From Nitrospirota bacterium (GTDB lineage Bacteria; Nitrospirota; Leptospirillia; Leptospirillales; Leptospirillaceae), in NCBI GenBank assembly GCA_021820445.1, contig JAKADN010000003.1:1-64000 (forward strand): 64,000 bases of DNA. Direction: 5' to 3'. The notes under the pieces were generated by a model. It made no database searches. It saw nothing but the letters and a program-made list of their open reading frames with translations, and was not told the DNA's origin. Made by a program: the position numbers and the translations under genes. Each line of letters starts with the position of its first letter. Position 1 is the stretch's first letter. Positions 1 to 64,000 of the stretch are shown here, piece by piece.

Positions 1-255
1 TACTGGCTCATGACCATCGGGTTCATCATCTTCTGGACCTCGCTCACGGCGGCCGGCCTCATCCAGGCGGCGGCCAAGGTCTACGAGATCCCCTACGTGG
101 CGTCCGTCCAGGCCGCCCACCCCTACATGGTGGCCCGGGCCTGGGGCGGCTTCATGATCATCGCCGGACAATGGATCTTCCTCTACAACATCTATCGGGT
201 GGCAACCTCCCGATCTTCCGAGCCTCTTGCCGTACCGGAAAAGGTGACTGCGTAG
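1..255 (+). CDS. ccoN: cbb3-type cytochrome c oxidase subunit I, C-terminal fragment (truncated by window start)
   Basis: Frame 1 is open from base 1: YWLMTIGFIIFWTSLTAAGLIQAAAKVYEIPYVASVQAAHPYMVARAWGG..., resembling the last helices of CcoN; stop TAG at 253-255. Confidence 0.65.
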   Translation, partial: YWLMTIGFIIFWTSLTAAGLIQAAAKVYEIPYVASVQAAHPYMVARAWGGFMIIAGQWIFLYNIYRVATSRSSEPLAVPEKVTA

Positions 256-285
256 GCCATACGACAGTCTGCCCTGTCCTCGAAA

Positions 286-381
286 ATCACCGGATCATGG
301 GGATCCGGTGATGAATGGGATTCCGAACTGGAAGCCGGAATCCCCCCTCTCGTCCCAGGGACGATGCCCCGGCATCGTCCC
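286..381 (+). terminator. Three consecutive hairpins (286-312, 317-344, 358-381) downstream of the oxidase gene; the last resembles an intrinsic terminator
   Basis: ATCACCGGATC/GATCCGGTGAT; GGGATTCCG/CGGAATCCC; GGGACGATGCC/GGCATCGTCCC followed by TTT. Confidence 0.55.
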
Positions 382-662
382 TTTACCATCAAAAAATAAA
401 AGAAAAATGAGACGGACATAGACGAATGATCCATGGGATTCCCTCAAGAAAGGGGCACTCCTGAAACTGGCCTTACGATCCCCCGCTATTCCCAGGGTAT
501 TTTATCGTCCTGTCTGCCTCCCGAATTTCTTCCGATCATGAGGAATACATCCTTTGCTCTTTAGAAGCGGATCCTGACAAGGCAGAAAAGAGGACCTTTT
601 ACTAGAAGGGTTCTTGATTTCAAATCCTGCGTCAATTTCGTCTGCCATATCAGAGGGTCTTT

Positions 663-2282
663 ATGAAAAAACTCATCAGAAAAACGGGTATTGTGGTCGT
701 CATGATGCTCATCCTCAACATTGGAACGGGAAGCTGGCTGCAGTACCAGCTCACACGCGGGATCGAGTCCGAAGCCTCTCTCCAATCCGTGGCAATGGAC
801 CTCGCCCTCATGATGGCCTCCGAGTCCCGCATGGAGCGATCCATGAGCAAACTCGTGGAAAATACCAGTGCCAACTTCAGCGCGGACCAGGCCATTGTCA
901 TCCAGATGAAGGCCCTCTCCCACGTCCAGATGGTTCGTCTAAAGATTGATGCAAAAAAAGCCTGGGGAACTTTGGCACCCCTGAAGGATCTTGTACGGGA
1001 CCGGAACGAAGCGCATTCCACATCGCTTCAGATCGTAAACCTGGTCAAAAACCACCATGAAAACCTTGGACCGAGGCTGTGGACAAAAATAGCGCATCCG
1101 GCCTTTTCCCATTACGTCATCGAAACCCGCCTCCTGTTTGCCCACATGACCCGGCAGATCCAGAAGATCGAGAAAAACATCCTCCGAATGCGAACGATCC
1201 AGACATGGGTCCAGATCGTGACGCTCATGGCGTGGGCGATCGTGCTCTTTTGGGATTTCAAGGCCCTGTCGAAGATGGCCCGGCGGCTGGGGACGGCCGC
1301 CGAAACCGTCCTTCTCGCATCGAATCGTGACCTGACCAGACTTTCGAAGATTGACGGACCGGACGAGGCTGGCTTGGTGGGCCGGGGCATTGACCGCCTG
1401 ATTGAGGAGCTTTCCGGGGTGACCGGTGATCTGAACAGGCAAGCCCAGACAATTTCCCAAGAGACCGACCAGCTCTCCCGGGTTCTTTCGGCGGTCTCCG
1501 AGGGATTTCGCGAGGCCGTCAATACTCTGGCCGATGTCCGGGGAAAGGCCCAGGTTTTGGCAGAGGAAGCCCGACGGGAGAACGAGCTGGCGCTCGAAAT
1601 GGGAAAAGCCTCGAAGCAGGCCGTCGGTGAAACAGAGCATGGATCGAAGACGGTTCGAAGCGTCCTCGAGTCCGTCCGTACATCCTCCGAGGAAATAACC
1701 AGCCTTGCAAATCGTATTGCCGGTCTCGAAGAGGCAAGCCAGAATGTTGGCACCATCGCCGGCTCCATCACGGCTATCGCGACCCAGACAAACCTCCTCG
1801 CACTGAATGCCGCGATCGAAGCGGCCCGGGCCGGGGAGCAGGGGCGGGGATTTGCCGTCGTGGCGGAGGAGGTCCGGAAGCTTGCCCAAACGACTTCAAA
1901 AGCCACCGAGGAAATCAGCGCCGCCCTCGCGGATATTCAGACGTCCATCGCCGAAACAGTCTCGGACATCCGCAAGGAAGCCTCCGCGCTGGCGGATTGC
2001 GGAGCCAAGGCGGGCCAGGCCGAAAAGGTCCTCGATACCCTGGCCGGAATGGTCCGGACCACTGGGCACAACGTCGATATCATCGTGGGAGAAACGGAGG
2101 GGCAGAAGAAGTCCTCCGAGCGGATACTGGAAGCCGTGAATGCTCTTTCGGGGATCATGGAAGCCAGGGGAAAAGATATTTCGTCTGCCGTACCGGCTGT
2201 CGAGTGCCTCAGGGAAATTGTCCGGTCCCTTTCGGCCCTGACGTCTTCCTTCCGGACCGAAACAGAAAGCAATCCTCTCTGA
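663..2282 (+). CDS. Methyl-accepting chemotaxis protein
   Basis: N-terminal TM, second TM near residue 190, signalling hairpin [47 protein letters not shown]. Confidence 0.93.
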
Positions 2283-2333
2283 GAAGGGGAGGCTCTTGAA
2301 AGGAGAAGGTGAAGCCCTTGAAGGTCGGAGCGA

Positions 2334-3716
2334 TTAAACTGCCGGTTCAGGAACTCCGACTTCCCATGCTTCAAGATCATAGGCATGGGTTTTTACGATC
2401 CGACAATCCACGATATCTCCCGGACGGCCTTGTCCCGAAAGGATCAGGACCTCTCCATCAATTCCGTCGGGGGCCATTCCCATGATCCGTCCGGCAAGAA
2501 CCAGATCCGACTGTTCGGAGAGGCCTTCGATCAATACCGGCAAGGTTTTTCCTTCAAGGATCCGATTCTTCTCCTGGGCGATGGTCGCGCACAGCGACAT
2601 CAGATCCTTTCTCCGGCGCATACGGGTCCTGTGGGGGACCTGTCCCGGAAGGTCGTAGGAGGGCGTCCCCTCTTCCCTTGAAAAGGCAAAAACCCCGACA
2701 TGGTCGAAGCGGGCCCACTCGGCAAAGCGAAGCAGGGTTTCAAACTCCTTCTCCCCTTCACCGGGGAAGCCCACGATAAAGGTGGTTCTCAGGACAATTT
2801 CCGGAACGGCGTTCCGGATGCGGTCGACCAGCCTTTTCATGAAATCGAGGCTTCCAGGCCTTTTCATAGCCCCCAGGATTCCTTCGTCGACATGCTGCAG
2901 AGGGATGTCGAGATAAGGCAGGATGCTCCGGGATTCCCGGATCGTCCGCAAAAGAGACTCCGTAACCAGCGTCGGATACGCATACAGGAGGCGAACCCAG
3001 GGAACGCCTCCCTCCGTGTCGATCCTTTCGAGGAGAGCGGACAGGCCATCGGTCTGACCCAGGTCATGGCCATACCGTGTCAGGTCCTGGGCAATAAGGG
3101 TGATCTCCTTTACCCCGCGAGAGGAAAGGTGCCGCACCTCGGCCAGGATTTCCTCCGGTGGGCGGCTGACCTGCCCTCCCCGGGCGAGGGGAATCGAACA
3201 GAAGGTGCAAGGATGATCGCAGCCTTCCGAAACCTTGACATAGGCCCTGTGGGGAGGAGTCAAACGCGACTCTGCCAGCGGAAAAGTCAGACGGGGGCGA
3301 ACTGAGGGGGCAATCCCACCCACCTCGTCAAGAATTTCGCCGAGCCGTCCCTCATCGAAGGTGGTCAGCGCCAAATCCATTTCGGGAATGAGATCCCCCA
3401 TCTGGTCCCGGTATCGGGAGACCAGGCAACCCGCCCCGACCAGATATTTTGCCTTCCCTTCCTCTTTGTACCGGGAAAGCTCCAGGATGGTATCGACCGA
3501 TTCTTTCCGGGCGTCGGTCACGAAACTGCAGGTGTTCACGAGGAGGATTTCCGCTGCCTCCAGATCGGGCACCACGGTATACCCCCGACCGGAAAGATCG
3601 CTGATCATGCGTTCGGTATCGGCGGCGTTTTTCGGACACCCGAGGCTGACGATTCCGACCGTCTTTTCCTTCCACTGAATCTTTTTTTTCACGTTCCGAT
3701 CACCCGCAGCAATCAA
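2334..3716 (-). CDS. rimO: Ribosomal protein S12 methylthiotransferase RimO (radical SAM, MTTase)
   Basis: VSLGCPKNAADTERM, KVSEGCDHPCTFCSIPLARG, C-terminal TRAM-like region. Confidence 0.93.
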   Translation of the reverse strand: MIAAGDRNVKKKIQWKEKTVGIVSLGCPKNAADTERMISDLSGRGYTVVPDLEAAEILLVNTCSFVTDARKESVDTILELSRYKEEGKAKYLVGAGCLVSRYRDQMGDLIPEMDLALTTFDEGRLGEILDEVGGIAPSVRPRLTFPLAESRLTPPHRAYVKVSEGCDHPCTFCSIPLARGGQVSRPPEEILAEVRHLSSRGVKEITLIAQDLTRYGHDLGQTDGLSALLERIDTEGGVPWVRLLYAYPTLVTESLLRTIRESRSILPYLDIPLQHVDEGILGAMKRPGSLDFMKRLVDRIRNAVPEIVLRTTFIVGFPGEGEKEFETLLRFAEWARFDHVGVFAFSREEGTPSYDLPGQVPHRTRMRRRKDLMSLCATIAQEKNRILEGKTLPVLIEGLSEQSDLVLAGRIMGMAPDGIDGEVLILSGQGRPGDIVDCRIVKTHAYDLEAWEVGVPEPAV

Positions 3717-3815
3717 TTTCTCCCGGCTTCCGCATTAGGAAGGGGAAATCCAACATGGTACAATGGGAAGCGAATGTAGCCACTTCCTGACAATTTTCTC
3801 AAGGACCAATAATTT

Positions 3816-4268
3816 ATGAAAAATCTGTTGATCGTGATGGCGATCGTCATCACCATTGCCATCGCCTATTCCATGGGAAAAAAAGAAAACGGATCCCAAG
3901 TCAATGACCTCAAATCCCAGATGGACAACCTCAAGCTGCAACTGAACGAGCAGGGAAAGAACTTCAGCCAGTCCTACCAGAGACTCCATCGCTCCCTGGA
4001 TCTCCATATGGCGGAAACGAGCATCGAAGCGGCGGTTCACGATACGCTCGACCAGAATTTCGGACAGGCCCGAATCGCCGTTGACTCCGCAAAAAAGTTT
4101 CTCAAGGGAGCCCCGGGAAACCGGATTTCCCCGGCAGAAATTACGTCGCTGTCCCAAACACTCGACCAGGCCTCAGAAAAGCTGAACCATCTCGACAAGG
4201 ATGCCATCAAGGGACTCAACGACGCCGATCAGAAAATCCGGTCCCTCATCCTCAAAAACTCACAATAG
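3816..4268 (+). CDS. Hypothetical protein with N-terminal TM/signal anchor and coiled-coil
   Basis: MKNLLIVMAIVITIAIAYSMG followed by heptad-like helices. Confidence 0.6.
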   Translation: MKNLLIVMAIVITIAIAYSMGKKENGSQVNDLKSQMDNLKLQLNEQGKNFSQSYQRLHRSLDLHMAETSIEAAVHDTLDQNFGQARIAVDSAKKFLKGAPGNRISPAEITSLSQTLDQASEKLNHLDKDAIKGLNDADQKIRSLILKNSQ

Positions 4269-4281
4269 GATTTCCTGAAGA

Positions 4282-4449
4282 TTACCGGGTGCTCTGGATT
4301 CTTTTGAAGAATCCCTGATAAGGGATCTCCGGATTGTTCATGACAACGATCTGCACGAGTTCCCACCCTTCCTCACCCAGGAAATTAAGCTGGTTCTCAA
4401 TCTGCTCCCGACTGATGGGTGCAACGCGATATTCCCAGATCATTGCCAT
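4282..4449 (-). CDS. Small DUF4177-like protein (55 aa), not in the supplied ORF track
   Basis: Manual translation: MAMIWEYRVAPISREQIENQLNFLGEEGWELVQIVVMNNPEIPYQGFFKRIQSTR*; starts directly after the stop of 4452..4655. Confidence 0.75.
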   Translation of the reverse strand: MAMIWEYRVAPISREQIENQLNFLGEEGWELVQIVVMNNPEIPYQGFFKRIQSTR

Positions 4450-4451
4450 CG

Positions 4452-4655
4452 TCAGCTCTCTTTCGAGGAAGCACCTTCAGCGGGAGGAGACAGCCGTCGT
4501 CTCTTGTTGGCAACCCTCCGGACAATCCGCTTGAGACGCCGGAGCTCTGAGTCAGCCTTCCGGTTCTCGGACGAAACTTCCGATTTCTTTTTCTGAAGCA
4601 TTTCCTTTGTAAGAGTCAGCCTTTTTCCCAGCTTTTCAATTTTTGCTTCCGACAT
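4452..4655 (-). CDS. Small basic coiled-coil protein, hypothetical
   Basis: 67-aa Lys/Arg-rich ORF immediately upstream of the DUF4177-like ORF. Confidence 0.5.
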   Translation of the reverse strand: MSEAKIEKLGKRLTLTKEMLQKKKSEVSSENRKADSELRRLKRIVRRVANKRRRLSPPAEGASSKES

Positions 4656-4687
4656 TCTTCATCCTTTTCGATTAATGGTTAAAACGT

Positions 4688-5431
4688 TTAGTCCACCTCA
4701 ACGATGAAGGCACTCCCGAGGTTCGCCTTCACCTCCCGGGCAACTGAACGGGCCCTTTGCGGATCCGTAAAATGGCCGACCTGCACGCGAAAAATCGGCT
4801 GACCGCCGAAATGCGCCCGTTGTATTCTTATGTGGTCATATCCTCTCAGCTTTTTTCTGTAGCTCAGAGCCTTGTCGTAGCTCGAAAAAGAGGCGACCTG
4901 AATCGAGTAATGGCTTTCTGGCCCCGTTCCTCGCCCCCCTGGAACCGAGAGAACGGTCAATTTGACCAGACCCGTTCCGGGACCAATGATTTCAAGGCGG
5001 TTGGCGGCCTCCCAGGAGAGGTCGATGATCCGTCCCGAAACAAAGGGACCCCGATCATTGATTAAAACATCGACCGAGCGGCCATTGGCCAAATTGGTCA
5101 CTCTGACGGTCGAGCCCAATGGAAGGGTGCGATGGGCGGCCGTCAAAGCGTGTTTACGAAAAATCGATCCGCTTGCCGTTCGTTTTCCATAAAATGTTGG
5201 GCCATACCAGGAGGCTCGTCCGACCTCCGTCATTCCGACTTTCCCTTCGACAACGGAAAAGTCAGGCTGCCCGAATCGCTCCCTGGAGACGACCTCCCCT
5301 CCGGAATGGCCCCATGAGACGGGAGCCCCGGAGGGGGATACGCAGGCGGAGAGTGCGAAAAGAGTAGCGATGGCTCCCGTCCCCGTCAGAAAGGTCGTCC
5401 AGCTTCTTTTCCACAAAACGCCCTTTTTCAT
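4688..5431 (-). CDS. rlpA: RlpA-like lipoprotein (double-psi beta-barrel plus SPOR domain)
   Basis: GRASWYGPTFYGKRTASGSIF...LPLGSTVRVTNLANGRSVDVLINDRGPFVSGRIIDLS; lipobox FALSAC; C-terminal SPOR-like repeat; SD GGAGGGG upstream of the ATG at 5431. Confidence 0.88.
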   Translation of the reverse strand: MKKGVLWKRSWTTFLTGTGAIATLFALSACVSPSGAPVSWGHSGGEVVSRERFGQPDFSVVEGKVGMTEVGRASWYGPTFYGKRTASGSIFRKHALTAAHRTLPLGSTVRVTNLANGRSVDVLINDRGPFVSGRIIDLSWEAANRLEIIGPGTGLVKLTVLSVPGGRGTGPESHYSIQVASFSSYDKALSYRKKLRGYDHIRIQRAHFGGQPIFRVQVGHFTDPQRARSVAREVKANLGSAFIVEVD

Positions 5432-6449
5432 TCGATCCGTCCCCTCCAGGCGACTTTCCCCTGAGCTGACGAAAATCTGCCCAGATATCGATAATCCCGA
5501 CAATGCCCAGAATCATGAGGAACATTGGCTGGATCAGGATAAAGACCCCCGATACAAGCCAAAACCATGCCCCCAGACGTCTCTTCCTTACATAGCTTAA
5601 CAAAACCCCTGCCCCTTGTCCTACATAAAGAACCCCCAGAACCATGACGAGATTGGTTCCTAGTACCCGGATTTCGAAAGAGGGTATCAGGAGCAGTGCC
5701 ATGGACGCGATCAAGGCAAAAATGACGGGATCGGGAAGAACCCACCGATCGATTCCTAGAACTCCCGAAGAAAGATTCCGGCTTTCAAGAATTCCGACTG
5801 TCGTGGCCCATACAGTCACGGCTGTCAGGAGTGCGAGACTCGACAAGACACCGGGAAGAAGGGCAATGAAGGCTCGGTATATGAGGGGTTCGAGGCCCAA
5901 AACCCGGGCCTGATCCGAGGGGGTCAGGGTTGTTTGGGAATTCTTTATGGCCGCATTCATCACGACATCGAGTGCCCCGTGAATCGTCTGGGCGAACCCG
6001 GTCCAGATCTGTCCATGGGTTTTCATGTACAAGAAAAGACCGATTCCCCCGAGGAAAAAAAGGATCTGGAAGGAGGTCGAGAAAAGCATCGGAAGGATAC
6101 GCACCTGTCGACGCAACAGTTCTGCTGTCAGGAGAGCCGGAAGGCCACACCATCCGATATAGATCAGAACCTGAAGGCCCGGCATGGGATTATGAAGAAG
6201 CGATCCCAATAGAAAGATCAGCCCTCCTGACGTGATCATGGCGCCAGTGCCCAGAAGCTGGGCCGGGAACTGAATCTGGGCCAGCACGAGAGGAACACCG
6301 GAAAACATGGCGACAAGAATGCCGACCCGGGGAAGGGCTAGCAGGGAGAGATAGAGTGCCGTTGAAAAAGACACCGTCGACAGGAAAACTCCGACGGGAA
6401 AGGGAGTGTTCAGCTCAGCTTTCCTCGGCAAAGGCAAGAAATGCAACAT
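5262..6449 (-). CDS. Multi-TM membrane protein, DUF2232-like
   Basis: Several TM helices; position after rpsR; ORF continues out of frame into rlpA. Confidence 0.7.
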   Translation of the reverse strand: MLHFLPLPRKAELNTPFPVGVFLSTVSFSTALYLSLLALPRVGILVAMFSGVPLVLAQIQFPAQLLGTGAMITSGGLIFLLGSLLHNPMPGLQVLIYIGWCGLPALLTAELLRRQVRILPMLFSTSFQILFFLGGIGLFLYMKTHGQIWTGFAQTIHGALDVVMNAAIKNSQTTLTPSDQARVLGLEPLIYRAFIALLPGVLSSLALLTAVTVWATTVGILESRNLSSGVLGIDRWVLPDPVIFALIASMALLLIPSFEIRVLGTNLVMVLGVLYVGQGAGVLLSYVRKRRLGAWFWLVSGVFILIQPMFLMILGIVGIIDIWADFRQLRGKSPGGDGSNEKGRFVEKKLDDLSDGDGSHRYSFRTLRLRIPLRGSRLMGPFRRGGRLQGAIRAA

Positions 6450-6663
6450 TTCTGGCCTGCTTGATCGCCTTAGAGACCGCCCTCTGATGATGGGAGCAGG
6501 TTCCAGTCAGTCTTCGGGGAAGAATTTTTCCCCTCTCGGTCAGGTAGGAGTGGAGCGTGACCTGATCCTTGAAGTCGATAAGAAGATCTTCTGTGCAAAA
6601 ACGGCATACTTTCTTTCTCTGGAAAGAGCGAGCCTGACCTGCCATGCGTGTATTTCCTTTCAT
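6415..6663 (-). CDS. rpsR: 30S ribosomal protein S18
   Basis: KKVCRFC...LHSYLTERGKILPRRLTGTCSHHQRAVSKAIKQARNVAFLAF. Confidence 0.95.
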   Translation of the reverse strand: MKGNTRMAGQARSFQRKKVCRFCTEDLLIDFKDQVTLHSYLTERGKILPRRLTGTCSHHQRAVSKAIKQARNVAFLAFAEES

Positions 6664-6702
6664 TTGAGCTGAATGCTGTTAATATTCTTCATGATAATCA
6701 CA

Positions 6703-7131
6703 TTAAAAAGGGATGTCTGATTCTCCCTGTCCCATGAGCAGATCCGCACCAGGATCCGGATAGGATTCCTGACGGTGTGTCATATCGGAGCCGGAGCCCG
6801 ATGAACGCTTGGGCGGGCCCACAAAGGTCAAAGTCTGGATGATGACCTCGATCTTCGAACGCTTCTGACCTTCCTGTTCCCAACGGTTTTGCTGAAGACG
6901 GCCTTCGATCAGAATCGGCATTCCCTTCCCAAGATATTCCTTGGCAAAATCAGCCTGTTTTCCGAAGGCAACACAATCGATGAAGCTGACATCTTCTTTT
7001 TCATCGTTTCCCCTCACGCGATTGTTGATCGCGAGAGTGAAGGTTCCAACGGACATTCCTCCCCCTGTGACCCGCATTTCTGGGTCCCTGGTCAGATTGC
7101 CCATAAGAATCACCTTGTTATAACTGCTCAA
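6703..7131 (-). CDS. ssb: Single-stranded DNA-binding protein
   Basis: MSSYNKVILMGNLTRDPEMRVTGGG...; acidic tail ending GESDIPF. Confidence 0.95.
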   Translation of the reverse strand: MSSYNKVILMGNLTRDPEMRVTGGGMSVGTFTLAINNRVRGNDEKEDVSFIDCVAFGKQADFAKEYLGKGMPILIEGRLQQNRWEQEGQKRSKIEVIIQTLTFVGPPKRSSGSGSDMTHRQESYPDPGADLLMGQGESDIPF

Positions 7132-7511
7132 ATGGCCGCTCCTTCAACCGATACCGCACCCTCGGTCGTGGATTCCGCCCCGGCAGGATGTTCGGCATGT
7201 CCTTCGGTGGGGGGAACAACGAGTTTTTTCCTTTTTAAAATCATTGACTTAAGCACCCTCTCATCGAGACGGGCATTGCGCTCGAGCTCGAGCTCGTCCG
7301 AGGCATTGGGAAGTTCGATATAAAGAATAACATATTCGGCTTTCCGTTCCTTTTTCAGCTCATAAGCCAGCTTTTTCTTGCCAAGCCGCTGGGTGGCATG
7401 GACGGTTCCGTTTTTGTCCCCGACGATTTTCTCAAACTTTCCGACCACCGCAGCGGACTCTTCGTCGGAAAGGGTTGGCTTCAACAACAGGACGCATTCA
7501 TAAAAATTCAT
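7128..7511 (-). CDS. rpsF: 30S ribosomal protein S6
   Basis: MNFYECVLLLKPTLSDEE...; gene order rpsF-ssb-rpsR. Confidence 0.93.
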   Translation of the reverse strand: MNFYECVLLLKPTLSDEESAAVVGKFEKIVGDKNGTVHATQRLGKKKLAYELKKERKAEYVILYIELPNASDELELERNARLDERVLKSMILKRKKLVVPPTEGHAEHPAGAESTTEGAVSVEGAAI

Positions 7512-7533
7512 TGGAATTCACCTCTCGATTGAT

Positions 7534-8628
7534 CTAGACATGAAAACGGAAATAGACCACATCTCCGTCCTGAATGATGTACTCCTTGCCCTCAAGGCGC
7601 AGAAGTCCCTTCTCTTTGACGATTTTTTCAGAACCGAGCCGATCAAGATCCTCATACCTCATCACCTCGGCCCGAATGAACCCGCGCTCGATATCCGAAT
7701 GGATTTCCGAAGCGGCTCTGGGAGCTGTCGTTCCTTTCAGAACTGGCCAGGCCCGAACTTCCATCTCCCCGGCGGTCAGGAAGGTCACCAGGCCCAAAGA
7801 CCGGTATCCTTCGAAGGCCAACCGGTCCAGCCCTGAACTTTCCAGACCCAATCCTTCGAGAAAGGCTGCTCTTTCCTGGGGCGGCAGTTCAGCAATTTCG
7901 GCTTCCCATTTTGCACAAATAGGAATCAGGGAGGCACCCCTTCCTGCAATCGCCTTTTCAAGCATTTTGACCCTTTCCGAAGGATGCTGGAATTCTCCTT
8001 CGGAAACATTCGCGACATACAAGGCAGGTTTGTCTGTCAGGAGGCCCAAGCTTCGCCGAAAGATCTCCAACGACGGCTCCGAAGGGATCTCCCGACCAGG
8101 ACGCCCTTCCTCAAGGCCCTTCAGGATCGTCGTGAAAAGGGCTCTCTGGGCTTCGGAATCCTTGCCTTCCGACTTCCACTGCTTTTCCAGCTTCGGCAAC
8201 CGGAGCGTTAGAGAAGACAAGTCCGCCAGGAGGAGTTCCGTTTCGATGACTTCGAGATCCGAGACTGGATTGATTTCACCATGGACATGTGTGATCTCTC
8301 CGTCCTGAAACCCTCGGAGAACATGGACGATGAGGTCCACGGACCGTATGTGCCCCAGAAACTGGTTGCCCAAGCCTTCTCCCTGACTCGCACCTTTGAC
8401 AAGTCCGGCGATATCGACAAATTCCACCGTAGCTGGCGTCACCTTCTTCGGACTGTACAGTTCCGCCAGGCGGTCAAGCCTTTTGTCGGGCACAGGAACG
8501 ATCCCGGAATGCGGATCGATCGTACAAAAAGGATAATTGGCAACCGGGACGGATGCCGCCGTCAACGCATTGAAAAGCGTCGACTTTCCGACATTCGGAA
8601 GCCCCACTATGCCGCAGGAAAGCCCCAC
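7534..8628 (-). CDS. ychF: Obg-family ATPase YchF
   Basis: GIVGLPNVGKSTLFNALT, DIAGLVKGASQGEGLGNQFLGHIR, C-terminal TGS-like IIQDGDVVYFRFHV. Confidence 0.95.
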   Translation of the reverse strand: MGLSCGIVGLPNVGKSTLFNALTAASVPVANYPFCTIDPHSGIVPVPDKRLDRLAELYSPKKVTPATVEFVDIAGLVKGASQGEGLGNQFLGHIRSVDLIVHVLRGFQDGEITHVHGEINPVSDLEVIETELLLADLSSLTLRLPKLEKQWKSEGKDSEAQRALFTTILKGLEEGRPGREIPSEPSLEIFRRSLGLLTDKPALYVANVSEGEFQHPSERVKMLEKAIAGRGASLIPICAKWEAEIAELPPQERAAFLEGLGLESSGLDRLAFEGYRSLGLVTFLTAGEMEVRAWPVLKGTTAPRAASEIHSDIERGFIRAEVMRYEDLDRLGSEKIVKEKGLLRLEGKEYIIQDGDVVYFRFHV

Positions 8629-8641
8629 AGAATCCCCTTCT

Positions 8642-9187
8642 TCAATTCCCGTCTCTGGACATCAGCCATTTTTCGGTCAATGCCAAAGCATTCTCGAATA
8701 AAAATGGAAGCCGTTCTCTTTCTTCTTTAGAAAACGGGGAAAGGACATATCCGCTGATATCCGCCCCCACATAGGGGGGTCTTCCAATCCCGACCTTGAT
8801 TCGGGAGATTTCCTTAGAAGCGGCCGAGCTCAGAATCGATTCGACACCACGCTGCCCCCCGGCTCCACCTTTTTCACGAAAACGAACCATTCCGAAAGGG
8901 GTGTCAAGGTCATCGTGGAGCAACAACCACCGGGAGAAGTCTCCGGCCCCCTTCATCCGAAGCCAGGGAACCACTTTCCCGCTCAGATTCATGAAGGTCA
9001 TCGGAAATACGAGCAGGAGGCGACGGTCTCGCCACAAACCCTCTCCAAATTGAAAGTCAGCCTGTTTTTTGTCCAAAGGAATGGCATATTTTTCAGACAA
9101 AAAATCAAGAAGCCTCTTTCCGACATTGTGACGGGTTCCCGAATACTCCGGCCCAGGGTTTCCAAGCCCGATGATCACCAAAGGCAA
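8642..9187 (-). CDS. pth: Peptidyl-tRNA hydrolase
   Basis: IGLGNPGPEYSGTRHNVG, LLLHDDLDTPFG, GAGGQRGVESI. Confidence 0.94.
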   Translation of the reverse strand: MPLVIIGLGNPGPEYSGTRHNVGKRLLDFLSEKYAIPLDKKQADFQFGEGLWRDRRLLLVFPMTFMNLSGKVVPWLRMKGAGDFSRWLLLHDDLDTPFGMVRFREKGGAGGQRGVESILSSAASKEISRIKVGIGRPPYVGADISGYVLSPFSKEERERLPFLFENALALTEKWLMSRDGN

Positions 9188-9237
9188 GAAACCACCTCCA
9201 CACCCTGATCAAGCCAGTGATGAAAAGAGTCGTCGGA

Positions 9238-9813
9238 TCAGGCTTCGGCCTTCGGCGGAATGACATGCACGGCCACGGAATTTCCGTCATCAAGGACTGT
9301 GACCCCAGGAGGAAGCGAAATTTCCCTCACATGAAGGGTCTGATTGATATCGAGCCCCGAAACGTCCACCTTGATATGGTCCGGCATCTGGAACGAGAGA
9401 CATTCGATATGGAGTTCCCTCATCACAAAATCCAGGATCCCGCCTTTTTTAACCCCGGCGGGCGTATCTCCGATCACTTCAAGAGGAACCTTGTTCCGCA
9501 CCCTCGCCTTTTCTGAAACTTCATAAAAGTCCAGATGGAGAATCGTTCCGGTAATCGGATCCCTTTGGATATCCCGGACGAGAGTCAAGGCCTTATGAAC
9601 CTCTGGGCCTCCGTGTATTTCGAGATCAAACAGGGCATTCTTTCCAGCATGGGTGTGCAAGGCCTTCTCCACATCCTTCAGGGAAGCCGAAAGAGCCCGT
9701 GATTTCCCGCCCCCGTAAACAACCGCCGGGATATGACCGGATCGCCTGAGTGACCGTGCCACACCTTTTCCGTTTTTTTCTCTGAGAGACACTTTCAACT
9801 TGCTGTGATCCAC
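9238..9813 (-). CDS. rplY: 50S ribosomal protein L25/CTC family
   Basis: LKVSLREKNGKGVARSLRRSGHIPAVVYGGG; long (TL5/CTC) form. Confidence 0.92.
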   Translation of the reverse strand: MDHSKLKVSLREKNGKGVARSLRRSGHIPAVVYGGGKSRALSASLKDVEKALHTHAGKNALFDLEIHGGPEVHKALTLVRDIQRDPITGTILHLDFYEVSEKARVRNKVPLEVIGDTPAGVKKGGILDFVMRELHIECLSFQMPDHIKVDVSGLDINQTLHVREISLPPGVTVLDDGNSVAVHVIPPKAEA

Positions 9814-9864
9814 ACCGACCTCCTTTTTACTCTCCGGAGTTTTTATCAGAAACCCCTGAAAATC

Positions 9865-10803
9865 TCAGATAAACAATGAACTGACAGAATCGTCTTCGTG
9901 AATCCTCCGAATCGCCTCTCCTAGCAGAGGTGCGATGGAATAGACTCGAAGTTTGCGGCAGACCTCGTCCTTCCCACCCATGGGAATGGAGTTTGTCACA
10001 ATCACCTCATCGATCACCGACTTGTTCAATCGCTCGAGGGCCATTCCGGACAAAACCGGATGCGTGGCAACAGCCACAACCCTTTTGGCCCCGGCATCCA
10101 TGGCGGCCTGGGCTCCTTGCGTAATAGTCCCCGCCGTATCGATCATGTCGTCGAGGATGACTGCAGTCTTTCCTGAAACATCCCCGATGATGTTCATGAC
10201 CTGGGACTGATTTGGCCCTTCCCGTCTCTTGTCGATGATGGCAAGGGGAGCCTGAAGTCTTTTGGCGAAGACGCGCGTTCTTTCGACCCCACCCGCATCC
10301 GGGGAGAGGAGGACCAGATTTTGCCCGGATATTTTTTTAAGCGGCTCAATCAGGACAGGGGTTCCATGAAGATGGTCCACCGGAATATTGAAAAATCCCT
10401 GGAGCTGGCCCGTATGAAGGTCCAACGTCAGGATCCGGGACGCTCCCGCCGTCGTGATCAGATCCGCAACAAGCTTGGCCGTTATCGGAACCCTCGGTTG
10501 ATCCTTTCTGTCCTGGCGCGCATAGGCATAATAGGGGATCACCGCGGTAATCCGCTGGGCAGAAGCCCTTTTCACCGCGTCAATCATGACGAGAAGCTCC
10601 ATCAGATGTGTATTGACGGGATGTGAAAGGGACTGGATCAGAAAAACATCATTTCCCCGAACATTCTCATCGATCCTGACACGGACTTCTCCGTCGGAAA
10701 ACGCCCCGATGGTCGATGCCCCGAGCGAAACCTTAAGGTAAGACACAATTTCCTGGGCCAGCGAAATGTTGGCGTTCCCAGAAAATATCTTTATCTCCCT
10801 CAC
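9865..10803 (-). CDS. prs: Ribose-phosphate pyrophosphokinase
   Basis: MREIKIFSGNANISLAQEI; PYYAYARQDRK; DDMIDTAGTI. Confidence 0.96.
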   Translation of the reverse strand: MREIKIFSGNANISLAQEIVSYLKVSLGASTIGAFSDGEVRVRIDENVRGNDVFLIQSLSHPVNTHLMELLVMIDAVKRASAQRITAVIPYYAYARQDRKDQPRVPITAKLVADLITTAGASRILTLDLHTGQLQGFFNIPVDHLHGTPVLIEPLKKISGQNLVLLSPDAGGVERTRVFAKRLQAPLAIIDKRREGPNQSQVMNIIGDVSGKTAVILDDMIDTAGTITQGAQAAMDAGAKRVVAVATHPVLSGMALERLNKSVIDEVIVTNSIPMGGKDEVCRKLRVYSIAPLLGEAIRRIHEDDSVSSLFI

Positions 10804-10900
10804 GACCGTATCGATCCTCCTGAGTAAGAACCCTTCAATTTTCGCAAGAAGACCCCACGTCCTCCGAATTGGAAAACATGGCTGCCCCTATAAGGCGAAC

Positions 10901-10975
10901 TGGCTGGGGCGCCAGGATTCGAACCTGGGAATGCGAGATCCAAAATCTCGTGACTTGCCGCTTGTCGACGCCCCA
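10901..10975 (-). tRNA. tRNA-Gln (anticodon TTG), CCA encoded
   Basis: Reverse complement TGGGGCGTCGACAAGCGGCAAGTCACGAGATTTTGGATCTCGCATTCCCAGGTTCGAATCCTGGCGCCCCAGCCA; acceptor TGGGGCG/CGCCCCA; CGAGA-TTTTGGA-TCTCG anticodon arm; GGTTCGAATCC T-arm. Confidence 0.93.
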
Positions 10976-11020
10976 AGGAGTCCGAGTAAATGACACAAAA
11001 AAGCTCTCCCTCCTGAAAAC

Positions 11021-11929
11021 TCAAACTCCAGGTACGGGAGGAGCCTGAAGCCCTTCGAAAACGCCGGTCCATCCTCCGAGCGTCATGGCCATTGTATTCG
11101 CAATTCCGAGCGCCATCTCTCGTGAATCGAACCGGGCAAAGACGGTTGGGCCGGATCCAGTCATCCGGACATTTCCCGGACGAATTCTGCCCAGAAAATC
11201 TATCCCCTCAGCTATTTGAGGACAAAGACCAATGGCTGGTTTCTCCAGGCTATTGACTAAATCACCGGATTTCAAAAGACTACCAATTCTATTAGAACGC
11301 TCTTTTTCTGTCAATTCGACAGTCCCCTTGATCTCCAGATCGGCCGGATCGATGGCACGATAGACAGAAGGCGTCGGCAAAGGAACTTCAGGATTCCACA
11401 GGAGGACGACAAAAGGCTTCGGCGGTGGAAGTGGTACGAGAATATCGCCCCTCCCCACTCCCATCGCCCGAGGTCCTCCCAGGAAAAAAGGAACATCCGC
11501 TCCCAAACTTCGACCGATCTCCCGCATCTCGTCCAGAGACAGCGGGTTTCCCATCAGCCGGTTCCCTCCCCACAAGGCGATTGCCGCATTTGAAGAGCCT
11601 CCGCCCAGGCCCGCCCCGACGGGAATCTTCTTGGTGAGATCGGCAGCGAATCCCCCGGAAGGACTCACCCCCTTTCTTCTCACGCTCTCCATCAGAAGAG
11701 TCAAGGCCCGGACAACGAGATTTTTCTCCGGATCCCCGTCGACAGGACGTCCGGAAAGCCGAAGGTGAATCCCCGGATCAGAGACTTTCTCAAGAAGGAG
11801 TTCATCAAACAGATCGATCATGACCATCTCTGTCAGGAGTTCATGATACCCGTCCTCCCGTCTGCCCACCACCACAAGAGAGAGATTGATCTTGGCAGGG
11901 GTTCTCAGGTACAGGGTGTTCGTCGCCAT
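11021..11929 (-). CDS. ispE: 4-diphosphocytidyl-2-C-methyl-D-erythritol kinase
   Basis: PAKINLSLVVVGRREDGYHEL; KKIPVGAGLGGGSSNAA. Confidence 0.94.
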   Translation of the reverse strand: MATNTLYLRTPAKINLSLVVVGRREDGYHELLTEMVMIDLFDELLLEKVSDPGIHLRLSGRPVDGDPEKNLVVRALTLLMESVRRKGVSPSGGFAADLTKKIPVGAGLGGGSSNAAIALWGGNRLMGNPLSLDEMREIGRSLGADVPFFLGGPRAMGVGRGDILVPLPPPKPFVVLLWNPEVPLPTPSVYRAIDPADLEIKGTVELTEKERSNRIGSLLKSGDLVNSLEKPAIGLCPQIAEGIDFLGRIRPGNVRMTGSGPTVFARFDSREMALGIANTMAMTLGGWTGVFEGLQAPPVPGV

Positions 11930-13311
11930 CAGGCCGATACCTCCTTGAGCGGGGACTCATCAGACACATCTTTCAACCAGAACCAGAATTCCCGGGCCGA
12001 AGAGGGGACCACAATCGTTTTGACACCCGTGCTGACGGCAATCTCCGTCAAGGCTCCATCATCGATCAGAATCTCCGTCCCGTCCCGGAGACAGATGTCA
12101 GGAATGCAAAGAATCGCCTCCTTTGGCAATCGGGCTTCCTTGGCTGCGGCAATGATGTCACGAGCTGAAAGCAGTCCTGCAACGGTCACCGTCTGACCCA
12201 GATATCGGTTCTGAACGGGGAGGACCATGAAGTCATCCTTTCTCGCCAGATCTGACTTTCCCCACAACTCTGTCAACTCCTGAAGATAGGGGGAGAACGC
12301 CAACCCCGTTGCGAGAACAAACTTTCCGGGAAGAGATCTCCGGACTGACCGCATCCCCTTTTTCCATTGGCGCTGAAAGAGCGGGACCAAACCCACTCCG
12401 TTTCCAAGCTGGGGGAGTGATCCGTACCGCGTCAGCGACGGAAAGGATTTTCCTGAAATCACATACCACTCATCTGCCGGAAAGATAAAAGGATCCCCTA
12501 CCCTCTCGAGTGAAGCCTTTTGCATCGCGGCAAGGGTCCTCAGCATTTTTGCGGCGTATGTCTTCCCGATCAGAGGAAGGTCTGGCAAACCCTTTCTGTG
12601 CGCGGTCAAGCCAACCGGAACAACGGCCAGGGACCCGACCCCTGGATAAAGCTCGAGCAGATCCCGCCAGGTCCTGTCCAGAATCTCCATGTCATTGACT
12701 CCGGGAGTCAGGACAATCTGCGTATGAAGGGTGATCCCCCCTTCTGAAAGCCTCTTCAGAAGCGGAAGGATGTCCGGGGCTTTTTCGTTCTTGAGGATTT
12801 TTCGACGAATCTCAAGAGGAGTGGCATGAACGGAAATATACAGAGGGGACAGCCTTTGCTCCAGGATCCTCTGGTAATCCTTTTCAGTCAGATTGGTAAG
12901 GGTAATGAAGTTTCCGTACAAGAAGCTGTACCGATAATCCTCGTCCCGTATGTACAGGGACTTGCGCCCTCCTTCCGGCATCTGGTCCACAAAACAAAAT
13001 TCACAGTCGTTGGGACAACGGCGAATCGGAGGGGGATCCACGACGATTCCGAGAGAGGTATCGGGATCCTTTTCAATTTCTATGGACCGTATTTCGTTTC
13101 CGTTTTTATATTTGATGAGAACGTCAGAGTCGGACTGAAAAAACTCAAGGTCGATTAGATCCCGGAGAACAATGCCATTGATTGCCATCAAGCGGTCTCC
13201 AGGCATTATCCCTGCATCCCAGGCGGGACTTTCCGGAATGACTTCCTTGACCAGGAGGCCGAGCGCACTTTTTTCTCCGCTCGAAGGGTCAAGAACTTCG
13301 ATTGCTTCCAT
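11929..13311 (-). CDS. PDZ-radical SAM-DUF512 protein
   Basis: N-terminal PDZ-like region, CPNDCEFCFVDQMPEG cluster, C-terminal DUF512-like region. Confidence 0.85.
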   Translation of the reverse strand: MEAIEVLDPSSGEKSALGLLVKEVIPESPAWDAGIMPGDRLMAINGIVLRDLIDLEFFQSDSDVLIKYKNGNEIRSIEIEKDPDTSLGIVVDPPPIRRCPNDCEFCFVDQMPEGGRKSLYIRDEDYRYSFLYGNFITLTNLTEKDYQRILEQRLSPLYISVHATPLEIRRKILKNEKAPDILPLLKRLSEGGITLHTQIVLTPGVNDMEILDRTWRDLLELYPGVGSLAVVPVGLTAHRKGLPDLPLIGKTYAAKMLRTLAAMQKASLERVGDPFIFPADEWYVISGKSFPSLTRYGSLPQLGNGVGLVPLFQRQWKKGMRSVRRSLPGKFVLATGLAFSPYLQELTELWGKSDLARKDDFMVLPVQNRYLGQTVTVAGLLSARDIIAAAKEARLPKEAILCIPDICLRDGTEILIDDGALTEIAVSTGVKTIVVPSSAREFWFWLKDVSDESPLKEVSA

Positions 13312-13843
13312 TTTTTTCCTTCTGGACCCAGGAGAGCCCGCGAAAAATGTAATATCCCCCTGACAGGAATGAAAATATCACCGATCCTACCTGCAGGGCT
13401 GGGATCAATGCATTGAAGTGAATACCGGAAATATTCATGACAACAAACCCGAGGTAAAAAACCTGGAATCCCGTTGTTGTCTTTCCTAGAGCATGGGGCT
13501 CCACCGGAATCGGACTGTCGACAAGCTTCAAAAGAACAACGCCTGATACCAGAAGAATATCCCGCGTTACAAAAACAATGACGACCCAGCGCGGTATGAT
13601 GCCGTACCACCCGAGGGAGAGTGCCGCGGAGGAGAGAAATACCTTGTCTGCGACAGGGTCCAGAGTTTTTCCGAGCTTTGATCTTTGATTCAGCAGACGG
13701 GCCAGGAGTCCGTCCAGACTGTCCGTCAGACCACCGACAAAAAAAACCCAGAAGGCCCAGGTCATATTCTTGTAGGCGACAAGTCCGAAAAAGACTGGAG
13801 CCAGGAGAATCCGCAAAACAGAAAGAAAATTCGGAATCGTCAA
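13289..13843 (-). CDS. pgsA: CDP-alcohol phosphatidyltransferase (PgsA-like)
   Basis: GGLTDSLDGLLARLLNQRSKLGKTLDPVADKVF matches the CDP-alcohol phosphotransferase signature. Confidence 0.9.
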   Translation of the reverse strand: MTIPNFLSVLRILLAPVFFGLVAYKNMTWAFWVFFVGGLTDSLDGLLARLLNQRSKLGKTLDPVADKVFLSSAALSLGWYGIIPRWVVIVFVTRDILLVSGVVLLKLVDSPIPVEPHALGKTTTGFQVFYLGFVVMNISGIHFNALIPALQVGSVIFSFLSGGYYIFRGLSWVQKEKNGSNRSS

Positions 13844-13849
13844 TGGATA

Positions 13850-15211
13850 TCAGTACCCCTTTTGCTCGAGATAGGCAAGCTGATCCCGGATCCAGCGGGA
13901 GCTGAAACCCGCTGAAATGGCAAGTCTGGCCGCATGGGCTTCGCCGATGGGATTGTTGTCAGCCCCCATGGCTATCATCCAATCCGTATAAAGCGTTCTG
14001 GAACGGACCCCCATGGCAATATAATCCCGGGCTTTCATTTCTGCCTTTTTCCATTCGCCCTTTTGCAGTTCACGAATGACCATGGCATGGGCCATGAATG
14101 GCTTCGGCAGCACTTCTCCGACCTTGTGTTTTAAAATATAGCGGCGATACCAGAGGTCGGCTTCGTCTCCTCGGTCAAGCCCGACAAGACAAGCATAAAC
14201 CTCCCAGCGAAAAGAAGGCTGTGCCGGAGACGAACCATTTCTTTTGTTAAAAATATGAATGATTTTAAAAGCCTGCGAGAAATCTCCCTTGTCGATAGAA
14301 TCATCGACGAGTTCTCTCCAGAAAAAGCGGTCTTCGGGGTATTGGGAGAGACCTTCGAACAGGATATTCCTTTCCCTGTTCAACTCTCCGGCATCCCTCG
14401 CATTCCTCGCCATTTCCAGGAACAGGTCAGAAGAGGCGCGTCGGATCCGGATGGCCTCTTCTCCCACCCTTCTGGCCATTTCAGGTTTGCCAGCGCTCAT
14501 TTCCAGACGGTACAATGTCGAGTAGAATTCGATCGAATGGGGAGGGCTCGACCCGTTTTTAAAGATGGCCTCCCCTTGGCGGAGGGCGAGATCCACTTTT
14601 CCTTCGGCCACAAGTTTCCGTATTTTTTTCGCTGCTCCTTCGGGCCCCGCAACATTTTTTCGGCTGGAAAGAGCCTCGACCCGGCGCATCATCCGGGAGA
14701 CCCCACGTTTGACAAGCTTTTCGTAGGACGGGGCTTGTCCTTTCATGGAAAAGGTGACGGGAACCGTCACCTCCGGAAATAACGGATCGACAGACCATCG
14801 GGTGAGGGTCAGGATTTCCTCGGAGCCGCCTTTTGTTACATCCTTTTGAATGGTGGCGGCAAGGATGAACTTATAATGAAGCTTGCGTGCCACATCCGCA
14901 TAGCAGGGAATGGATCGGCAGACCGATGCAACCTGTTCTCCCTCCACAGCTCGGAGCTTCGAAGCCAGCCGATGGCCGAAAAGGACCGTCCCCCCCTCTC
15001 CCCTGGCATTAAAAAGGTCCCCCAGATAAAGAGAGAGGGAGGACGGGTCTGAGACAAGGGAGTCCGGGTCTTCCAACGGTGCAAGAAGTCCCTGCTGGGA
15101 GCGGAATGGATGAGGGCCACCGGAATGGGCGCATCCGGATAGGATGGAAAGCGAAGCGAGGACAATCAAAATCAGGGGGCCAAACCCCCGTTTCCTGATG
15201 AAATTGTTCAC
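13850..15211 (-). CDS. Lipoprotein with TPR-like helical repeats, hypothetical
   Basis: Signal peptide with lipobox LSGC; alpha-helical repeats in C-terminal half. Confidence 0.65.
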   Translation of the reverse strand: MNNFIRKRGFGPLILIVLASLSILSGCAHSGGPHPFRSQQGLLAPLEDPDSLVSDPSSLSLYLGDLFNARGEGGTVLFGHRLASKLRAVEGEQVASVCRSIPCYADVARKLHYKFILAATIQKDVTKGGSEEILTLTRWSVDPLFPEVTVPVTFSMKGQAPSYEKLVKRGVSRMMRRVEALSSRKNVAGPEGAAKKIRKLVAEGKVDLALRQGEAIFKNGSSPPHSIEFYSTLYRLEMSAGKPEMARRVGEEAIRIRRASSDLFLEMARNARDAGELNRERNILFEGLSQYPEDRFFWRELVDDSIDKGDFSQAFKIIHIFNKRNGSSPAQPSFRWEVYACLVGLDRGDEADLWYRRYILKHKVGEVLPKPFMAHAMVIRELQKGEWKKAEMKARDYIAMGVRSRTLYTDWMIAMGADNNPIGEAHAARLAISAGFSSRWIRDQLAYLEQKGY

Positions 15212-15238
15212 GTTAATCTAATAGAAAGGAATGTTCCG

Positions 15239-15862
15239 TTGAAGCCCAAGATCAATTATACCCTCGTCCTGATCGTTGCGATCCTTGTCATCATTTTTGT
15301 ATCCATCGGGAACAGGATTGCCACCAGCCTTTTCTATCTCAAGGGATTCCACCTCGTCGACACAAACTATGCCGTCATTCCTCCCTCGCAAACCATCGAC
15401 GGAATCACCTTCACCCTTTCTTATATTCCGAAGGGTTCCCCCTACTACAACTCGCTCCTGAATGCGGAGTTCAACGCCTTTCTTGTCACGGTCAAAAACA
15501 ACGGATCCGGCTATCTAGATTTTGATCCGATGAACTTTTTCCTTGAAAGGGGACCGAAACAGGTCGAAAGAGCCCTCAGCGTGGATGAAGCCCAGGACAG
15601 TGTGTCAAATGGATTCCTGGGATCGGCCAAGCCGATCCGGATAGCCCGCAAACTGATCCGGATGACCTACATTCCCTCAGCCAGGCTTTTCCCGGGATAT
15701 GAACGAAAAGGAATCCTCTTGTTTCCAAGGTTTGTGCAAAGCCCGAATTCCTTTGTCGTCAAACTCGCCCACATGAATCTGAATGCGCAGTCTTTTCCAG
15801 ATATCCGGTTTACCCTGACCCGACCTTCCGCTCATTCCCAGGGCGGTGAATCAAAGCCTTAA
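15239..15862 (+). CDS. Hypothetical membrane-anchored protein
   Basis: TTG start; single N-terminal TM (TLVLIVAILVIIFVSI). Confidence 0.55.
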   Translation: MKPKINYTLVLIVAILVIIFVSIGNRIATSLFYLKGFHLVDTNYAVIPPSQTIDGITFTLSYIPKGSPYYNSLLNAEFNAFLVTVKNNGSGYLDFDPMNFFLERGPKQVERALSVDEAQDSVSNGFLGSAKPIRIARKLIRMTYIPSARLFPGYERKGILLFPRFVQSPNSFVVKLAHMNLNAQSFPDIRFTLTRPSAHSQGGESKP

Positions 15863-15881
15863 CCTTATCCGGGGCCTTCGT

Positions 15882-17189
15882 TCAGGCGGACAGGGATCCC
15901 CGACTGTCATCCGGTCCCGCCACATCCTTTTTCTTGTCGCCCCAGATGAGCGTCGGGGCCTCGCGTTCATTGATTGTGGCCTCCGAGATGATGACTTCCG
16001 AAAGATTCTGAAGGGAAGGAATCTCATACATCAGATCGAGCATGACCTCTTCGAGGATCGCGCGAAGGCCCCGTGCACCCGTTTTCTGGGTAAAGGCCTT
16101 GTGAGCGACGGCCTTGAGGGCTCCCTCCGTAAATCTCAGCTTGACTTTTTCGATGGCAAAAAGTTTTTCAAACTGTTTCACGAGAGCATTCTTTGGCTCG
16201 GTCAGAATCTGAAGGAATGCGGACTCATCTAAATCTTCCAAGATCGCCATCACCGGGAAACGACCGATGAACTCGGGAATGATCCCATATTTAAGAAGAT
16301 CGTCCGGACGAGCCTCCATCAAAAGCTTTCCTGAGAGGGTCCGATCCTGAGAGGGTGAGGTTTCGGCCCCGAATCCCATGGTTTTTCTCGCGAGACGTTG
16401 GGAAATGATCGAATCGAGCCCGACGAAGGCTCCTCCGCAGATAAAGAGGATATTCGTCGTGTCGACCTGAATGAACTCCTGGTGAGGATGCTTTCGTCCC
16501 CCCTGGGGAGGAACGTTCGCCACCGTTCCTTCCACAAGCTTGAGAAGAGCCTGCTGGACCCCTTCACCCGAGACATCTCTCGTGATGGACGGATTCTCGG
16601 ATTTGCGGCTAATTTTATCGATTTCGTCGATATAAATGATTCCCCATTCAGCCTTCTCCACATCATAGTCGGCCGACTGAAGCAGCTTCAGGATGATGTT
16701 CTCGACATCCTCACCCACATATCCCGCTTCTGTCAGGGTTGTGGCGTCGGCGATCGCAAACGGCACATCAAGAATGCGGGCCAGGGTCTGGGCGAGAAGA
16801 GTCTTCCCTGTCCCCGTCGGCCCCAGCATGATGATGTTGCCCTTCTGAAGCTCCACATCTTCGGCAATTTTGTTGGCCCGGGCCCGCTTGTAATGGTTGT
16901 AGACAGCGACAGAGAGGATCTTTTTGGCCCTGCTTTGACCGATGATGTACTGATCGAGGGCTTTCTTGATTTCGGCTGGCTTCATGAGATTGGGGGCGGA
17001 TGACCTTTCCTGCTCTTCCTCCCAGGACTCAGAAATTATCGCCGAACACTGCTCGATGCACTCATCGCAAATATAGACACCCGGCCCGGAAATCAGGCGT
17101 CGCACGTCCTCGCGGCTCTTTCCGCAGAAGGAGCACGCGACTCCACTATCCCCGACATTGTTTTTATCCTTGCGATCCTTGCCTGCCAT
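15882..17189 (-). CDS. clpX: ATP-dependent Clp protease ATP-binding subunit ClpX
   Basis: [57 protein letters not shown]. Confidence 0.97.
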
Positions 17190-17217
17190 AGCATCCTCAC
17201 TGACATAAGATTCTCGA

Positions 17218-17832
17218 TTAGACAGACCCTGCCTTCTGGTCCGGACGATGGGTGGAGATGACGGAATCGATCAGACCATAGTCCTTCCCTTCCTGCGAAG
17301 ACATGAAGTAATCACGGTCCGTGTCGACGGCAATCTTCTCAATGGGCTGGCCACAATGTTCGGCAAGCATTCTATTGAGATCTGCCTTGAGCTTAAGAAT
17401 TTCCCTTGCATGAATCTCGATATCTGTGGCCTGACCCTGGAACCCCCCCATCGGTTGGTGAATCATGATCCGTGCATTGGGGAGGGCAAATCTCTTCCCC
17501 TTCGTCCCGGCCGAGAGAAGGAAGGCCCCCATGCTGGCAGCCTGACCGATGCAGATGGTCGAGACATCCGGCTTGATGAATTTAATCGTATCATAGATTG
17601 CAAGACCGGCCGTAACGATTCCACCCGGAGAATTGATATAGAGATTGATGTCCTTTGAAGAATCTTCCGATTCGAGAAAGAGCATCTGCGCAATCACCAG
17701 ATTGGCCACGTTATCATCAATGGCCGTACCGAGAATGATGATCCTGTCCTTGAGAAGCCGGGAGTAAATATCATAGGCTCTCTCTCCCCTGTTCGTCTGT
17801 TCGACAACCATCGGTATCAGCATGAGCGACAA
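17218..17832 (-). CDS. clpP: ATP-dependent Clp protease proteolytic subunit ClpP
   Basis: [37 protein letters not shown]. Confidence 0.97.
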
Positions 17833-17889
17833 TCCTTCTTTTTATAGGTCGGCAATCCGGATTCAAAACCATTCATGGGCCTAATCATT

Positions 17890-19284
17890 TCAATGCGTGT
17901 GATCATGATCGTGGTGATGGTCATGCCCTTCGTGGTCGTGATGGGTATGGGACGAATGGTCGTGAGGTTCGGGACGAACTCCGAAATCATTCCAGCCGAG
18001 TTTCGAGAGAAGCCCTTCGGGACCAAAAAATTCCTCCCACCCGGAAAATGTCGACTGCCTGAGAATAATTTCCTCCGTGAGCCTTCGGCGGGCCGAGAGA
18101 AAGGCCTGCTCGACAAATTCCCTGCGTCTGACCTCGTCATTTCCTGGATTCCCGCTCTGGCGAACGAGCGCCAGATATTCCTGTTCAACACGGCCCATGG
18201 CCGGCTGAATGTTCATCTTCTTAGAAAGGGCGTCGAGAATGAACCACCAGAGCGTATCCCGACGGACCTGCTCTTTGTCGATATCGCTCGCGGCCATCCC
18301 GGCAGAAACCATGCGCTCAACCTCAAGATCGATCCTGCGCTCCGGAACGGCGATCGGGTTCCGCGACAGGACCTCAAGCACAAGCTCCTCCAGCTTTTTG
18401 GTCAGCAATTCCGAAACCTTGCGTTCAAGAATTCTTTTCTCGACCAATCCCTCGAGTGATTCCGACGAGGCCTGGTTCTCCTGACCAGAGGACAAGGCCT
18501 TGAGAAGCTCCTCAGGAGTCGCCGGCTCAATCCGCTTGAGACTCTCGATCTTAATCTGGGCGTCTAGAGTTTCAACCCGACCCTTATCCCCCTTTTTTGC
18601 ACCTGGAATATTGAACGGAAGTCGCTCAGAGAAGGATTCCCCGACCTTGCGTCCGATCAGGGATCGGGTCAGAGACTCTGGATGGGAGGGATCTCCCACA
18701 TTGATTGTCTGCCTGTTCTCGTAAGGAAGTCCCGTGTCCGGATGAGTGAAGGAAAAGGAAAACGACACCAGATCCCCCTCCTCGATGGGGGCATCCTCGG
18801 GAAGGTCTTTCCGGAACTGCGTCCCAGCACGCTTAGACAAGGACGCTGTTTCCTCCTGGATCTCGGACTTGGTCACCGTCGGAGCCGATTCGGGAGTCAA
18901 AGAGATTCCTTCGCACACAAAATCATCCGGAATGGCAAAGCATTCAAGGGTTCCGGAAATGGTAATTCCCGCCTTTTCATGCTCGCCGGAGACAGAGAAA
19001 GGTTCTGGATCAAGGAAAACAACCGTTCCCGATTCCTGGTTGACGAGGGCATCAATCGCCGCCTGACGCAAGGAATCCGTGACCGATTCATGGATCGACG
19101 CCAGAAAGGGGGGACGGGATCGAACATAGGAGGCTGGAACATGCCCCACCCTGTAACCGGGAACTTTCAACGTCTTGACGGTAGAGCGAATTTCCTTTTC
19201 AACCTTCGCCCTCACATCCGCGTCGGAGAAGACGACCCGAAATTTACGCTGTGCTCCCTCAAGGGGCTCTATCTGGACATCCAT
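17890..19284 (-). CDS. tig: Trigger factor with His-rich C-terminal tail
   Basis: FRVVFSDADVRAKVEKEIRSTVKTLKVPGYRVGHVPASYV; PPIase-like middle; tail HDHSSHTHHDHEGHDHHHDHDHTH; upstream of clpP-clpX. Confidence 0.9.
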   Translation of the reverse strand: MDVQIEPLEGAQRKFRVVFSDADVRAKVEKEIRSTVKTLKVPGYRVGHVPASYVRSRPPFLASIHESVTDSLRQAAIDALVNQESGTVVFLDPEPFSVSGEHEKAGITISGTLECFAIPDDFVCEGISLTPESAPTVTKSEIQEETASLSKRAGTQFRKDLPEDAPIEEGDLVSFSFSFTHPDTGLPYENRQTINVGDPSHPESLTRSLIGRKVGESFSERLPFNIPGAKKGDKGRVETLDAQIKIESLKRIEPATPEELLKALSSGQENQASSESLEGLVEKRILERKVSELLTKKLEELVLEVLSRNPIAVPERRIDLEVERMVSAGMAASDIDKEQVRRDTLWWFILDALSKKMNIQPAMGRVEQEYLALVRQSGNPGNDEVRRREFVEQAFLSARRRLTEEIILRQSTFSGWEEFFGPEGLLSKLGWNDFGVRPEPHDHSSHTHHDHEGHDHHHDHDHTH

Positions 19285-19595
19285 CAGCAGTTTTTCCTTC
19301 CTGAAAAATTATTTAGGATAAAACCATCCACCGAACCCGACCCGATAAAATGCAGCCTGTCCGATCCACATTCTTTTTATTGTAATGGATTGGCTTTCCC
19401 AAAAAAAGAGTAGTCAGACCTCCCAGATCGCTTAAGCAGATGCGTGGGCTCTCCCATCAGGCGGGAGGGGAATGTCCTCTCTGCCATCCTTCATCCCGCG
19501 CCTTTCAGCCCGGGCAATCCAGGTTTGTATGCGATAGAATCAAGCCCAAGGCGTGGACGGCGAGAAGGCTTTCTCCATGCAAGCTACGCACAATA

Positions 19596-19624
19596 TTGAC
19601 CTCGCGACTCCAAGTGGATAAAGT
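19596..19624 (+). promoter_or_regulatory. Candidate sigma70-type promoter upstream of the protoporphyrinogen oxidase gene
   Basis: TTGACC-N17-TAAAGT. Confidence 0.4.
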
Positions 19625-19681
19625 TATCCCGCCCGAACAAATGTCTTTGGTGATCAACGCAAGACCCTGACGGAGAGCCGA

Positions 19682-21076
19682 GTGTCACATATCGATATAG
19701 AAACTCTTATCGTAGGAGGTGGAATTGCGGGACTGGCCTGCGCAGTCCACCTTAAAGAACACGGCCGATCCGTCCGCCTCGTGGAAAGAAATGACCACCT
19801 TGGTGGCGTCATTCGGACCCTCTCGGAAGGCGGCTATCGGATCGAAACCGGTCCCAACAGCCTATTCCTGCGCCCTGAGGATCCACTTCTCGACTACGTT
19901 GTAAAGCTCGGACTGGAAAGAGCGGTTGTTCAGGCCGGCCTGACGGGAAAGAGGCGATTCATCCTCAAGGGAGGGAAACCTGTCCCACTCCCGACCTCGA
20001 TCCTGGAAGCCATTACGACGCCAGCCTTGTCACTGAAAGGGAAACTCAGGCTGCTCCAGGAGCCATTCATCCCTCCCTATGAGCCGAACGACCCCGAAGA
20101 TCCGACCGAAGAAACCGTCGCTCAATTTGTCTCCCGGCGCTTCGGATCGGACTTTCTCGACTGGATCATCGATCCGTTCGTGAAGGGAGTCTATGCCTCC
20201 AGCCCCGAGATTCTTTCCATGGAGGATACCTTTCCACGCCTGACCGCCCTAGAGGACCGCTACGGATCAATTATTCGAGGAGCCCTGGCGATGCAATGGG
20301 GACAGAAGCCCCCCTCCTCCCCCTTGACCCGATCTATTTTTTCCTTTTCCGAAGGGATGGGACTCCTTCCAAAAGCCCTCGCCGATCGTCTCGGTACCGA
20401 TGCAGGAACCAATGCCGAGGTCATCGGATGCACCCGTAACTCAGAAGGATTCAGGACGGCCCTTCTCTTTGACGAAGAAACATACTACCTTCATTCTCGC
20501 CATGTTGTTCTTGCAGGAAGCGCAACCCAGACATCGGAGCTTCTGCAGGAGATCAGCCCTGAATCCGAAGGTCCATTATCCGAAATCCCCTATGCCCCGA
20601 TTGCAGTGGTCTCCATGGGATTCTCCAGGAAAAACGTTTCCCACCCATTGGACGGGTTCGGACTGCTTGTCCCGACGAAGGAGCGGAGAAAGATTCTAGG
20701 AATTCTTTTTTCTTCCTCGCTCTTTCCCGGAAGAGCCCCGGAAGGTCAGGTTCTTCTGACGGTATTCGTAGGAGGAATGCCCAACCCGAAACTGGCCTTT
20801 GCCTTTGATGAAGACCTGATCGACATCGTCCAAAAAGAGGTGGAGACGATCCTTGGGTCGAAGGGACAGCCGGACTTTCTTCGCATTCAACGGTGGGAGG
20901 GAGCGATTCCCCAGTACACGCTCGGCCATCGGACCCGCATCGAAAGGCTCACGGAAACTCTCCCGGAGGGAATTCATCTGGCGGGATCCTATTTGTCGGG
21001 GGTCTCCGTTTCCCAAAGTTTTACATCGGGAATCGAAGCGGCACGAAAGATTCTCGCCACGCCTCCACAGCCTTGA
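19682..21076 (+). CDS. hemG: Protoporphyrinogen oxidase (HemY/PPOX type)
   Basis: LIVGGGIAGLACAVHL; GGVIRTLSEGGYRIETGPNSL; C-terminal GIHLAGSYLSGVSVSQSFTSGIEAA; GTG start. Confidence 0.9.
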   Translation: MSHIDIETLIVGGGIAGLACAVHLKEHGRSVRLVERNDHLGGVIRTLSEGGYRIETGPNSLFLRPEDPLLDYVVKLGLERAVVQAGLTGKRRFILKGGKPVPLPTSILEAITTPALSLKGKLRLLQEPFIPPYEPNDPEDPTEETVAQFVSRRFGSDFLDWIIDPFVKGVYASSPEILSMEDTFPRLTALEDRYGSIIRGALAMQWGQKPPSSPLTRSIFSFSEGMGLLPKALADRLGTDAGTNAEVIGCTRNSEGFRTALLFDEETYYLHSRHVVLAGSATQTSELLQEISPESEGPLSEIPYAPIAVVSMGFSRKNVSHPLDGFGLLVPTKERRKILGILFSSSLFPGRAPEGQVLLTVFVGGMPNPKLAFAFDEDLIDIVQKEVETILGSKGQPDFLRIQRWEGAIPQYTLGHRTRIERLTETLPEGIHLAGSYLSGVSVSQSFTSGIEAARKILATPPQP

Positions 21077-21086
21077 CCCCCTTACC

Positions 21087-21761
21087 TTACTCGGGGACAC
21101 CTGACACCCTGTGAAACTGGCCTGTTTCAAGACAAAAGGCGGACAGAATGCCGGTCCGGTAAGCCCCCGTATCAACCAACGCGATCCCGTCTTTCCAAAA
21201 TCCGGCTTTACGGACAATGGTATGCCCTGAAACAACAAGTCTGCCATCCCAGGACGGATAGAGATTGGGGGGGCGAAGCTCCAGACACTCATGGCCTCCC
21301 TCTCCCCCGGAAATCCTTGTTTCACAAAGGTCGCGATCGCCCAGACTTGTTCCGGGGACGGGGGGAAGGCTGCCATGGACGACAATCGCTTTTTCATCCG
21401 ACCAGACGAGAGGCCATGAGGAAATCCACTCCTCCATGACCCTGGACTGTCTTTCCCCAATGTCGGCAAAGCAGGAGAGAGTGGCCTCCCCTCCAAAAGC
21501 CGGAGTGGTGTACCAGGAGACCCATTCTCCGGACCGGAACCGGAGAAAGGACTCCTCGTGATTTCCCTTGACCGAAAGAAACCACCCCGCCATCGAAGCG
21601 TCATGCAGGAAAAGAAGAAGATCGCCCACCCGGGCCCCCCGGTCGAGCACATCTCCCACTGCAATCAAGCGATCCCGTTCCCTATCGAATGATATCTTGT
21701 CGAGGAGTGCGAGAAGCAGGGAGATCTGTCCATGCAGATCCCCCACGACATACGTTGACAT
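21087..21761 (-). CDS. Metallophosphoesterase (ApaH/PrpE-like)
   Basis: YVVGDLHGQ, AVGDVLDRG, GNHE, VVSGHT motifs. Confidence 0.85.
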   Translation of the reverse strand: MSTYVVGDLHGQISLLLALLDKISFDRERDRLIAVGDVLDRGARVGDLLLFLHDASMAGWFLSVKGNHEESFLRFRSGEWVSWYTTPAFGGEATLSCFADIGERQSRVMEEWISSWPLVWSDEKAIVVHGSLPPVPGTSLGDRDLCETRISGGEGGHECLELRPPNLYPSWDGRLVVSGHTIVRKAGFWKDGIALVDTGAYRTGILSAFCLETGQFHRVSGVPE

Positions 21762-21782
21762 TCGAACTCTTTCCTTCCGCGT

Positions 21783-22799
21783 TCAGCCGGCGGGAAGGAG
21801 ACTCGAAATGGAGCGAAGGGTATTTTTTAGCGAGGATGTGGCGTCTCCGACGGCAGAAGGCTCGAAGCCGCAATGAACCATGCAATCCCGGCATTTTTCA
21901 TGACCGGACGAGGGTCCATATTGACTCCAATCCGTCTCTTCTATGAGTTCCTTGTAAGAGGAGGCATACCCCTCATTTAACAAATAGCAGGGACGCTGCC
22001 ACCCAAGGACGGAATAGTTGGGACTGCCCCATGGGGTACAGTCATAGTCCCTCTGTCCCTCAAGGAAGTCCAGATAAAATGGGCTGTGATTGAAATTCCA
22101 CCCCTTGCCGGCACGGTCGGAAAGAATCATTCGGAACAGATTCCGGGTCCGGTCCTTTTTGAGAAAATGCTCCTGATCCGGAGCCCAATCGTAGGAATAT
22201 CCCGGGGAAATCATCATCCCGTTCACCCCCAGCTCCTTCACGAAGTCAAAGAACTTCCGGATCTCCCCTGGATCTTCCCCTTCGAACACCGTCGTGTTCG
22301 TGGTCACACGGAAACCCCGGCCCGTTGCAGCCTTGATCGCCCGGACAGCCGTATCGAAAACGCCCTCCCGGCAGACAAGGCGGTCATGGGTTTCCCTCAG
22401 TCCATCGAGATGAATGCTGAAGGTCAGGTAGGGAGAAGGGGAAAACCGGTCCATGTATTTTTCGAGAAGAATCCCGTTGGAACAAAGATAGACGAACTTC
22501 TTGCGATCGATCATCCCCTTGACGATTTCGGAGATCTCCGGATGAATGAGGGGCTCGCCCCCTGCGATCGTGACCACCGGTGCACCACACTCCTCGACGG
22601 CATGAAAACACTCCTCGGGAGACAGTCTTTTTCGAAGGATTTCCTCGGGATACTGGATTTTTCCGCATCCGGCACACTCGAGATTGCACCTGAAGAGGGG
22701 CTCGAGCATCAGAACGAGGGGAAACCTTTCTTCTTTTTTCCATTTTTTCTGCATTACATATGCCCCGACTTTCAGGGCCTGCTGAAGAGGGATCGCCAT
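21783..22799 (-). CDS. hpnH: Hopanoid biosynthesis-associated radical SAM protein HpnH
   Basis: [16 protein letters not shown]; family-like N-terminus [19 protein letters not shown]. Confidence 0.9.
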
Positions 22800-23017
22800 G
22801 GGAGTGGTGCCTTTCATTCAGATGGGAGCAAGGCAAAGAATCCATATGGTTGCGGACAGAGAGGAATAGAGATGACAAGTTTGCCGCAACATTTTATGAT
22901 CATAAAGACCCGGTTCAGTTTCTGTCAAGAAACTCGGCATTCAGACACATGGCCCCCATAACGAAATGGTCAACGAGCCCCCGGACTTCGAACGAAGATC
23001 GGCAGAAAGGTGGTGTC

Positions 23018-24115
23018 GTGGAAAACCCTTCCCCCGTCAATTCCCAGATCAGCACGGTTCTTCACCCTTTGATCCTGGCCGGTGATATCGGCGGAACAAA
23101 AACCCTTCTCGGCCTATTTCCGGCGACCCCGAAAAAAGGGGAGCAGGATCAGGTCCCCCTATCCGTTTTCAAAAAAGAATACCCTTCCCGCAACTTCGCC
23201 TCCCTCGAAAGGGTCCTTGAATCCTTTCTCGAGGAGGCCCGGACCGGCTATTCCAAAAGCTTCTCGATCGCGGGGGCAGCCTTTGGTATCGCCGGTCCGG
23301 TGGTCAATGGCCGCTGCCAGACGACCAATCTTCCATGGATCGTCGAAACGGAATCACTGGGGGTCCTTCTCGGATTGTCCGTCAGGGATGTCTTGCTGGT
23401 CAACGATCTTGTGGCCATGGGTTGGGGAACAACATGTCTTGCCCCAAAAGAGACCCTTGTCATCAACGAGGGACATCCGGATCCCCTGGGAAGCCGGGTT
23501 GTCGTCGCTCCCGGGACAGGTCTCGGGGAGTCGATCCTTGTCCCAGGCGCACAGGGACCAATCGTCATACCGACGGAGGGAGGACATTCGGACTGGGCTC
23601 CCGAATCTCCCGCCGATATCCCCCTTCTCACCTATCTATGGTCCCGCTTCGGCCATGCCAGCGTCGAGCGGGTGGTCTCCGGCCAAGGAATCGCCAATCT
23701 CTACCATTTTCACACTCAGGGACAGTCCCCAGCGGGCCTTCCGCTGGACCCCACCCTTCCGGAGGATGAGATTCCTGCCGCACTCACCCACGCCGCGCTC
23801 TCGAGACATGACCCTCTCTGCACCATGATTCTTGAAAATTTTTGCCGATTCCTGGGACAGGAAGCCGGAAACTTTGCCCTCAAGTCGCTCGCAACCGGGG
23901 GCGTCTATCTGGCCGGCGGAATTCCGGGCAAGATTCACCCTTTCCTCATGCGATCCTCATTCATGGATCACTTCACGAACAAGGGACGATACCAGAAGAT
24001 TCTCTCCGAAATGCCCGTCCACATTGTCGACAATCCTGAAACAGGTCTCAGGGGAGCTTGGAAGCTTGCCAGTCAACGAGTTCCTGAAGCCCAAAACCTA
24101 GGAGTTGCAAGATGA
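23018..24115 (+). CDS. glk: Glucokinase (start uncertain; ORF extends up to 22760)
   Basis: LAGDIGGTKTLLGLF; VNDLVAMGWG; PGTGLGESI; TEGGHSDWAP. Confidence 0.9.
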   Translation: MENPSPVNSQISTVLHPLILAGDIGGTKTLLGLFPATPKKGEQDQVPLSVFKKEYPSRNFASLERVLESFLEEARTGYSKSFSIAGAAFGIAGPVVNGRCQTTNLPWIVETESLGVLLGLSVRDVLLVNDLVAMGWGTTCLAPKETLVINEGHPDPLGSRVVVAPGTGLGESILVPGAQGPIVIPTEGGHSDWAPESPADIPLLTYLWSRFGHASVERVVSGQGIANLYHFHTQGQSPAGLPLDPTLPEDEIPAALTHAALSRHDPLCTMILENFCRFLGQEAGNFALKSLATGGVYLAGGIPGKIHPFLMRSSFMDHFTNKGRYQKILSEMPVHIVDNPETGLRGAWKLASQRVPEAQNLGVAR

Positions 24116-24918
24116 CCCGCCTTACAGATCTTGAAGAGGGCCCCCCACCCGTTGTCGTTTGCGTTTACCCCTCCCTCTCCGACTGGGCAGAGAAGGGATC
24201 GGACACTTTTCTGCAAAGGATCTTGGTCCTCCTTGAAAAGAAACGCATCGCGTCGATCGGTCTTTCTGGCGGCAGCACCCCGATCCCGTTTTTGAGGGCA
24301 TCGGCCAGAAAAATAGCCTCCTGGCCCGACGAGACGAAGTCCAGAATCCACTGGTTTTTCTCCGACGAACGATGCGTTCCTCCGGAGAGTGATCAGAGCA
24401 ACTTCAGAATGGCCCAGGAAAACTTTTTCTCCCCTGGATCAATCCCCGGAAATACCGTCTTCAGGATTCATGGGGAGGCCCCCCACCATGACCGGGAAGC
24501 GCTGAGATACGAAAAGCTTCTCGCGGAGGCTCTGGGCAACCCCCTTCCCCACCCGCCGGCTCTCGATATCGCCCTCCTCGGCGTGGGGCCCGATGGACAC
24601 ACGGCCAGCCTCTTTCCGGGGACCTCTCCGGAAGACGATCGCCATCGCCTGATCCTTGCCGTCCCCGAAACACCTGGGCGGATTCCCCGCATCACGATGT
24701 CCTACCACACTCTGGCGGAAGCCGGGACAAGAATCTTTCTTGTGACAGGCCGGGAAAAGCGCGACATCCTTGCCAGGGTCCTCGACCCGGAAGGAGATCT
24801 CCCCACCCAATGGGTTCTGCGTGAATCGGGGATGAGAATGCATCCCTCCGAGTTCTGGATCGACCGCGAGGCCTGTCCCGAGGGGATCGACCGCTGGTCC
24901 GATGTCAGAACCCTCTAG
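24112..24918 (+). CDS. pgl: 6-phosphogluconolactonase
   Basis: GLSGGSTPIPFL; FFSDERCVPPESDQSNFRMA; LLGVGPDGHTASLFPG; overlaps the glk stop. Confidence 0.94.
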   Translation: MTRLTDLEEGPPPVVVCVYPSLSDWAEKGSDTFLQRILVLLEKKRIASIGLSGGSTPIPFLRASARKIASWPDETKSRIHWFFSDERCVPPESDQSNFRMAQENFFSPGSIPGNTVFRIHGEAPHHDREALRYEKLLAEALGNPLPHPPALDIALLGVGPDGHTASLFPGTSPEDDRHRLILAVPETPGRIPRITMSYHTLAEAGTRIFLVTGREKRDILARVLDPEGDLPTQWVLRESGMRMHPSEFWIDREACPEGIDRWSDVRTL

Positions 24919-25051
24919 ACCGGGATTTTCCCGCTTGGCGGGGCCCCTCGGAGAACCTTGCCCCAAGCCAGGGTCATGAAGTAAAATTGAAAGATATGTT
25001 TGAGCGTACCTGCCGCAGGATTCGGCAAGGCGAGGAAGACCCAAGGAGTTT

Positions 25052-25672
25052 TTGTCCATGACCGCATCGCGACAAGGCGCAGGGCCGGAAAGTGGTCCAA
25101 AAAAAACGATACCAGACAAGTCCTCCGCGCAAGAAGCGCCTTCTCCGAGTCCCCCGCCCGCCGAATACGAAGAACTCTACAGCCCTTCCCGACCCAAGGA
25201 GGAGCAGGGGTTCAGTCCCGTCACGATCGCCATCTATATCGTCATCGGACTTCTGCTTGTGGCAGGAATCGGAGGATCGATCATCGGCTTCAAGGCCGGA
25301 CCTCTGGGAAAACCGCACAAGATCGTCTCCCAACGGAGCATCAGCACGCGAACAACCTTCAAGAGCATCCAGGGTGAGGGTTGGCGGCTCAACATGTCGA
25401 TGCTCCTCTCCCCCTCCGTGGCCTACATGAAATACACCCTTGAGGGAAACCCCATCAAACTCCAGATGCTGGGGGCCCATTACAAAATCGGCAACGGATC
25501 GGAGGTTCCACTGAAACTTCCCCCGGCCTACATGATGTTCGAGCCACTGGCCCCGAAGGAGGAGACATCGCGGGCCTTCTGGCTGGGCGGCTCCCCCGTT
25601 TACTCCATCACCATCGAAATGCGGATTGACGACGGACATGAAATTCGCAGCGAAACCGTCACCTTCGACTAA
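25052..25672 (+). CDS. Hypothetical single-TM protein
   Basis: Pro-rich N-terminus then TM VTIAIYIVIGLLLVAGIGGSIIGF. Confidence 0.6.
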   Translation: MSMTASRQGAGPESGPKKTIPDKSSAQEAPSPSPPPAEYEELYSPSRPKEEQGFSPVTIAIYIVIGLLLVAGIGGSIIGFKAGPLGKPHKIVSQRSISTRTTFKSIQGEGWRLNMSMLLSPSVAYMKYTLEGNPIKLQMLGAHYKIGNGSEVPLKLPPAYMMFEPLAPKEETSRAFWLGGSPVYSITIEMRIDDGHEIRSETVTFD

Positions 25673-25721
25673 GACGTCCCATTCGAAACTCTTGTGAGCA
25701 CGACGGAGGACGGCCGCGCCC

Positions 25722-26072
25722 TCAAGGGCCCGAACCCGTCGCAGCCTCTTCAAGTCTCCTGGATCCCTCCTCCGGATCGATACCGGAGACCTCGATCAAT
25801 TTGATCCGGCTTCCCTCTCCCCGAACGATCGACACAGAAGAGACCGGCACCCCGATATAATCCGACAAGGCCCGGACGACGCCCTTGTTCGCAAGTCCAT
25901 CCCTGGCCGGTTCACGGACCCCGAGAATCCATCCCCTCTGTTCCCGCCTGAGGCAGGGTCTTGCCTGGCCAGGCTTGACATTGATTTCGAAACGCCAGAC
26001 TTTTCGTGGAGATTTTTGAGTGGCGGCGGGATCAGAAGCGGATTTCTTTGGGGGTTTCACTGGCGTTTTCAC
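25722..26072 (-). CDS. DUF167/YggU family protein
   Basis: FEINVKPGQARPCL...VREPARDGLANKGVVRALSDYIGVPVSSVSIVRGEGSRIKLIEV. Confidence 0.85.
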   Translation of the reverse strand: MKTPVKPPKKSASDPAATQKSPRKVWRFEINVKPGQARPCLRREQRGWILGVREPARDGLANKGVVRALSDYIGVPVSSVSIVRGEGSRIKLIEVSGIDPEEGSRRLEEAATGSGP

Positions 26073-26571
26073 CCATCTCTGAAGCGGTTTTTTCCCAGCG
26101 GGAGAGAGCGTCTCCGAAGGAGGAGAGCTCCCCCCTCAGGCGAGACACGGTCATTTCCGTTTCATGCCGGAGACGGGTCCGGCTCTCCTCTTCAGAACGA
26201 GACCTTTCCCTGGCCTCCCGGAGAAGCTCTTCGGACTCCCTATGGGCCCGCTGAAGGATCTCTTCCGCCTTCAAATGCGCCTCCCTGACAATCTGTTCTC
26301 CCTCCTTTTTGGCAAGTCCTTTCCATTCGTCGGCCGTAGCCTGGGCCGCCACAAGGGTCGCGGAGAGCTGCTCCTCCCGTTTTTTGATCTCCTCCCTTTC
26401 ATCCTGCAGGTCCCGGAGCTGCTGGTTGAGGGTCCCCACAGCATCGACAAGCTGACCCGCCTCGAACAGAAGCTTCTCGATGAATTCGTCCACCTCGCCC
26501 GGGGCGTATCCGCGCAGGCTCCTGCCGAATTCGCGACCGCGAAGGTCATTGAGCGTTGTATGATCGAGCAT
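26032..26571 (-). CDS. divIVA: DivIVA-domain protein
   Basis: DLRGREFGRSLRGYAPGEVDEFIEKL followed by coiled coil; position downstream of yggT. Confidence 0.88.
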   Translation of the reverse strand: MLDHTTLNDLRGREFGRSLRGYAPGEVDEFIEKLLFEAGQLVDAVGTLNQQLRDLQDEREEIKKREEQLSATLVAAQATADEWKGLAKKEGEQIVREAHLKAEEILQRAHRESEELLREARERSRSEEESRTRLRHETEMTVSRLRGELSSFGDALSRWEKTASEMGENASETPKEIRF

Positions 26572-26616
26572 GACCCCTCCTTTGCTCCGTTCGACGCAGA
26601 TGACTCAAGTCCCGGA

Positions 26617-26853
26617 TCAATAAACGAACCGTTCGATCCCCTGAATGATCAGAATCAGGATGAAAGGGGACAGGTCGAGACCGCCCATCTTTTCGGGTGG
26701 AACCAGCTTCCGTATCGGAGCCAAAAACGGCTCGGTGACATAGTCCATGAACCGGATGATCGGATTGTGCGGATCGGGACGCACCCAGGAGAGGAGTGCG
26801 CGTATGATGACGATCCAGGTGAACAGGTTCAGTAATGTCGTGAAGAGTCTGAT
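26617..26853 (-). CDS. yggT: YggT/YlmG family membrane protein with no canonical start codon; not in the ORF track
   Basis: Manual translation (I)RLFTTLLNLFTWIVIIRALLSWVRPDPHNPIIRFMDYVTEPFLAPIRKLVPPEKMGGLDLSPFILILIIQGIERFVY*; SD AAGGGAGG 5 nt before an ATC codon. Confidence 0.8.
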   Translation of the reverse strand: MRLFTTLLNLFTWIVIIRALLSWVRPDPHNPIIRFMDYVTEPFLAPIRKLVPPEKMGGLDLSPFILILIIQGIERFVY

Positions 26854-26874
26854 GAGATCCTCCCTTGATGAAGT

Positions 26875-27774
26875 CTAAACGTTTCGGGATATCTCCCGGG
26901 ACCGGATTGCCATAGCCCGCACCGCTTCGATCAGGGCCCCCCGAACCCCCTGACGCTCGAGGGCTGCCAGCCCTTCGATCGTTGTCCCGGATGGAGAGGC
27001 GACCTTCGCCTTCAGGAGTTCCGGAAGGTGTCCCTTTTCAGCCAGCAGGGCTCCCGTCCCAAGGAGGGCCCAGGAGGCCAGCAGAGTGGCGGTCTCCCGG
27101 GACAATCCCTCCCGGACCCCTCCATCGGCCAGGGCTTCGGCGACGAGAGCCAGCAATCCGGGACCCGAACCGGCGATGGCGGTCGCCGCGTCGAAAGAAT
27201 CCTCCGGGAGCCACAGTGCCCGGCCCATCCCTGAAAAAAGGCTATAGACAAGGGTCTGCTCGGAGTGCGTCACCTCCTGGGAGGCCGTCAGAAGGGTCAT
27301 GCCCTTGCCGGCAGAAAGTGCGAGATTGGTCATGGAGCGCACCCAGCGGAGGTTCGGAACCTTCCGTCTAAGATGGGAGAGCGGGACGCCGGCCATGACG
27401 GAAACCGAAAGAACCTCCGAAGGAAGGGCCGACAATGCGTCCGACACCTCCGACTCTGACTTCAGAAAGACGCCCGGTTTGACGCAAAGGAAAAGCAGGT
27501 CGGGACTCTTTCCCTTTTTCATCAGAGCAAGAAGGGACGTCTCTCCTTCGATTCCCTCCCCCTTCAGGAGCTTCAGCACCTCCGGACTGGGATCGACGAC
27601 CGAGAGAGCCGGGCGAACACCCGCACGATTGCTCGCCAGATGGCGGGCGATGACGCCACCCATCTGCCCCCCTCCGACAACCCAGATGGTGCCGGGGAAC
27701 TCTCCCTCGGCAAACGATTTCGAAAGATGTCCGTTCTTCTGATTTTTTTTGCCTGACTTCCACGTATCGCTCAC
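26875..27774 (-). CDS. proC: Pyrroline-5-carboxylate reductase
   Basis: IWVVGGGQMGGVIARHL; GSGPGLLALVAEALADGGV; SPSGTTIEGLAALE; GTG start overlapping the yggS stop. Confidence 0.9.
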   Translation of the reverse strand: MSDTWKSGKKNQKNGHLSKSFAEGEFPGTIWVVGGGQMGGVIARHLASNRAGVRPALSVVDPSPEVLKLLKGEGIEGETSLLALMKKGKSPDLLFLCVKPGVFLKSESEVSDALSALPSEVLSVSVMAGVPLSHLRRKVPNLRWVRSMTNLALSAGKGMTLLTASQEVTHSEQTLVYSLFSGMGRALWLPEDSFDAATAIAGSGPGLLALVAEALADGGVREGLSRETATLLASWALLGTGALLAEKGHLPELLKAKVASPSGTTIEGLAALERQGVRGALIEAVRAMAIRSREISRNV

Positions 27775-28454
27775 ACGATCCCTTCCTCGAAAAGAAGGCG
27801 GCCGATCCTCACCTCCGTGGCTCCGCAGCGGATCCCCTCCTCGAAATCCTCGGACATGCCCATCGAAAGCTCCACGAGAAAAGGCCAATGTCCCTTGAGG
27901 CGAATCCACCATTCCCTTGCATCTTCGAAAACCTTCCGCGTTTTGTCCTGACGGCCGGAAGGATCGGGGACAGGCCCCATGACGAGGAGCCCACAGATAT
28001 CGAGCCCCTCCAGAGTCGCAAGCGATCCGACCTCTTTTTCCAGTTCCTCCGGAAGAAAGCCGGACCGCCCTGGATCGCGCAGGATGTTCGCCTCCAGAAG
28101 GACGGACTGCGTCACCCCCTCGCGCGAAGCCAGATCGGACAGAAGACGGGCATGGGAGAGATTGTCCAGGGAATCGACCCGGAAGAGCGGTCTATAATGC
28201 TTCCGGAGGGACCGCCCCTGGATCGCTCCGATAAAATGCCAGGAGATTCCTTCATCAAGGGCGTTCCGCTTGCCCTCCCATTCTTCCCACCGATTTTCAC
28301 CGAGATGCGTCACGCCGGCATCGACCAGACTCCGGATTTCCTCGATGGTCCGCATCTTGGTCACCCCGACGAGGCGCGGGAGATCCGTCCGTCCTGCCGC
28401 CCGGGAGGCGGCTTCGATGCGGGCTCTGATTCTGGCGAGATTGGCCGGGATCAT
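27771..28454 (-). CDS. yggS: YggS-family PLP-binding protein
   Basis: RLVGVTKMRTIEEIRSLVDAGVTHLGENRWEE; WHFIGAIQGR; LSMGMSEDFEEGIRCGATEVRIG. Confidence 0.93.
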   Translation of the reverse strand: MIPANLARIRARIEAASRAAGRTDLPRLVGVTKMRTIEEIRSLVDAGVTHLGENRWEEWEGKRNALDEGISWHFIGAIQGRSLRKHYRPLFRVDSLDNLSHARLLSDLASREGVTQSVLLEANILRDPGRSGFLPEELEKEVGSLATLEGLDICGLLVMGPVPDPSGRQDKTRKVFEDAREWWIRLKGHWPFLVELSMGMSEDFEEGIRCGATEVRIGRLLFEEGIV

Positions 28455-29104
28455 CGCCTCTCTCTCCGGATATAGTTGAGCATCGACCGCCCTTTCCGGC
28501 GGTTCCCCCATCCCCGATGGGAAAAGAAGAGGTCCGGATGACACCGGGTGCAGAGAGGGATCCTTCCGATATTTTCCAGGGGAACCCCCACCTCGAGAAG
28601 CTGGTGCGTCACGAGCGCCCAGAGGTCAAGCGTTCGTCGCGGTCCCTGGACATAGCTCGGAGTGTTCGATCGGACGGCCTCCCAGACCTCGGGCCCGACC
28701 TCGAAACAGCAGGGTCCGATGGCCGGCCCGAGAACGACCCGAATGTCGGCCGGAAGGATCTTTCCCATCTCCCCGAACCGGCGGATGCCCGCCGGGACGA
28801 TCCCCGCCGCGGCCCCTCTCCAGCCCGCATGGAACGCCCCCACGAACTCCCCCGATTCCGCGGCGGCAAGTACAGGAAGGCAGTCGGCGGTAAAAACCCC
28901 CACCTCTTCGCCTTGATCCCCGGAGATGAGTCCGTCCCCCTCAAGGGGCCCCTCCTGGGACCTGGACTCCCTTGAGGAAAGGACCTGCGTGCCATGGGTC
29001 TGGCGAAGAACAAGGCATTGGGGACGCGGAGCACTCCCGACCGTTCCGAACCCATGATCGACACCGAGGGAGGAGAGGAGTGGATGGCGGAGAAAATCCT
29101 TCAT
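28451..29104 (-). CDS. pgeF: Peptidoglycan editing factor PgeF / YfiH-YlmD laccase-domain protein
   Basis: [44 protein letters not shown]. Confidence 0.93.
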
Positions 29105-30306
29105 TCCCCGCGTTTTCTCCAGATGGCGGGCCTTTCGTTGAGATCCCCCTCCGGCTCAAGTTCGGCGGGTTGGGTCTCCCGAAGAAGCGGACGGGGGGAC
29201 TGCCCCCCCTGTCTTCTGAGAAAGGCGGGAATCTCCTCCTGTCCATCGGCAGGAAGGGACTCGGCCGAAGAGCTCTCGGCCTTCCCAGGTGCCCGGTCGG
29301 CGGGTTGGTCGAATCCCGTCGCGATCACCGTGATATGGATCTCCTCCATCGGATGGTCTTCGACCACTGTTCCGAAGATCAGATTGGCCGATCCCTTTTC
29401 GGCCTCCTCCTCGATGAGTCGGGAGGCCTCGGTGATTTCGTTTAAGGTCATGTCCGAGCCTCCCCGGAAGTTCACGAGAATGCCTTTTGCCCCCCGGATC
29501 GAACTGTCCTCGAGAAGGGGGCTGTTTATGGCGGCACGGGCGGCCGTCAGAGCCCTCTCGGGTCCGGAGGCCGTTCCGATCCCCATGACGGCACGGCCCA
29601 TGTTGGCCATCGTCGTCTTCACATCGGCAAAGTCGAGATTGATGAGTCCCGGACGGGTAATGATGTCCGAGATCCCCTGGACACCCTGTCGCAGGACGTC
29701 GTCAGCCTTCTTGAAGGCATCGATGAGAGGGGTTCCCCTGTCGACCACCGATTCGAGCCGGTCGTTGGGAATCACGATCAGCGTGTCGGTGAACCGACGG
29801 AGTTCCCGAAGCCCCTCCTCGGCGTTCCGGCATCGTTTCGGCCCCTCGAAGCCGAAGGGGGTCGTCACAACCGCCACAGTGAGAATGCCGCTTTCGCGGG
29901 CCACCTGTGCGATCACCGGGGCCGCCCCTGTCCCCGTTCCGCCGCCCATTCCCGCCGTCACGAAGACCATGTCCGATCCGGCCACCGCTCCGCGAATCTT
30001 GTCGACGTCCTCAAGGGCGGAACGCCGGCCGACTTCGGGATTGGCACCGGCTCCCAGCCCCCTGCTGACGGCGCTTCCGATCTGGATCCTGTGGGCATCG
30101 ATCCGGTTTAGGGCCTGAAGATCGGTGTTGACCGCCACGAACTCAACGCCCTTCAGGTCGGACATGATCATGGTGTGAATGGCATTGCACCCCCCACCGC
30201 CCACTCCGATGACAAGGATGCGGGCCCCGAGGATTCCGGACTGCTTGTAGTCGATCAAGGGCTCTTCACCCCATTCTGGATCCATTCCCACACTCCAAGG
30301 AGCCAA
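29101..30306 (-). CDS. ftsZ: Cell division protein FtsZ
   Basis: [37 protein letters not shown]-terminal [10 protein letters not shown]. Confidence 0.97.
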
Positions 30307-30392
30307 GCGGCTCCGAACTGTTAACGATCATGAGAGGTCAATCGGCCCGCCAGCGGCGAGATGTCCTCCGGAAACCTTCCCTGTTTGGTCCG

Positions 30393-31679
30393 TCAGATGA
30401 TTTCCCGAAGCCAGTTCCAGATCCTGACACCGGACGAGGCCGTCGGGCCTTTTCTCGGTTCTTGCGATTCCTGGAAAGGGGCGTCTTCCCGGTGGGGGAG
30501 ATCCTGAGGTCCCCACTGATCCCTCGCAAAATAAAGGAGGCCAATGGCCGATGCGAACTCGGGAGCGGAGGCCTGATCAACCAGGCCCTGGACGCGCAGA
30601 CCGGTTTGTCCGACGGAAACGGGCATCTCGAAGATCTTTTCCGCAAACGGCACAATGTTCGGCATCCGGGCGACGCCCCCCACAAGGACGACTCCCCGGG
30701 CGAGGAAGGCGTTCTGGCGCATCCGGTCCAGGTCTCCCTTGACGCGCGTCAAAATTTCCTCGAGCCTTGCCTCGACGACCTCCCGAACCTGGGTCCTGCG
30801 GAGAGAACCTTGCGGACTTTCCTCGGAAACGGGGGGGTTCGTTGCCCCCTCCTCTTCCGGAGCCTCAGGAGGCGTAGACTGCCCCGGGGAGCTGAAAACC
30901 TCCTTTTTGATCCGCTCTGCCTCGGACTGGGAAATCCGCATGACTGCGGCCAGGTCCTTCGTCATGGCCGCTCCCCCCAAAGGAATGATGCGGACCCCGG
31001 AGAGGGCGCCGTTCTGATAAAGAACCATCCCAGTTGTTCCACCCCCGATATCGACGACGCACACCCCAAGCTCCTTGTCGTCCTCGGTCAGAACTGCCCG
31101 CGCACTTGCAAGAGGCTGCAGAACGAGGTCTCCGTCACGAACCGTGAGCCCGGACCTTTCAACACTTCGCTTGAGGTTTGCGAGCACCATGTCGGAACCC
31201 CGGATGACATGGACCAGTGCCTCCAGACGGGCCCCCACCATTCCGACGGGATTCACGATGCCTCCCTGTTCATCGATCCGGTAGGACTTGGGAATGGTGT
31301 GGAGAAGTTCGGAGGACTGACAGCCCATCATCGTTCGGGCTTCCTGCAAGATCCTGTCGATATCCGTCGCCAGGACCTCCCGGTCCTTGAGGGCGATCAT
31401 CACCCGCTGGTCCTGGCCGTCGATCTCGCCTCCCGCGAATCCGACAACGACACGGGAAACGGGACAGCTCGCCTTCCGGACCGCGACGTCGACCGCCTTC
31501 CGGATGGCCGCCACCGTCTGCTGCACATCCACAATCGTCCCGTTCCTGATGCCGTTTTGTGTCGATGCGGTCCCGATCCCGACGATCTCGAACCGGTCGT
31601 CATCGATGGCCTGCCCCAATACGGCACACACCTTTGTCGAACCCAAATCAATGGCTGCAAATACTGGTTGATCCGTCAT
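30393..31679 (-). CDS. ftsA: Cell division protein FtsA
   Basis: FAAIDLGSTKVCAVLG; VVDIGGGTTGMVLY; VLVGGVARMPNI. Confidence 0.95.
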   Translation of the reverse strand: MTDQPVFAAIDLGSTKVCAVLGQAIDDDRFEIVGIGTASTQNGIRNGTIVDVQQTVAAIRKAVDVAVRKASCPVSRVVVGFAGGEIDGQDQRVMIALKDREVLATDIDRILQEARTMMGCQSSELLHTIPKSYRIDEQGGIVNPVGMVGARLEALVHVIRGSDMVLANLKRSVERSGLTVRDGDLVLQPLASARAVLTEDDKELGVCVVDIGGGTTGMVLYQNGALSGVRIIPLGGAAMTKDLAAVMRISQSEAERIKKEVFSSPGQSTPPEAPEEEGATNPPVSEESPQGSLRRTQVREVVEARLEEILTRVKGDLDRMRQNAFLARGVVLVGGVARMPNIVPFAEKIFEMPVSVGQTGLRVQGLVDQASAPEFASAIGLLYFARDQWGPQDLPHREDAPFQESQEPRKGPTASSGVRIWNWLREII

Positions 31680-31794
31680 CTGATGCCTCTGTCTCCCCTG
31701 AAAATTTAAAGTGCCCGCCCGGCTCTTCCCGAAGCCTGCCCATTTTCTCACAACGGGGGAAGTGTCTCAACAGATCGAAACGGAAAGGATCCCC

Positions 31795-32640
31795 TCAGGA
31801 ACGGCCTTCTTTTTTCCCGGAATGGGAAGAGGAAGGGGTGTGATTTTCCAGAGTTGGACGAAGAATCAGCATTCCCTTGAAGCGCAGGTCGATGCCTTCG
31901 GGGAGCTTGCCGGTGGCCAGGACGCCGGACTTTTTCAGATAGGCGCGGAAAAGGTGGAACGGTGCACAGCCGAGATCCGTTCCCAACAGGAGCACCGGCA
32001 GATTATGGGCGGGGTAGAAGCGAACTTCATGGGGCCCGTTCAGGCTGAACCACTGCCCCGAGGGTGCCCCTTCCGAGCGGCATTTACGAACAGTCTCGAT
32101 GGTGCGGACCAGACGTATTCCGGTCGGGCGGGTCAGGGGGGAGCGCACGATGACCTGGGGGAGAGCCCCCGTCCCCGGATAGGACCGCCCCATGAGAGAG
32201 AGCCCCTGCGCGTTCAGATAGGAAACCCTTGCAGGGACGGCCGTCGCCAGAGGCGCCTGAAAAGCCATGAGACCGTAGGCCGGGCGCAAGAGGCCCACCG
32301 GCGTCCACACCTTGACGCGAACGACGCGTCCTGTTCCAGGAAGATCCTTTTCACTGACGGACTCGATCCAGGGATGGGACTCTTTCAGCCTTTCGAGGGG
32401 TTCCCGGTCCAGATAGGGCAAGGTGCGGTACCGCACACGCGAAAGCCATCCGGCGACGAGTTCTCTGTCAAGAACTTCCGGGCCAAGGATCGTGACCGTG
32501 AAAGAGCGGGCCGGAGAGTGAAAGAGTCCCCGGAGAAAAAATCCTCCCCACAAGAGCCAGAAGAGAAGAAGAAGAATGTATCGGCCAGATCCGGGCCTCA
32601 GGAAGGAGGGTTTCCCCGGCCCGGAATCCCCTGTTCCCAT
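31795..32640 (-). CDS. ftsQ: Cell division protein FtsQ/DivIB
   Basis: Single TM plus POTRA-like region; position between ddl and ftsA. Confidence 0.85.
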   Translation of the reverse strand: MGTGDSGPGKPSFLRPGSGRYILLLLFWLLWGGFFLRGLFHSPARSFTVTILGPEVLDRELVAGWLSRVRYRTLPYLDREPLERLKESHPWIESVSEKDLPGTGRVVRVKVWTPVGLLRPAYGLMAFQAPLATAVPARVSYLNAQGLSLMGRSYPGTGALPQVIVRSPLTRPTGIRLVRTIETVRKCRSEGAPSGQWFSLNGPHEVRFYPAHNLPVLLLGTDLGCAPFHLFRAYLKKSGVLATGKLPEGIDLRFKGMLILRPTLENHTPSSSHSGKKEGRS

Positions 32641-33617
32641 CAGAGGCCGGCATGGACAGTGGAGCGCTCCCCGTCAAGGCGGGCTGTCCACAGGAGCTCC
32701 AGAAGAAGATCGGTAAAAGTGAGTCCTGCGTGGGAGGCGATTTCCGGCAACAGGGAGGTCGGAGTCAGCCCCGGAAGGGTGTTCACCTCGAGAACGACGA
32801 AGACCCCTTCCTCGTTCAGGATCGTATCGAGACGACTGGTCCCCCGAAGCTCGAGGATCCGGTGGGCCTCCAGCGTCGACTCGGCCAGCTCGCTCAGGAG
32901 GGTGTCGGAGAGGGGTGCCGGACAAATATGGCGGGAGGCCCCGGGCGAGTATTTTGAGGCATAGGTATAGAACGGTTCGGCGTTTCCCGGAATAATCTCG
33001 ATGGCCCCGAGAAAGCGGTCGGACAGAACGGCCGACTGGATTTCCCTTCCGCGGATGCATTGCTCGATCAGGACCCACGGAGAATACTCGCCCGCGAGAG
33101 TGACCGCCTGGGCGAGCTCCTCGCGGCGCTCGATCCGACGGACCCCGATGGAGGATCCTCCGGACTCCGGCTTGACCATGTAGGGCGGGTCGAAGGAGAC
33201 GCTGTCGGCACGGAAGTCCGATCCTATCCTGTGGGCATAGGTCAGCGGAACGGCAAGTCCCCTCTCCCGGAAGAGGGCTCGCGAACGCATCTTGGACATC
33301 CCGATCGCCGACCCGAGCACGCCGGAGCCGGTATAGGGAATTTTCATAATTTCAAGAAAACCCTGGAGCGTCCCGTTTTCCCCCGCGCCACCATGGGTGG
33401 CGAGAAAGGCCACATCCGGAGCAAATTCAGAAAGAGTCATCGCCAGAGTCCGGTCTGCTTCGAGCTCCCGGACTTCAAATCCTGCCTGGACAAGGGCTCC
33501 GGAGACAGCCTTTGAGGAAACCCTTGATACCTGAGCCTCCTCTGATTCTCCACCACAGAGAACCGCCACCTTCCTGATTCCTTTTTCCTTGAGCATTGCC
33601 TGCGTTATGCGTTCCAC
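32640..33617 (-). CDS. ddl: D-alanine--D-alanine ligase
   Basis: VAVLCGGESEEAQVS; ATHGGAGENGTLQGFLE; VLEVNTLPGLTPTSLLPEIA. Confidence 0.95.
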   Translation of the reverse strand: MERITQAMLKEKGIRKVAVLCGGESEEAQVSRVSSKAVSGALVQAGFEVRELEADRTLAMTLSEFAPDVAFLATHGGAGENGTLQGFLEIMKIPYTGSGVLGSAIGMSKMRSRALFRERGLAVPLTYAHRIGSDFRADSVSFDPPYMVKPESGGSSIGVRRIERREELAQAVTLAGEYSPWVLIEQCIRGREIQSAVLSDRFLGAIEIIPGNAEPFYTYASKYSPGASRHICPAPLSDTLLSELAESTLEAHRILELRGTSRLDTILNEEGVFVVLEVNTLPGLTPTSLLPEIASHAGLTFTDLLLELLWTARLDGERSTVHAGL

Positions 33618-34564
33618 ATTCTCACCTCAGGTTCCAGAACCACACCCCAATGCTCCCTGACCCGCTGGGCCACGTACTCCAAAAGATCCCGAAATTCCCG
33701 TTCGGATCCACCGCCCGTATTGACAAAAAAATTGGCATGGCGGAGAGAAACCATGATTCCTCCCCGTCGCTCGCCCTTGAGACCCGCCTCCTCGATGAGT
33801 CGGCCTGCCGTATACCCCTCCGGTCCATCGCCGGGGTTTCTGAAAACGGATCCCAGGCTCGGCTCTTCAAGCGGCTGCGTTCGTTTCCTGTAGTCGAGAT
33901 GACGGGTCAGGAGCGCCAGACAGACTTCAGGAGCGGTGCATGGACCCGACAGAAGCGCTCCCAGGAGCACGCTTCCCCTCGGAAGGCTTTCCTGAGCGGA
34001 GGCGGCCATGCTTTGGTCCTGGCGGCCGGAAAAACACGAGGTCCGGTATCCGTATCCCAGTCTCTCCGCAGAAATTGTCTCGACAGTGCCAGAAGGAGTC
34101 ATGACGGTCACGCTCTTGCAGAGATCCGACCATTCCCGTCCCCCTGCCCCCGCATTCATGACGGCGGCGCCGCCCACCGTTCCGGGAATTCCGGAGAGAA
34201 ACTCAAAGCCTCCGACTCCCCGTCTGGCCGCTTCGCGGGCGAGGGCCGGCAGGGGATATCCCGCCTCGGCATAAACCTCCCCCTCCTCCGTCCAGCGGCA
34301 AGCCGATGCCCAATCGCCGGGTTCGAAACGGACAAGCGTTCCTTCAATTCCCTGGTCAGGAAAGAGGATATTGCTTCCCCGGCCGGAGAAGACAAGAGGG
34401 CCGGGGAGTTTGTTCCGGCTCTTAAGGTCAAAGACCTCTTCCATCTCTTCGGCTGAGGAGACGCAGACGACCGAGGAGATCGGTCCTCCGATCCGGATCG
34501 AGGAATAACGGCTCAGACGTTCACGGGATCGGATTCGCGGGCGACGAGTGAGACTGGCTCCCAC
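33605..34564 (-). CDS. murB: UDP-N-acetylenolpyruvoylglucosamine reductase
   Basis: SIRIGGPISSVV; FEFLSGIPGTVGGAAVMNAGAGG; SLGSVFRNP. Confidence 0.94.
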   Translation of the reverse strand: MGASLTRRPRIRSRERLSRYSSIRIGGPISSVVCVSSAEEMEEVFDLKSRNKLPGPLVFSGRGSNILFPDQGIEGTLVRFEPGDWASACRWTEEGEVYAEAGYPLPALAREAARRGVGGFEFLSGIPGTVGGAAVMNAGAGGREWSDLCKSVTVMTPSGTVETISAERLGYGYRTSCFSGRQDQSMAASAQESLPRGSVLLGALLSGPCTAPEVCLALLTRHLDYRKRTQPLEEPSLGSVFRNPGDGPEGYTAGRLIEEAGLKGERRGGIMVSLRHANFFVNTGGGSEREFRDLLEYVAQRVREHWGVVLEPEVRMWNA

Positions 34565-35979
34565 AGAAGAAATTCCTTTCCAAGACGCGTGATGTCCCCT
34601 GCCCCAAGAGTCAGGAGCAGGTCACCCGGCTTCAACAGGGAGAGCAGTCGGGTCATCCAGCATTCGCGGCGAGGCTCATAGTCGACCTTTTCTCCCCAGC
34701 GATCTCTCATCTTGTGGTAAAGGGCCTCCCCGGCCACTCCCGGAATCGGCTCTTCTCCCGCGGCATAGATCTCCGTCACCAAAATTCTGTCGGCATCCCC
34801 GAAGGCTTCGACGAAAGCGTTCTGGAGATCCCTGACCCGGGTGAAACGATGGGGCTGAAAAACGGCGACGATTCGGCGCTTCGGATAGGCCTGCCGGGCC
34901 GCAGAGAGGGTTGCACGGATCTCTGTGGGGTGATGGCCGTAATCATCCACCACAAGGACCCCGTCTTTTTCGCCGAGGATCGTGAAGCGCCTTCCGACGC
35001 TGACGAAGCCGGCGAGGGCCCTTTGCATCGTTTCCGGAGATATTTCAAGACAGGTTCCGACGCAGATTGCGGCCAGGGCGTTCAGAACGTTGTGGATGCC
35101 GGGGACCTTCAGGGAAAAACGTCCCCAGAAGGCTCCGTCGACCAGGACGTCGAAAGCCGATCCCACCCCTTCGAAGGCGATATTCACCGCCCTGACGCGC
35201 GCCTCCTGGGAGAGGCCATAGGTCAGTGGGACGGTGGAGAGTCGCGAGACAACGGAGACGATTCCCGGATCATCGATGCACAGAACCCCGATCCCCCCGA
35301 CTTCTCCCGCATCGAGGTATGTGGCAAAGGCCTCGACGAGCGTCTCGAAGGTTCCGTAAAAGTCCATATGCTCGCGGTCGATGTTTGTCACGACCCGGAT
35401 CCGGGGTTCGAGCTTCAGGAATGATCCGTCGCTTTCGTCCGCTTCCGTGACAAAATAGGGCGACTTCCCGACAAGGGCGCACCCCGGGAAGGTGCTGACC
35501 TTTCCTCCCACGACGCAGGTCGGGTCCAATCCGGCCGCGAGAAGAACCGTGGCGATCATCGAAGTTGTGGTCGTCTTTCCATGAGAGCCGGTCACTGCGA
35601 TCCCGAAGGCGGAATTCAAAAGCTCCGCCAAAATGTCTCCCCGGTGAACGACGGGAATTCCTCGCGTGATGGCCGCCGTCCATTCCGGATTTCCCGGCTT
35701 GATCGCAGAGGACACGACGACGCGGGAGACGTCGTTCATGTGGGAGGCCGCGTGGCCTTCCATGATGGTCGCCCCTTTTTCTGCCAACCGCCGGGTGCAG
35801 TCGTTCGCTCCGATGTCCGAGCCCGAAACGGCCACGCCTCTTTCCAGAAGGATTTCGGCAATGGGAGCCATTCCCGCCCCGCCAATTCCGATAAAATGGA
35901 CCTTCTTTCCCGTTTTCTTGCGCATCGCGCCCTCCGAGGTTTCTTCCACTATTGTAACGGATTGACCCTCATGTTCCAA
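34513..35979 (-). CDS. murC: UDP-N-acetylmuramate--L-alanine ligase
   Basis: VHFIGIGGAGMAPIAEIL; VTGSHGKTTTTSMIA; DDYGHHPTEIRATL. Confidence 0.96.
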   Translation of the reverse strand: MEHEGQSVTIVEETSEGAMRKKTGKKVHFIGIGGAGMAPIAEILLERGVAVSGSDIGANDCTRRLAEKGATIMEGHAASHMNDVSRVVVSSAIKPGNPEWTAAITRGIPVVHRGDILAELLNSAFGIAVTGSHGKTTTTSMIATVLLAAGLDPTCVVGGKVSTFPGCALVGKSPYFVTEADESDGSFLKLEPRIRVVTNIDREHMDFYGTFETLVEAFATYLDAGEVGGIGVLCIDDPGIVSVVSRLSTVPLTYGLSQEARVRAVNIAFEGVGSAFDVLVDGAFWGRFSLKVPGIHNVLNALAAICVGTCLEISPETMQRALAGFVSVGRRFTILGEKDGVLVVDDYGHHPTEIRATLSAARQAYPKRRIVAVFQPHRFTRVRDLQNAFVEAFGDADRILVTEIYAAGEEPIPGVAGEALYHKMRDRWGEKVDYEPRRECWMTRLLSLLKPGDLLLTLGAGDITRLGKEFLLWEPVSLVARESDPVNV

Positions 35980-36016
35980 GATGATCCATAATACACAGAG
36001 TAAGAATCAAATATAT

Positions 36017-37099
36017 TTATATAACAGTCTTTTCCAATGCCTGGAGCCACTCTTCCGCCGGAACCGCCGGAGAGAGACGCCATGCATTCCTTGCGGTTGC
36101 GAACAACTCCTCCCTGCCCATGAGAATTCGGGCGAGATCTTTGGCGCAGGCCGCAGGATCCTCGAGACGATCCTCCCGCCAGAACCATCCCCCGCCCTCC
36201 TTTGCGAGGGAAAGGGCATTCATCTCCTGGTGTCCCCCGGCCGAATGGGGAAAGGGGATGTAGATCGCCGGGGTTCCCGATCCGGTCAACTCCGCAATGG
36301 TCATGGCTCCCGCCCGGGCAATGACCAGGGTCTGGGCCGAAAGCAGGCCCGAGATCCCCGGAAGAAATCCCTCCACCCGGGCCGAAAGCCCGAGGTTTCG
36401 GTAGCTCTCCCGCGTCTCCTCCAGCCACCGCTCCCCGCTCTGGTGCAATATCTCTATCGGTCCGACAGAGGTATTTCTCAATTCCCCGATTATTTCCGGA
36501 ATTTTCCGGTTGATGGCCCGGGCACCCTGACTCCCTCCCATGACCAGGATTTTGGGAGGATTTCTGAAAAAACGCTCCGGGAGAGGGGCTGGCCCACGGA
36601 CGCCGGGAGCCACGGGAATTCCCCCCCCTTTTTGTCCCTGCTCCCCCGCAACGACAGTCCGAACGGCCAGGGGCCTGAGAAGCCGGTTCGCCAGCCCGGG
36701 AACCCTGTTGGGCTCGAGGAGAACAACGGGTATCCCGCGAATGCGCGCGGCCAGCACGACGGGGACCTGCACATAGCCCCCGGTTCCGATCACGAGATCG
36801 GGATGGCTCTCGGTCAAGACCTTGATGGCCGAAGGGATGCCACCTGCCATTTTTCGAAGTCCCGCCAGCTTCCCGGACAAACTCTTTCCGACGAAGCCGC
36901 CAGAGCTGACCGGGAAGAACGGAATGCGGGCCCTCTCTGCCAGCCGGGCCTCGAGACTCCCGTCTCCCCCTGCATAGAAAACGGGGGCGTTCGCCCGCTC
37001 GCGATGCGCACGGGCAATCTCGATGGCCGGGATGACATGCCCTCCCGTCCCTCCTCCCGTCACCAAAAGCCGGGATCCCGCGTGATAGAGTGCACCCAA
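36017..37099 (-). CDS. murG: UDP-GlcNAc:lipid II GlcNAc transferase MurG
   Basis: LVTGGGTGGHVIPAIEIA; MGGSQGARAIN; GAMTIAEL. Confidence 0.95.
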   Translation of the reverse strand: MGALYHAGSRLLVTGGGTGGHVIPAIEIARAHRERANAPVFYAGGDGSLEARLAERARIPFFPVSSGGFVGKSLSGKLAGLRKMAGGIPSAIKVLTESHPDLVIGTGGYVQVPVVLAARIRGIPVVLLEPNRVPGLANRLLRPLAVRTVVAGEQGQKGGGIPVAPGVRGPAPLPERFFRNPPKILVMGGSQGARAINRKIPEIIGELRNTSVGPIEILHQSGERWLEETRESYRNLGLSARVEGFLPGISGLLSAQTLVIARAGAMTIAELTGSGTPAIYIPFPHSAGGHQEMNALSLAKEGGGWFWREDRLEDPAACAKDLARILMGREELFATARNAWRLSPAVPAEEWLQALEKTVI

Positions 37100-37102
37100 G
37101 AA

Positions 37103-38308
37103 CTAGGCCTTTCCTTCACCTTCCGGGACGGAATCCCCGGAGGTCGTCCTGTACCGTGAAACGGAAAGAATGATCCCGATCGCCCATGCATTTGCAAGAA
37201 GGGAGGACCCTCCGAAGCTCATGAAGGGAAGGGGAATCCCCTTTGTCGGGAAGACACCGGTCACGACACCGAGGTTCATCAGGGCTTCGAGAACGACCGA
37301 CAGGGTCAGCCCCTGAACCAGGATGCGACCAAGAAAATCCGGAGAGCGGGCCGCGACGCGCATCCCGAGATAGAAGATCCCGCCGAAAACGGCCACAACG
37401 GCCACGGACCAGAAGAAGCCGAGCTCTTCGCCCACCAGGGCGAAGATAAAGTCCGTTCCCGGCTCCGGAAGGACTCCTCCCCCGATCCAGTCATGGCCAA
37501 GACCCTGCCCCCAGAGCCCTCCGGAGCCGATCGCGACGAGACTCTGGCCCAACTGGGTCCCGAGGAGGGAGGCCGGTCGGTGGGTCTGGGAAAAGTTGTG
37601 GAACCGGGCGAGGGCGTAGGCGTGGTGGAAGAGGAAGAGCCCCGCCGCCACGGCGAGCCCCAGGACTAGGACGCCCAGCTGTCGCATTGACACGCCCGCC
37701 AGGAACAGCATGGCTCCGATGACGATGACGATGAACAGGTCCGAACCGAAGTCCGGTTCGTGGAGGATGATGGCCAGGTAGGGAAGCATCAGGAAGGCAA
37801 ATCCCAGGGCCTTCGGGAGCCGCATGACCAGAGGGCGGTCATCCTGAACCTTTTGCTCTATCCGCTCCCGGGAAAGAAGCGCGGCCATCAGGATCACCAG
37901 GATTACGCGTGCGAGTTCGGAGGGTTGCAGCGTCAGGAAACCGAGGTGAACCCAGCGGCGGGCCCCGTTCAGGACAATCCCCACGTGCGGAACCATCAGA
38001 AGAAGAAGGGCAAAAAGGCCCGCACCCCAGAGGGGGAGCCGTCGCCGGGTCCACACATGGTAATCGACCCGGGAGACCGCGAACATGACCACCAGCGCAA
38101 GCGCCGTCGAAAGGATCTGCCGCGTGAAGAGCTGATAGGGAGACTTGAGGGCGAGGCGGGCGGACATGACCAGCGCCACTCCCAGCATCATCAGGAGAAA
38201 GACCAGAATCGCCAGGGCCCCGTCCATCGCACCCGACGGAGCGGGGAGGGGGGTCGGATGAAGTCGATCGCCGTTCCTGTCAGCCTTCGTGTCGATGATC
38301 GGGTGCAC
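37103..38308 (-). CDS. ftsW: Lipid II polymerase/flippase family FtsW (start possibly 38227)
   Basis: Polytopic SEDS protein; GIPLPFMSFGGSSLLANAWAIG. Confidence 0.94.
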   Translation of the reverse strand: MHPIIDTKADRNGDRLHPTPLPAPSGAMDGALAILVFLLMMLGVALVMSARLALKSPYQLFTRQILSTALALVVMFAVSRVDYHVWTRRRLPLWGAGLFALLLLMVPHVGIVLNGARRWVHLGFLTLQPSELARVILVILMAALLSRERIEQKVQDDRPLVMRLPKALGFAFLMLPYLAIILHEPDFGSDLFIVIVIGAMLFLAGVSMRQLGVLVLGLAVAAGLFLFHHAYALARFHNFSQTHRPASLLGTQLGQSLVAIGSGGLWGQGLGHDWIGGGVLPEPGTDFIFALVGEELGFFWSVAVVAVFGGIFYLGMRVAARSPDFLGRILVQGLTLSVVLEALMNLGVVTGVFPTKGIPLPFMSFGGSSLLANAWAIGIILSVSRYRTTSGDSVPEGEGKA

Positions 38309-39776
38309 GCCGGCTCCTTTCTCCTCCGAACTGTTCTTCTAGTCGCCTGACCGCGTCCCGGAACCGGTCTCCGCGTTCCTCATACCCGTGGAACATGTCG
38401 TAGCTTGAGCAGGCGGGAGACAGAAGAACGGTCTCCCCCGAATCGGCGACTGAAAATGCGCGGGCGACCGCCTCGTAGAAGTCCGATGCTTCTTCCACCG
38501 CCACATAAGGAGAAAGTTCCTGTCGGATCTTTTCGCGCGCCTCCCCGAGGACCACCACTTCCTTGACATGACGCCGGATCCCCGGAACAAGCGGCAGATA
38601 GGATCCTCCCTTGTCGCGGCCTCCCATGATCAGGACGGTGTTCGGTTTCTCCGCATCGGAAAGTCCGGCCAGCGCAGCCTCGACCGCCCCGACATTCGTC
38701 GCTTTCGAATCATTGACGAAGGTCACCCCCCGGACCGTGCCGATCCTCTCCATCCGGTGCGGAAGGCCCGTGAATGTGGCGATTCCGCGTTCCAGGAGTT
38801 CCATCGGGACCATCCGTCCTTGTCCCTCAAGAAAAAGGAGCACGGCCAGAAGGGAAAATCCGAGATTCTGTTGATTTCCGCCTCCCGACAACAGGAATTT
38901 TTCCGTGGAGATAGGGCGTCCTGGGGATATACCCGTCACACCCGCGATCTCCATCCGGTCCGGAAGAATCCGGAGAACGGGCGCTTCGCCGAAATCGGCC
39001 CCGGATGCGTCCCCCCGGATGACAAAAGCCGCTCTGGCTGAGCCGATGGAACGTCCGGTCCGGTAATCCTCCTGATCTCCGTTCCAGATCACCGTCGTAT
39101 CCGGACCGAAAAGGGAGACGGCCCTCATCTTGGCCCCCCGGTACAGCGAGTACTCTCCGTAGCGGTCAAGGTGATCGGGCGTGATGTTGAGCAGGAGATA
39201 AAGAGCCGGAGAGAAGGACTGCATCGATTCTGTCTGGAAGCTCGAAACCTCGATGACCCCGACATCGTACGGAGAGGGTCGGCCCTTTCCGAGCGCCTCC
39301 CGGACATTCCGGACTCCCTCCGACAGGGGGGTTCCGAAGTTCCCGCCGACGAAGGGCTTCCATCCCGCTTCCGTGAGGAGATGGGCCACGAGGGCCGTCG
39401 TGGTGGACTTTCCGTTCGTTCCAGCAATCGCGATGATGGGGTGGGGCCAGAGGGAGGCCGCCCACTCGAGCTCTCCCCGAACCTGCGGAAGCGGCGGTGC
39501 CACCACCTCTCCGGACCAGCGGATCGGGGGAATGCCCGGACTCACCAGGACGGGGGAGGACCATTCCCGGATCCAGGGTCCGATCTTCCTGTCGGAGAGA
39601 ATCCGTCCCCCATGACGTCTGAGAGCCTCCCACGGAGGTGTCGAAAAGGCTCCGGGATCATCGTCGACCACCGAGACGGACGCCCCGAGATCAAGGGCCA
39701 GATTCGCGGCGGCGAGTCCCGAACGCCCCCCGCCAACCACCAGCACATCCGACCCCCTGCCGATAAATCCTTCCAT
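38280..39776 (-). CDS. murD: UDP-N-acetylmuramoylalanine--D-glutamate ligase
   Basis: VVGGGRSGLAAANLA; IAGTNGKSTTTALVAHLL; FVNDSKATNVGAVEAAL. Confidence 0.95.
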   Translation of the reverse strand: MEGFIGRGSDVLVVGGGRSGLAAANLALDLGASVSVVDDDPGAFSTPPWEALRRHGGRILSDRKIGPWIREWSSPVLVSPGIPPIRWSGEVVAPPLPQVRGELEWAASLWPHPIIAIAGTNGKSTTTALVAHLLTEAGWKPFVGGNFGTPLSEGVRNVREALGKGRPSPYDVGVIEVSSFQTESMQSFSPALYLLLNITPDHLDRYGEYSLYRGAKMRAVSLFGPDTTVIWNGDQEDYRTGRSIGSARAAFVIRGDASGADFGEAPVLRILPDRMEIAGVTGISPGRPISTEKFLLSGGGNQQNLGFSLLAVLLFLEGQGRMVPMELLERGIATFTGLPHRMERIGTVRGVTFVNDSKATNVGAVEAALAGLSDAEKPNTVLIMGGRDKGGSYLPLVPGIRRHVKEVVVLGEAREKIRQELSPYVAVEEASDFYEAVARAFSVADSGETVLLSPACSSYDMFHGYEERGDRFRDAVRRLEEQFGGERSRRAPDHRHEG

Positions 39777-39787
39777 GGCTCCTCCCC

Positions 39788-40861
39788 CTATCGGAGCTTG
39801 AATGTCGAAAGCGCGATCAGCGCCAGAACCACCGAGACGATCCAGAAACGGACGATGACCTTGGGCTCGGAGACGCCCCCCAGCTCAAAGTGATGATGGA
39901 TGGGGGCCATCCGGAAGATCCGCTTTTTCCTGAGCTTGTAGGAGCCGACCTGCAGGATGACGGAAAGGGCCTCCGCCACAAACACCCCGCCGACGATCAG
40001 GAGAAGCAGCTCCTGGCGCGTGACGATCGCGGCCATGCCGATCGCCCCCCCGATGGCCAGAGATCCCGTATCTCCCATGAATACCTGGGCCGGATAGGTG
40101 TTGAACCACAGGAATCCCAGAGCGGCCCCCACCATCGCCCCCATGACCACGGCGAGCTCCCCGGCCCCCGGAACCTCGAGAATTTTCAGATAGGTGGCAA
40201 AAAGATGGTGCCCCACGAGGTAGCTGATCACCACGAAGGAAAGGCTCACGACGATCGTGGGGCCGATGGCCAGTCCATCGAGACCGTCGGTCAGGTTCAC
40301 GGCGTTCGCGGTCCCGACCAGCACCAGAACCAGAAAAGGTACAAAGAAGGCCCCCAGGGCGGGATTCAGGGTCTTGAAGAAGGGAACCACGATCCGGGTA
40401 TCGCCTGGAAGAGTACTCAGAAACCATAAGGACAGGAAAAGGGCCACGCCGATCTGAAGAGAGAACTTCTGACGGGCGGACAATCCTTTCGATCTCTTTC
40501 TGACGACCTTCAGGTAATCGTCCGCGAAACCGATCGCCCCGTTCGCCAGGAAACTGGCCACGACCATCCAGACGTACCGATTGGTGAGGTCGGCCCAGAG
40601 CAGAACGGAAAACAAAAGCGAGCCGGTAATGAGGACCCCCCCCATCGTCGGGGTTCCTTTTTTGGAAAGATGGCTTTGGGGACCGTCGTCACGAACCTCC
40701 TGTCCGATCTGGAGCCGCCGGAGGGCCCGGATCAGGAGGGGTCCCATCAGAAGGGCAAAGGCAAGGGCCGTCAGGGTGGCGTAGATCGAGCGAAAGGTGA
40801 TGTACCGGAATACATTGAGGACCGGGACCATGTGATGGAGGTAGAATAGCTGATAAAGCAC
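39788..40861 (-). CDS. mraY: Phospho-N-acetylmuramoyl-pentapeptide-transferase
   Basis: [38 protein letters not shown]. Confidence 0.97.
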
Positions 40862-40864
40862 GGC

Positions 40865-42313
40865 CTATATCCCTTCAAGAAGAGGCGCCACGACCTCTTC
40901 GAGTTTCATCCCGCGCGACCCCTTGACCAGAAGAATGTCCCCACCCTCAGGTCCATGGCTCACACCCAGGTCCCTGGCGAATTCCTCGGCATCCCGGATC
41001 CGGTCCGGATCTCCTCCCTCCGCCCGGAACCCTCTTTCGAAAGCCGGTCTTTCCATACCCCGATACCAGATGCGGTCGATACCCGTCCGCGCGGCCTGTC
41101 GTCCCGATGCCTCATGGAAAGCCCCGCTCTCCTCCCCCAGCTCCAGCATGTCTCCCAGGATGGCGAAGGAGCGGGACCCCGGGCGCAGCGTTCGCTCCCG
41201 GGCCAGCCAGTCGAGAGCCTCCCGCATCGAAGCCGGGTTGGCGTTGTAGTGATCGAGAAGAAGCAGGAGTCCCGACGGAAGAACTTTCCTCTCCATTCGC
41301 CCCGGCAGACCCTCGTAACCGGCCAGGCGGGCCGCTCCCTCCGCCGGGGGGACACCGAGAGCCCGGAGAGTGATGAGGGCCAGAAGGCTGCACCAGGCCA
41401 GCGCCAGTGAAGGCCGGGAAAGGGGAAGGTCAACCCCCCATTCCTCCACATGAAGAATCATCCCGGGGGCACTCCGGAGATGGGCGACGACCGTTCCCGG
41501 CAGGGTCGGTTCCTCTCCAATGGAACCGAGCAAAAGAGTCCGGGAATGGTCCCCGAAGAGGGAATCTGTCCCGAAGGAGCGGCGGACCGGTTCGGGAAGC
41601 ACCCGGGTTCCCCCGGGAAGGACCTCCCGGAGAAGCTTCGACTTTTCACCCCAGACGGATTCGACCGACCCGAGGTTCTCGAGATGGCCTGGGGCGATGG
41701 CGGTGACGATTCCGACGTCGGCCTTGAGCAGGGGAGCCAGATAATCAATGTCGCCTGTCTTTCTCACCCCCGCCTCGAGGACGCAATGGGCCCTTTCTTT
41801 AGGCCAAGAGAGAAGGGTGAGAGGAACCCCGATTTCGTTGTTCTCGTTTCCTTGGCTGGCGTGCACCCCGCCTTCCGCCACAAGCCCCCGGCGTACGAGT
41901 TCCCGGGTCGTGGTCTTTCCCACAGATCCCGTGAGCGTCACCAGGCGGTGACCCATCCTCCGGTGAGCCTCAAGGGCGAGCGTGGCCAGACCTCTGAGGG
42001 CGAGAACGGTGTCAGCCACCACGAGCTGGGGAAGAGGAGAGTTTGGGACGGGGCGCTGAACAACGGCAAAGACGGCTCCTTTCAAGCGGGCGTCTTCGAG
42101 ATGCGCATGGCCGTCCGTTCGCGCCCCGGGAATTGCCACAAAAACATCCCCTTCGACGATCAGACGGGAATCGCTGCGCGCGTTGATCCAGTCGGCCTTC
42201 GAAGGCGGTCCTGGGGACTCCTTCCAGACCCCTCCCAGCGCTTCCCGTGTCATTTCGGGGGAGACGGCGGGCGTCGTCACGATTTGGCATCCCCGGCCAA
42301 GCTGGCGAGACAC
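40865..42313 (-). CDS. murF: UDP-MurNAc-tripeptide--D-Ala-D-Ala ligase
   Basis: TLTGSVGKTTTRELV; LLLDHYNANPASMREAL; LVKGSRGMKLEEVV. Confidence 0.94.
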   Translation of the reverse strand: MSRQLGRGCQIVTTPAVSPEMTREALGGVWKESPGPPSKADWINARSDSRLIVEGDVFVAIPGARTDGHAHLEDARLKGAVFAVVQRPVPNSPLPQLVVADTVLALRGLATLALEAHRRMGHRLVTLTGSVGKTTTRELVRRGLVAEGGVHASQGNENNEIGVPLTLLSWPKERAHCVLEAGVRKTGDIDYLAPLLKADVGIVTAIAPGHLENLGSVESVWGEKSKLLREVLPGGTRVLPEPVRRSFGTDSLFGDHSRTLLLGSIGEEPTLPGTVVAHLRSAPGMILHVEEWGVDLPLSRPSLALAWCSLLALITLRALGVPPAEGAARLAGYEGLPGRMERKVLPSGLLLLLDHYNANPASMREALDWLARERTLRPGSRSFAILGDMLELGEESGAFHEASGRQAARTGIDRIWYRGMERPAFERGFRAEGGDPDRIRDAEEFARDLGVSHGPEGGDILLVKGSRGMKLEEVVAPLLEGI

Positions 42314-43866
42314 TCCCGGGCCACGAGCCTGTCGTCAAAGGAGGTCTTGGTCTTTCCAAGAATCTGATAGGGTTCGTGCCCCTTCCCGGCAATCAGGACG
42401 GCGTCCCCCGGACCCGCTTCCGCGATAGCCCTGGCGATGGCTGCCTTCCGGTCCTCTTCCCTTATGAAGTCCTTCCCGGATTCCCGTATTCCTGGGACAA
42501 CTTCGTCCATGATCGCACCAGGATCCTCTGTCCGGGGATTGTCCGAGGTCAGAATCACAAGATCCGACAGCTCCCCGGCCACCCGCCCCATCCGGGGACG
42601 CTTGCCCCGGTCCCGGTCCCCCCCGCATCCGAAGACGGTGATGATGCGGCCCGCCGTCAGAGGACGCAGGGCCGTGAGGATATTCCTCAGGGCGTCGTCG
42701 GTATGGGCGTAGTCCACGATCACCGCAAACGGCCCACCGGGATTGACCCTTTCGAAGCGTCCGGGAACCCCGGACAAGCTCCGGATTCCCTTTTCGATCC
42801 CATCCGAAGAAACCCCCATAAGGAGGGCGCATCCGATGGAACCCATGAGATTCTGGAGATTGAAGTCTCCCGGAAGGGCGGAGGCGACGTGAACCCCCCC
42901 TCCGGGAATCCGGACCGTTCCCTCGATTCCATCGAGGGTGATCCGAACCTCGCCGGGGTGGATGTCGAAGGCGGGATCGTGTCCGTAGGACAGACATTCG
43001 CGTCCTTCCCGCCGAAGCCTTTCCAGAAGCCTTCTTCCATAAGGATCGTCGCCGTTTACCACCGCGGGAGGGCGGCCTCCGTCAGGGTTGCTCCAGAAGA
43101 TCAAACGGGACTTGGCGAGGAAGTAGTCCTCGAAGGTCTTGTGGTAGTCGAGATGATCCCGGGTGAGATTCGTAAAATGAACGGCCGAAAAATACGTTCC
43201 TGCCACTCGCTCCTGGTCGAGGGCATGGGAGGATACCTCCATGGAGATCGCCCCCAGACCATTTTTCCGTGCCTGGGCAAAGGATTCCTGAAGGAAAAGA
43301 GCTCCGGGAGTCGTCTGAGGGGCTTCAACCAGACCCTCCCCCAGGTCGAACCAGACCGTTCCGATCAGTCCGCTCCTTATCCCTCCGGCCGAAAGAATCT
43401 CCCGGGTCAGAAAGCTCGAGGTCGTTTTACCGTTTGTTCCCGTGACCCCGACGATCTTTAGGCTCCGGCTGGGACAGTCCCACCAAGCGGAGGCTATGAC
43501 TCCGGTGGCCTCCTGGATATCCGGAACGGCGCAGAGTGGGAGACTCGCCCCCCACTCTCCAAGCCTTCGAGATACGGAAGAAAGGTGCAACTCGGGAACC
43601 AGGAGAAGTGCCGCGCCTTTCGAGACCGCCTCCCGAAGATGCCCTTCCTCATAGCGGGTTCCGCACCGGAGAATAAAAAGGGCCCCCGGCACCACCATCC
43701 GCGAATCGTCCGCAAGACCCGTGAGCTCCTCGGGGAAGCTTCCCGTCGCCGGAGGCGGGAGAAAGCGCTCCATCCAATCCCGTCCCTTTTTCAAACCCTC
43801 AAAATTGCCCATACACTCCGCTCCTGTCCTGTGGTCCCGCCATTGTAAAGAAAGTTTATCCCGCAT
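42277..43866 (-). CDS. murE: UDP-MurNAc-tripeptide synthetase MurE
   Basis: VGVTGTNGKTTSSFLTREIL; DNPRTEDPGAIMDEV; YAHTDDALRNIL. Confidence 0.95.
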   Translation of the reverse strand: MRDKLSLQWRDHRTGAECMGNFEGLKKGRDWMERFLPPPATGSFPEELTGLADDSRMVVPGALFILRCGTRYEEGHLREAVSKGAALLLVPELHLSSVSRRLGEWGASLPLCAVPDIQEATGVIASAWWDCPSRSLKIVGVTGTNGKTTSSFLTREILSAGGIRSGLIGTVWFDLGEGLVEAPQTTPGALFLQESFAQARKNGLGAISMEVSSHALDQERVAGTYFSAVHFTNLTRDHLDYHKTFEDYFLAKSRLIFWSNPDGGRPPAVVNGDDPYGRRLLERLRREGRECLSYGHDPAFDIHPGEVRITLDGIEGTVRIPGGGVHVASALPGDFNLQNLMGSIGCALLMGVSSDGIEKGIRSLSGVPGRFERVNPGGPFAVIVDYAHTDDALRNILTALRPLTAGRIITVFGCGGDRDRGKRPRMGRVAGELSDLVILTSDNPRTEDPGAIMDEVVPGIRESGKDFIREEDRKAAIARAIAEAGPGDAVLIAGKGHEPYQILGKTKTSFDDRLVARECLASLAGDAKS

Positions 43867-43900
43867 CCCATGACGCAGCGCACAGTTTTCTCTTTTTTTC

Positions 43901-45604
43901 TTACCGGTCCTGCGGGAGGTCGACCTGGGCCACCGTCCCTCCGGACAAACCCGGAGAACTGGCAGGAATCCGGAAATGGACGAGGGCCATTTCCGCCACC
44001 TTCCGGAAAAGAGGCGCTGCCACGGTCCCTCCCCAGGAAATTCCCTTCGGCTGGATCACGACAACCAATACCACGAGCCTCGGGTTGTCCACAGGGAGGA
44101 TGCCGACAAAGGAGTCGACCGTCCGGGTTCGGGAATAAACGTGCCGGTCGGGGTCGTAAACCTCGGCCGTTCCAGTTTTTCCTGCGACATTAAAGCCGGT
44201 GATAGCCGCATTTGCCCCTGTCCCGTCGGGCGAGACGACCCCCGTCAAAAGGGACAGGATTGTCCGGGAGGTCTTCTCCGAAATGACACGCCGCACCAGA
44301 CGGGGTTGATGGGTGTATAATAGTCTCCCGTCCGGACTCACGACGCGTGACACCAGATAGGGCCGCATCAGGCGTCCTCCGTTGGCAATGGCGCTGACGG
44401 CCGTCGCAAGCTGGATGGGAGTGACCCCGATCTCTTGCCCCATGGCGATGGTGTAAAGGGATCGCTTTGACCAGCGACTGCTTCCCCGAAACAGGCCGCG
44501 GGATTCCCCTGGAAAATCGATCCCGGTCTTTTCTCCGAAGCCAAATGATCGGATGTATCTCTCAAAGGTGGCCGGACCGAGCCGCAGGGCCACCTGCGAA
44601 ATCCCGATGTTGCTCGAATGGGCGAGAATTCCCCCGAGGGAGAGCGTCCCATAGGGTTCCGCATCGTGCAGGAAACCTCCGGGTATCGGCATCGCTCCGT
44701 TGTAGCAAAAGAAGGTGTCTGCCGGGGAGACCCGGTTCTCGTTCAGCGCAGCGCTAGCCGTCACCAGCTTGAAGATGGAGCCAGGTTCGTAGACGAGCGA
44801 GACCCCCGGGGTCGGTCCCGCCCAGCGCCCTGAAACCCGGGAGGCGAGTGCCAGGAGCGCCCCGGTCTTGGGGTCCATGACCACCACGATGCCTCCTTCG
44901 GCATCCACCGCACGCAGTTCTTCATCGAGGACGTCCTGGGAATATTCCTGGAGGCTCGCAACCAGAGTCGTTTCAACCGTATTTCCCGAAAGAGATTCCG
45001 AATTGGCCGACTCCGTCTGAAAGTAGGAACGGCCTCGCGCAGAGACTTCCCTGACAACCTTTCCTTCTTTTCCCCTGAGAAATCCGTCGTACCCTTTTTC
45101 AATTCCCGAGACGGGTGTTCCGTCAGACCGGATCCGGCCAAGGACAGAACGAAAAATGGAGCCGTAAGGATAGGTCCGTCGCTTTTCCGAAAGAATGTAA
45201 AGTCCCCGGATCCGTCTTCCGATCCGTTTTTTTTCGGCCTCGGTGATCCCGTGCTTGATCCAGACGAATCTCCTGCGGACCGAGATCTTTTTCCGGATCT
45301 CCTCTGGGGGCATTCCGAGAACGGGACCGAGCTGTGCCGCAAGGAGAGAGGGATTCTGGTAGCGTCGGATCTGAAGAGGGTCCGCAGCCAGACTTGAGAC
45401 GGTCCGGTTGTCGGCCAAAGGGCGTCCATCCGCTGACAGAATCATTCCACGGGCTCCCTCCACTGTGGCAAGGCGCTCCCGTTCGCTCCGGGACAGGGTG
45501 AGATACAGAGGGGAATCGAGGACCTGAAGGATGAAGAGCCGTCCGAAGATAACGGCAAAGCCTGCCATGACGATGATGACCGCAAACGTTGTCCGTCTCT
45601 TCAT
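43901..45604 (-). CDS. ftsI: Penicillin-binding protein 3 / FtsI
   Basis: EPGSIFKLVTASAAL (SxxK), HSSNIG (SxN), GKTGTAE (KTG). Confidence 0.94.
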   Translation of the reverse strand: MKRRTTFAVIIVMAGFAVIFGRLFILQVLDSPLYLTLSRSERERLATVEGARGMILSADGRPLADNRTVSSLAADPLQIRRYQNPSLLAAQLGPVLGMPPEEIRKKISVRRRFVWIKHGITEAEKKRIGRRIRGLYILSEKRRTYPYGSIFRSVLGRIRSDGTPVSGIEKGYDGFLRGKEGKVVREVSARGRSYFQTESANSESLSGNTVETTLVASLQEYSQDVLDEELRAVDAEGGIVVVMDPKTGALLALASRVSGRWAGPTPGVSLVYEPGSIFKLVTASAALNENRVSPADTFFCYNGAMPIPGGFLHDAEPYGTLSLGGILAHSSNIGISQVALRLGPATFERYIRSFGFGEKTGIDFPGESRGLFRGSSRWSKRSLYTIAMGQEIGVTPIQLATAVSAIANGGRLMRPYLVSRVVSPDGRLLYTHQPRLVRRVISEKTSRTILSLLTGVVSPDGTGANAAITGFNVAGKTGTAEVYDPDRHVYSRTRTVDSFVGILPVDNPRLVVLVVVIQPKGISWGGTVAAPLFRKVAEMALVHFRIPASSPGLSGGTVAQVDLPQDR

Positions 45605-45662
45605 GGGAGGACCTTCGGGACGATGCGAAAACGAATCGTCCGGGATGAATGGTTAATCGACG

Positions 45663-45974
45663 CTACGGAAGATAAAGCACCTCTGCCGGCAAGGCTCTTT
45701 CAAGATGATTCGCCCGGGCGTATCCCCGTAACCGGGCCTCCCGTGTGAGGGCGATCATTTCTTCTTCGAGCTCCTTTTCCCGGGATTCGGCCTTCGCGAC
45801 CTCCGAATTCAGAAGGGTGACGCGCCTTTTGACCCGGACAGACTCGATACTGACGGACATCCCGACCAGAAGGCCGAGAATCCCGCACACAAAGAACAGG
45901 AAGGCCAACGAACGTTTTTTCCAGAAAGGTGTTTGGCTAGCCTCCGCCAAAGGACACACCCCGCAGCCTGGCAC
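45663..45974 (-). CDS. ftsL: FtsL-like small division protein
   Basis: Single TM followed by coiled coil; located between rsmH and ftsI. Confidence 0.75.
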   Translation of the reverse strand: MPGCGVCPLAEASQTPFWKKRSLAFLFFVCGILGLLVGMSVSIESVRVKRRVTLLNSEVAKAESREKELEEEMIALTREARLRGYARANHLERALPAEVLYLP

Positions 45975-46854
45975 TCCTCGATCGTGGATTTTCCCGGACC
46001 TCCGCCTCCCCTGGCGGAAGAGACTTTCGAAAAAGAAAGTTCGCCTCTCCCTCCGCCACCCATTGTCTGAAGGTCCGCTTCACGATCCGGTCTTCTCCCG
46101 AGTGAAAGGTCAGAACCAAAAGCCTTCCCCCTTTTTCCGCGAGGACCTCCCGGGATCCGGAGAGCGATTTTTCGAGATTCTCATACTCGCGGTTGACCCG
46201 GATCCGAAGAGCCATGAACACTCGGGTGGCCGGGTGCCGTTTGCTCCTGCGAAAGCCCTTCCGGTAATACACTCCGGAGACGAAGGCCGCCAGGTCGGTC
46301 GTCGTTCTGGGAAGACGCCCGGACTTTCTGGCCTGAACAAGGGCCCGGGCGATAGGAAGAGCCAACGGTTCGTCACCCTCGGCAAAAAGGTCGGCGAGAT
46401 CATTTTCCGGCAATCGTTCCAGAAGATCCTCCGCCGTTTCTTCCGATGTCGTATCCAGGCGCATGTCCAGAGGGCCTTCTTCCGAAAAGGACAACCCCCG
46501 CTCTGACTCTCCCCCCTGAAGGGTTGACCACCCAAGATCGAACAGAATCCCCGAGACGGTGACTCCCGCCTCCCGCACGTGATGGGCGATCTCGGCGTTG
46601 TTCCCGCGAACTGTCACGATACGCCCGGAGTAACGGGATCCCGTCTCCTCCAGAAAGCGTTCCACGGCTTTTGCGTCCCGGTCGATGGCCAGAACACACC
46701 CTCCCCGATCTAGGATCGCCCGCGTGTGCCCTCCTCCGCCAAGATTGGCGTCTACATACCACCGGTCCTGCCGAATGTCGAGCCATTCGAGTGTTTCCAA
46801 GAGCATGACGGGACGATGGACCAGACTGCCCGGCTCTTCGGAATGCTCCTTCAA
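45937..46854 (-). CDS. rsmH: 16S rRNA (cytosine-N4) methyltransferase RsmH
   Basis: HRPVMLLETLEWL; YVDANLGGGGHTRAIL; FDLGWSTLQ; RVNREYENLE. Confidence 0.96.
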   Translation of the reverse strand: MKEHSEEPGSLVHRPVMLLETLEWLDIRQDRWYVDANLGGGGHTRAILDRGGCVLAIDRDAKAVERFLEETGSRYSGRIVTVRGNNAEIAHHVREAGVTVSGILFDLGWSTLQGGESERGLSFSEEGPLDMRLDTTSEETAEDLLERLPENDLADLFAEGDEPLALPIARALVQARKSGRLPRTTTDLAAFVSGVYYRKGFRRSKRHPATRVFMALRIRVNREYENLEKSLSGSREVLAEKGGRLLVLTFHSGEDRIVKRTFRQWVAEGEANFLFRKSLPPGEAEVRENPRSRSARLRGVSFGGG

Positions 46855-47294
46855 AAGAGTCCGGAGAGCTTCTGGGTGACAGACCGGACCTTTTCGGGGC
46901 CAGTCGCCGTCCCCAACCGTTCTCCGTTCCAGATTTCAAACTTGTGGAGAAGTCCCACAAACCAGACCTCGTGCTCAAGCCCTGCATAGTCCCTGAGAGG
47001 CGGTGGCACAAGGATTCTGCCCTGGCGGTCCAGAACACCTTCCGAGGCCCATCCGACCATGAAACGAAGATAGGTCTTGAGGTCGTCGTTCATTTGCGGA
47101 AGCTCTTCCCATTTTCGCTCAAGTTCCGTCCAGGCCCCCTCCGGATAAACAACCAGACAGCCCTCGGGATCGACTGTCATCACGAGGCGAATCTCCTCCC
47201 TCCCGGCGTCCATTGCCTCTCGGAAGCGTTGGGGGATTGCGACCCTTCCCTTGGTATCCAGACTATGGAGAAACCGTCCACGGAAAAATCCCAT
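46851..47294 (-). CDS. mraZ: Transcriptional regulator MraZ
   Basis: FFRGRFLHSLDTKGRVAIPQRFREAM; first gene of the dcw cluster. Confidence 0.93.
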   Translation of the reverse strand: MGFFRGRFLHSLDTKGRVAIPQRFREAMDAGREEIRLVMTVDPEGCLVVYPEGAWTELERKWEELPQMNDDLKTYLRFMVGWASEGVLDRQGRILVPPPLRDYAGLEHEVWFVGLLHKFEIWNGERLGTATGPEKVRSVTQKLSGLF

Positions 47295-47358
47295 CCACCC
47301 TCCCCCACTTTTCCCCACTCTTCACCCATCATTATAGAGAGAGGATTCAATCTGTCAA
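47295..47358 (-). promoter_or_regulatory. dcw promoter with MraZ-box-like TGGG repeats
   Basis: Minus strand TTGACA-N16-TATAAT (47358-47331), then TGGG units at 10-11 nt spacing (ATGGGTGAAGAGTGGGGAAAAGTGGGGGAGGGTGG). Confidence 0.75.
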
Positions 47359-47490
47359 CATTTTCCCACCCCCACTTTCATGATACGAACCTTAGGCGCA
47401 GACGGTCCGTAGGGGGTCTCATTGCTTGAAGAAGAAGGTCGGGTGTGAGAAAATAAGGACTGATAAGGACACCACGTCAGGAGGGATCGA

Positions 47491-47727
47491 ATGCCTATCT
47501 ATGAATATGCCTGTAACACGTGCGGAAATGTTTTTTCTGTCCTCCAGTCGATCAGGACCGGCCTAGGAGAAACAGAGTGCCAGAAATGCAAGAGTCTTGA
47601 TCTTCGAAAGATTCCCTCATCGTTTGCCAGTGCTGTGGCCGGAGCTCCCGGATCAGAATTCGCCCCACCCGCAACCCAGCCGTCCGGAGGTGGAGGATGT
47701 TGCGGCGGGGGATGTGGCTGCGGGTGA
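47491..47727 (+). CDS. FmdB-family zinc ribbon protein
   Basis: MPIYEYACNTCGNVFSVLQ...ETECQKCKS; Gly/Cys-rich tail GGGGCCGGGCGCG. Confidence 0.88.
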   Translation: MPIYEYACNTCGNVFSVLQSIRTGLGETECQKCKSLDLRKIPSSFASAVAGAPGSEFAPPATQPSGGGGCCGGGCGCG

Positions 47728-47756
47728 GCGTCGACCTTTTTCGCGAAAGAAAACAA

Positions 47757-48323
47757 ATGCCTCATTTCAAAACAGGGCAGCTCGGAAAAGCGGGCCTTTT
47801 CCTCTTGTCCCTGTTTCTTCTCTCCTCTTGCACCATCCGGACACATTCGCCTCTTTCCTTCCATCTGTCTCCCCCGGTGATGGAAGAGAAAAACGGGATT
47901 ACCTATATTTTTCTTCCGGTCGAAATCGAGGACAAGGGATCCCGGACCCTGAGAATTCATCTCAGGGAAAACATCCTTGATCTGACGGCCAATGACCAGC
48001 ATTTCAGGCTGAGAGGGAAAAAGAGCTACCAATTCATGCTTGAAAATGCCAGCAAACCCTTCAAGGATCTTTACCCGTCCTCCTGGAAGACCGACTGGAC
48101 CGACCACTACATGTCGCATCAGGACTGGGTCGTTCCCGCCATATCAAAGAAAATAGTTCCCCTTCTTTTCGTCCTCCCGGGCCCCCCTCCATCCCCCCGG
48201 AAACTCATTCTTCATCTCTCCTACTCCTACCCCCAGACGGCGACATTTGACGAAGTTCGCCTCGTCGTCCCGCTTCCTGGCGGAGCCGCCCCCAGCAATC
48301 ATTACACCTCCTCGGGGGAGTAG
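47757..48323 (+). CDS. Hypothetical lipoprotein
   Basis: Signal peptide and lipobox LLSSC; no recognised family. Confidence 0.6.
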   Translation: MPHFKTGQLGKAGLFLLSLFLLSSCTIRTHSPLSFHLSPPVMEEKNGITYIFLPVEIEDKGSRTLRIHLRENILDLTANDQHFRLRGKKSYQFMLENASKPFKDLYPSSWKTDWTDHYMSHQDWVVPAISKKIVPLLFVLPGPPPSPRKLILHLSYSYPQTATFDEVRLVVPLPGGAAPSNHYTSSGE

Positions 48324-48342
48324 GACCTGCAATCCACAAATG

Positions 48343-48372
48343 AAAAAGGCCTCCCGAATGGGAGGCCTTTTT
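48343..48372. terminator. Bidirectional intrinsic terminator between convergent genes
   Basis: AAAAAGGCCTCCC-GAAT-GGGAGGCCTTTTT, 13-bp perfect stem. Confidence 0.9.
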
Positions 48373-48398
48373 CACGCATCTCTCTTTAAATCTCAAGA

Positions 48399-48860
48399 CT
48401 AGGCGAGCTTTTTCAGTTCTGACAAAATCTCCTGGTCGTCACGCGCCGTCAGGATTTCCTGAACCTTGACGTAGCGGACAACTCCTTTTTTGTCGACGAT
48501 AACGGTCGCCCGCTTGTTGATATTGGCCTCTTCGATATAGAGACCGTACGCCTTGCATACCGTTCTCTTGATGTCGGAGAGAAGCGTCTGCCTGAGCTTG
48601 AGGTGCTCCTTCCAGGCCTTGTGACAGAAGGTGCTGTCGGTACTGATGCCCAAGACCACCGAGTCCGAATCCTCGAAGCGGGGAAGGTCGTTTGAAAAGC
48701 AGGTGTTCTCATTGGTGCAGACGGGGCTCCAGTCCAACGGATAGAAGGCAAGCACCACGTTTTTCTTTCCCTTGAAGGAAGACAGGGTCACCGGCTTCTT
48801 GTCCTGATCTTCCAGTGTGAAGTCGGGGGCCATGTCCCCGACCTTGACCTCAGATGCCAT
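48399..48860 (-). CDS. Peroxiredoxin (AhpC/TSA family)
   Basis: [49 protein letters not shown]. Confidence 0.9.
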
Positions 48861-48889
48861 ATCGTATTCCTTTCCGCATTGTGTTGATT

Positions 48890-49813
48890 TCAGCAACCAT
48901 GACAGGCCGGAACCCGACGGTAGGATCCCGACTTGAGCGTTTCCGCCACAGTCCGTCCGATCACGGACGGATTGTCAACGACAATGACCCCGTAGGATTC
49001 CAGGGCCTTCATCTTGTCCCGAGCCGAACCCTTTCCGCCCGAGACAATGGCACCGGCATGTCCCATCCGGCGACCGGGTGGTGCCGTCAGTCCGGCAATG
49101 AACCCGATGATCGGCTTCGTCATATGGGCTCGGGCGAAGGCAGCCGCCTTCTCCTCGTCATCCCCCCCTATTTCTCCGATCATGACAACAGCCTCTGTCT
49201 CCGGATCCTTTTCAAAGAGGGCGAGAACTTCACGGAAGTTAAGACCGCGGATCGGATCTCCTCCAATTCCCACGCAAGTCGACTCCCCAAGCCCCAACTG
49301 GGTCAGCTGCCAGACCGCCTCATAGGTCAGTGTTCCGCTGCGGGACACGACCCCGACGCGCCCGCGCTTGTGGATATAGCCAGGCATGATTCCGATCTTG
49401 GCCCCGTCAGGGGTGATGATTCCCGGACAGTTGGGACCGATCAGCCGAATGTCTTCTCCCTCTTCGTTTTTAATGTCCAGAATGCGCCGAACCCGCATCA
49501 TGTCCTGAACCGGGATCCCTTCGGTAATACAAACGATCAACCCGATTCCGGCATTCGCGGCCTCCAGAATGGCATCGGCGGCAAACGCCGGAGGCACGAA
49601 GATCAGGGACACATCGGGATGGACCGCATCGACGGCATCCCTGACAGAATCCCAGACCGGAAAGCCCTCATGGACTGTGCCGCCCTTGCCCGGGGTGACT
49701 CCCCCCAGAACGAGCGTCCCATAGTCACGACACGCCATGGCATGATAACTTCCTTCCTTTCCGGTAATCCCCTGAACGATCACCCGGGTGGACCGATCGA
49801 CGAGAATGCTCAT
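48890..49813 (-). CDS. sucD: Succinyl-CoA synthetase alpha subunit
   Basis: [39 protein letters not shown]. Confidence 0.93.
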
Positions 49814-50997
49814 TTTGCTCCTTTCACGGCCAAAACGATCTTTTCTGCTCCTTCAAAAAGCTCCTCGGCCACCTGCAAATTCAAGCCGGAGTCGCGAAGC
49901 ATTTCCCTTCCTTCCTTGGCATTTGTCCCCTGCAGGCGCACCACGAGGGGAACATGAAGCTTGACATCCTTGGCAGCGGCGATGATTCCACCGGCGATCC
50001 GCTCGCACCGGACGATGCCACCAAAGATGTTGACAAAAATTCCCTTGACGGCCGGATCTCCCAACAGGATTCGGAAAGCCTGCTCGACGGTCTCCTTGCT
50101 GGCTCCCCCTCCTACGTCCAGGAAGTTCGCCGGACTGCCACCGGCCAGTGCGATCACATCCATGGTCGCCATCGCCAATCCCGCCCCATTCACCATGCAG
50201 GCGATCGACCCATCGAGCTTGACATAATTGAGTCGATGCTTCGAAGCCTCAATCTCAAGCTCGTTCTCTTCGAAAAGATCCCGGAGGGCCATCACCTTGT
50301 CCTGACGATACAGGGCGTTGTCGTCAAAAGACACCTTCGCATCAAGGGCCAGGAGACGTCCGTCGCCCGTCAGGATCAGTGGGTTGATTTCGACCATCAT
50401 GCAATCTGTATCGATGAAAAATCGATACAGGTTCGAGAGCAAAGACGCAAACGCGTTGTAAAGGGTGACGGGAAGGCCGAGAAAAGAGGCCACCTGGCGA
50501 CCGACAAATCCTTTGCATCCGATCTCAGGGTCCACGGCTAGGGTCAGGATCTTTTCCGGATGTGCGGCCGAAACCTCTTCGATCTCCATGCCCCCTTCGG
50601 TGCTGGCAAGAATTGAGATGCGCCGGCTGGAGCGGTCCAAAACGAGGCTCAAATAATACTCTTTTGAAATGACGGCCCCTTCCTCGATCCAGACCTTCCG
50701 CACGACTCGCCCTTCCGGACCGGTCTGATGGGTCACAAGGGTCTTTCCGAGGAGCCCCGCCACAAGACCGGGGATATCCGCACTATTTTTTGCGATCTTG
50801 ACCCCACCCGCCTTTCCGCGCCCCCCTGCATGGATCTGGGCCTTCACGGCGAAAACCGTAGCCTGCCCCCCAAAGATTCCCGACTTGCTTTCGATCAGGG
50901 AGCGTGCCTGATCGGCCGAGTCTACAACAACACCTGACGGGACAGACACGCCATAGCTTTTGAAAAGCTCCTTGGCCTGGTATTCATGGATGTTCAA
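49810..50997 (-). CDS. sucC: Succinyl-CoA synthetase beta subunit
   Basis: [25 protein letters not shown]-grasp; [27 protein letters not shown]. Confidence 0.93.
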
Positions 50998-51041
50998 GAC
51001 CTTCTCCTCTCGATAGGAATTGTGATCGTTTCAGGGGTTGC

Positions 51042-52637
51042 TCAGGAATCCTTGCGGCGGTAGTCGGGAAAAAGAGTCGGGGCCATGGGCCGGTCGGCTC
51101 CCTCGAATTCGCGGGCCAACGCTTGCTCGAAATGGTCGACATGAGCCATGGAGACCTCTTTCCAGGAAAACGGGGCTCTCTCCCGGGATTCTTTCACGGC
51201 TTCAAGACCGGCCCGGCGGCCAAAAACAAAAAGCTCGAGAAGGGAATTTCCCATAAGCCGGTTGGTCCCGTGAAGTCCACCCGAGGCCTCTCCGGCCACG
51301 AGAAGATTCGAAATGGAGGTATGGCCGTTTGGATCGGTCTGAAGGCCACCGTTCTGGTAATGAAGGGTCGGGTAGACCAAAATGGGAAATCGGGTCGGAT
51401 CGACCTGATGACGGGTCATGAGTTTTACGATATTCGGAAAACGCTTTAAGACGGTTCCCTCACCGGCTTCCCGGTCGATCGAAGCGAGATCGAGATAGAC
51501 TCCCGATGCACCAGAGGGGGTGGGCACTCCCCGCCCTTCAGAACACTCCCTGATGATGGCAGAGGCCACCACATCCCGCGTTTCAAGTTCGTTCACGAAT
51601 CGCCGTCCGAGCCGATTGTACATGCGGGCTCCGGCACCCCGGACCGCTTCCGTGATCAGCATTCCGGCCATCTCGGACGGGAATATGACCCCGGTGGGAT
51701 GGTACTGGAAGCTATCGATGTGAACGAGTTTGGCCCCCATTCGGTAAGCCATGCACAGCCCGTCCCCCGTGGCTCCAAAATGATTGGATGTCGCAAATCC
51801 CCCCAGGTGGAGCCGTCCGGTTCCGCCGGTGGCCAGGATCACCGTCCGGGCCTTCACATACAGATACTTTCGACTGTCCAGATCCCAGAGGACAGCGCCC
51901 GCACAGGCTCCGCCTGGCCCTTGAAGAAGCTCGACCGCCGGAGAAAATTCGAGAATCTCCACCGGGGCGTTGACGACGTCTTCCTTCAGAACGCGGATCA
52001 GTTCGAGACCCGTGTAGTCCTTGGCTGAAATGAGTCTGGGGCGGGATGTCCCTCCCCCTTTCCGAAGAGAGAGGTTCCCCTGGGGATCCCTGTCGAACAG
52101 GATTCCCCGCGAAATGAGCCACTCCACCATTTGCGGACCTTCCTGGACCAAAACGGACAGAAGGGCCGGATCGTTCGCCCCATGCCCACCCCGAAAGGTA
52201 TCCCTGAAATGGTCGACCGGACTGTCTCCCTCTCCGAGGGCCGACTGGATGCCCCCTTCCGCCATGACCGTGTTGGAATCTCCCACACGAAGCTTGGTGG
52301 CAAGAAGGACGCTCGCCCCCTTTTCGGAGGCATGCAGAGCCGCCGTAATCCCTGCCCCTCCTCCCCCAATGATGAGGACATCCACATCCCGATCGGGGTG
52401 GTCCGGAATGAGCCGGGGGCCTTCTATCCTGCTGCGGGACTCAAGGAGGGTTGCGACCTCTTCCGGAACCACCGTTCCCGCATTCGGACCGACCCGGATA
52501 GTCGCCTTTCCTTCGGGCCTGTAGTCCGGGTAAAAGGATTTAAGAAGGCTTGCTCGCTCTTCGGGAGAAAGGGCCGAAGGGGGTGTCTCGTCGAACTCCG
52601 GCATGTGAGCATAAAACGAATCGACCAGATCGGACAT
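51042..52637 (-). CDS. frdA: Fumarate reductase/succinate dehydrogenase flavoprotein subunit
   Basis: VLIIGGGGAGITAALHASEKGASV; DSFQYHPTG; GGLHGTNRLMGNSLLE. Confidence 0.9.
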   Translation of the reverse strand: MSDLVDSFYAHMPEFDETPPSALSPEERASLLKSFYPDYRPEGKATIRVGPNAGTVVPEEVATLLESRSRIEGPRLIPDHPDRDVDVLIIGGGGAGITAALHASEKGASVLLATKLRVGDSNTVMAEGGIQSALGEGDSPVDHFRDTFRGGHGANDPALLSVLVQEGPQMVEWLISRGILFDRDPQGNLSLRKGGGTSRPRLISAKDYTGLELIRVLKEDVVNAPVEILEFSPAVELLQGPGGACAGAVLWDLDSRKYLYVKARTVILATGGTGRLHLGGFATSNHFGATGDGLCMAYRMGAKLVHIDSFQYHPTGVIFPSEMAGMLITEAVRGAGARMYNRLGRRFVNELETRDVVASAIIRECSEGRGVPTPSGASGVYLDLASIDREAGEGTVLKRFPNIVKLMTRHQVDPTRFPILVYPTLHYQNGGLQTDPNGHTSISNLLVAGEASGGLHGTNRLMGNSLLELFVFGRRAGLEAVKESRERAPFSWKEVSMAHVDHFEQALAREFEGADRPMAPTLFPDYRRKDS

Positions 52638-52638
52638 T

Positions 52639-53325
52639 CTAGGATTTGACCTCGCATTCTTTTTTGAGTTCCTCCGGAGAAAGAGCGAGAAGACGGTCCA
52701 TCTCCTTCGAAAAGATCCCTTTCTCGATTTCGCCCAGTCGTGTCCTGAGATTTGTCGGAAACGGAAGCTCCTTGGCTCCATAAGCCCTGCGCGCATAGAG
52801 GGCGATTTCATGGGGGGCCATTTCTGCGATGCACCGGGAAACGCACAATCCACACATGACACAACTCATCGTCAGCTCGGCGACCGCCTTGAAGTCCCCG
52901 AAATTGGCCCGCCATACCGAATCGCGAACATCGATTCCCTGGGGACAGACCTCGGTGCAGGCATTGCAGTTCCGGCATGTCGCCGACTCCGGATAGAAGG
53001 TGAAGAGTTCTTCTTTCGGATCGGTCAGGCTTGCCACGTCGTAATGGGCTCTCTGGATCGGGTAGGAATCCAGCATCGAAAAGCTCATCCCGTCCTGGAC
53101 GAGGGTCTGGCAGGCGAGGGCGTTCCTCAACCGGAAATCCCCCTTCATCCGGTAAACGGTCGCACAGGCGCCGCACACTCCTCCGAGGCAGCCGATTCCA
53201 TGGATGACCTCATGGCCGGTGTACCACATCGCCTGGACCATCGTCGACCCGGCGGGAACGTCATACTCCCTTCCATTGATCGACACGTGAACCATGGTCT
53301 CATGTTCTTTTTGGGATGTATCCAT
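52639..53325 (-). CDS. frdB: Fumarate reductase iron-sulfur subunit (start possibly internal at MVHVSINGREY)
   Basis: [2Fe-2S] GCLGGVCGAC; two CxxCxxCxxxC clusters (CRNCNACTEVCP, CVMCGLCVSRC). Confidence 0.85.
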   Translation of the reverse strand: MDTSQKEHETMVHVSINGREYDVPAGSTMVQAMWYTGHEVIHGIGCLGGVCGACATVYRMKGDFRLRNALACQTLVQDGMSFSMLDSYPIQRAHYDVASLTDPKEELFTFYPESATCRNCNACTEVCPQGIDVRDSVWRANFGDFKAVAELTMSCVMCGLCVSRCIAEMAPHEIALYARRAYGAKELPFPTNLRTRLGEIEKGIFSKEMDRLLALSPEELKKECEVKS

Positions 53326-53558
53326 ATGTCACTCCACAAGCTTGCTGGTTCGTTTTGAATGGCGCTCGGAGAAAAAAAGAGGGCAAAGTCAGAATCCTTT
53401 ACCATCCCACCTCAAGAGTCGGCGAGGCTTTCAAAATTCAAGACATCACGTGACTTGTTCGGGAGTTAAAGTCTACCAGAGAGGACCAGACCAATTCAAT
53501 CAGATCCCTTTGGGATTCCGGTCATTGCTTGTTTCCGGAGAGAATGTCAGGGGTATAT

Positions 53559-54116
53559 TCAGGATTTCTGACGGGGAGGGGTCTTGTCGCGGGGACCATT
53601 TTCATTTTTTCGCCAGACGCGAGGAAGGCTGGGATCGAGAAACGGGCGTTTTTCCCTGGCTCCAACCGGGGCCGGGTGATACTGGATTGCATAGACACGA
53701 AGAATGGTGAGGGCGAGAAGAACCATGACGAGCTCGATGTAACGAGAAAGAGGCTCATTGGAAAACCATGTGACGAGGGTTTCGGAGAGAAGGACCGCCA
53801 ACACCGAGTCGACGATATACGTCACCTTTACCCGACCCAGCGTAAAGTATGTCAGGATTGTTCTCGAGACTTCAAGGAGCGCCAGAAGGAGCAAAATGTT
53901 GACGAGAAGAGACTTCAGCATGGACAAAAGACCATGCCGTGCATGAATGAAAGCCTGCTCGATCGTCTCCCAGACCCCCCAAATCATGGAGAGAAACATG
54001 ATCAGGAGAAGTGTCAGAAGAACAAGCTTGACCCCTCCAAGATACCAGGAGGGAAACTTTTGCTCGATTTCCTCCAGCGGAGGAGGAATGACCGGTTCAA
54101 TTTTTTCTTCCGGCAT
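53559..54116 (-). CDS. PsiE-like multi-TM membrane protein
   Basis: Four predicted TM segments; pattern similar to phosphate-starvation-inducible E family. Confidence 0.55.
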   Translation of the reverse strand: MPEEKIEPVIPPPLEEIEQKFPSWYLGGVKLVLLTLLLIMFLSMIWGVWETIEQAFIHARHGLLSMLKSLLVNILLLLALLEVSRTILTYFTLGRVKVTYIVDSVLAVLLSETLVTWFSNEPLSRYIELVMVLLALTILRVYAIQYHPAPVGAREKRPFLDPSLPRVWRKNENGPRDKTPPRQKS

Positions 54117-54235
54117 ATTCTAGGGGATCCTTCATCTGCCCTTGGTAAAGTTCCCTTGGCGTCATTTTTGGTGCGCGACTGGAATGCCTTGATGTCTGCC
54201 CTTTTAAGATTCTACAAAAAAAAGATCTCCAAAAC

Positions 54236-54270
54236 ATCAAGAGGGAAAGGCAATGCCTTTCCCTCTTGAT
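54236..54270 (-). terminator. Intrinsic terminator downstream of citryl-CoA lyase gene
   Basis: ATCAAGAGGGAAAGGC-AAT-GCCTTTCCCTCTTGAT, 16-bp perfect stem; T-rich tract follows on the minus strand. Confidence 0.8.
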
Positions 54271-54289
54271 TGAAGGCTCCTTGAGCGGG

Positions 54290-55087
54290 CTACGATTTCG
54301 AAGGAACAGGCCTGACAGGTGTGCCGTCATAGGCATAGGTTCCTTCTTCGAGGCGGCGGAAGGGTTTCTCTCTCTCCCATTCCTCGACGACATGCGCCAC
54401 AAGACCGGGGATCCTTCCGATGATGAAAATCCCCTTCCCTGTCTTCCAGGAAAGCCCCATCTCGGAGATAATCGCGGCGATCATCCCATCGACATTCAAA
54501 GGAAGGTTCTTTCCGCTTTTCGCCTCGAGCTCGTCCTGAACCGCAACGGCAAACTCGACAAATCGTCCCATATAGCCGTATTCTTTTGCCAATTCCAGAA
54601 GACGCATTGTCCGCGGGTCCCGTTTGTAGAGCTTATGGCCATAGCCGGGAAGTCTTTTCTTTTTCTTGTCGAATTCCTCCACAACGTTCTTGGCGTGCGC
54701 CTTGACATCGACCACATCGGCAGGGAAGTTTTCCTGGTAGATTCTGGCGCATTGTTCAATCGCACCCCCATGCGAGTCGCCCAGTGTCAAAACACCGGCC
54801 GCTACAGCTGCGTTGAGGGGGTTGCCACCGGAAAAGACGGTCCGCGCGGCAACGACCGAGGGAGGGCCAATGCCATTGTCGATGCAAGCCACCAGCATGG
54901 CTTCCATCATTTTCTTTTCCCGTTCGGTCGGAAGCTCTCCCTTAAGGATCAGGTAGATCGCCTCCGCGAAAGAGACGCGTCCGACCAGGTCGTCAAGCGG
55001 GTATCCCCTGACCACCGGTTTCCCGTCGACCTGACCGCCAACACGGGTTCGCCACTTGAGATCCTTCTCCTCATTCTCCTTGCTCAT
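54290..55087 (-). CDS. ccl: Citryl-CoA lyase-like (short citrate-synthase fold protein)
   Basis: 265-aa citrate synthase-like protein: VRGYPLDDLVGRVSFAEAIYLILKGELP; GDSHGGAIEQ; RLPGYGHKLYKRDPR; next to aconitase and a SucCD-like pair. Confidence 0.8.
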   Translation of the reverse strand: MSKENEEKDLKWRTRVGGQVDGKPVVRGYPLDDLVGRVSFAEAIYLILKGELPTEREKKMMEAMLVACIDNGIGPPSVVAARTVFSGGNPLNAAVAAGVLTLGDSHGGAIEQCARIYQENFPADVVDVKAHAKNVVEEFDKKKKRLPGYGHKLYKRDPRTMRLLELAKEYGYMGRFVEFAVAVQDELEAKSGKNLPLNVDGMIAAIISEMGLSWKTGKGIFIIGRIPGLVAHVVEEWEREKPFRRLEEGTYAYDGTPVRPVPSKS

Positions 55088-55183
55088 GCTCCATCCTTTC
55101 TCAATTTGACCATCAATGACCCGGCAATCAAAAAAAGGGCCGGAAATATTCCGGCCCCGAAAGTGCAAAAAGATCAGGGAGGT

Positions 55184-57106
55184 CTACTTGCTCCGCCCCT
55201 TGACGTAGGCCAGTGTTCCACCGGCCCGGACAATCTCGAGGTCCCGTGCCGAAAGCGAATGCTTGACCGGAATCTCGATCTTCTTCGTCAGGTTCTTGAG
55301 CACAAGGGTTCCCTTTTCAAGCCCGGCCGTGCTGAACTCGAGCTGATCGTCCCTGTCGATCTTGTCATAATCGGCTTCGTTGACAAAGGTCAAAGGCAGA
55401 ATTCCGAAGTTGATGAGGTTGGCCAGATGAATCCTGGCAAAGCCTTTCACAATGACGGCCTTCACGCCCAGGTACATGGGGGCGAGAGCCGCATGTTCAC
55501 GACTTGAGCCCTGACCGTAGTTCGTGCCACCCACGATGAATCCTCCGCCGGCTTCCTTGGCTCGCTTCGGGAAGGTCGGATCCACTGATTCGAAGACATA
55601 TTGGGAAATGGCCGGAACATTGGAGCGGAGCGGGAGAACCTTGGCTCCGGCAGGCATGATGTGGTCGGTGGTGATGTTGTCCCCGACCTTCAGAAGAACC
55701 GATCCTGAGACCGTTTCGGAAATGCGATCCCGTGTTGGAAGGGGTTTGATATTCGGCCCGCGAAGGACTTCAACGCCGTGGCCATCCTTCGGGGGGAAGA
55801 TCATCATTCGATCGTCAAGAATATACTTTTCTGGAATCGAGACCTTTTCCGCCTTGACACCCAGGTCACGGGGATCGGTGATGACCCCGGCAATGGCGCA
55901 GGCGGCGGCAACCTCGGGGCTGGCCAAGTAGACTTTGGCGTCCTTTGTCCCGGATCGACCTTCGAAATTGCGGTTGAAGGTGCGGACGGAAACCCCACCG
56001 GACGGAGGCGCAAATCCCATTCCGATACAGGGTCCGCAGGCTGATTCGAGAAGACGGGCGCCTGCGGTGATCAGGTCTCCCAGAACGCCGTTTTGGGAAA
56101 TCATTTCCAGCGTTTGGCGGGACCCGGGAGAGAAGCCGAGGCTGACCGAAGGGTGAACCGTCTTTCCCTTCATGATGGCTGCAATCCCAAGAAGATCCTG
56201 ATAAGAGGAGTTTGTGCAAGAACCGATCGCCACTTGGCTCACAGGGGTGCCCTGAATTTCCCGAACCTTGACGACATTGTCCGGAGAGTGGGGCTGGGCA
56301 ATCAAGGGTTCGAGCGTATTGAGATCGATTTCGACGGTCTCATCATAGGTCGCATCGGCATCGGCGGAAAAGGGGGCATAATCGTTTTCCCGTCCCTGGG
56401 CCTTCAAATACTTCCTTGTTTCTTCGTCCGAGGGGAAAATCGAGGTCGTCGCCCCCAGTTCGGCCCCCATATTTGTGATTGTGGAGCGCTCGGGAACGGA
56501 CAGCCCCTTGACCCCTTCTCCACCATATTCAAAAATTCTCCCCACGCCTCCCTTGACGGTCAGACGCCGGAGAAGTTCCAGGATCACATCCTTGGCCGAC
56601 ACAAAGGGCTGAAGCTTTCCAGTCAGCTTGACCAGAACCACCTTGGGCATGGTGGTATAAAAAGGCTCTCCCCCCATCGCCAGGGCCACGTCAAGGCCTC
56701 CGGCGCCGATGGCCAGCATTCCGAGGCCGCCATTGGTGGGAGTATGGCTGTCGGAACCCAGGAGGGTCTTGCCGGGCTTTCCGAAACGTTCGAGATGCAC
56801 CTGATGGCAGATACCGTTGCCGGGACGCGAAAACACGATCCCATATTTCGCGGCCACCGTCTGGAGGTAACGATGATCATCCGCGTTTTCAAAGCCGGTC
56901 TGAAGCATATTGTGGTCAACATAGGATACGGACAGTTCCGTCTTGACGTGGTCGAGGCCCAAGGCTTCAAACTGGAGGTAGGCCATAGTTCCCGTCGCAT
57001 CCTGCGTCAGGGTCTGGTCGATTTTGATTGCAATTTCCTTTCCGGGAACCATTTCACCGGAAACGAGATGATTCTTGATGATCTTTTGGGTCAGGTTAAG
57101 CGCCAT
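55184..57106 (-). CDS. acn: Aconitate hydratase
   Basis: LLGSDSHTPTNGGLGMLAIGAGGLDVALAMGGEPF; SCTNSSYQDL; ESACGPCIGMGFAP; GTNYGQGSSREHAALAP. Confidence 0.94.
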   Translation of the reverse strand: MALNLTQKIIKNHLVSGEMVPGKEIAIKIDQTLTQDATGTMAYLQFEALGLDHVKTELSVSYVDHNMLQTGFENADDHRYLQTVAAKYGIVFSRPGNGICHQVHLERFGKPGKTLLGSDSHTPTNGGLGMLAIGAGGLDVALAMGGEPFYTTMPKVVLVKLTGKLQPFVSAKDVILELLRRLTVKGGVGRIFEYGGEGVKGLSVPERSTITNMGAELGATTSIFPSDEETRKYLKAQGRENDYAPFSADADATYDETVEIDLNTLEPLIAQPHSPDNVVKVREIQGTPVSQVAIGSCTNSSYQDLLGIAAIMKGKTVHPSVSLGFSPGSRQTLEMISQNGVLGDLITAGARLLESACGPCIGMGFAPPSGGVSVRTFNRNFEGRSGTKDAKVYLASPEVAAACAIAGVITDPRDLGVKAEKVSIPEKYILDDRMMIFPPKDGHGVEVLRGPNIKPLPTRDRISETVSGSVLLKVGDNITTDHIMPAGAKVLPLRSNVPAISQYVFESVDPTFPKRAKEAGGGFIVGGTNYGQGSSREHAALAPMYLGVKAVIVKGFARIHLANLINFGILPLTFVNEADYDKIDRDDQLEFSTAGLEKGTLVLKNLTKKIEIPVKHSLSARDLEIVRAGGTLAYVKGRSK

Positions 57107-57256
57107 TGCTTAATCTCCTTGGCAGGGGATGGGTCCACACATCCGGGGACTAGATTCGTCTCTCATCCGATGAGAGAGCCCCGGCAACAAACACGCACCT
57201 CAAAAAACAATTTGGGCGCGGAATCGCGTCCAAATATTTTATCCTGATTTTATGGC

Positions 57257-57304
57257 AAAAAAAAGCCCCCATTTTTGGTCCGAAAAATGGACAAAAAATG
57301 GGGG
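57257..57304 (-). terminator. Intrinsic terminator (minus strand)
   Basis: CCCCCATTTTT...AAAAATGGGGG hairpin followed by T8 on the minus strand. Confidence 0.85.
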
Positions 57305-57340
57305 AAGAAGAGAGATTTTAAGAAAGTAAGAAAAAGTTCT

Positions 57341-57505
57341 TTATGGCCAAAGATGGGTCGCTGAACCCGGCAACCAAGCTTTCATGTGGTTTGCACTTTC
57401 GGCCCCTTCTCCCAGAAAAATGATGAAAAAGAGAAGCGCCGCCAAAATAATCACACCGCCCACGATCGCAGGTCCCGTTGCCATTTGTGCTCTTTCTTCT
57501 GCCAT
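57341..57505 (-). CDS. 54-aa single-TM small protein, not in the ORF track
   Basis: Manual translation MAEERAQMATGPAIVGGVIILAALLFFIIFLGEGAESANHMKAWLPGSATHLWP*; GAAGGA ahead of ATG; terminator downstream. Confidence 0.65.
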   Translation of the reverse strand: MAEERAQMATGPAIVGGVIILAALLFFIIFLGEGAESANHMKAWLPGSATHLWP

Positions 57506-57536
57506 TTTCCTTCACCCCCCTTCGATTGATTAGCCC

Positions 57537-58520
57537 CTAGAATGTGGAGTAAAGGGGCTTCACATGCTCGGTCGTGCTGTCCTCGAAATCACGAGGAACC
57601 CCGAGCGATTCTATTGCCTTCACAAGATCGTGGTAGTAAAAGGCAACCTTCACGGGATATTTTTTTCCCGCCGCTTCAAGCCGGGCAATCTTGTCAGTCG
57701 CCTTGCCCATGCCGCGCTCCACGATGGCCCCGGCATGCCCAAAGGCGACCCCTTCCGGCATCCGCTCCTGGAATCGGCCCGAGATAAAGGCCGCTACCGG
57801 CTTGTCAAAGCCACCAGAAAGAATCAGGTCAGCAACCTGTTCTTCGTAAGAGCCCCCCGGCTCACCCAGCATGGCAACACCCTTGACCCGGGGATCCCCT
57901 TTGATCTCTTTCAGCACGTCCGCATAGGTGGTATTGGAGATGATATCACCACCAATAGCCAGCGCCATGTAGGTTCCCCATCCGCGCCGCCGGAACATTT
58001 CAGCGGTCGTGACGGTCAGACCGCCGCTCTTGGAAATGACCACAATGCCACCGTCCCGGAATGCAACCGAAGGATCCTTTCCTCCGATGGCTCCAACCCG
58101 GCCGACGGAAGGAACGAAGCACCCGAGACTTGTCCCTCCGACAATAATGGCTCCCCGACGAACCTTCTCCTGGTAAATAATCTCCGAATCACGAATGGGG
58201 ACATGTTCGGTGATAATATACAGAACCTTGATTCCATTGTCCAGACACTCCATGACCGCATCCAGCACAGAAACGGGGGGCACGTAGATCAGGGCGGTGT
58301 TCAGAAGCTTTCCGACCTTCGGATCGCTGACCGCCTCTTTCAGGGTATCGAATACCGGAACCGGCAATTCGGTCGAGCCTCCCTTTCCGGGAGTAATCCC
58401 CGCCTTGACGATCCCGGGGTAGAGAGCCTCCGACTCCTTGATTACCTGGGAGGCCTCACGGCCGGTAGCCCCAATCACGACAATACCCGTCTTGTCATTC
58501 AGATAGACAGTTCCCTTCAA
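57537..58520 (-). CDS. ccsB: Citryl-CoA synthetase small subunit-like (SucD paralogue)
   Basis: IVVIGATGREASQVIKESEALYPGIVKAGITPGKGG; FGHAGAIVERGMG; TTG start inferred. Confidence 0.75.
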   Translation of the reverse strand: MKGTVYLNDKTGIVVIGATGREASQVIKESEALYPGIVKAGITPGKGGSTELPVPVFDTLKEAVSDPKVGKLLNTALIYVPPVSVLDAVMECLDNGIKVLYIITEHVPIRDSEIIYQEKVRRGAIIVGGTSLGCFVPSVGRVGAIGGKDPSVAFRDGGIVVISKSGGLTVTTAEMFRRRGWGTYMALAIGGDIISNTTYADVLKEIKGDPRVKGVAMLGEPGGSYEEQVADLILSGGFDKPVAAFISGRFQERMPEGVAFGHAGAIVERGMGKATDKIARLEAAGKKYPVKVAFYYHDLVKAIESLGVPRDFEDSTTEHVKPLYSTF

Positions 58521-58549
58521 GAGATTCCCCCTCAGTATGATTTGAAAGC

Positions 58550-59800
58550 CTAGACGACCTGCTCCGGCTTGTATCCTACATGCTTGATCATGAGCTCTTT
58601 CAGTCGGATGGGCGCTTCCGTGATGGGAAGCTGCGAATCGTATATCTCCCCACGGATTCCATTCCGGACAAAGCATTCGTGAAGCATCTTGAGCCCCTTG
58701 ACATATTCGGGACCGGACCGCCGGACAACCCAGACAAGGTTCTTGTCGAGCTTTCCTTCGGCATTCATGTCGTCAAGCGCCTTGGCCAGACCTTCGCCCA
58801 GGGTCACATCGATCCGGGTGTTGCTGGCCGTTCCGCCGCAGACAAGGACCCCCTTCAAGCCGGGCTTCGACAGAATGATCCTTGAAATCCGGTACATTTT
58901 TTCCGCAGGCGGATTCCCTCCGATATCGGTCAGATTGGCGATTCGAAGGCCGGCCTCGATCGCAGTTTCCGCCGTCACCGTTGAACCACCACCGCCAAAG
59001 GTCATCATCGCGATGTCTCCGTCGAGCTCCACATAGGAGCCCGCCTTGCCCCGATGATCTCCCTGGTCGATCAGGATCGCATCCTGCTCACGCTGCGTCA
59101 GCGGACGGCCCTGAGCGCTTCTCGCTCCATAGATGACCGCCGGATTAACGGAAGCGTCATCATCGAGAATGACGACGGCGTCAGCGGCCACAATTTTCCT
59201 CTTGTCTCCGGAGCGGGCCACAACGAGGGGATTGATCTCGAGAAGTCGGCTTTCCGATCCCCAAAATGCATTGTAGACACTGACGATCACCTCAGAAAGC
59301 GGGCGAAGAAGCTCCTTGTCGGAGAATCCGATGCCGACCAAAAACTGGCGGATCTGATAGGGATAGACGGATCTCACATCGGAGACGACATAGGTATGGA
59401 TCAGTTTCGGATCGATTTCCTCGACATCCATTCCGCCATGTTCGCTGAAGATAATTGCGGGAGCTCTATCCTTCGTGGAATAGGTAACGCTCAGATAGAA
59501 CTCCTTTTCGATGTCTAGCTTTTCCTCGACAAGAGCCCCGATCGACTTTTCACCATAAACCTCCCGGGTTGCCAGGTCAGAAAAGACCTTTTCAACCTGG
59601 GACTTATCGGAAACGACCTTGACGGCTCCGGCCTTTCCACGTTTTCCGACCAGCACCATCGACTTGATGACGACTCCCGGCTCTTTCTCGACAAACTGGC
59701 GGACTGCATCATTCATCTCCGCGGAAAAGACATAACGAGGGACGGGAATCTTATACTTCTTGAAGATGGCTCCCAGTGCCTCGTGCTCATAAAGCTTCAT
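58550..59800 (-). CDS. ccsA: Citryl-CoA synthetase large subunit-like (ATP-grasp, SucC paralogue)
   Basis: MKLYEHEALGAIFKKYKIPVPRYVFSAEM; FGGGGSTVTAETAIEAGLRIANLTDIGGNPPAEKMYRISRIIL; paired with ccsB and ccl. Confidence 0.75.
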   Translation of the reverse strand: MKLYEHEALGAIFKKYKIPVPRYVFSAEMNDAVRQFVEKEPGVVIKSMVLVGKRGKAGAVKVVSDKSQVEKVFSDLATREVYGEKSIGALVEEKLDIEKEFYLSVTYSTKDRAPAIIFSEHGGMDVEEIDPKLIHTYVVSDVRSVYPYQIRQFLVGIGFSDKELLRPLSEVIVSVYNAFWGSESRLLEINPLVVARSGDKRKIVAADAVVILDDDASVNPAVIYGARSAQGRPLTQREQDAILIDQGDHRGKAGSYVELDGDIAMMTFGGGGSTVTAETAIEAGLRIANLTDIGGNPPAEKMYRISRIILSKPGLKGVLVCGGTASNTRIDVTLGEGLAKALDDMNAEGKLDKNLVWVVRRSGPEYVKGLKMLHECFVRNGIRGEIYDSQLPITEAPIRLKELMIKHVGYKPEQVV

Positions 59801-60315
59801 CGGCTCTTGACTCCTTGAAATTGGGTATCGGAAGGGAATTTCATCTGCCGCTTATGGGAAAATTCCGCAGTATGATACTGAACAATGGGGGTCCGAGTCA
59901 AATCCGATAAGCCAAGATCACGAATTAGGGACCGTGGTGATCCTCCGGAAGAGATCCATGACGCCGACGGGCGAATCGCAAGTCCCATCCCGTCCGGACA
60001 GCAAGAGCCACATACATTCATCGGAACGGAGATCCTCGTCCCGAGTCAGAACGAGGTTTGATAGACGAAACCAGAAAGCGATCAGGGAGAATAGGTCTCG
60101 GAAATGGGGATCGACAGCCCGGGCAGAACGGGAGGGGCGCATCGGCCCCTGTTTTTGTGTCGGAATCTTTTTTGCCGGATCAGGCACACGAGGAGGAAAG
60201 CCCTTGAAAAGAAGCTCACGAAAAACCAACGGATTCTGAAAGACTCATAGCCCGCAAGATGTCGCTGAGCTGACTTGGGCAGGTCATGAAAGATCGGATG
60301 CGCCCCAAAAGACCC

Positions 60316-60370
60316 TTGACCGCTCTGAATGGCTTTGTTATGTTTTTAAGGTGAACAAATGATCACCTTA
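60316..60370 (+). promoter_or_regulatory. lexA promoter with 24-bp palindromic candidate LexA operator
   Basis: TTGACC-N17-TATGTT (60316-60344), then TAAGGTGA-N8-TCACCTTA (60347-60370) over the predicted TSS. Confidence 0.7.
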
Positions 60371-60394
60371 GCACCATATGGAGCCGGGACCGCT

Positions 60395-61021
60395 ATGGAG
60401 ACCTCCGGGGAGACACTGACCACCAGGCAGGCGGAAATTCTTCATTTCATCCATCTGCACATCGAACAGCTCGGATACCCCCCCACTCTTCGGGAAATCG
60501 CCAACAAGATGGATATCCGGGGGATCAGCGCCGTCCGGAAACATCTTGATGCGCTGGTTCGAAAAGGGCATCTCATTCGTAGAAAGGGTGCCCGGGCCCT
60601 CGATGCGGAGTCCCTTCTTCCTTCGACAGTCCCGGTCCCCGTTCTTGGCCGCGTTGTGGCAGGCATTCCGGTCAACGCAACGGAAAACCGTTTGGATACC
60701 ATCGCGATCGACCCCTCCTGGTTACCTTCCGGACCCGTTTTTCTTCTCCGGGTCAAGGGCGACAGCATGAAACAGGCGGCTATTCTGGATGGCGACTATG
60801 TCCTTGTCCGTGCAAAGGAAACGGCGGAAGAGGGAGCGATCGTGGTCGCCGAGATCGACGGAGAAACAACGGTCAAGAGACTCCGGAAAAAGGGCGGACG
60901 CCTCATCCTGGCTCCTGAGAACCCCGACTACAATGAAATCCCTGTCGCCGAGGGCAGTGCATTCCGCATCGTTGGGACGGTGTGCGGCCTCTTCCGCCCC
61001 TCTCTCGAAGGTTCGCATTGA
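60395..61021 (+). CDS. lexA: LexA repressor (ORF open from 60359; the later ATG is preferred)
   Basis: LTTRQAEILHFIHLHIEQLGYPPTLREIANKM wHTH; cleavage-site-like VVAGIPV; VKGDSMKQAAILDGDYVLV Ser; ETTVKRLRK Lys. Confidence 0.93.
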   Translation: METSGETLTTRQAEILHFIHLHIEQLGYPPTLREIANKMDIRGISAVRKHLDALVRKGHLIRRKGARALDAESLLPSTVPVPVLGRVVAGIPVNATENRLDTIAIDPSWLPSGPVFLLRVKGDSMKQAAILDGDYVLVRAKETAEEGAIVVAEIDGETTVKRLRKKGGRLILAPENPDYNEIPVAEGSAFRIVGTVCGLFRPSLEGSH

Positions 61022-61674
61022 GACAGGCCCCGCTCCCCCCTTCCGGCGCACCTCCCTTGCCGCCACTTTTCCTGCAACAGACCTCGCTGCAATCGCCTCT
61101 CCTCCTGCAGGGAGAAGAACCCCGGCTCGGCATTTTTGTCCACCGCATCGTGGCATCCCGCCTTCTCGATCCGGCCGAATCCGGAAGTTCATGCCTCATT
61201 GTCTGCGGCGACAATGTCTTTCGGCCCGACATTATCGTGCAGAGCGCGAAAGCGGTCGCGATGGATCCGCACACGCTCCTTTCACGCATCCGGATCTCGC
61301 GAGCGGTCACAATCCACCAGTTCCACACGCTTATCGTCTCCCGGATCGCGGAAGAGCTCAAGAGATTCCGGGCATCGCTGATCATTCTGTCCGGTATCCT
61401 CCCCCTTTTTTCGGACGGGGCAGTTTCCGAGAGAGAGTCCTCAGGACTTCTGCTCTCCGTCATGACGACACTTCGCGGGGTCGCGCTCAGGAGAAGCATT
61501 CCCTGCATTCTTCCCGTCGACCGCTGCGAAGCCGTGAAGGACGCCCGTTCCGGGCGCCTCCTCTCTCTCCTGGAATCATTGATCGAGTCGGCAATTCTTC
61601 AGGAGCTGCCAAGGAACGAGAAGTCCGCTCCCCGTCGAATCCCCGGGAAGCTCTTCGCAGACCAGGAGCCCTGA
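61018..61674 (+). CDS. RecA/Rad51-fold-like protein lacking a Walker A motif (hypothetical; TTG start overlapping the lexA stop, ORF open from 60982)
   Basis: CLIVCGDNVFRPDIIVQSAKAVAMDPHTLLSRIRISRAVTIHQFHTLIVSRIAEEL...LIILSGILPLFSD pattern; no GxxxxGK[ST]. Confidence 0.6.
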   Translation: MRQAPLPPSGAPPLPPLFLQQTSLQSPLLLQGEEPRLGIFVHRIVASRLLDPAESGSSCLIVCGDNVFRPDIIVQSAKAVAMDPHTLLSRIRISRAVTIHQFHTLIVSRIAEELKRFRASLIILSGILPLFSDGAVSERESSGLLLSVMTTLRGVALRRSIPCILPVDRCEAVKDARSGRLLSLLESLIESAILQELPRNEKSAPRRIPGKLFADQEP

Positions 61675-61949
61675 TGGGACGGACGCTGCCCACCTTTACA
61701 ATGAACGTCGACCAGACGCTGTCCGACCTCTCCCGATTCCGGAGAGCCCTCAGGCGAGAGGACCAGAGTCTTCTCGACGGCCTCTTCGCCGATGCGCGCC
61801 TTCATGCCCAGGCCGGCGCCTTTCTCTCTCCCGTGGACCCCTTTCCGGTGATCCTGCTCTGCATGCTTCTCGAAGAACGTCGCGAACGCCTCCTTCTCGA
61901 GGGCCGCATCCGGGAAATCGAGGATCGTGGTGAAGGCCATTCGTCCTGA
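61674..61949 (+). CDS. 91-aa hypothetical protein of the lexA-polB operon
   Basis: ATG overlaps the upstream stop (TGATG); MGRTLPTFTMNVDQTLSDLSRFRRALRREDQSLLDGLFADARLHAQAGAFLSPVDPFPVILLCMLLEERRERLLLEGRIREIEDRGEGHSS*. Confidence 0.7.
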   Translation: MGRTLPTFTMNVDQTLSDLSRFRRALRREDQSLLDGLFADARLHAQAGAFLSPVDPFPVILLCMLLEERRERLLLEGRIREIEDRGEGHSS

Positions 61950-64000
61950 AAGAACGGGATGGCTGCTGGATGTCTATCCCGCATCACAAGGCATGCTGCT
62001 CTGGATCCTGAGCGACAAGGGAGAGCGATTCCTCCGTCCAGTTCGATTTTCTCCCCGCTTCTACGCAGATGCGACAGAACGCATTCAGGCCCGGCTTAAA
62101 ACCCTGCTTGGACGCCTCCGTCGTCCTGTTTCCCTCGTCCGAACGGAACGCGTCGATCTCTTTTCCGGAGCCCTCCGCCCCGTCTTCGAACTCACGACGT
62201 TGTCGCCGGCAGATTTTTTCGCGGTGATCAGAGCGGTGTCCTCCATTCCGGAGATCGTCCTCTACAATTGCGACATTCCCCTCCCTCAACTCTATTTCTA
62301 TGAATCCGGGCTTTTTCCTCTCGCATTCTGCCGAATCGACACACTTCCGGACAGACGTGCACTTCTTGACTCCCCCTGGAACACCGATCCCCCCATGCCT
62401 CCTCTCCGGACAATAACCCTTGAGCTCGAATCGGAGGCCCCCCCCGGAAAGCATGGAGCGACGGAAGGACTGGTCGTCGAGAGCGACGGGAAGCGAAGGC
62501 TTCTTGACGGAGAGGATCCCCGGGAACTCCTGGCCACGATCAACGCCATTCTGAAACGGGAGGATCCTGACCTCATTCTCTCCCGAAGGGGCGATGACCT
62601 GATCTTTCCCCGCATTCTGGCGCTTTCTGAAAAGATCGGTATTCCTGTGGCCCTGAACCGGGGAGAAAGGCGGCCGATCTCCCCAGGAAGAGACCGCTCT
62701 TTCCTTTCTTACGGAAAGACTGTTTTTCGCGCAGGCGGTTTTTCCCTTTTCGGACGATGGCACCTGGACCAGAGCAATTCCTTCATCCTGAAGGAAGCGG
62801 GGCTTCCCGGGCTTTTCGAACAGGCCCGCGTCACCCGGATCCCTCTCCAGCAACTCGCCAGAACCTCCACGGGAACCGGCATCACCTCCATGCAGATGGC
62901 GAGGGCCATCGCCTCCGGAATCCTTGTCCCGAAGGACAAGGGGCATCCGGAGGAATTCCGGAGCGGACTCGATCTTGTCGAAAGCGACAAGGGCGGCATG
63001 GTCTTCCTTCCCAGACCCGGCATCCACGAATCGGTCGTGGAACTCGACTTCGCCTCGATGTATCCCTCCCTGATGACGGCCTACAACATCTCCCCGGAAA
63101 CGGTCAACTGTTCCTGCTGCCCTGCCAATCGGGTCCCGGAAAGCGGACACCACCTCTGCACGCGTCGGAGAGGTCTGATCCCTTCGGTTCTCGCCCCGCT
63201 CCTTGAAAAAAGACGCCGATACAAGGAGCTCAAAAAAACGGTGGAAGATCCGTGGCTCAGACAGGAGTACGAGCGACGCCAGGGCGCTCTCAAATGGCTT
63301 CTCGTCGTCTCCTTCGGCTATCTGGGCTACAAGAACGCGCGCTTCGGAAAAGTTGAAGCCCATGAATGCGTCACCGCTCTGAGCCGGGAAAAGCTTCTCC
63401 AGGCGAAAGAGGTCGCGGAAGAGTGGGGATACCACTTTCTGCACGGGATCGTCGACTCGCTCTGGCTGTCGCATCCCGATCTGGACGAAGCCGACTGCCA
63501 ACGTCTCGCCGAAGCCATCTCCCGGACGACCGGCCTTTCCATCGGAGTCGAGGGACTCTACCGCTGGATTCTCTTCTTCCCGTCGAAGGGCCGCCCGGGC
63601 CTCGCCGTTCCCAACCGCTACATCGGCGCTTTCCGCTCGGGCGAAACAAAAATCCGCGGAATCGAACTTCGCCGGAGCGATACCCCCCCTTTTATCGCAA
63701 AAATGCAGCAACGGATCGTCGACCATCTTTCCCTGGCGAGCGATATCGAGGACTACAGGGCCCGCCTTCCCGAAGCCAGACGACTGCTCGAGGAGGGACT
63801 GGTGGAGATCGCGGGAGGTCGCATCCCGGTTTCGGAGCTGGCCATCAGAAAGCGGATCTCGAAGGAGGCAGAATCCTACCGCAAGGCCTCCCTCCAGGCG
63901 ATCGTGGCACAGGAACTGGCGGCTCGTGGAGAAGCACCCCACCCCGGGGAACGCATCTCTTTTGTCATCACCGGCGAGGGAGATCCCGATCCCGCGTCCC
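61930..64000 (+). CDS. Family-B DNA polymerase, 3'-truncated by window end; absent from ORF track
   Basis: Manual translation in frame 1 is open to 64000. Motif A ELDFASMYPSLM, motif B ALKWLLVVSFGYLGYKNARFG, motif C HGIVDSLW; GTG start with GAGG 6 nt upstream. Confidence 0.88.
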   Translation, partial: MKAIRPERTGWLLDVYPASQGMLLWILSDKGERFLRPVRFSPRFYADATERIQARLKTLLGRLRRPVSLVRTERVDLFSGALRPVFELTTLSPADFFAVIRAVSSIPEIVLYNCDIPLPQLYFYESGLFPLAFCRIDTLPDRRALLDSPWNTDPPMPPLRTITLELESEAPPGKHGATEGLVVESDGKRRLLDGEDPRELLATINAILKREDPDLILSRRGDDLIFPRILALSEKIGIPVALNRGERRPISPGRDRSFLSYGKTVFRAGGFSLFGRWHLDQSNSFILKEAGLPGLFEQARVTRIPLQQLARTSTGTGITSMQMARAIASGILVPKDKGHPEEFRSGLDLVESDKGGMVFLPRPGIHESVVELDFASMYPSLMTAYNISPETVNCSCCPANRVPESGHHLCTRRRGLIPSVLAPLLEKRRRYKELKKTVEDPWLRQEYERRQGALKWLLVVSFGYLGYKNARFGKVEAHECVTALSREKLLQAKEVAEEWGYHFLHGIVDSLWLSHPDLDEADCQRLAEAISRTTGLSIGVEGLYRWILFFPSKGRPGLAVPNRYIGAFRSGETKIRGIELRRSDTPPFIAKMQQRIVDHLSLASDIEDYRARLPEARRLLEEGLVEIAGGRIPVSELAIRKRISKEAESYRKASLQAIVAQELAARGEAPHPGERISFVITGEGDPDPAS

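Follow-up and report, generated by a model that had tools for sequence, protein, structure and literature searches.

A predicted LexA operator of the Gram-positive type in the promoter of a Leptospirillaceae lexA-PolB2 operon

LexA boxes and LexA-linked polymerase sets

LexA2 of the imuA-imuB-dnaE2 cassettes is an S24-family repressor encoded beside the error-prone polymerase set that it mainly controls. UmuDAb is likewise an S24-family repressor that adjoins, and mainly controls, a set of this kind (PMC8565304). In L. ferriphilum, a lexA-linked set has been described (LFML04_0990-0993), in the order lexA, iRadA (an inactivated RadA/Rad51 homologue), PPB2 (arCOG07300) and PolB2 (PMC4104785, PMC11791011). 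Modelling has cast the set as a PolB2 mutasome in whose vicinity lexA is enriched (PMC11791011). The lexA-PolB2 operon itself was thus published earlier; these papers describe a link between genes, and a predicted operator is added here. Among open-licence papers, we found no published account of this operon's operator and no literature on LexA motifs in Nitrospira or Leptospirillum.

The LexA consensus of Bacillus subtilis is GAAC-N4-GTTC (PMC4234289) and the ChIP-seq motif of Streptomyces venezuelae is tCGAAC-N4-GNNCGa (PMC9380542). The SOS box of Escherichia coli, CTGT-N8-ACAG, is also a palindromic LexA operator, but its half-sites and spacing differ.

The window that we analysed, a stretch of 64,000 nucleotides, carries on its plus strand an operon identical in gene content and order to that of L. 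ferriphilum (PMC4104785, PMC11791011). The order lexA, iRadA, PPB2, PolB2 is found in the window and in 12/12 relatives, with PPB2 assigned by position and conservation only. The iRadA gene (60982-61674) has a Rad51 Pfam match (9.6e-5) and an uncertain start codon; its open reading frame overlaps lexA, and it occupies the same place in all 12 relatives. PPB2 (61674-61949, 91 aa, arCOG07300-like) gave no match in a Pfam search and is kept between iRadA and PolB2 in each of the 12. PolB2 (from 61927 to the end of the window at 64000 and on to contig position 64209; 760 aa) is a family B DNA polymerase (Pfam DNA_pol_B, 132 bits). Its motif C, GIVDSLW, has the first Asp of DxD substituted, and most PolB2 likewise lack this residue (PMC11791011). 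The polymerase belongs to family B, in contrast with the UmuDAb and LexA2 systems, and no Y-family polymerase was detected in the genus.

The repressor encoded by lexA (60395-61021, plus strand, 208 aa) scores 181.6 bits against the LexA profile TIGR00498 (cut-off 110.95). Its winged-helix DNA-binding domain (PF01726, LexA_DNA_bind) and S24 peptidase domain (PF00717, Peptidase_S24) are both above curated cut-offs, and it aligns across its length with solved LexA. The cleavage site A89-G90 and the S124/K161 dyad are invariant among 11 LexA orthologues. The protein therefore appears to be an intact LexA of the cleavable type. A second LexA-like protein, encoded behind a cheZ gene (L002:1498-2154, in G000:C130), retains the LexA DNA-binding domain but has neither the Ala-Gly site for cleavage nor the catalytic Lys. 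Both are present in the corresponding proteins of other genera in the family (L027, L030, L031, L032), which suggests that this second copy has either decayed or become a non-cleavable repressor.

The lexA promoter and its palindrome

The initial annotation had reported a palindrome at 60347-60370, TAAGGTGAACAAATGATCACCTTA, made of two perfect 8-bp arms separated by 8 nt, and we recovered it exactly (strand not applicable). It lies directly after the -10 element, as had been proposed, at a distance of 2 nt instead of starting 3 nt after it. The predicted promoter, TTGACC-N17-TATGTT, consists of a -35 element at 60316-60321, a 17-bp spacer and a -10 element at 60339-60344, all on the plus strand, and by its sequence is of the conserved, sigma70 type. 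The claim that the palindrome has no second copy also stands: the window contains a single exact GGTGA-N8-TCACC, and the 2.22-Mb assembly as a whole contains no more than one. As a genome-wide motif GGTGA-N8-TCACC was rejected, given this single exact copy and near matches in the window that are no more frequent than in shuffles.

Judged purely as an inverted repeat, the palindrome is unremarkable and within chance. The window holds 4 exact repeats of the 8+8+8 form where 1.8 are expected, and 11% of the shuffles of the intergenic region (59801-60394) hold a repeat with 8-bp arms and a spacer of 0-12 nt. The argument for function comes from the comparison between species.

We aligned the DNA upstream of lexA in the window and in 12 relatives, which are environmental Nitrospirae metagenome genomes (13 species in total). 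G015, a 2.56-Mb genome in a single contig, is from a different genus of the same family. The mean column identity over the 13 species is 0.90 in the -35 element, 0.73 in the -10 element (whose first three bases are TAT in most relatives and TAA or TAG in a few) and 0.88 in the operator core, GGTGAAC-AAAT-GATCACC (60350-60367). These values contrast with those of the neighbouring non-promoter columns: 0.57 in the spacer, 0.47 in the leader and 0.45 upstream. The predicted operator is thus placed in the lexA promoter, right behind its conserved elements, and is conserved in position and sequence although the LexA proteins of the relatives are only 57-90% identical.

The list of open reading frames had lexA starting at ATG 60359, inside the palindrome. 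In the relatives, the conserved start corresponds to ATG 60395, and ATG 60359 is missing in L078 and L079. Therefore, lexA is predicted to begin at 60395, downstream of the palindrome, which gives a LexA of 208 aa and leaves the palindrome untranslated. Transcription should start at about 60351, inside the left arm. The AAGGTGA arm ahead of ATG 60359 nonetheless mimics a ribosome site, and one can conceive of a leader hairpin in the RNA that masks the Shine-Dalgarno-like GGTGA arm together with this ATG and thereby governs the translation of lexA. The resemblance of AAGGTGA-N4-ATG to a ribosome site and the folding from 60347 (z of -2.7) are consistent with such an element, but a transcript starting at about 60351 would lose half of the left arm and form just a 4-bp stem (z of -0.23), so that the full hairpin would require an earlier start. 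Furthermore, the bases of the supposed loop, GAAC...GWTC, are conserved, which a hairpin does not need and which fits a protein dimer on DNA, and the ATG to be masked is the one lost in two relatives, whereas ATG 60395 is kept in the closest ones. We thus regard an RNA element as very improbable.

Box type and conservation of the half-sites

The corresponding position in relatives has the sequence GGTGAACATTTGTTCACC, which includes the Bacillus/Clostridium box GAAC-N4-GTTC. Symmetric versions upstream of lexA are GTAAGGTGAACATTTGTTCACCTTAC (L013), AAGGTGAACATTTGTTCACCTT (L015), GTGAACAAATGTTCAC (L010) and GTGAACAAACGTTCAC (L011), and further versions are GTGAACATTTGTTCAC (L014) and TTAATGGTGAACAAAAGATCACCATTAA (L008). 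The symmetric form is GGTGAAC-N4-GTTCACC, and the core common to relatives is GTGAAC-N4-G(T/A)TCAC. In the window, the half-sites inside this core are GAAC (60353-60356) and GATC (60361-60364), so that GAAC-AAAT-GATC differs at one of eight bases from the exact GAAC-N4-GTTC found at the same place in 5 of the 12 relatives, these five being among the more distant ones. GATC also replaces GTTC in L075, L076 and L078-L080. The outer arms co-vary from clade to clade, being AAGG/CCTT in the window and ATGG/CCAT in L078 and L079, and the dyad is kept. Weaker copies occur in L077 and L082, where the inner GTTC half is gone and only the GGTG and CACC arms persist.

Because relatives carry the symmetric GGTGAAC-N4-GTTCACC, the motif is best read as the LexA box of Gram-positive bacteria (the Cheo box, GAAC-N4-GTTC) extended by GGT/ACC wings, and in the window one base of this box is changed. 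The Streptomyces motif tolerates a change at this base (PMC9380542). The initial annotation had correctly set the motif apart from the E. coli type, but its suggestion of a new GGTGA-N8-TCACC class was not borne out: the 8-bp arms are the outer portion of a box of the GAAC-N4-GTTC type, and the 8-nt spacer conceals the GAAC/GATC pair with one A:A mismatch. In its symmetric form, the box shares with those of B. subtilis, clostridia and actinobacteria the GAAC/GTTC half-sites, the 4-nt spacing, the dyad and the location on the lexA promoter. It differs from them in its longer GGT/ACC wings, the GATC right half of the window copy, the Nitrospirota lineage and an apparently single target instead of a regulon that includes recA. 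The predicted operator is of an ordinary type in an uncommon setting; the type was already known, and its range would extend to this Nitrospirota genus.

The same search on distant LexA genes returned GAAC-N4-GTTC/T boxes in Bacillota and Actinobacteria and GTAC-N4-GTAC in relatives of Caldithrix. Different palindromes accompany some of the nearby LexA genes of Nitrospirota, which indicates that the phylum has no single type of box. In another Nitrospirota lineage (L018:1501-2097 and L017), LexA is followed by iRadA and PPB2 and the palindrome differs (ATACCACACATATGTGTGGTAT), suggesting that the link within the operon persists even as the type of box changes.

The conserved core right behind the lexA promoter supports, at the level of sequence, the proposal of a candidate LexA operator sited for autoregulation. 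Many regulators bind palindromes, and the link to LexA is made by position and by likeness to a known box, so another dimeric regulator might occupy this one; but the core matches the LexA box and sits on the lexA promoter in every examined relative that keeps it, and this alternative is as improbable as the hairpin. Chance is less plausible still, since a repeat of this sort does arise in about one in nine shuffled copies of the region but would not be conserved in position and sequence across such divergent LexA lineages.

The palindrome is thus very probably an autoregulatory LexA operator of the Cheo type, the only strong target here, through which LexA would block lexA-iRadA-PPB2-PolB2 until its RecA-triggered cleavage. 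A LexA dimer on GGTGAAC-N4-GATCACC would cover the predicted transcription start behind the -10 element and block RNA polymerase. Upon DNA damage, RecA filaments would induce the self-cleavage of LexA at Ala89-Gly90 (by Ser124/Lys161), and the derepressed operon would yield a mutagenic translesion polymerase complex. We infer binding, repression, RecA-triggered induction and mutasome function from what is observed: the sequence, its conservation, the promoter geometry, the operon, the cleavage residues and the absence of a second strong site. This would supply the missing control element, as predicted, of the bacterial LexA-PolB2 operon.

Other targets and the neighbourhood of lexA

The motif had also been expected to mark a wider SOS regulon, and this did not hold: no convincing second site precedes recA or the identified repair genes. 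In the genome of the window, a search for GTGAAC-N4-GTTCAC gave 29 sites when two mismatches were allowed (reversed control, 14) and 4 when one was allowed (reversed control, 0). The 28 non-lexA sites at up to two mismatches are mostly inside genes, according to a rough gene call by codon usage, and none precedes an identified repair gene. Seven fall between genes or within short frames of doubtful status; the genes around them encode an M48 peptidase, an Fe-S assembly protein, a PfkB kinase, a DUF4321 protein, an ArsR-type regulator and others, with no repair genes, and these sites were rejected. The best matches in the regions upstream of recA, which follows a gene judged by eye to be pgpA-like, have 5-7 mismatches of 14, i.e., no box. 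Among 14 genomes of the genus, the lexA promoter is the sole recurrent non-coding site at up to one mismatch; the recurring aspS-like and TrkA-like sites are coding and were discarded, as were other one-mismatch sites in relatives (8 of the 9 examined fall within predicted genes).

The initial annotation had taken the absence of the motif upstream of other SOS genes as grounds for refutation. The genome-wide search did find the box absent there, but a LexA with one operon under its control would fail so strict a rule without being any less a LexA. In the absence of a convincing second site, the box appears to serve the lexA-PolB2 operon alone, although the assembly is 88.7% complete and may conceal further targets. 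A search of the 14 genus genomes, most of which are incomplete, for the Y-family polymerase domain (PF00817) gave no match, whereas 11 of 14 control genomes were positive. Such an absence is unusual for bacteria that have LexA and RecA. The lack of a box at repair genes and at recA, together with that of a Y-family polymerase, makes LexA look like a one-operon repressor, a view built on absences that may change with complete genomes. We give roughly even chances to the broader idea that, in this genus, a single operon is all that is left of the LexA branch of the SOS response: LexA would control itself and a PolB2 mutasome of archaeal derivation, recA would escape its control, and a Y-family polymerase would be absent. 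These results point to a minimal SOS response made of one translesion unit, a simple system in which to ask why mutagenesis needs the control of RecA and LexA.

Further upstream of lexA, a block at 59860-59905 is conserved in relatives (TGATACT-AACAA-GGGGGTCC-AGTCAAAT). Read on the minus strand, it resembles a promoter, TTGACT ... TATCAT with a conserved GGACCCCC spacer, and is probably that of the divergent gene at 58550-59800. Encoded on the minus strand at 55184-59800 are an aconitase and two subunits that resemble those of succinyl-CoA synthetase, with scores far under the curated cut-offs. A citrate-binding domain of the ATP-citrate-lyase kind is present in the beta subunit, and the two subunits may form a citryl-CoA synthetase that serves the reverse TCA cycle.
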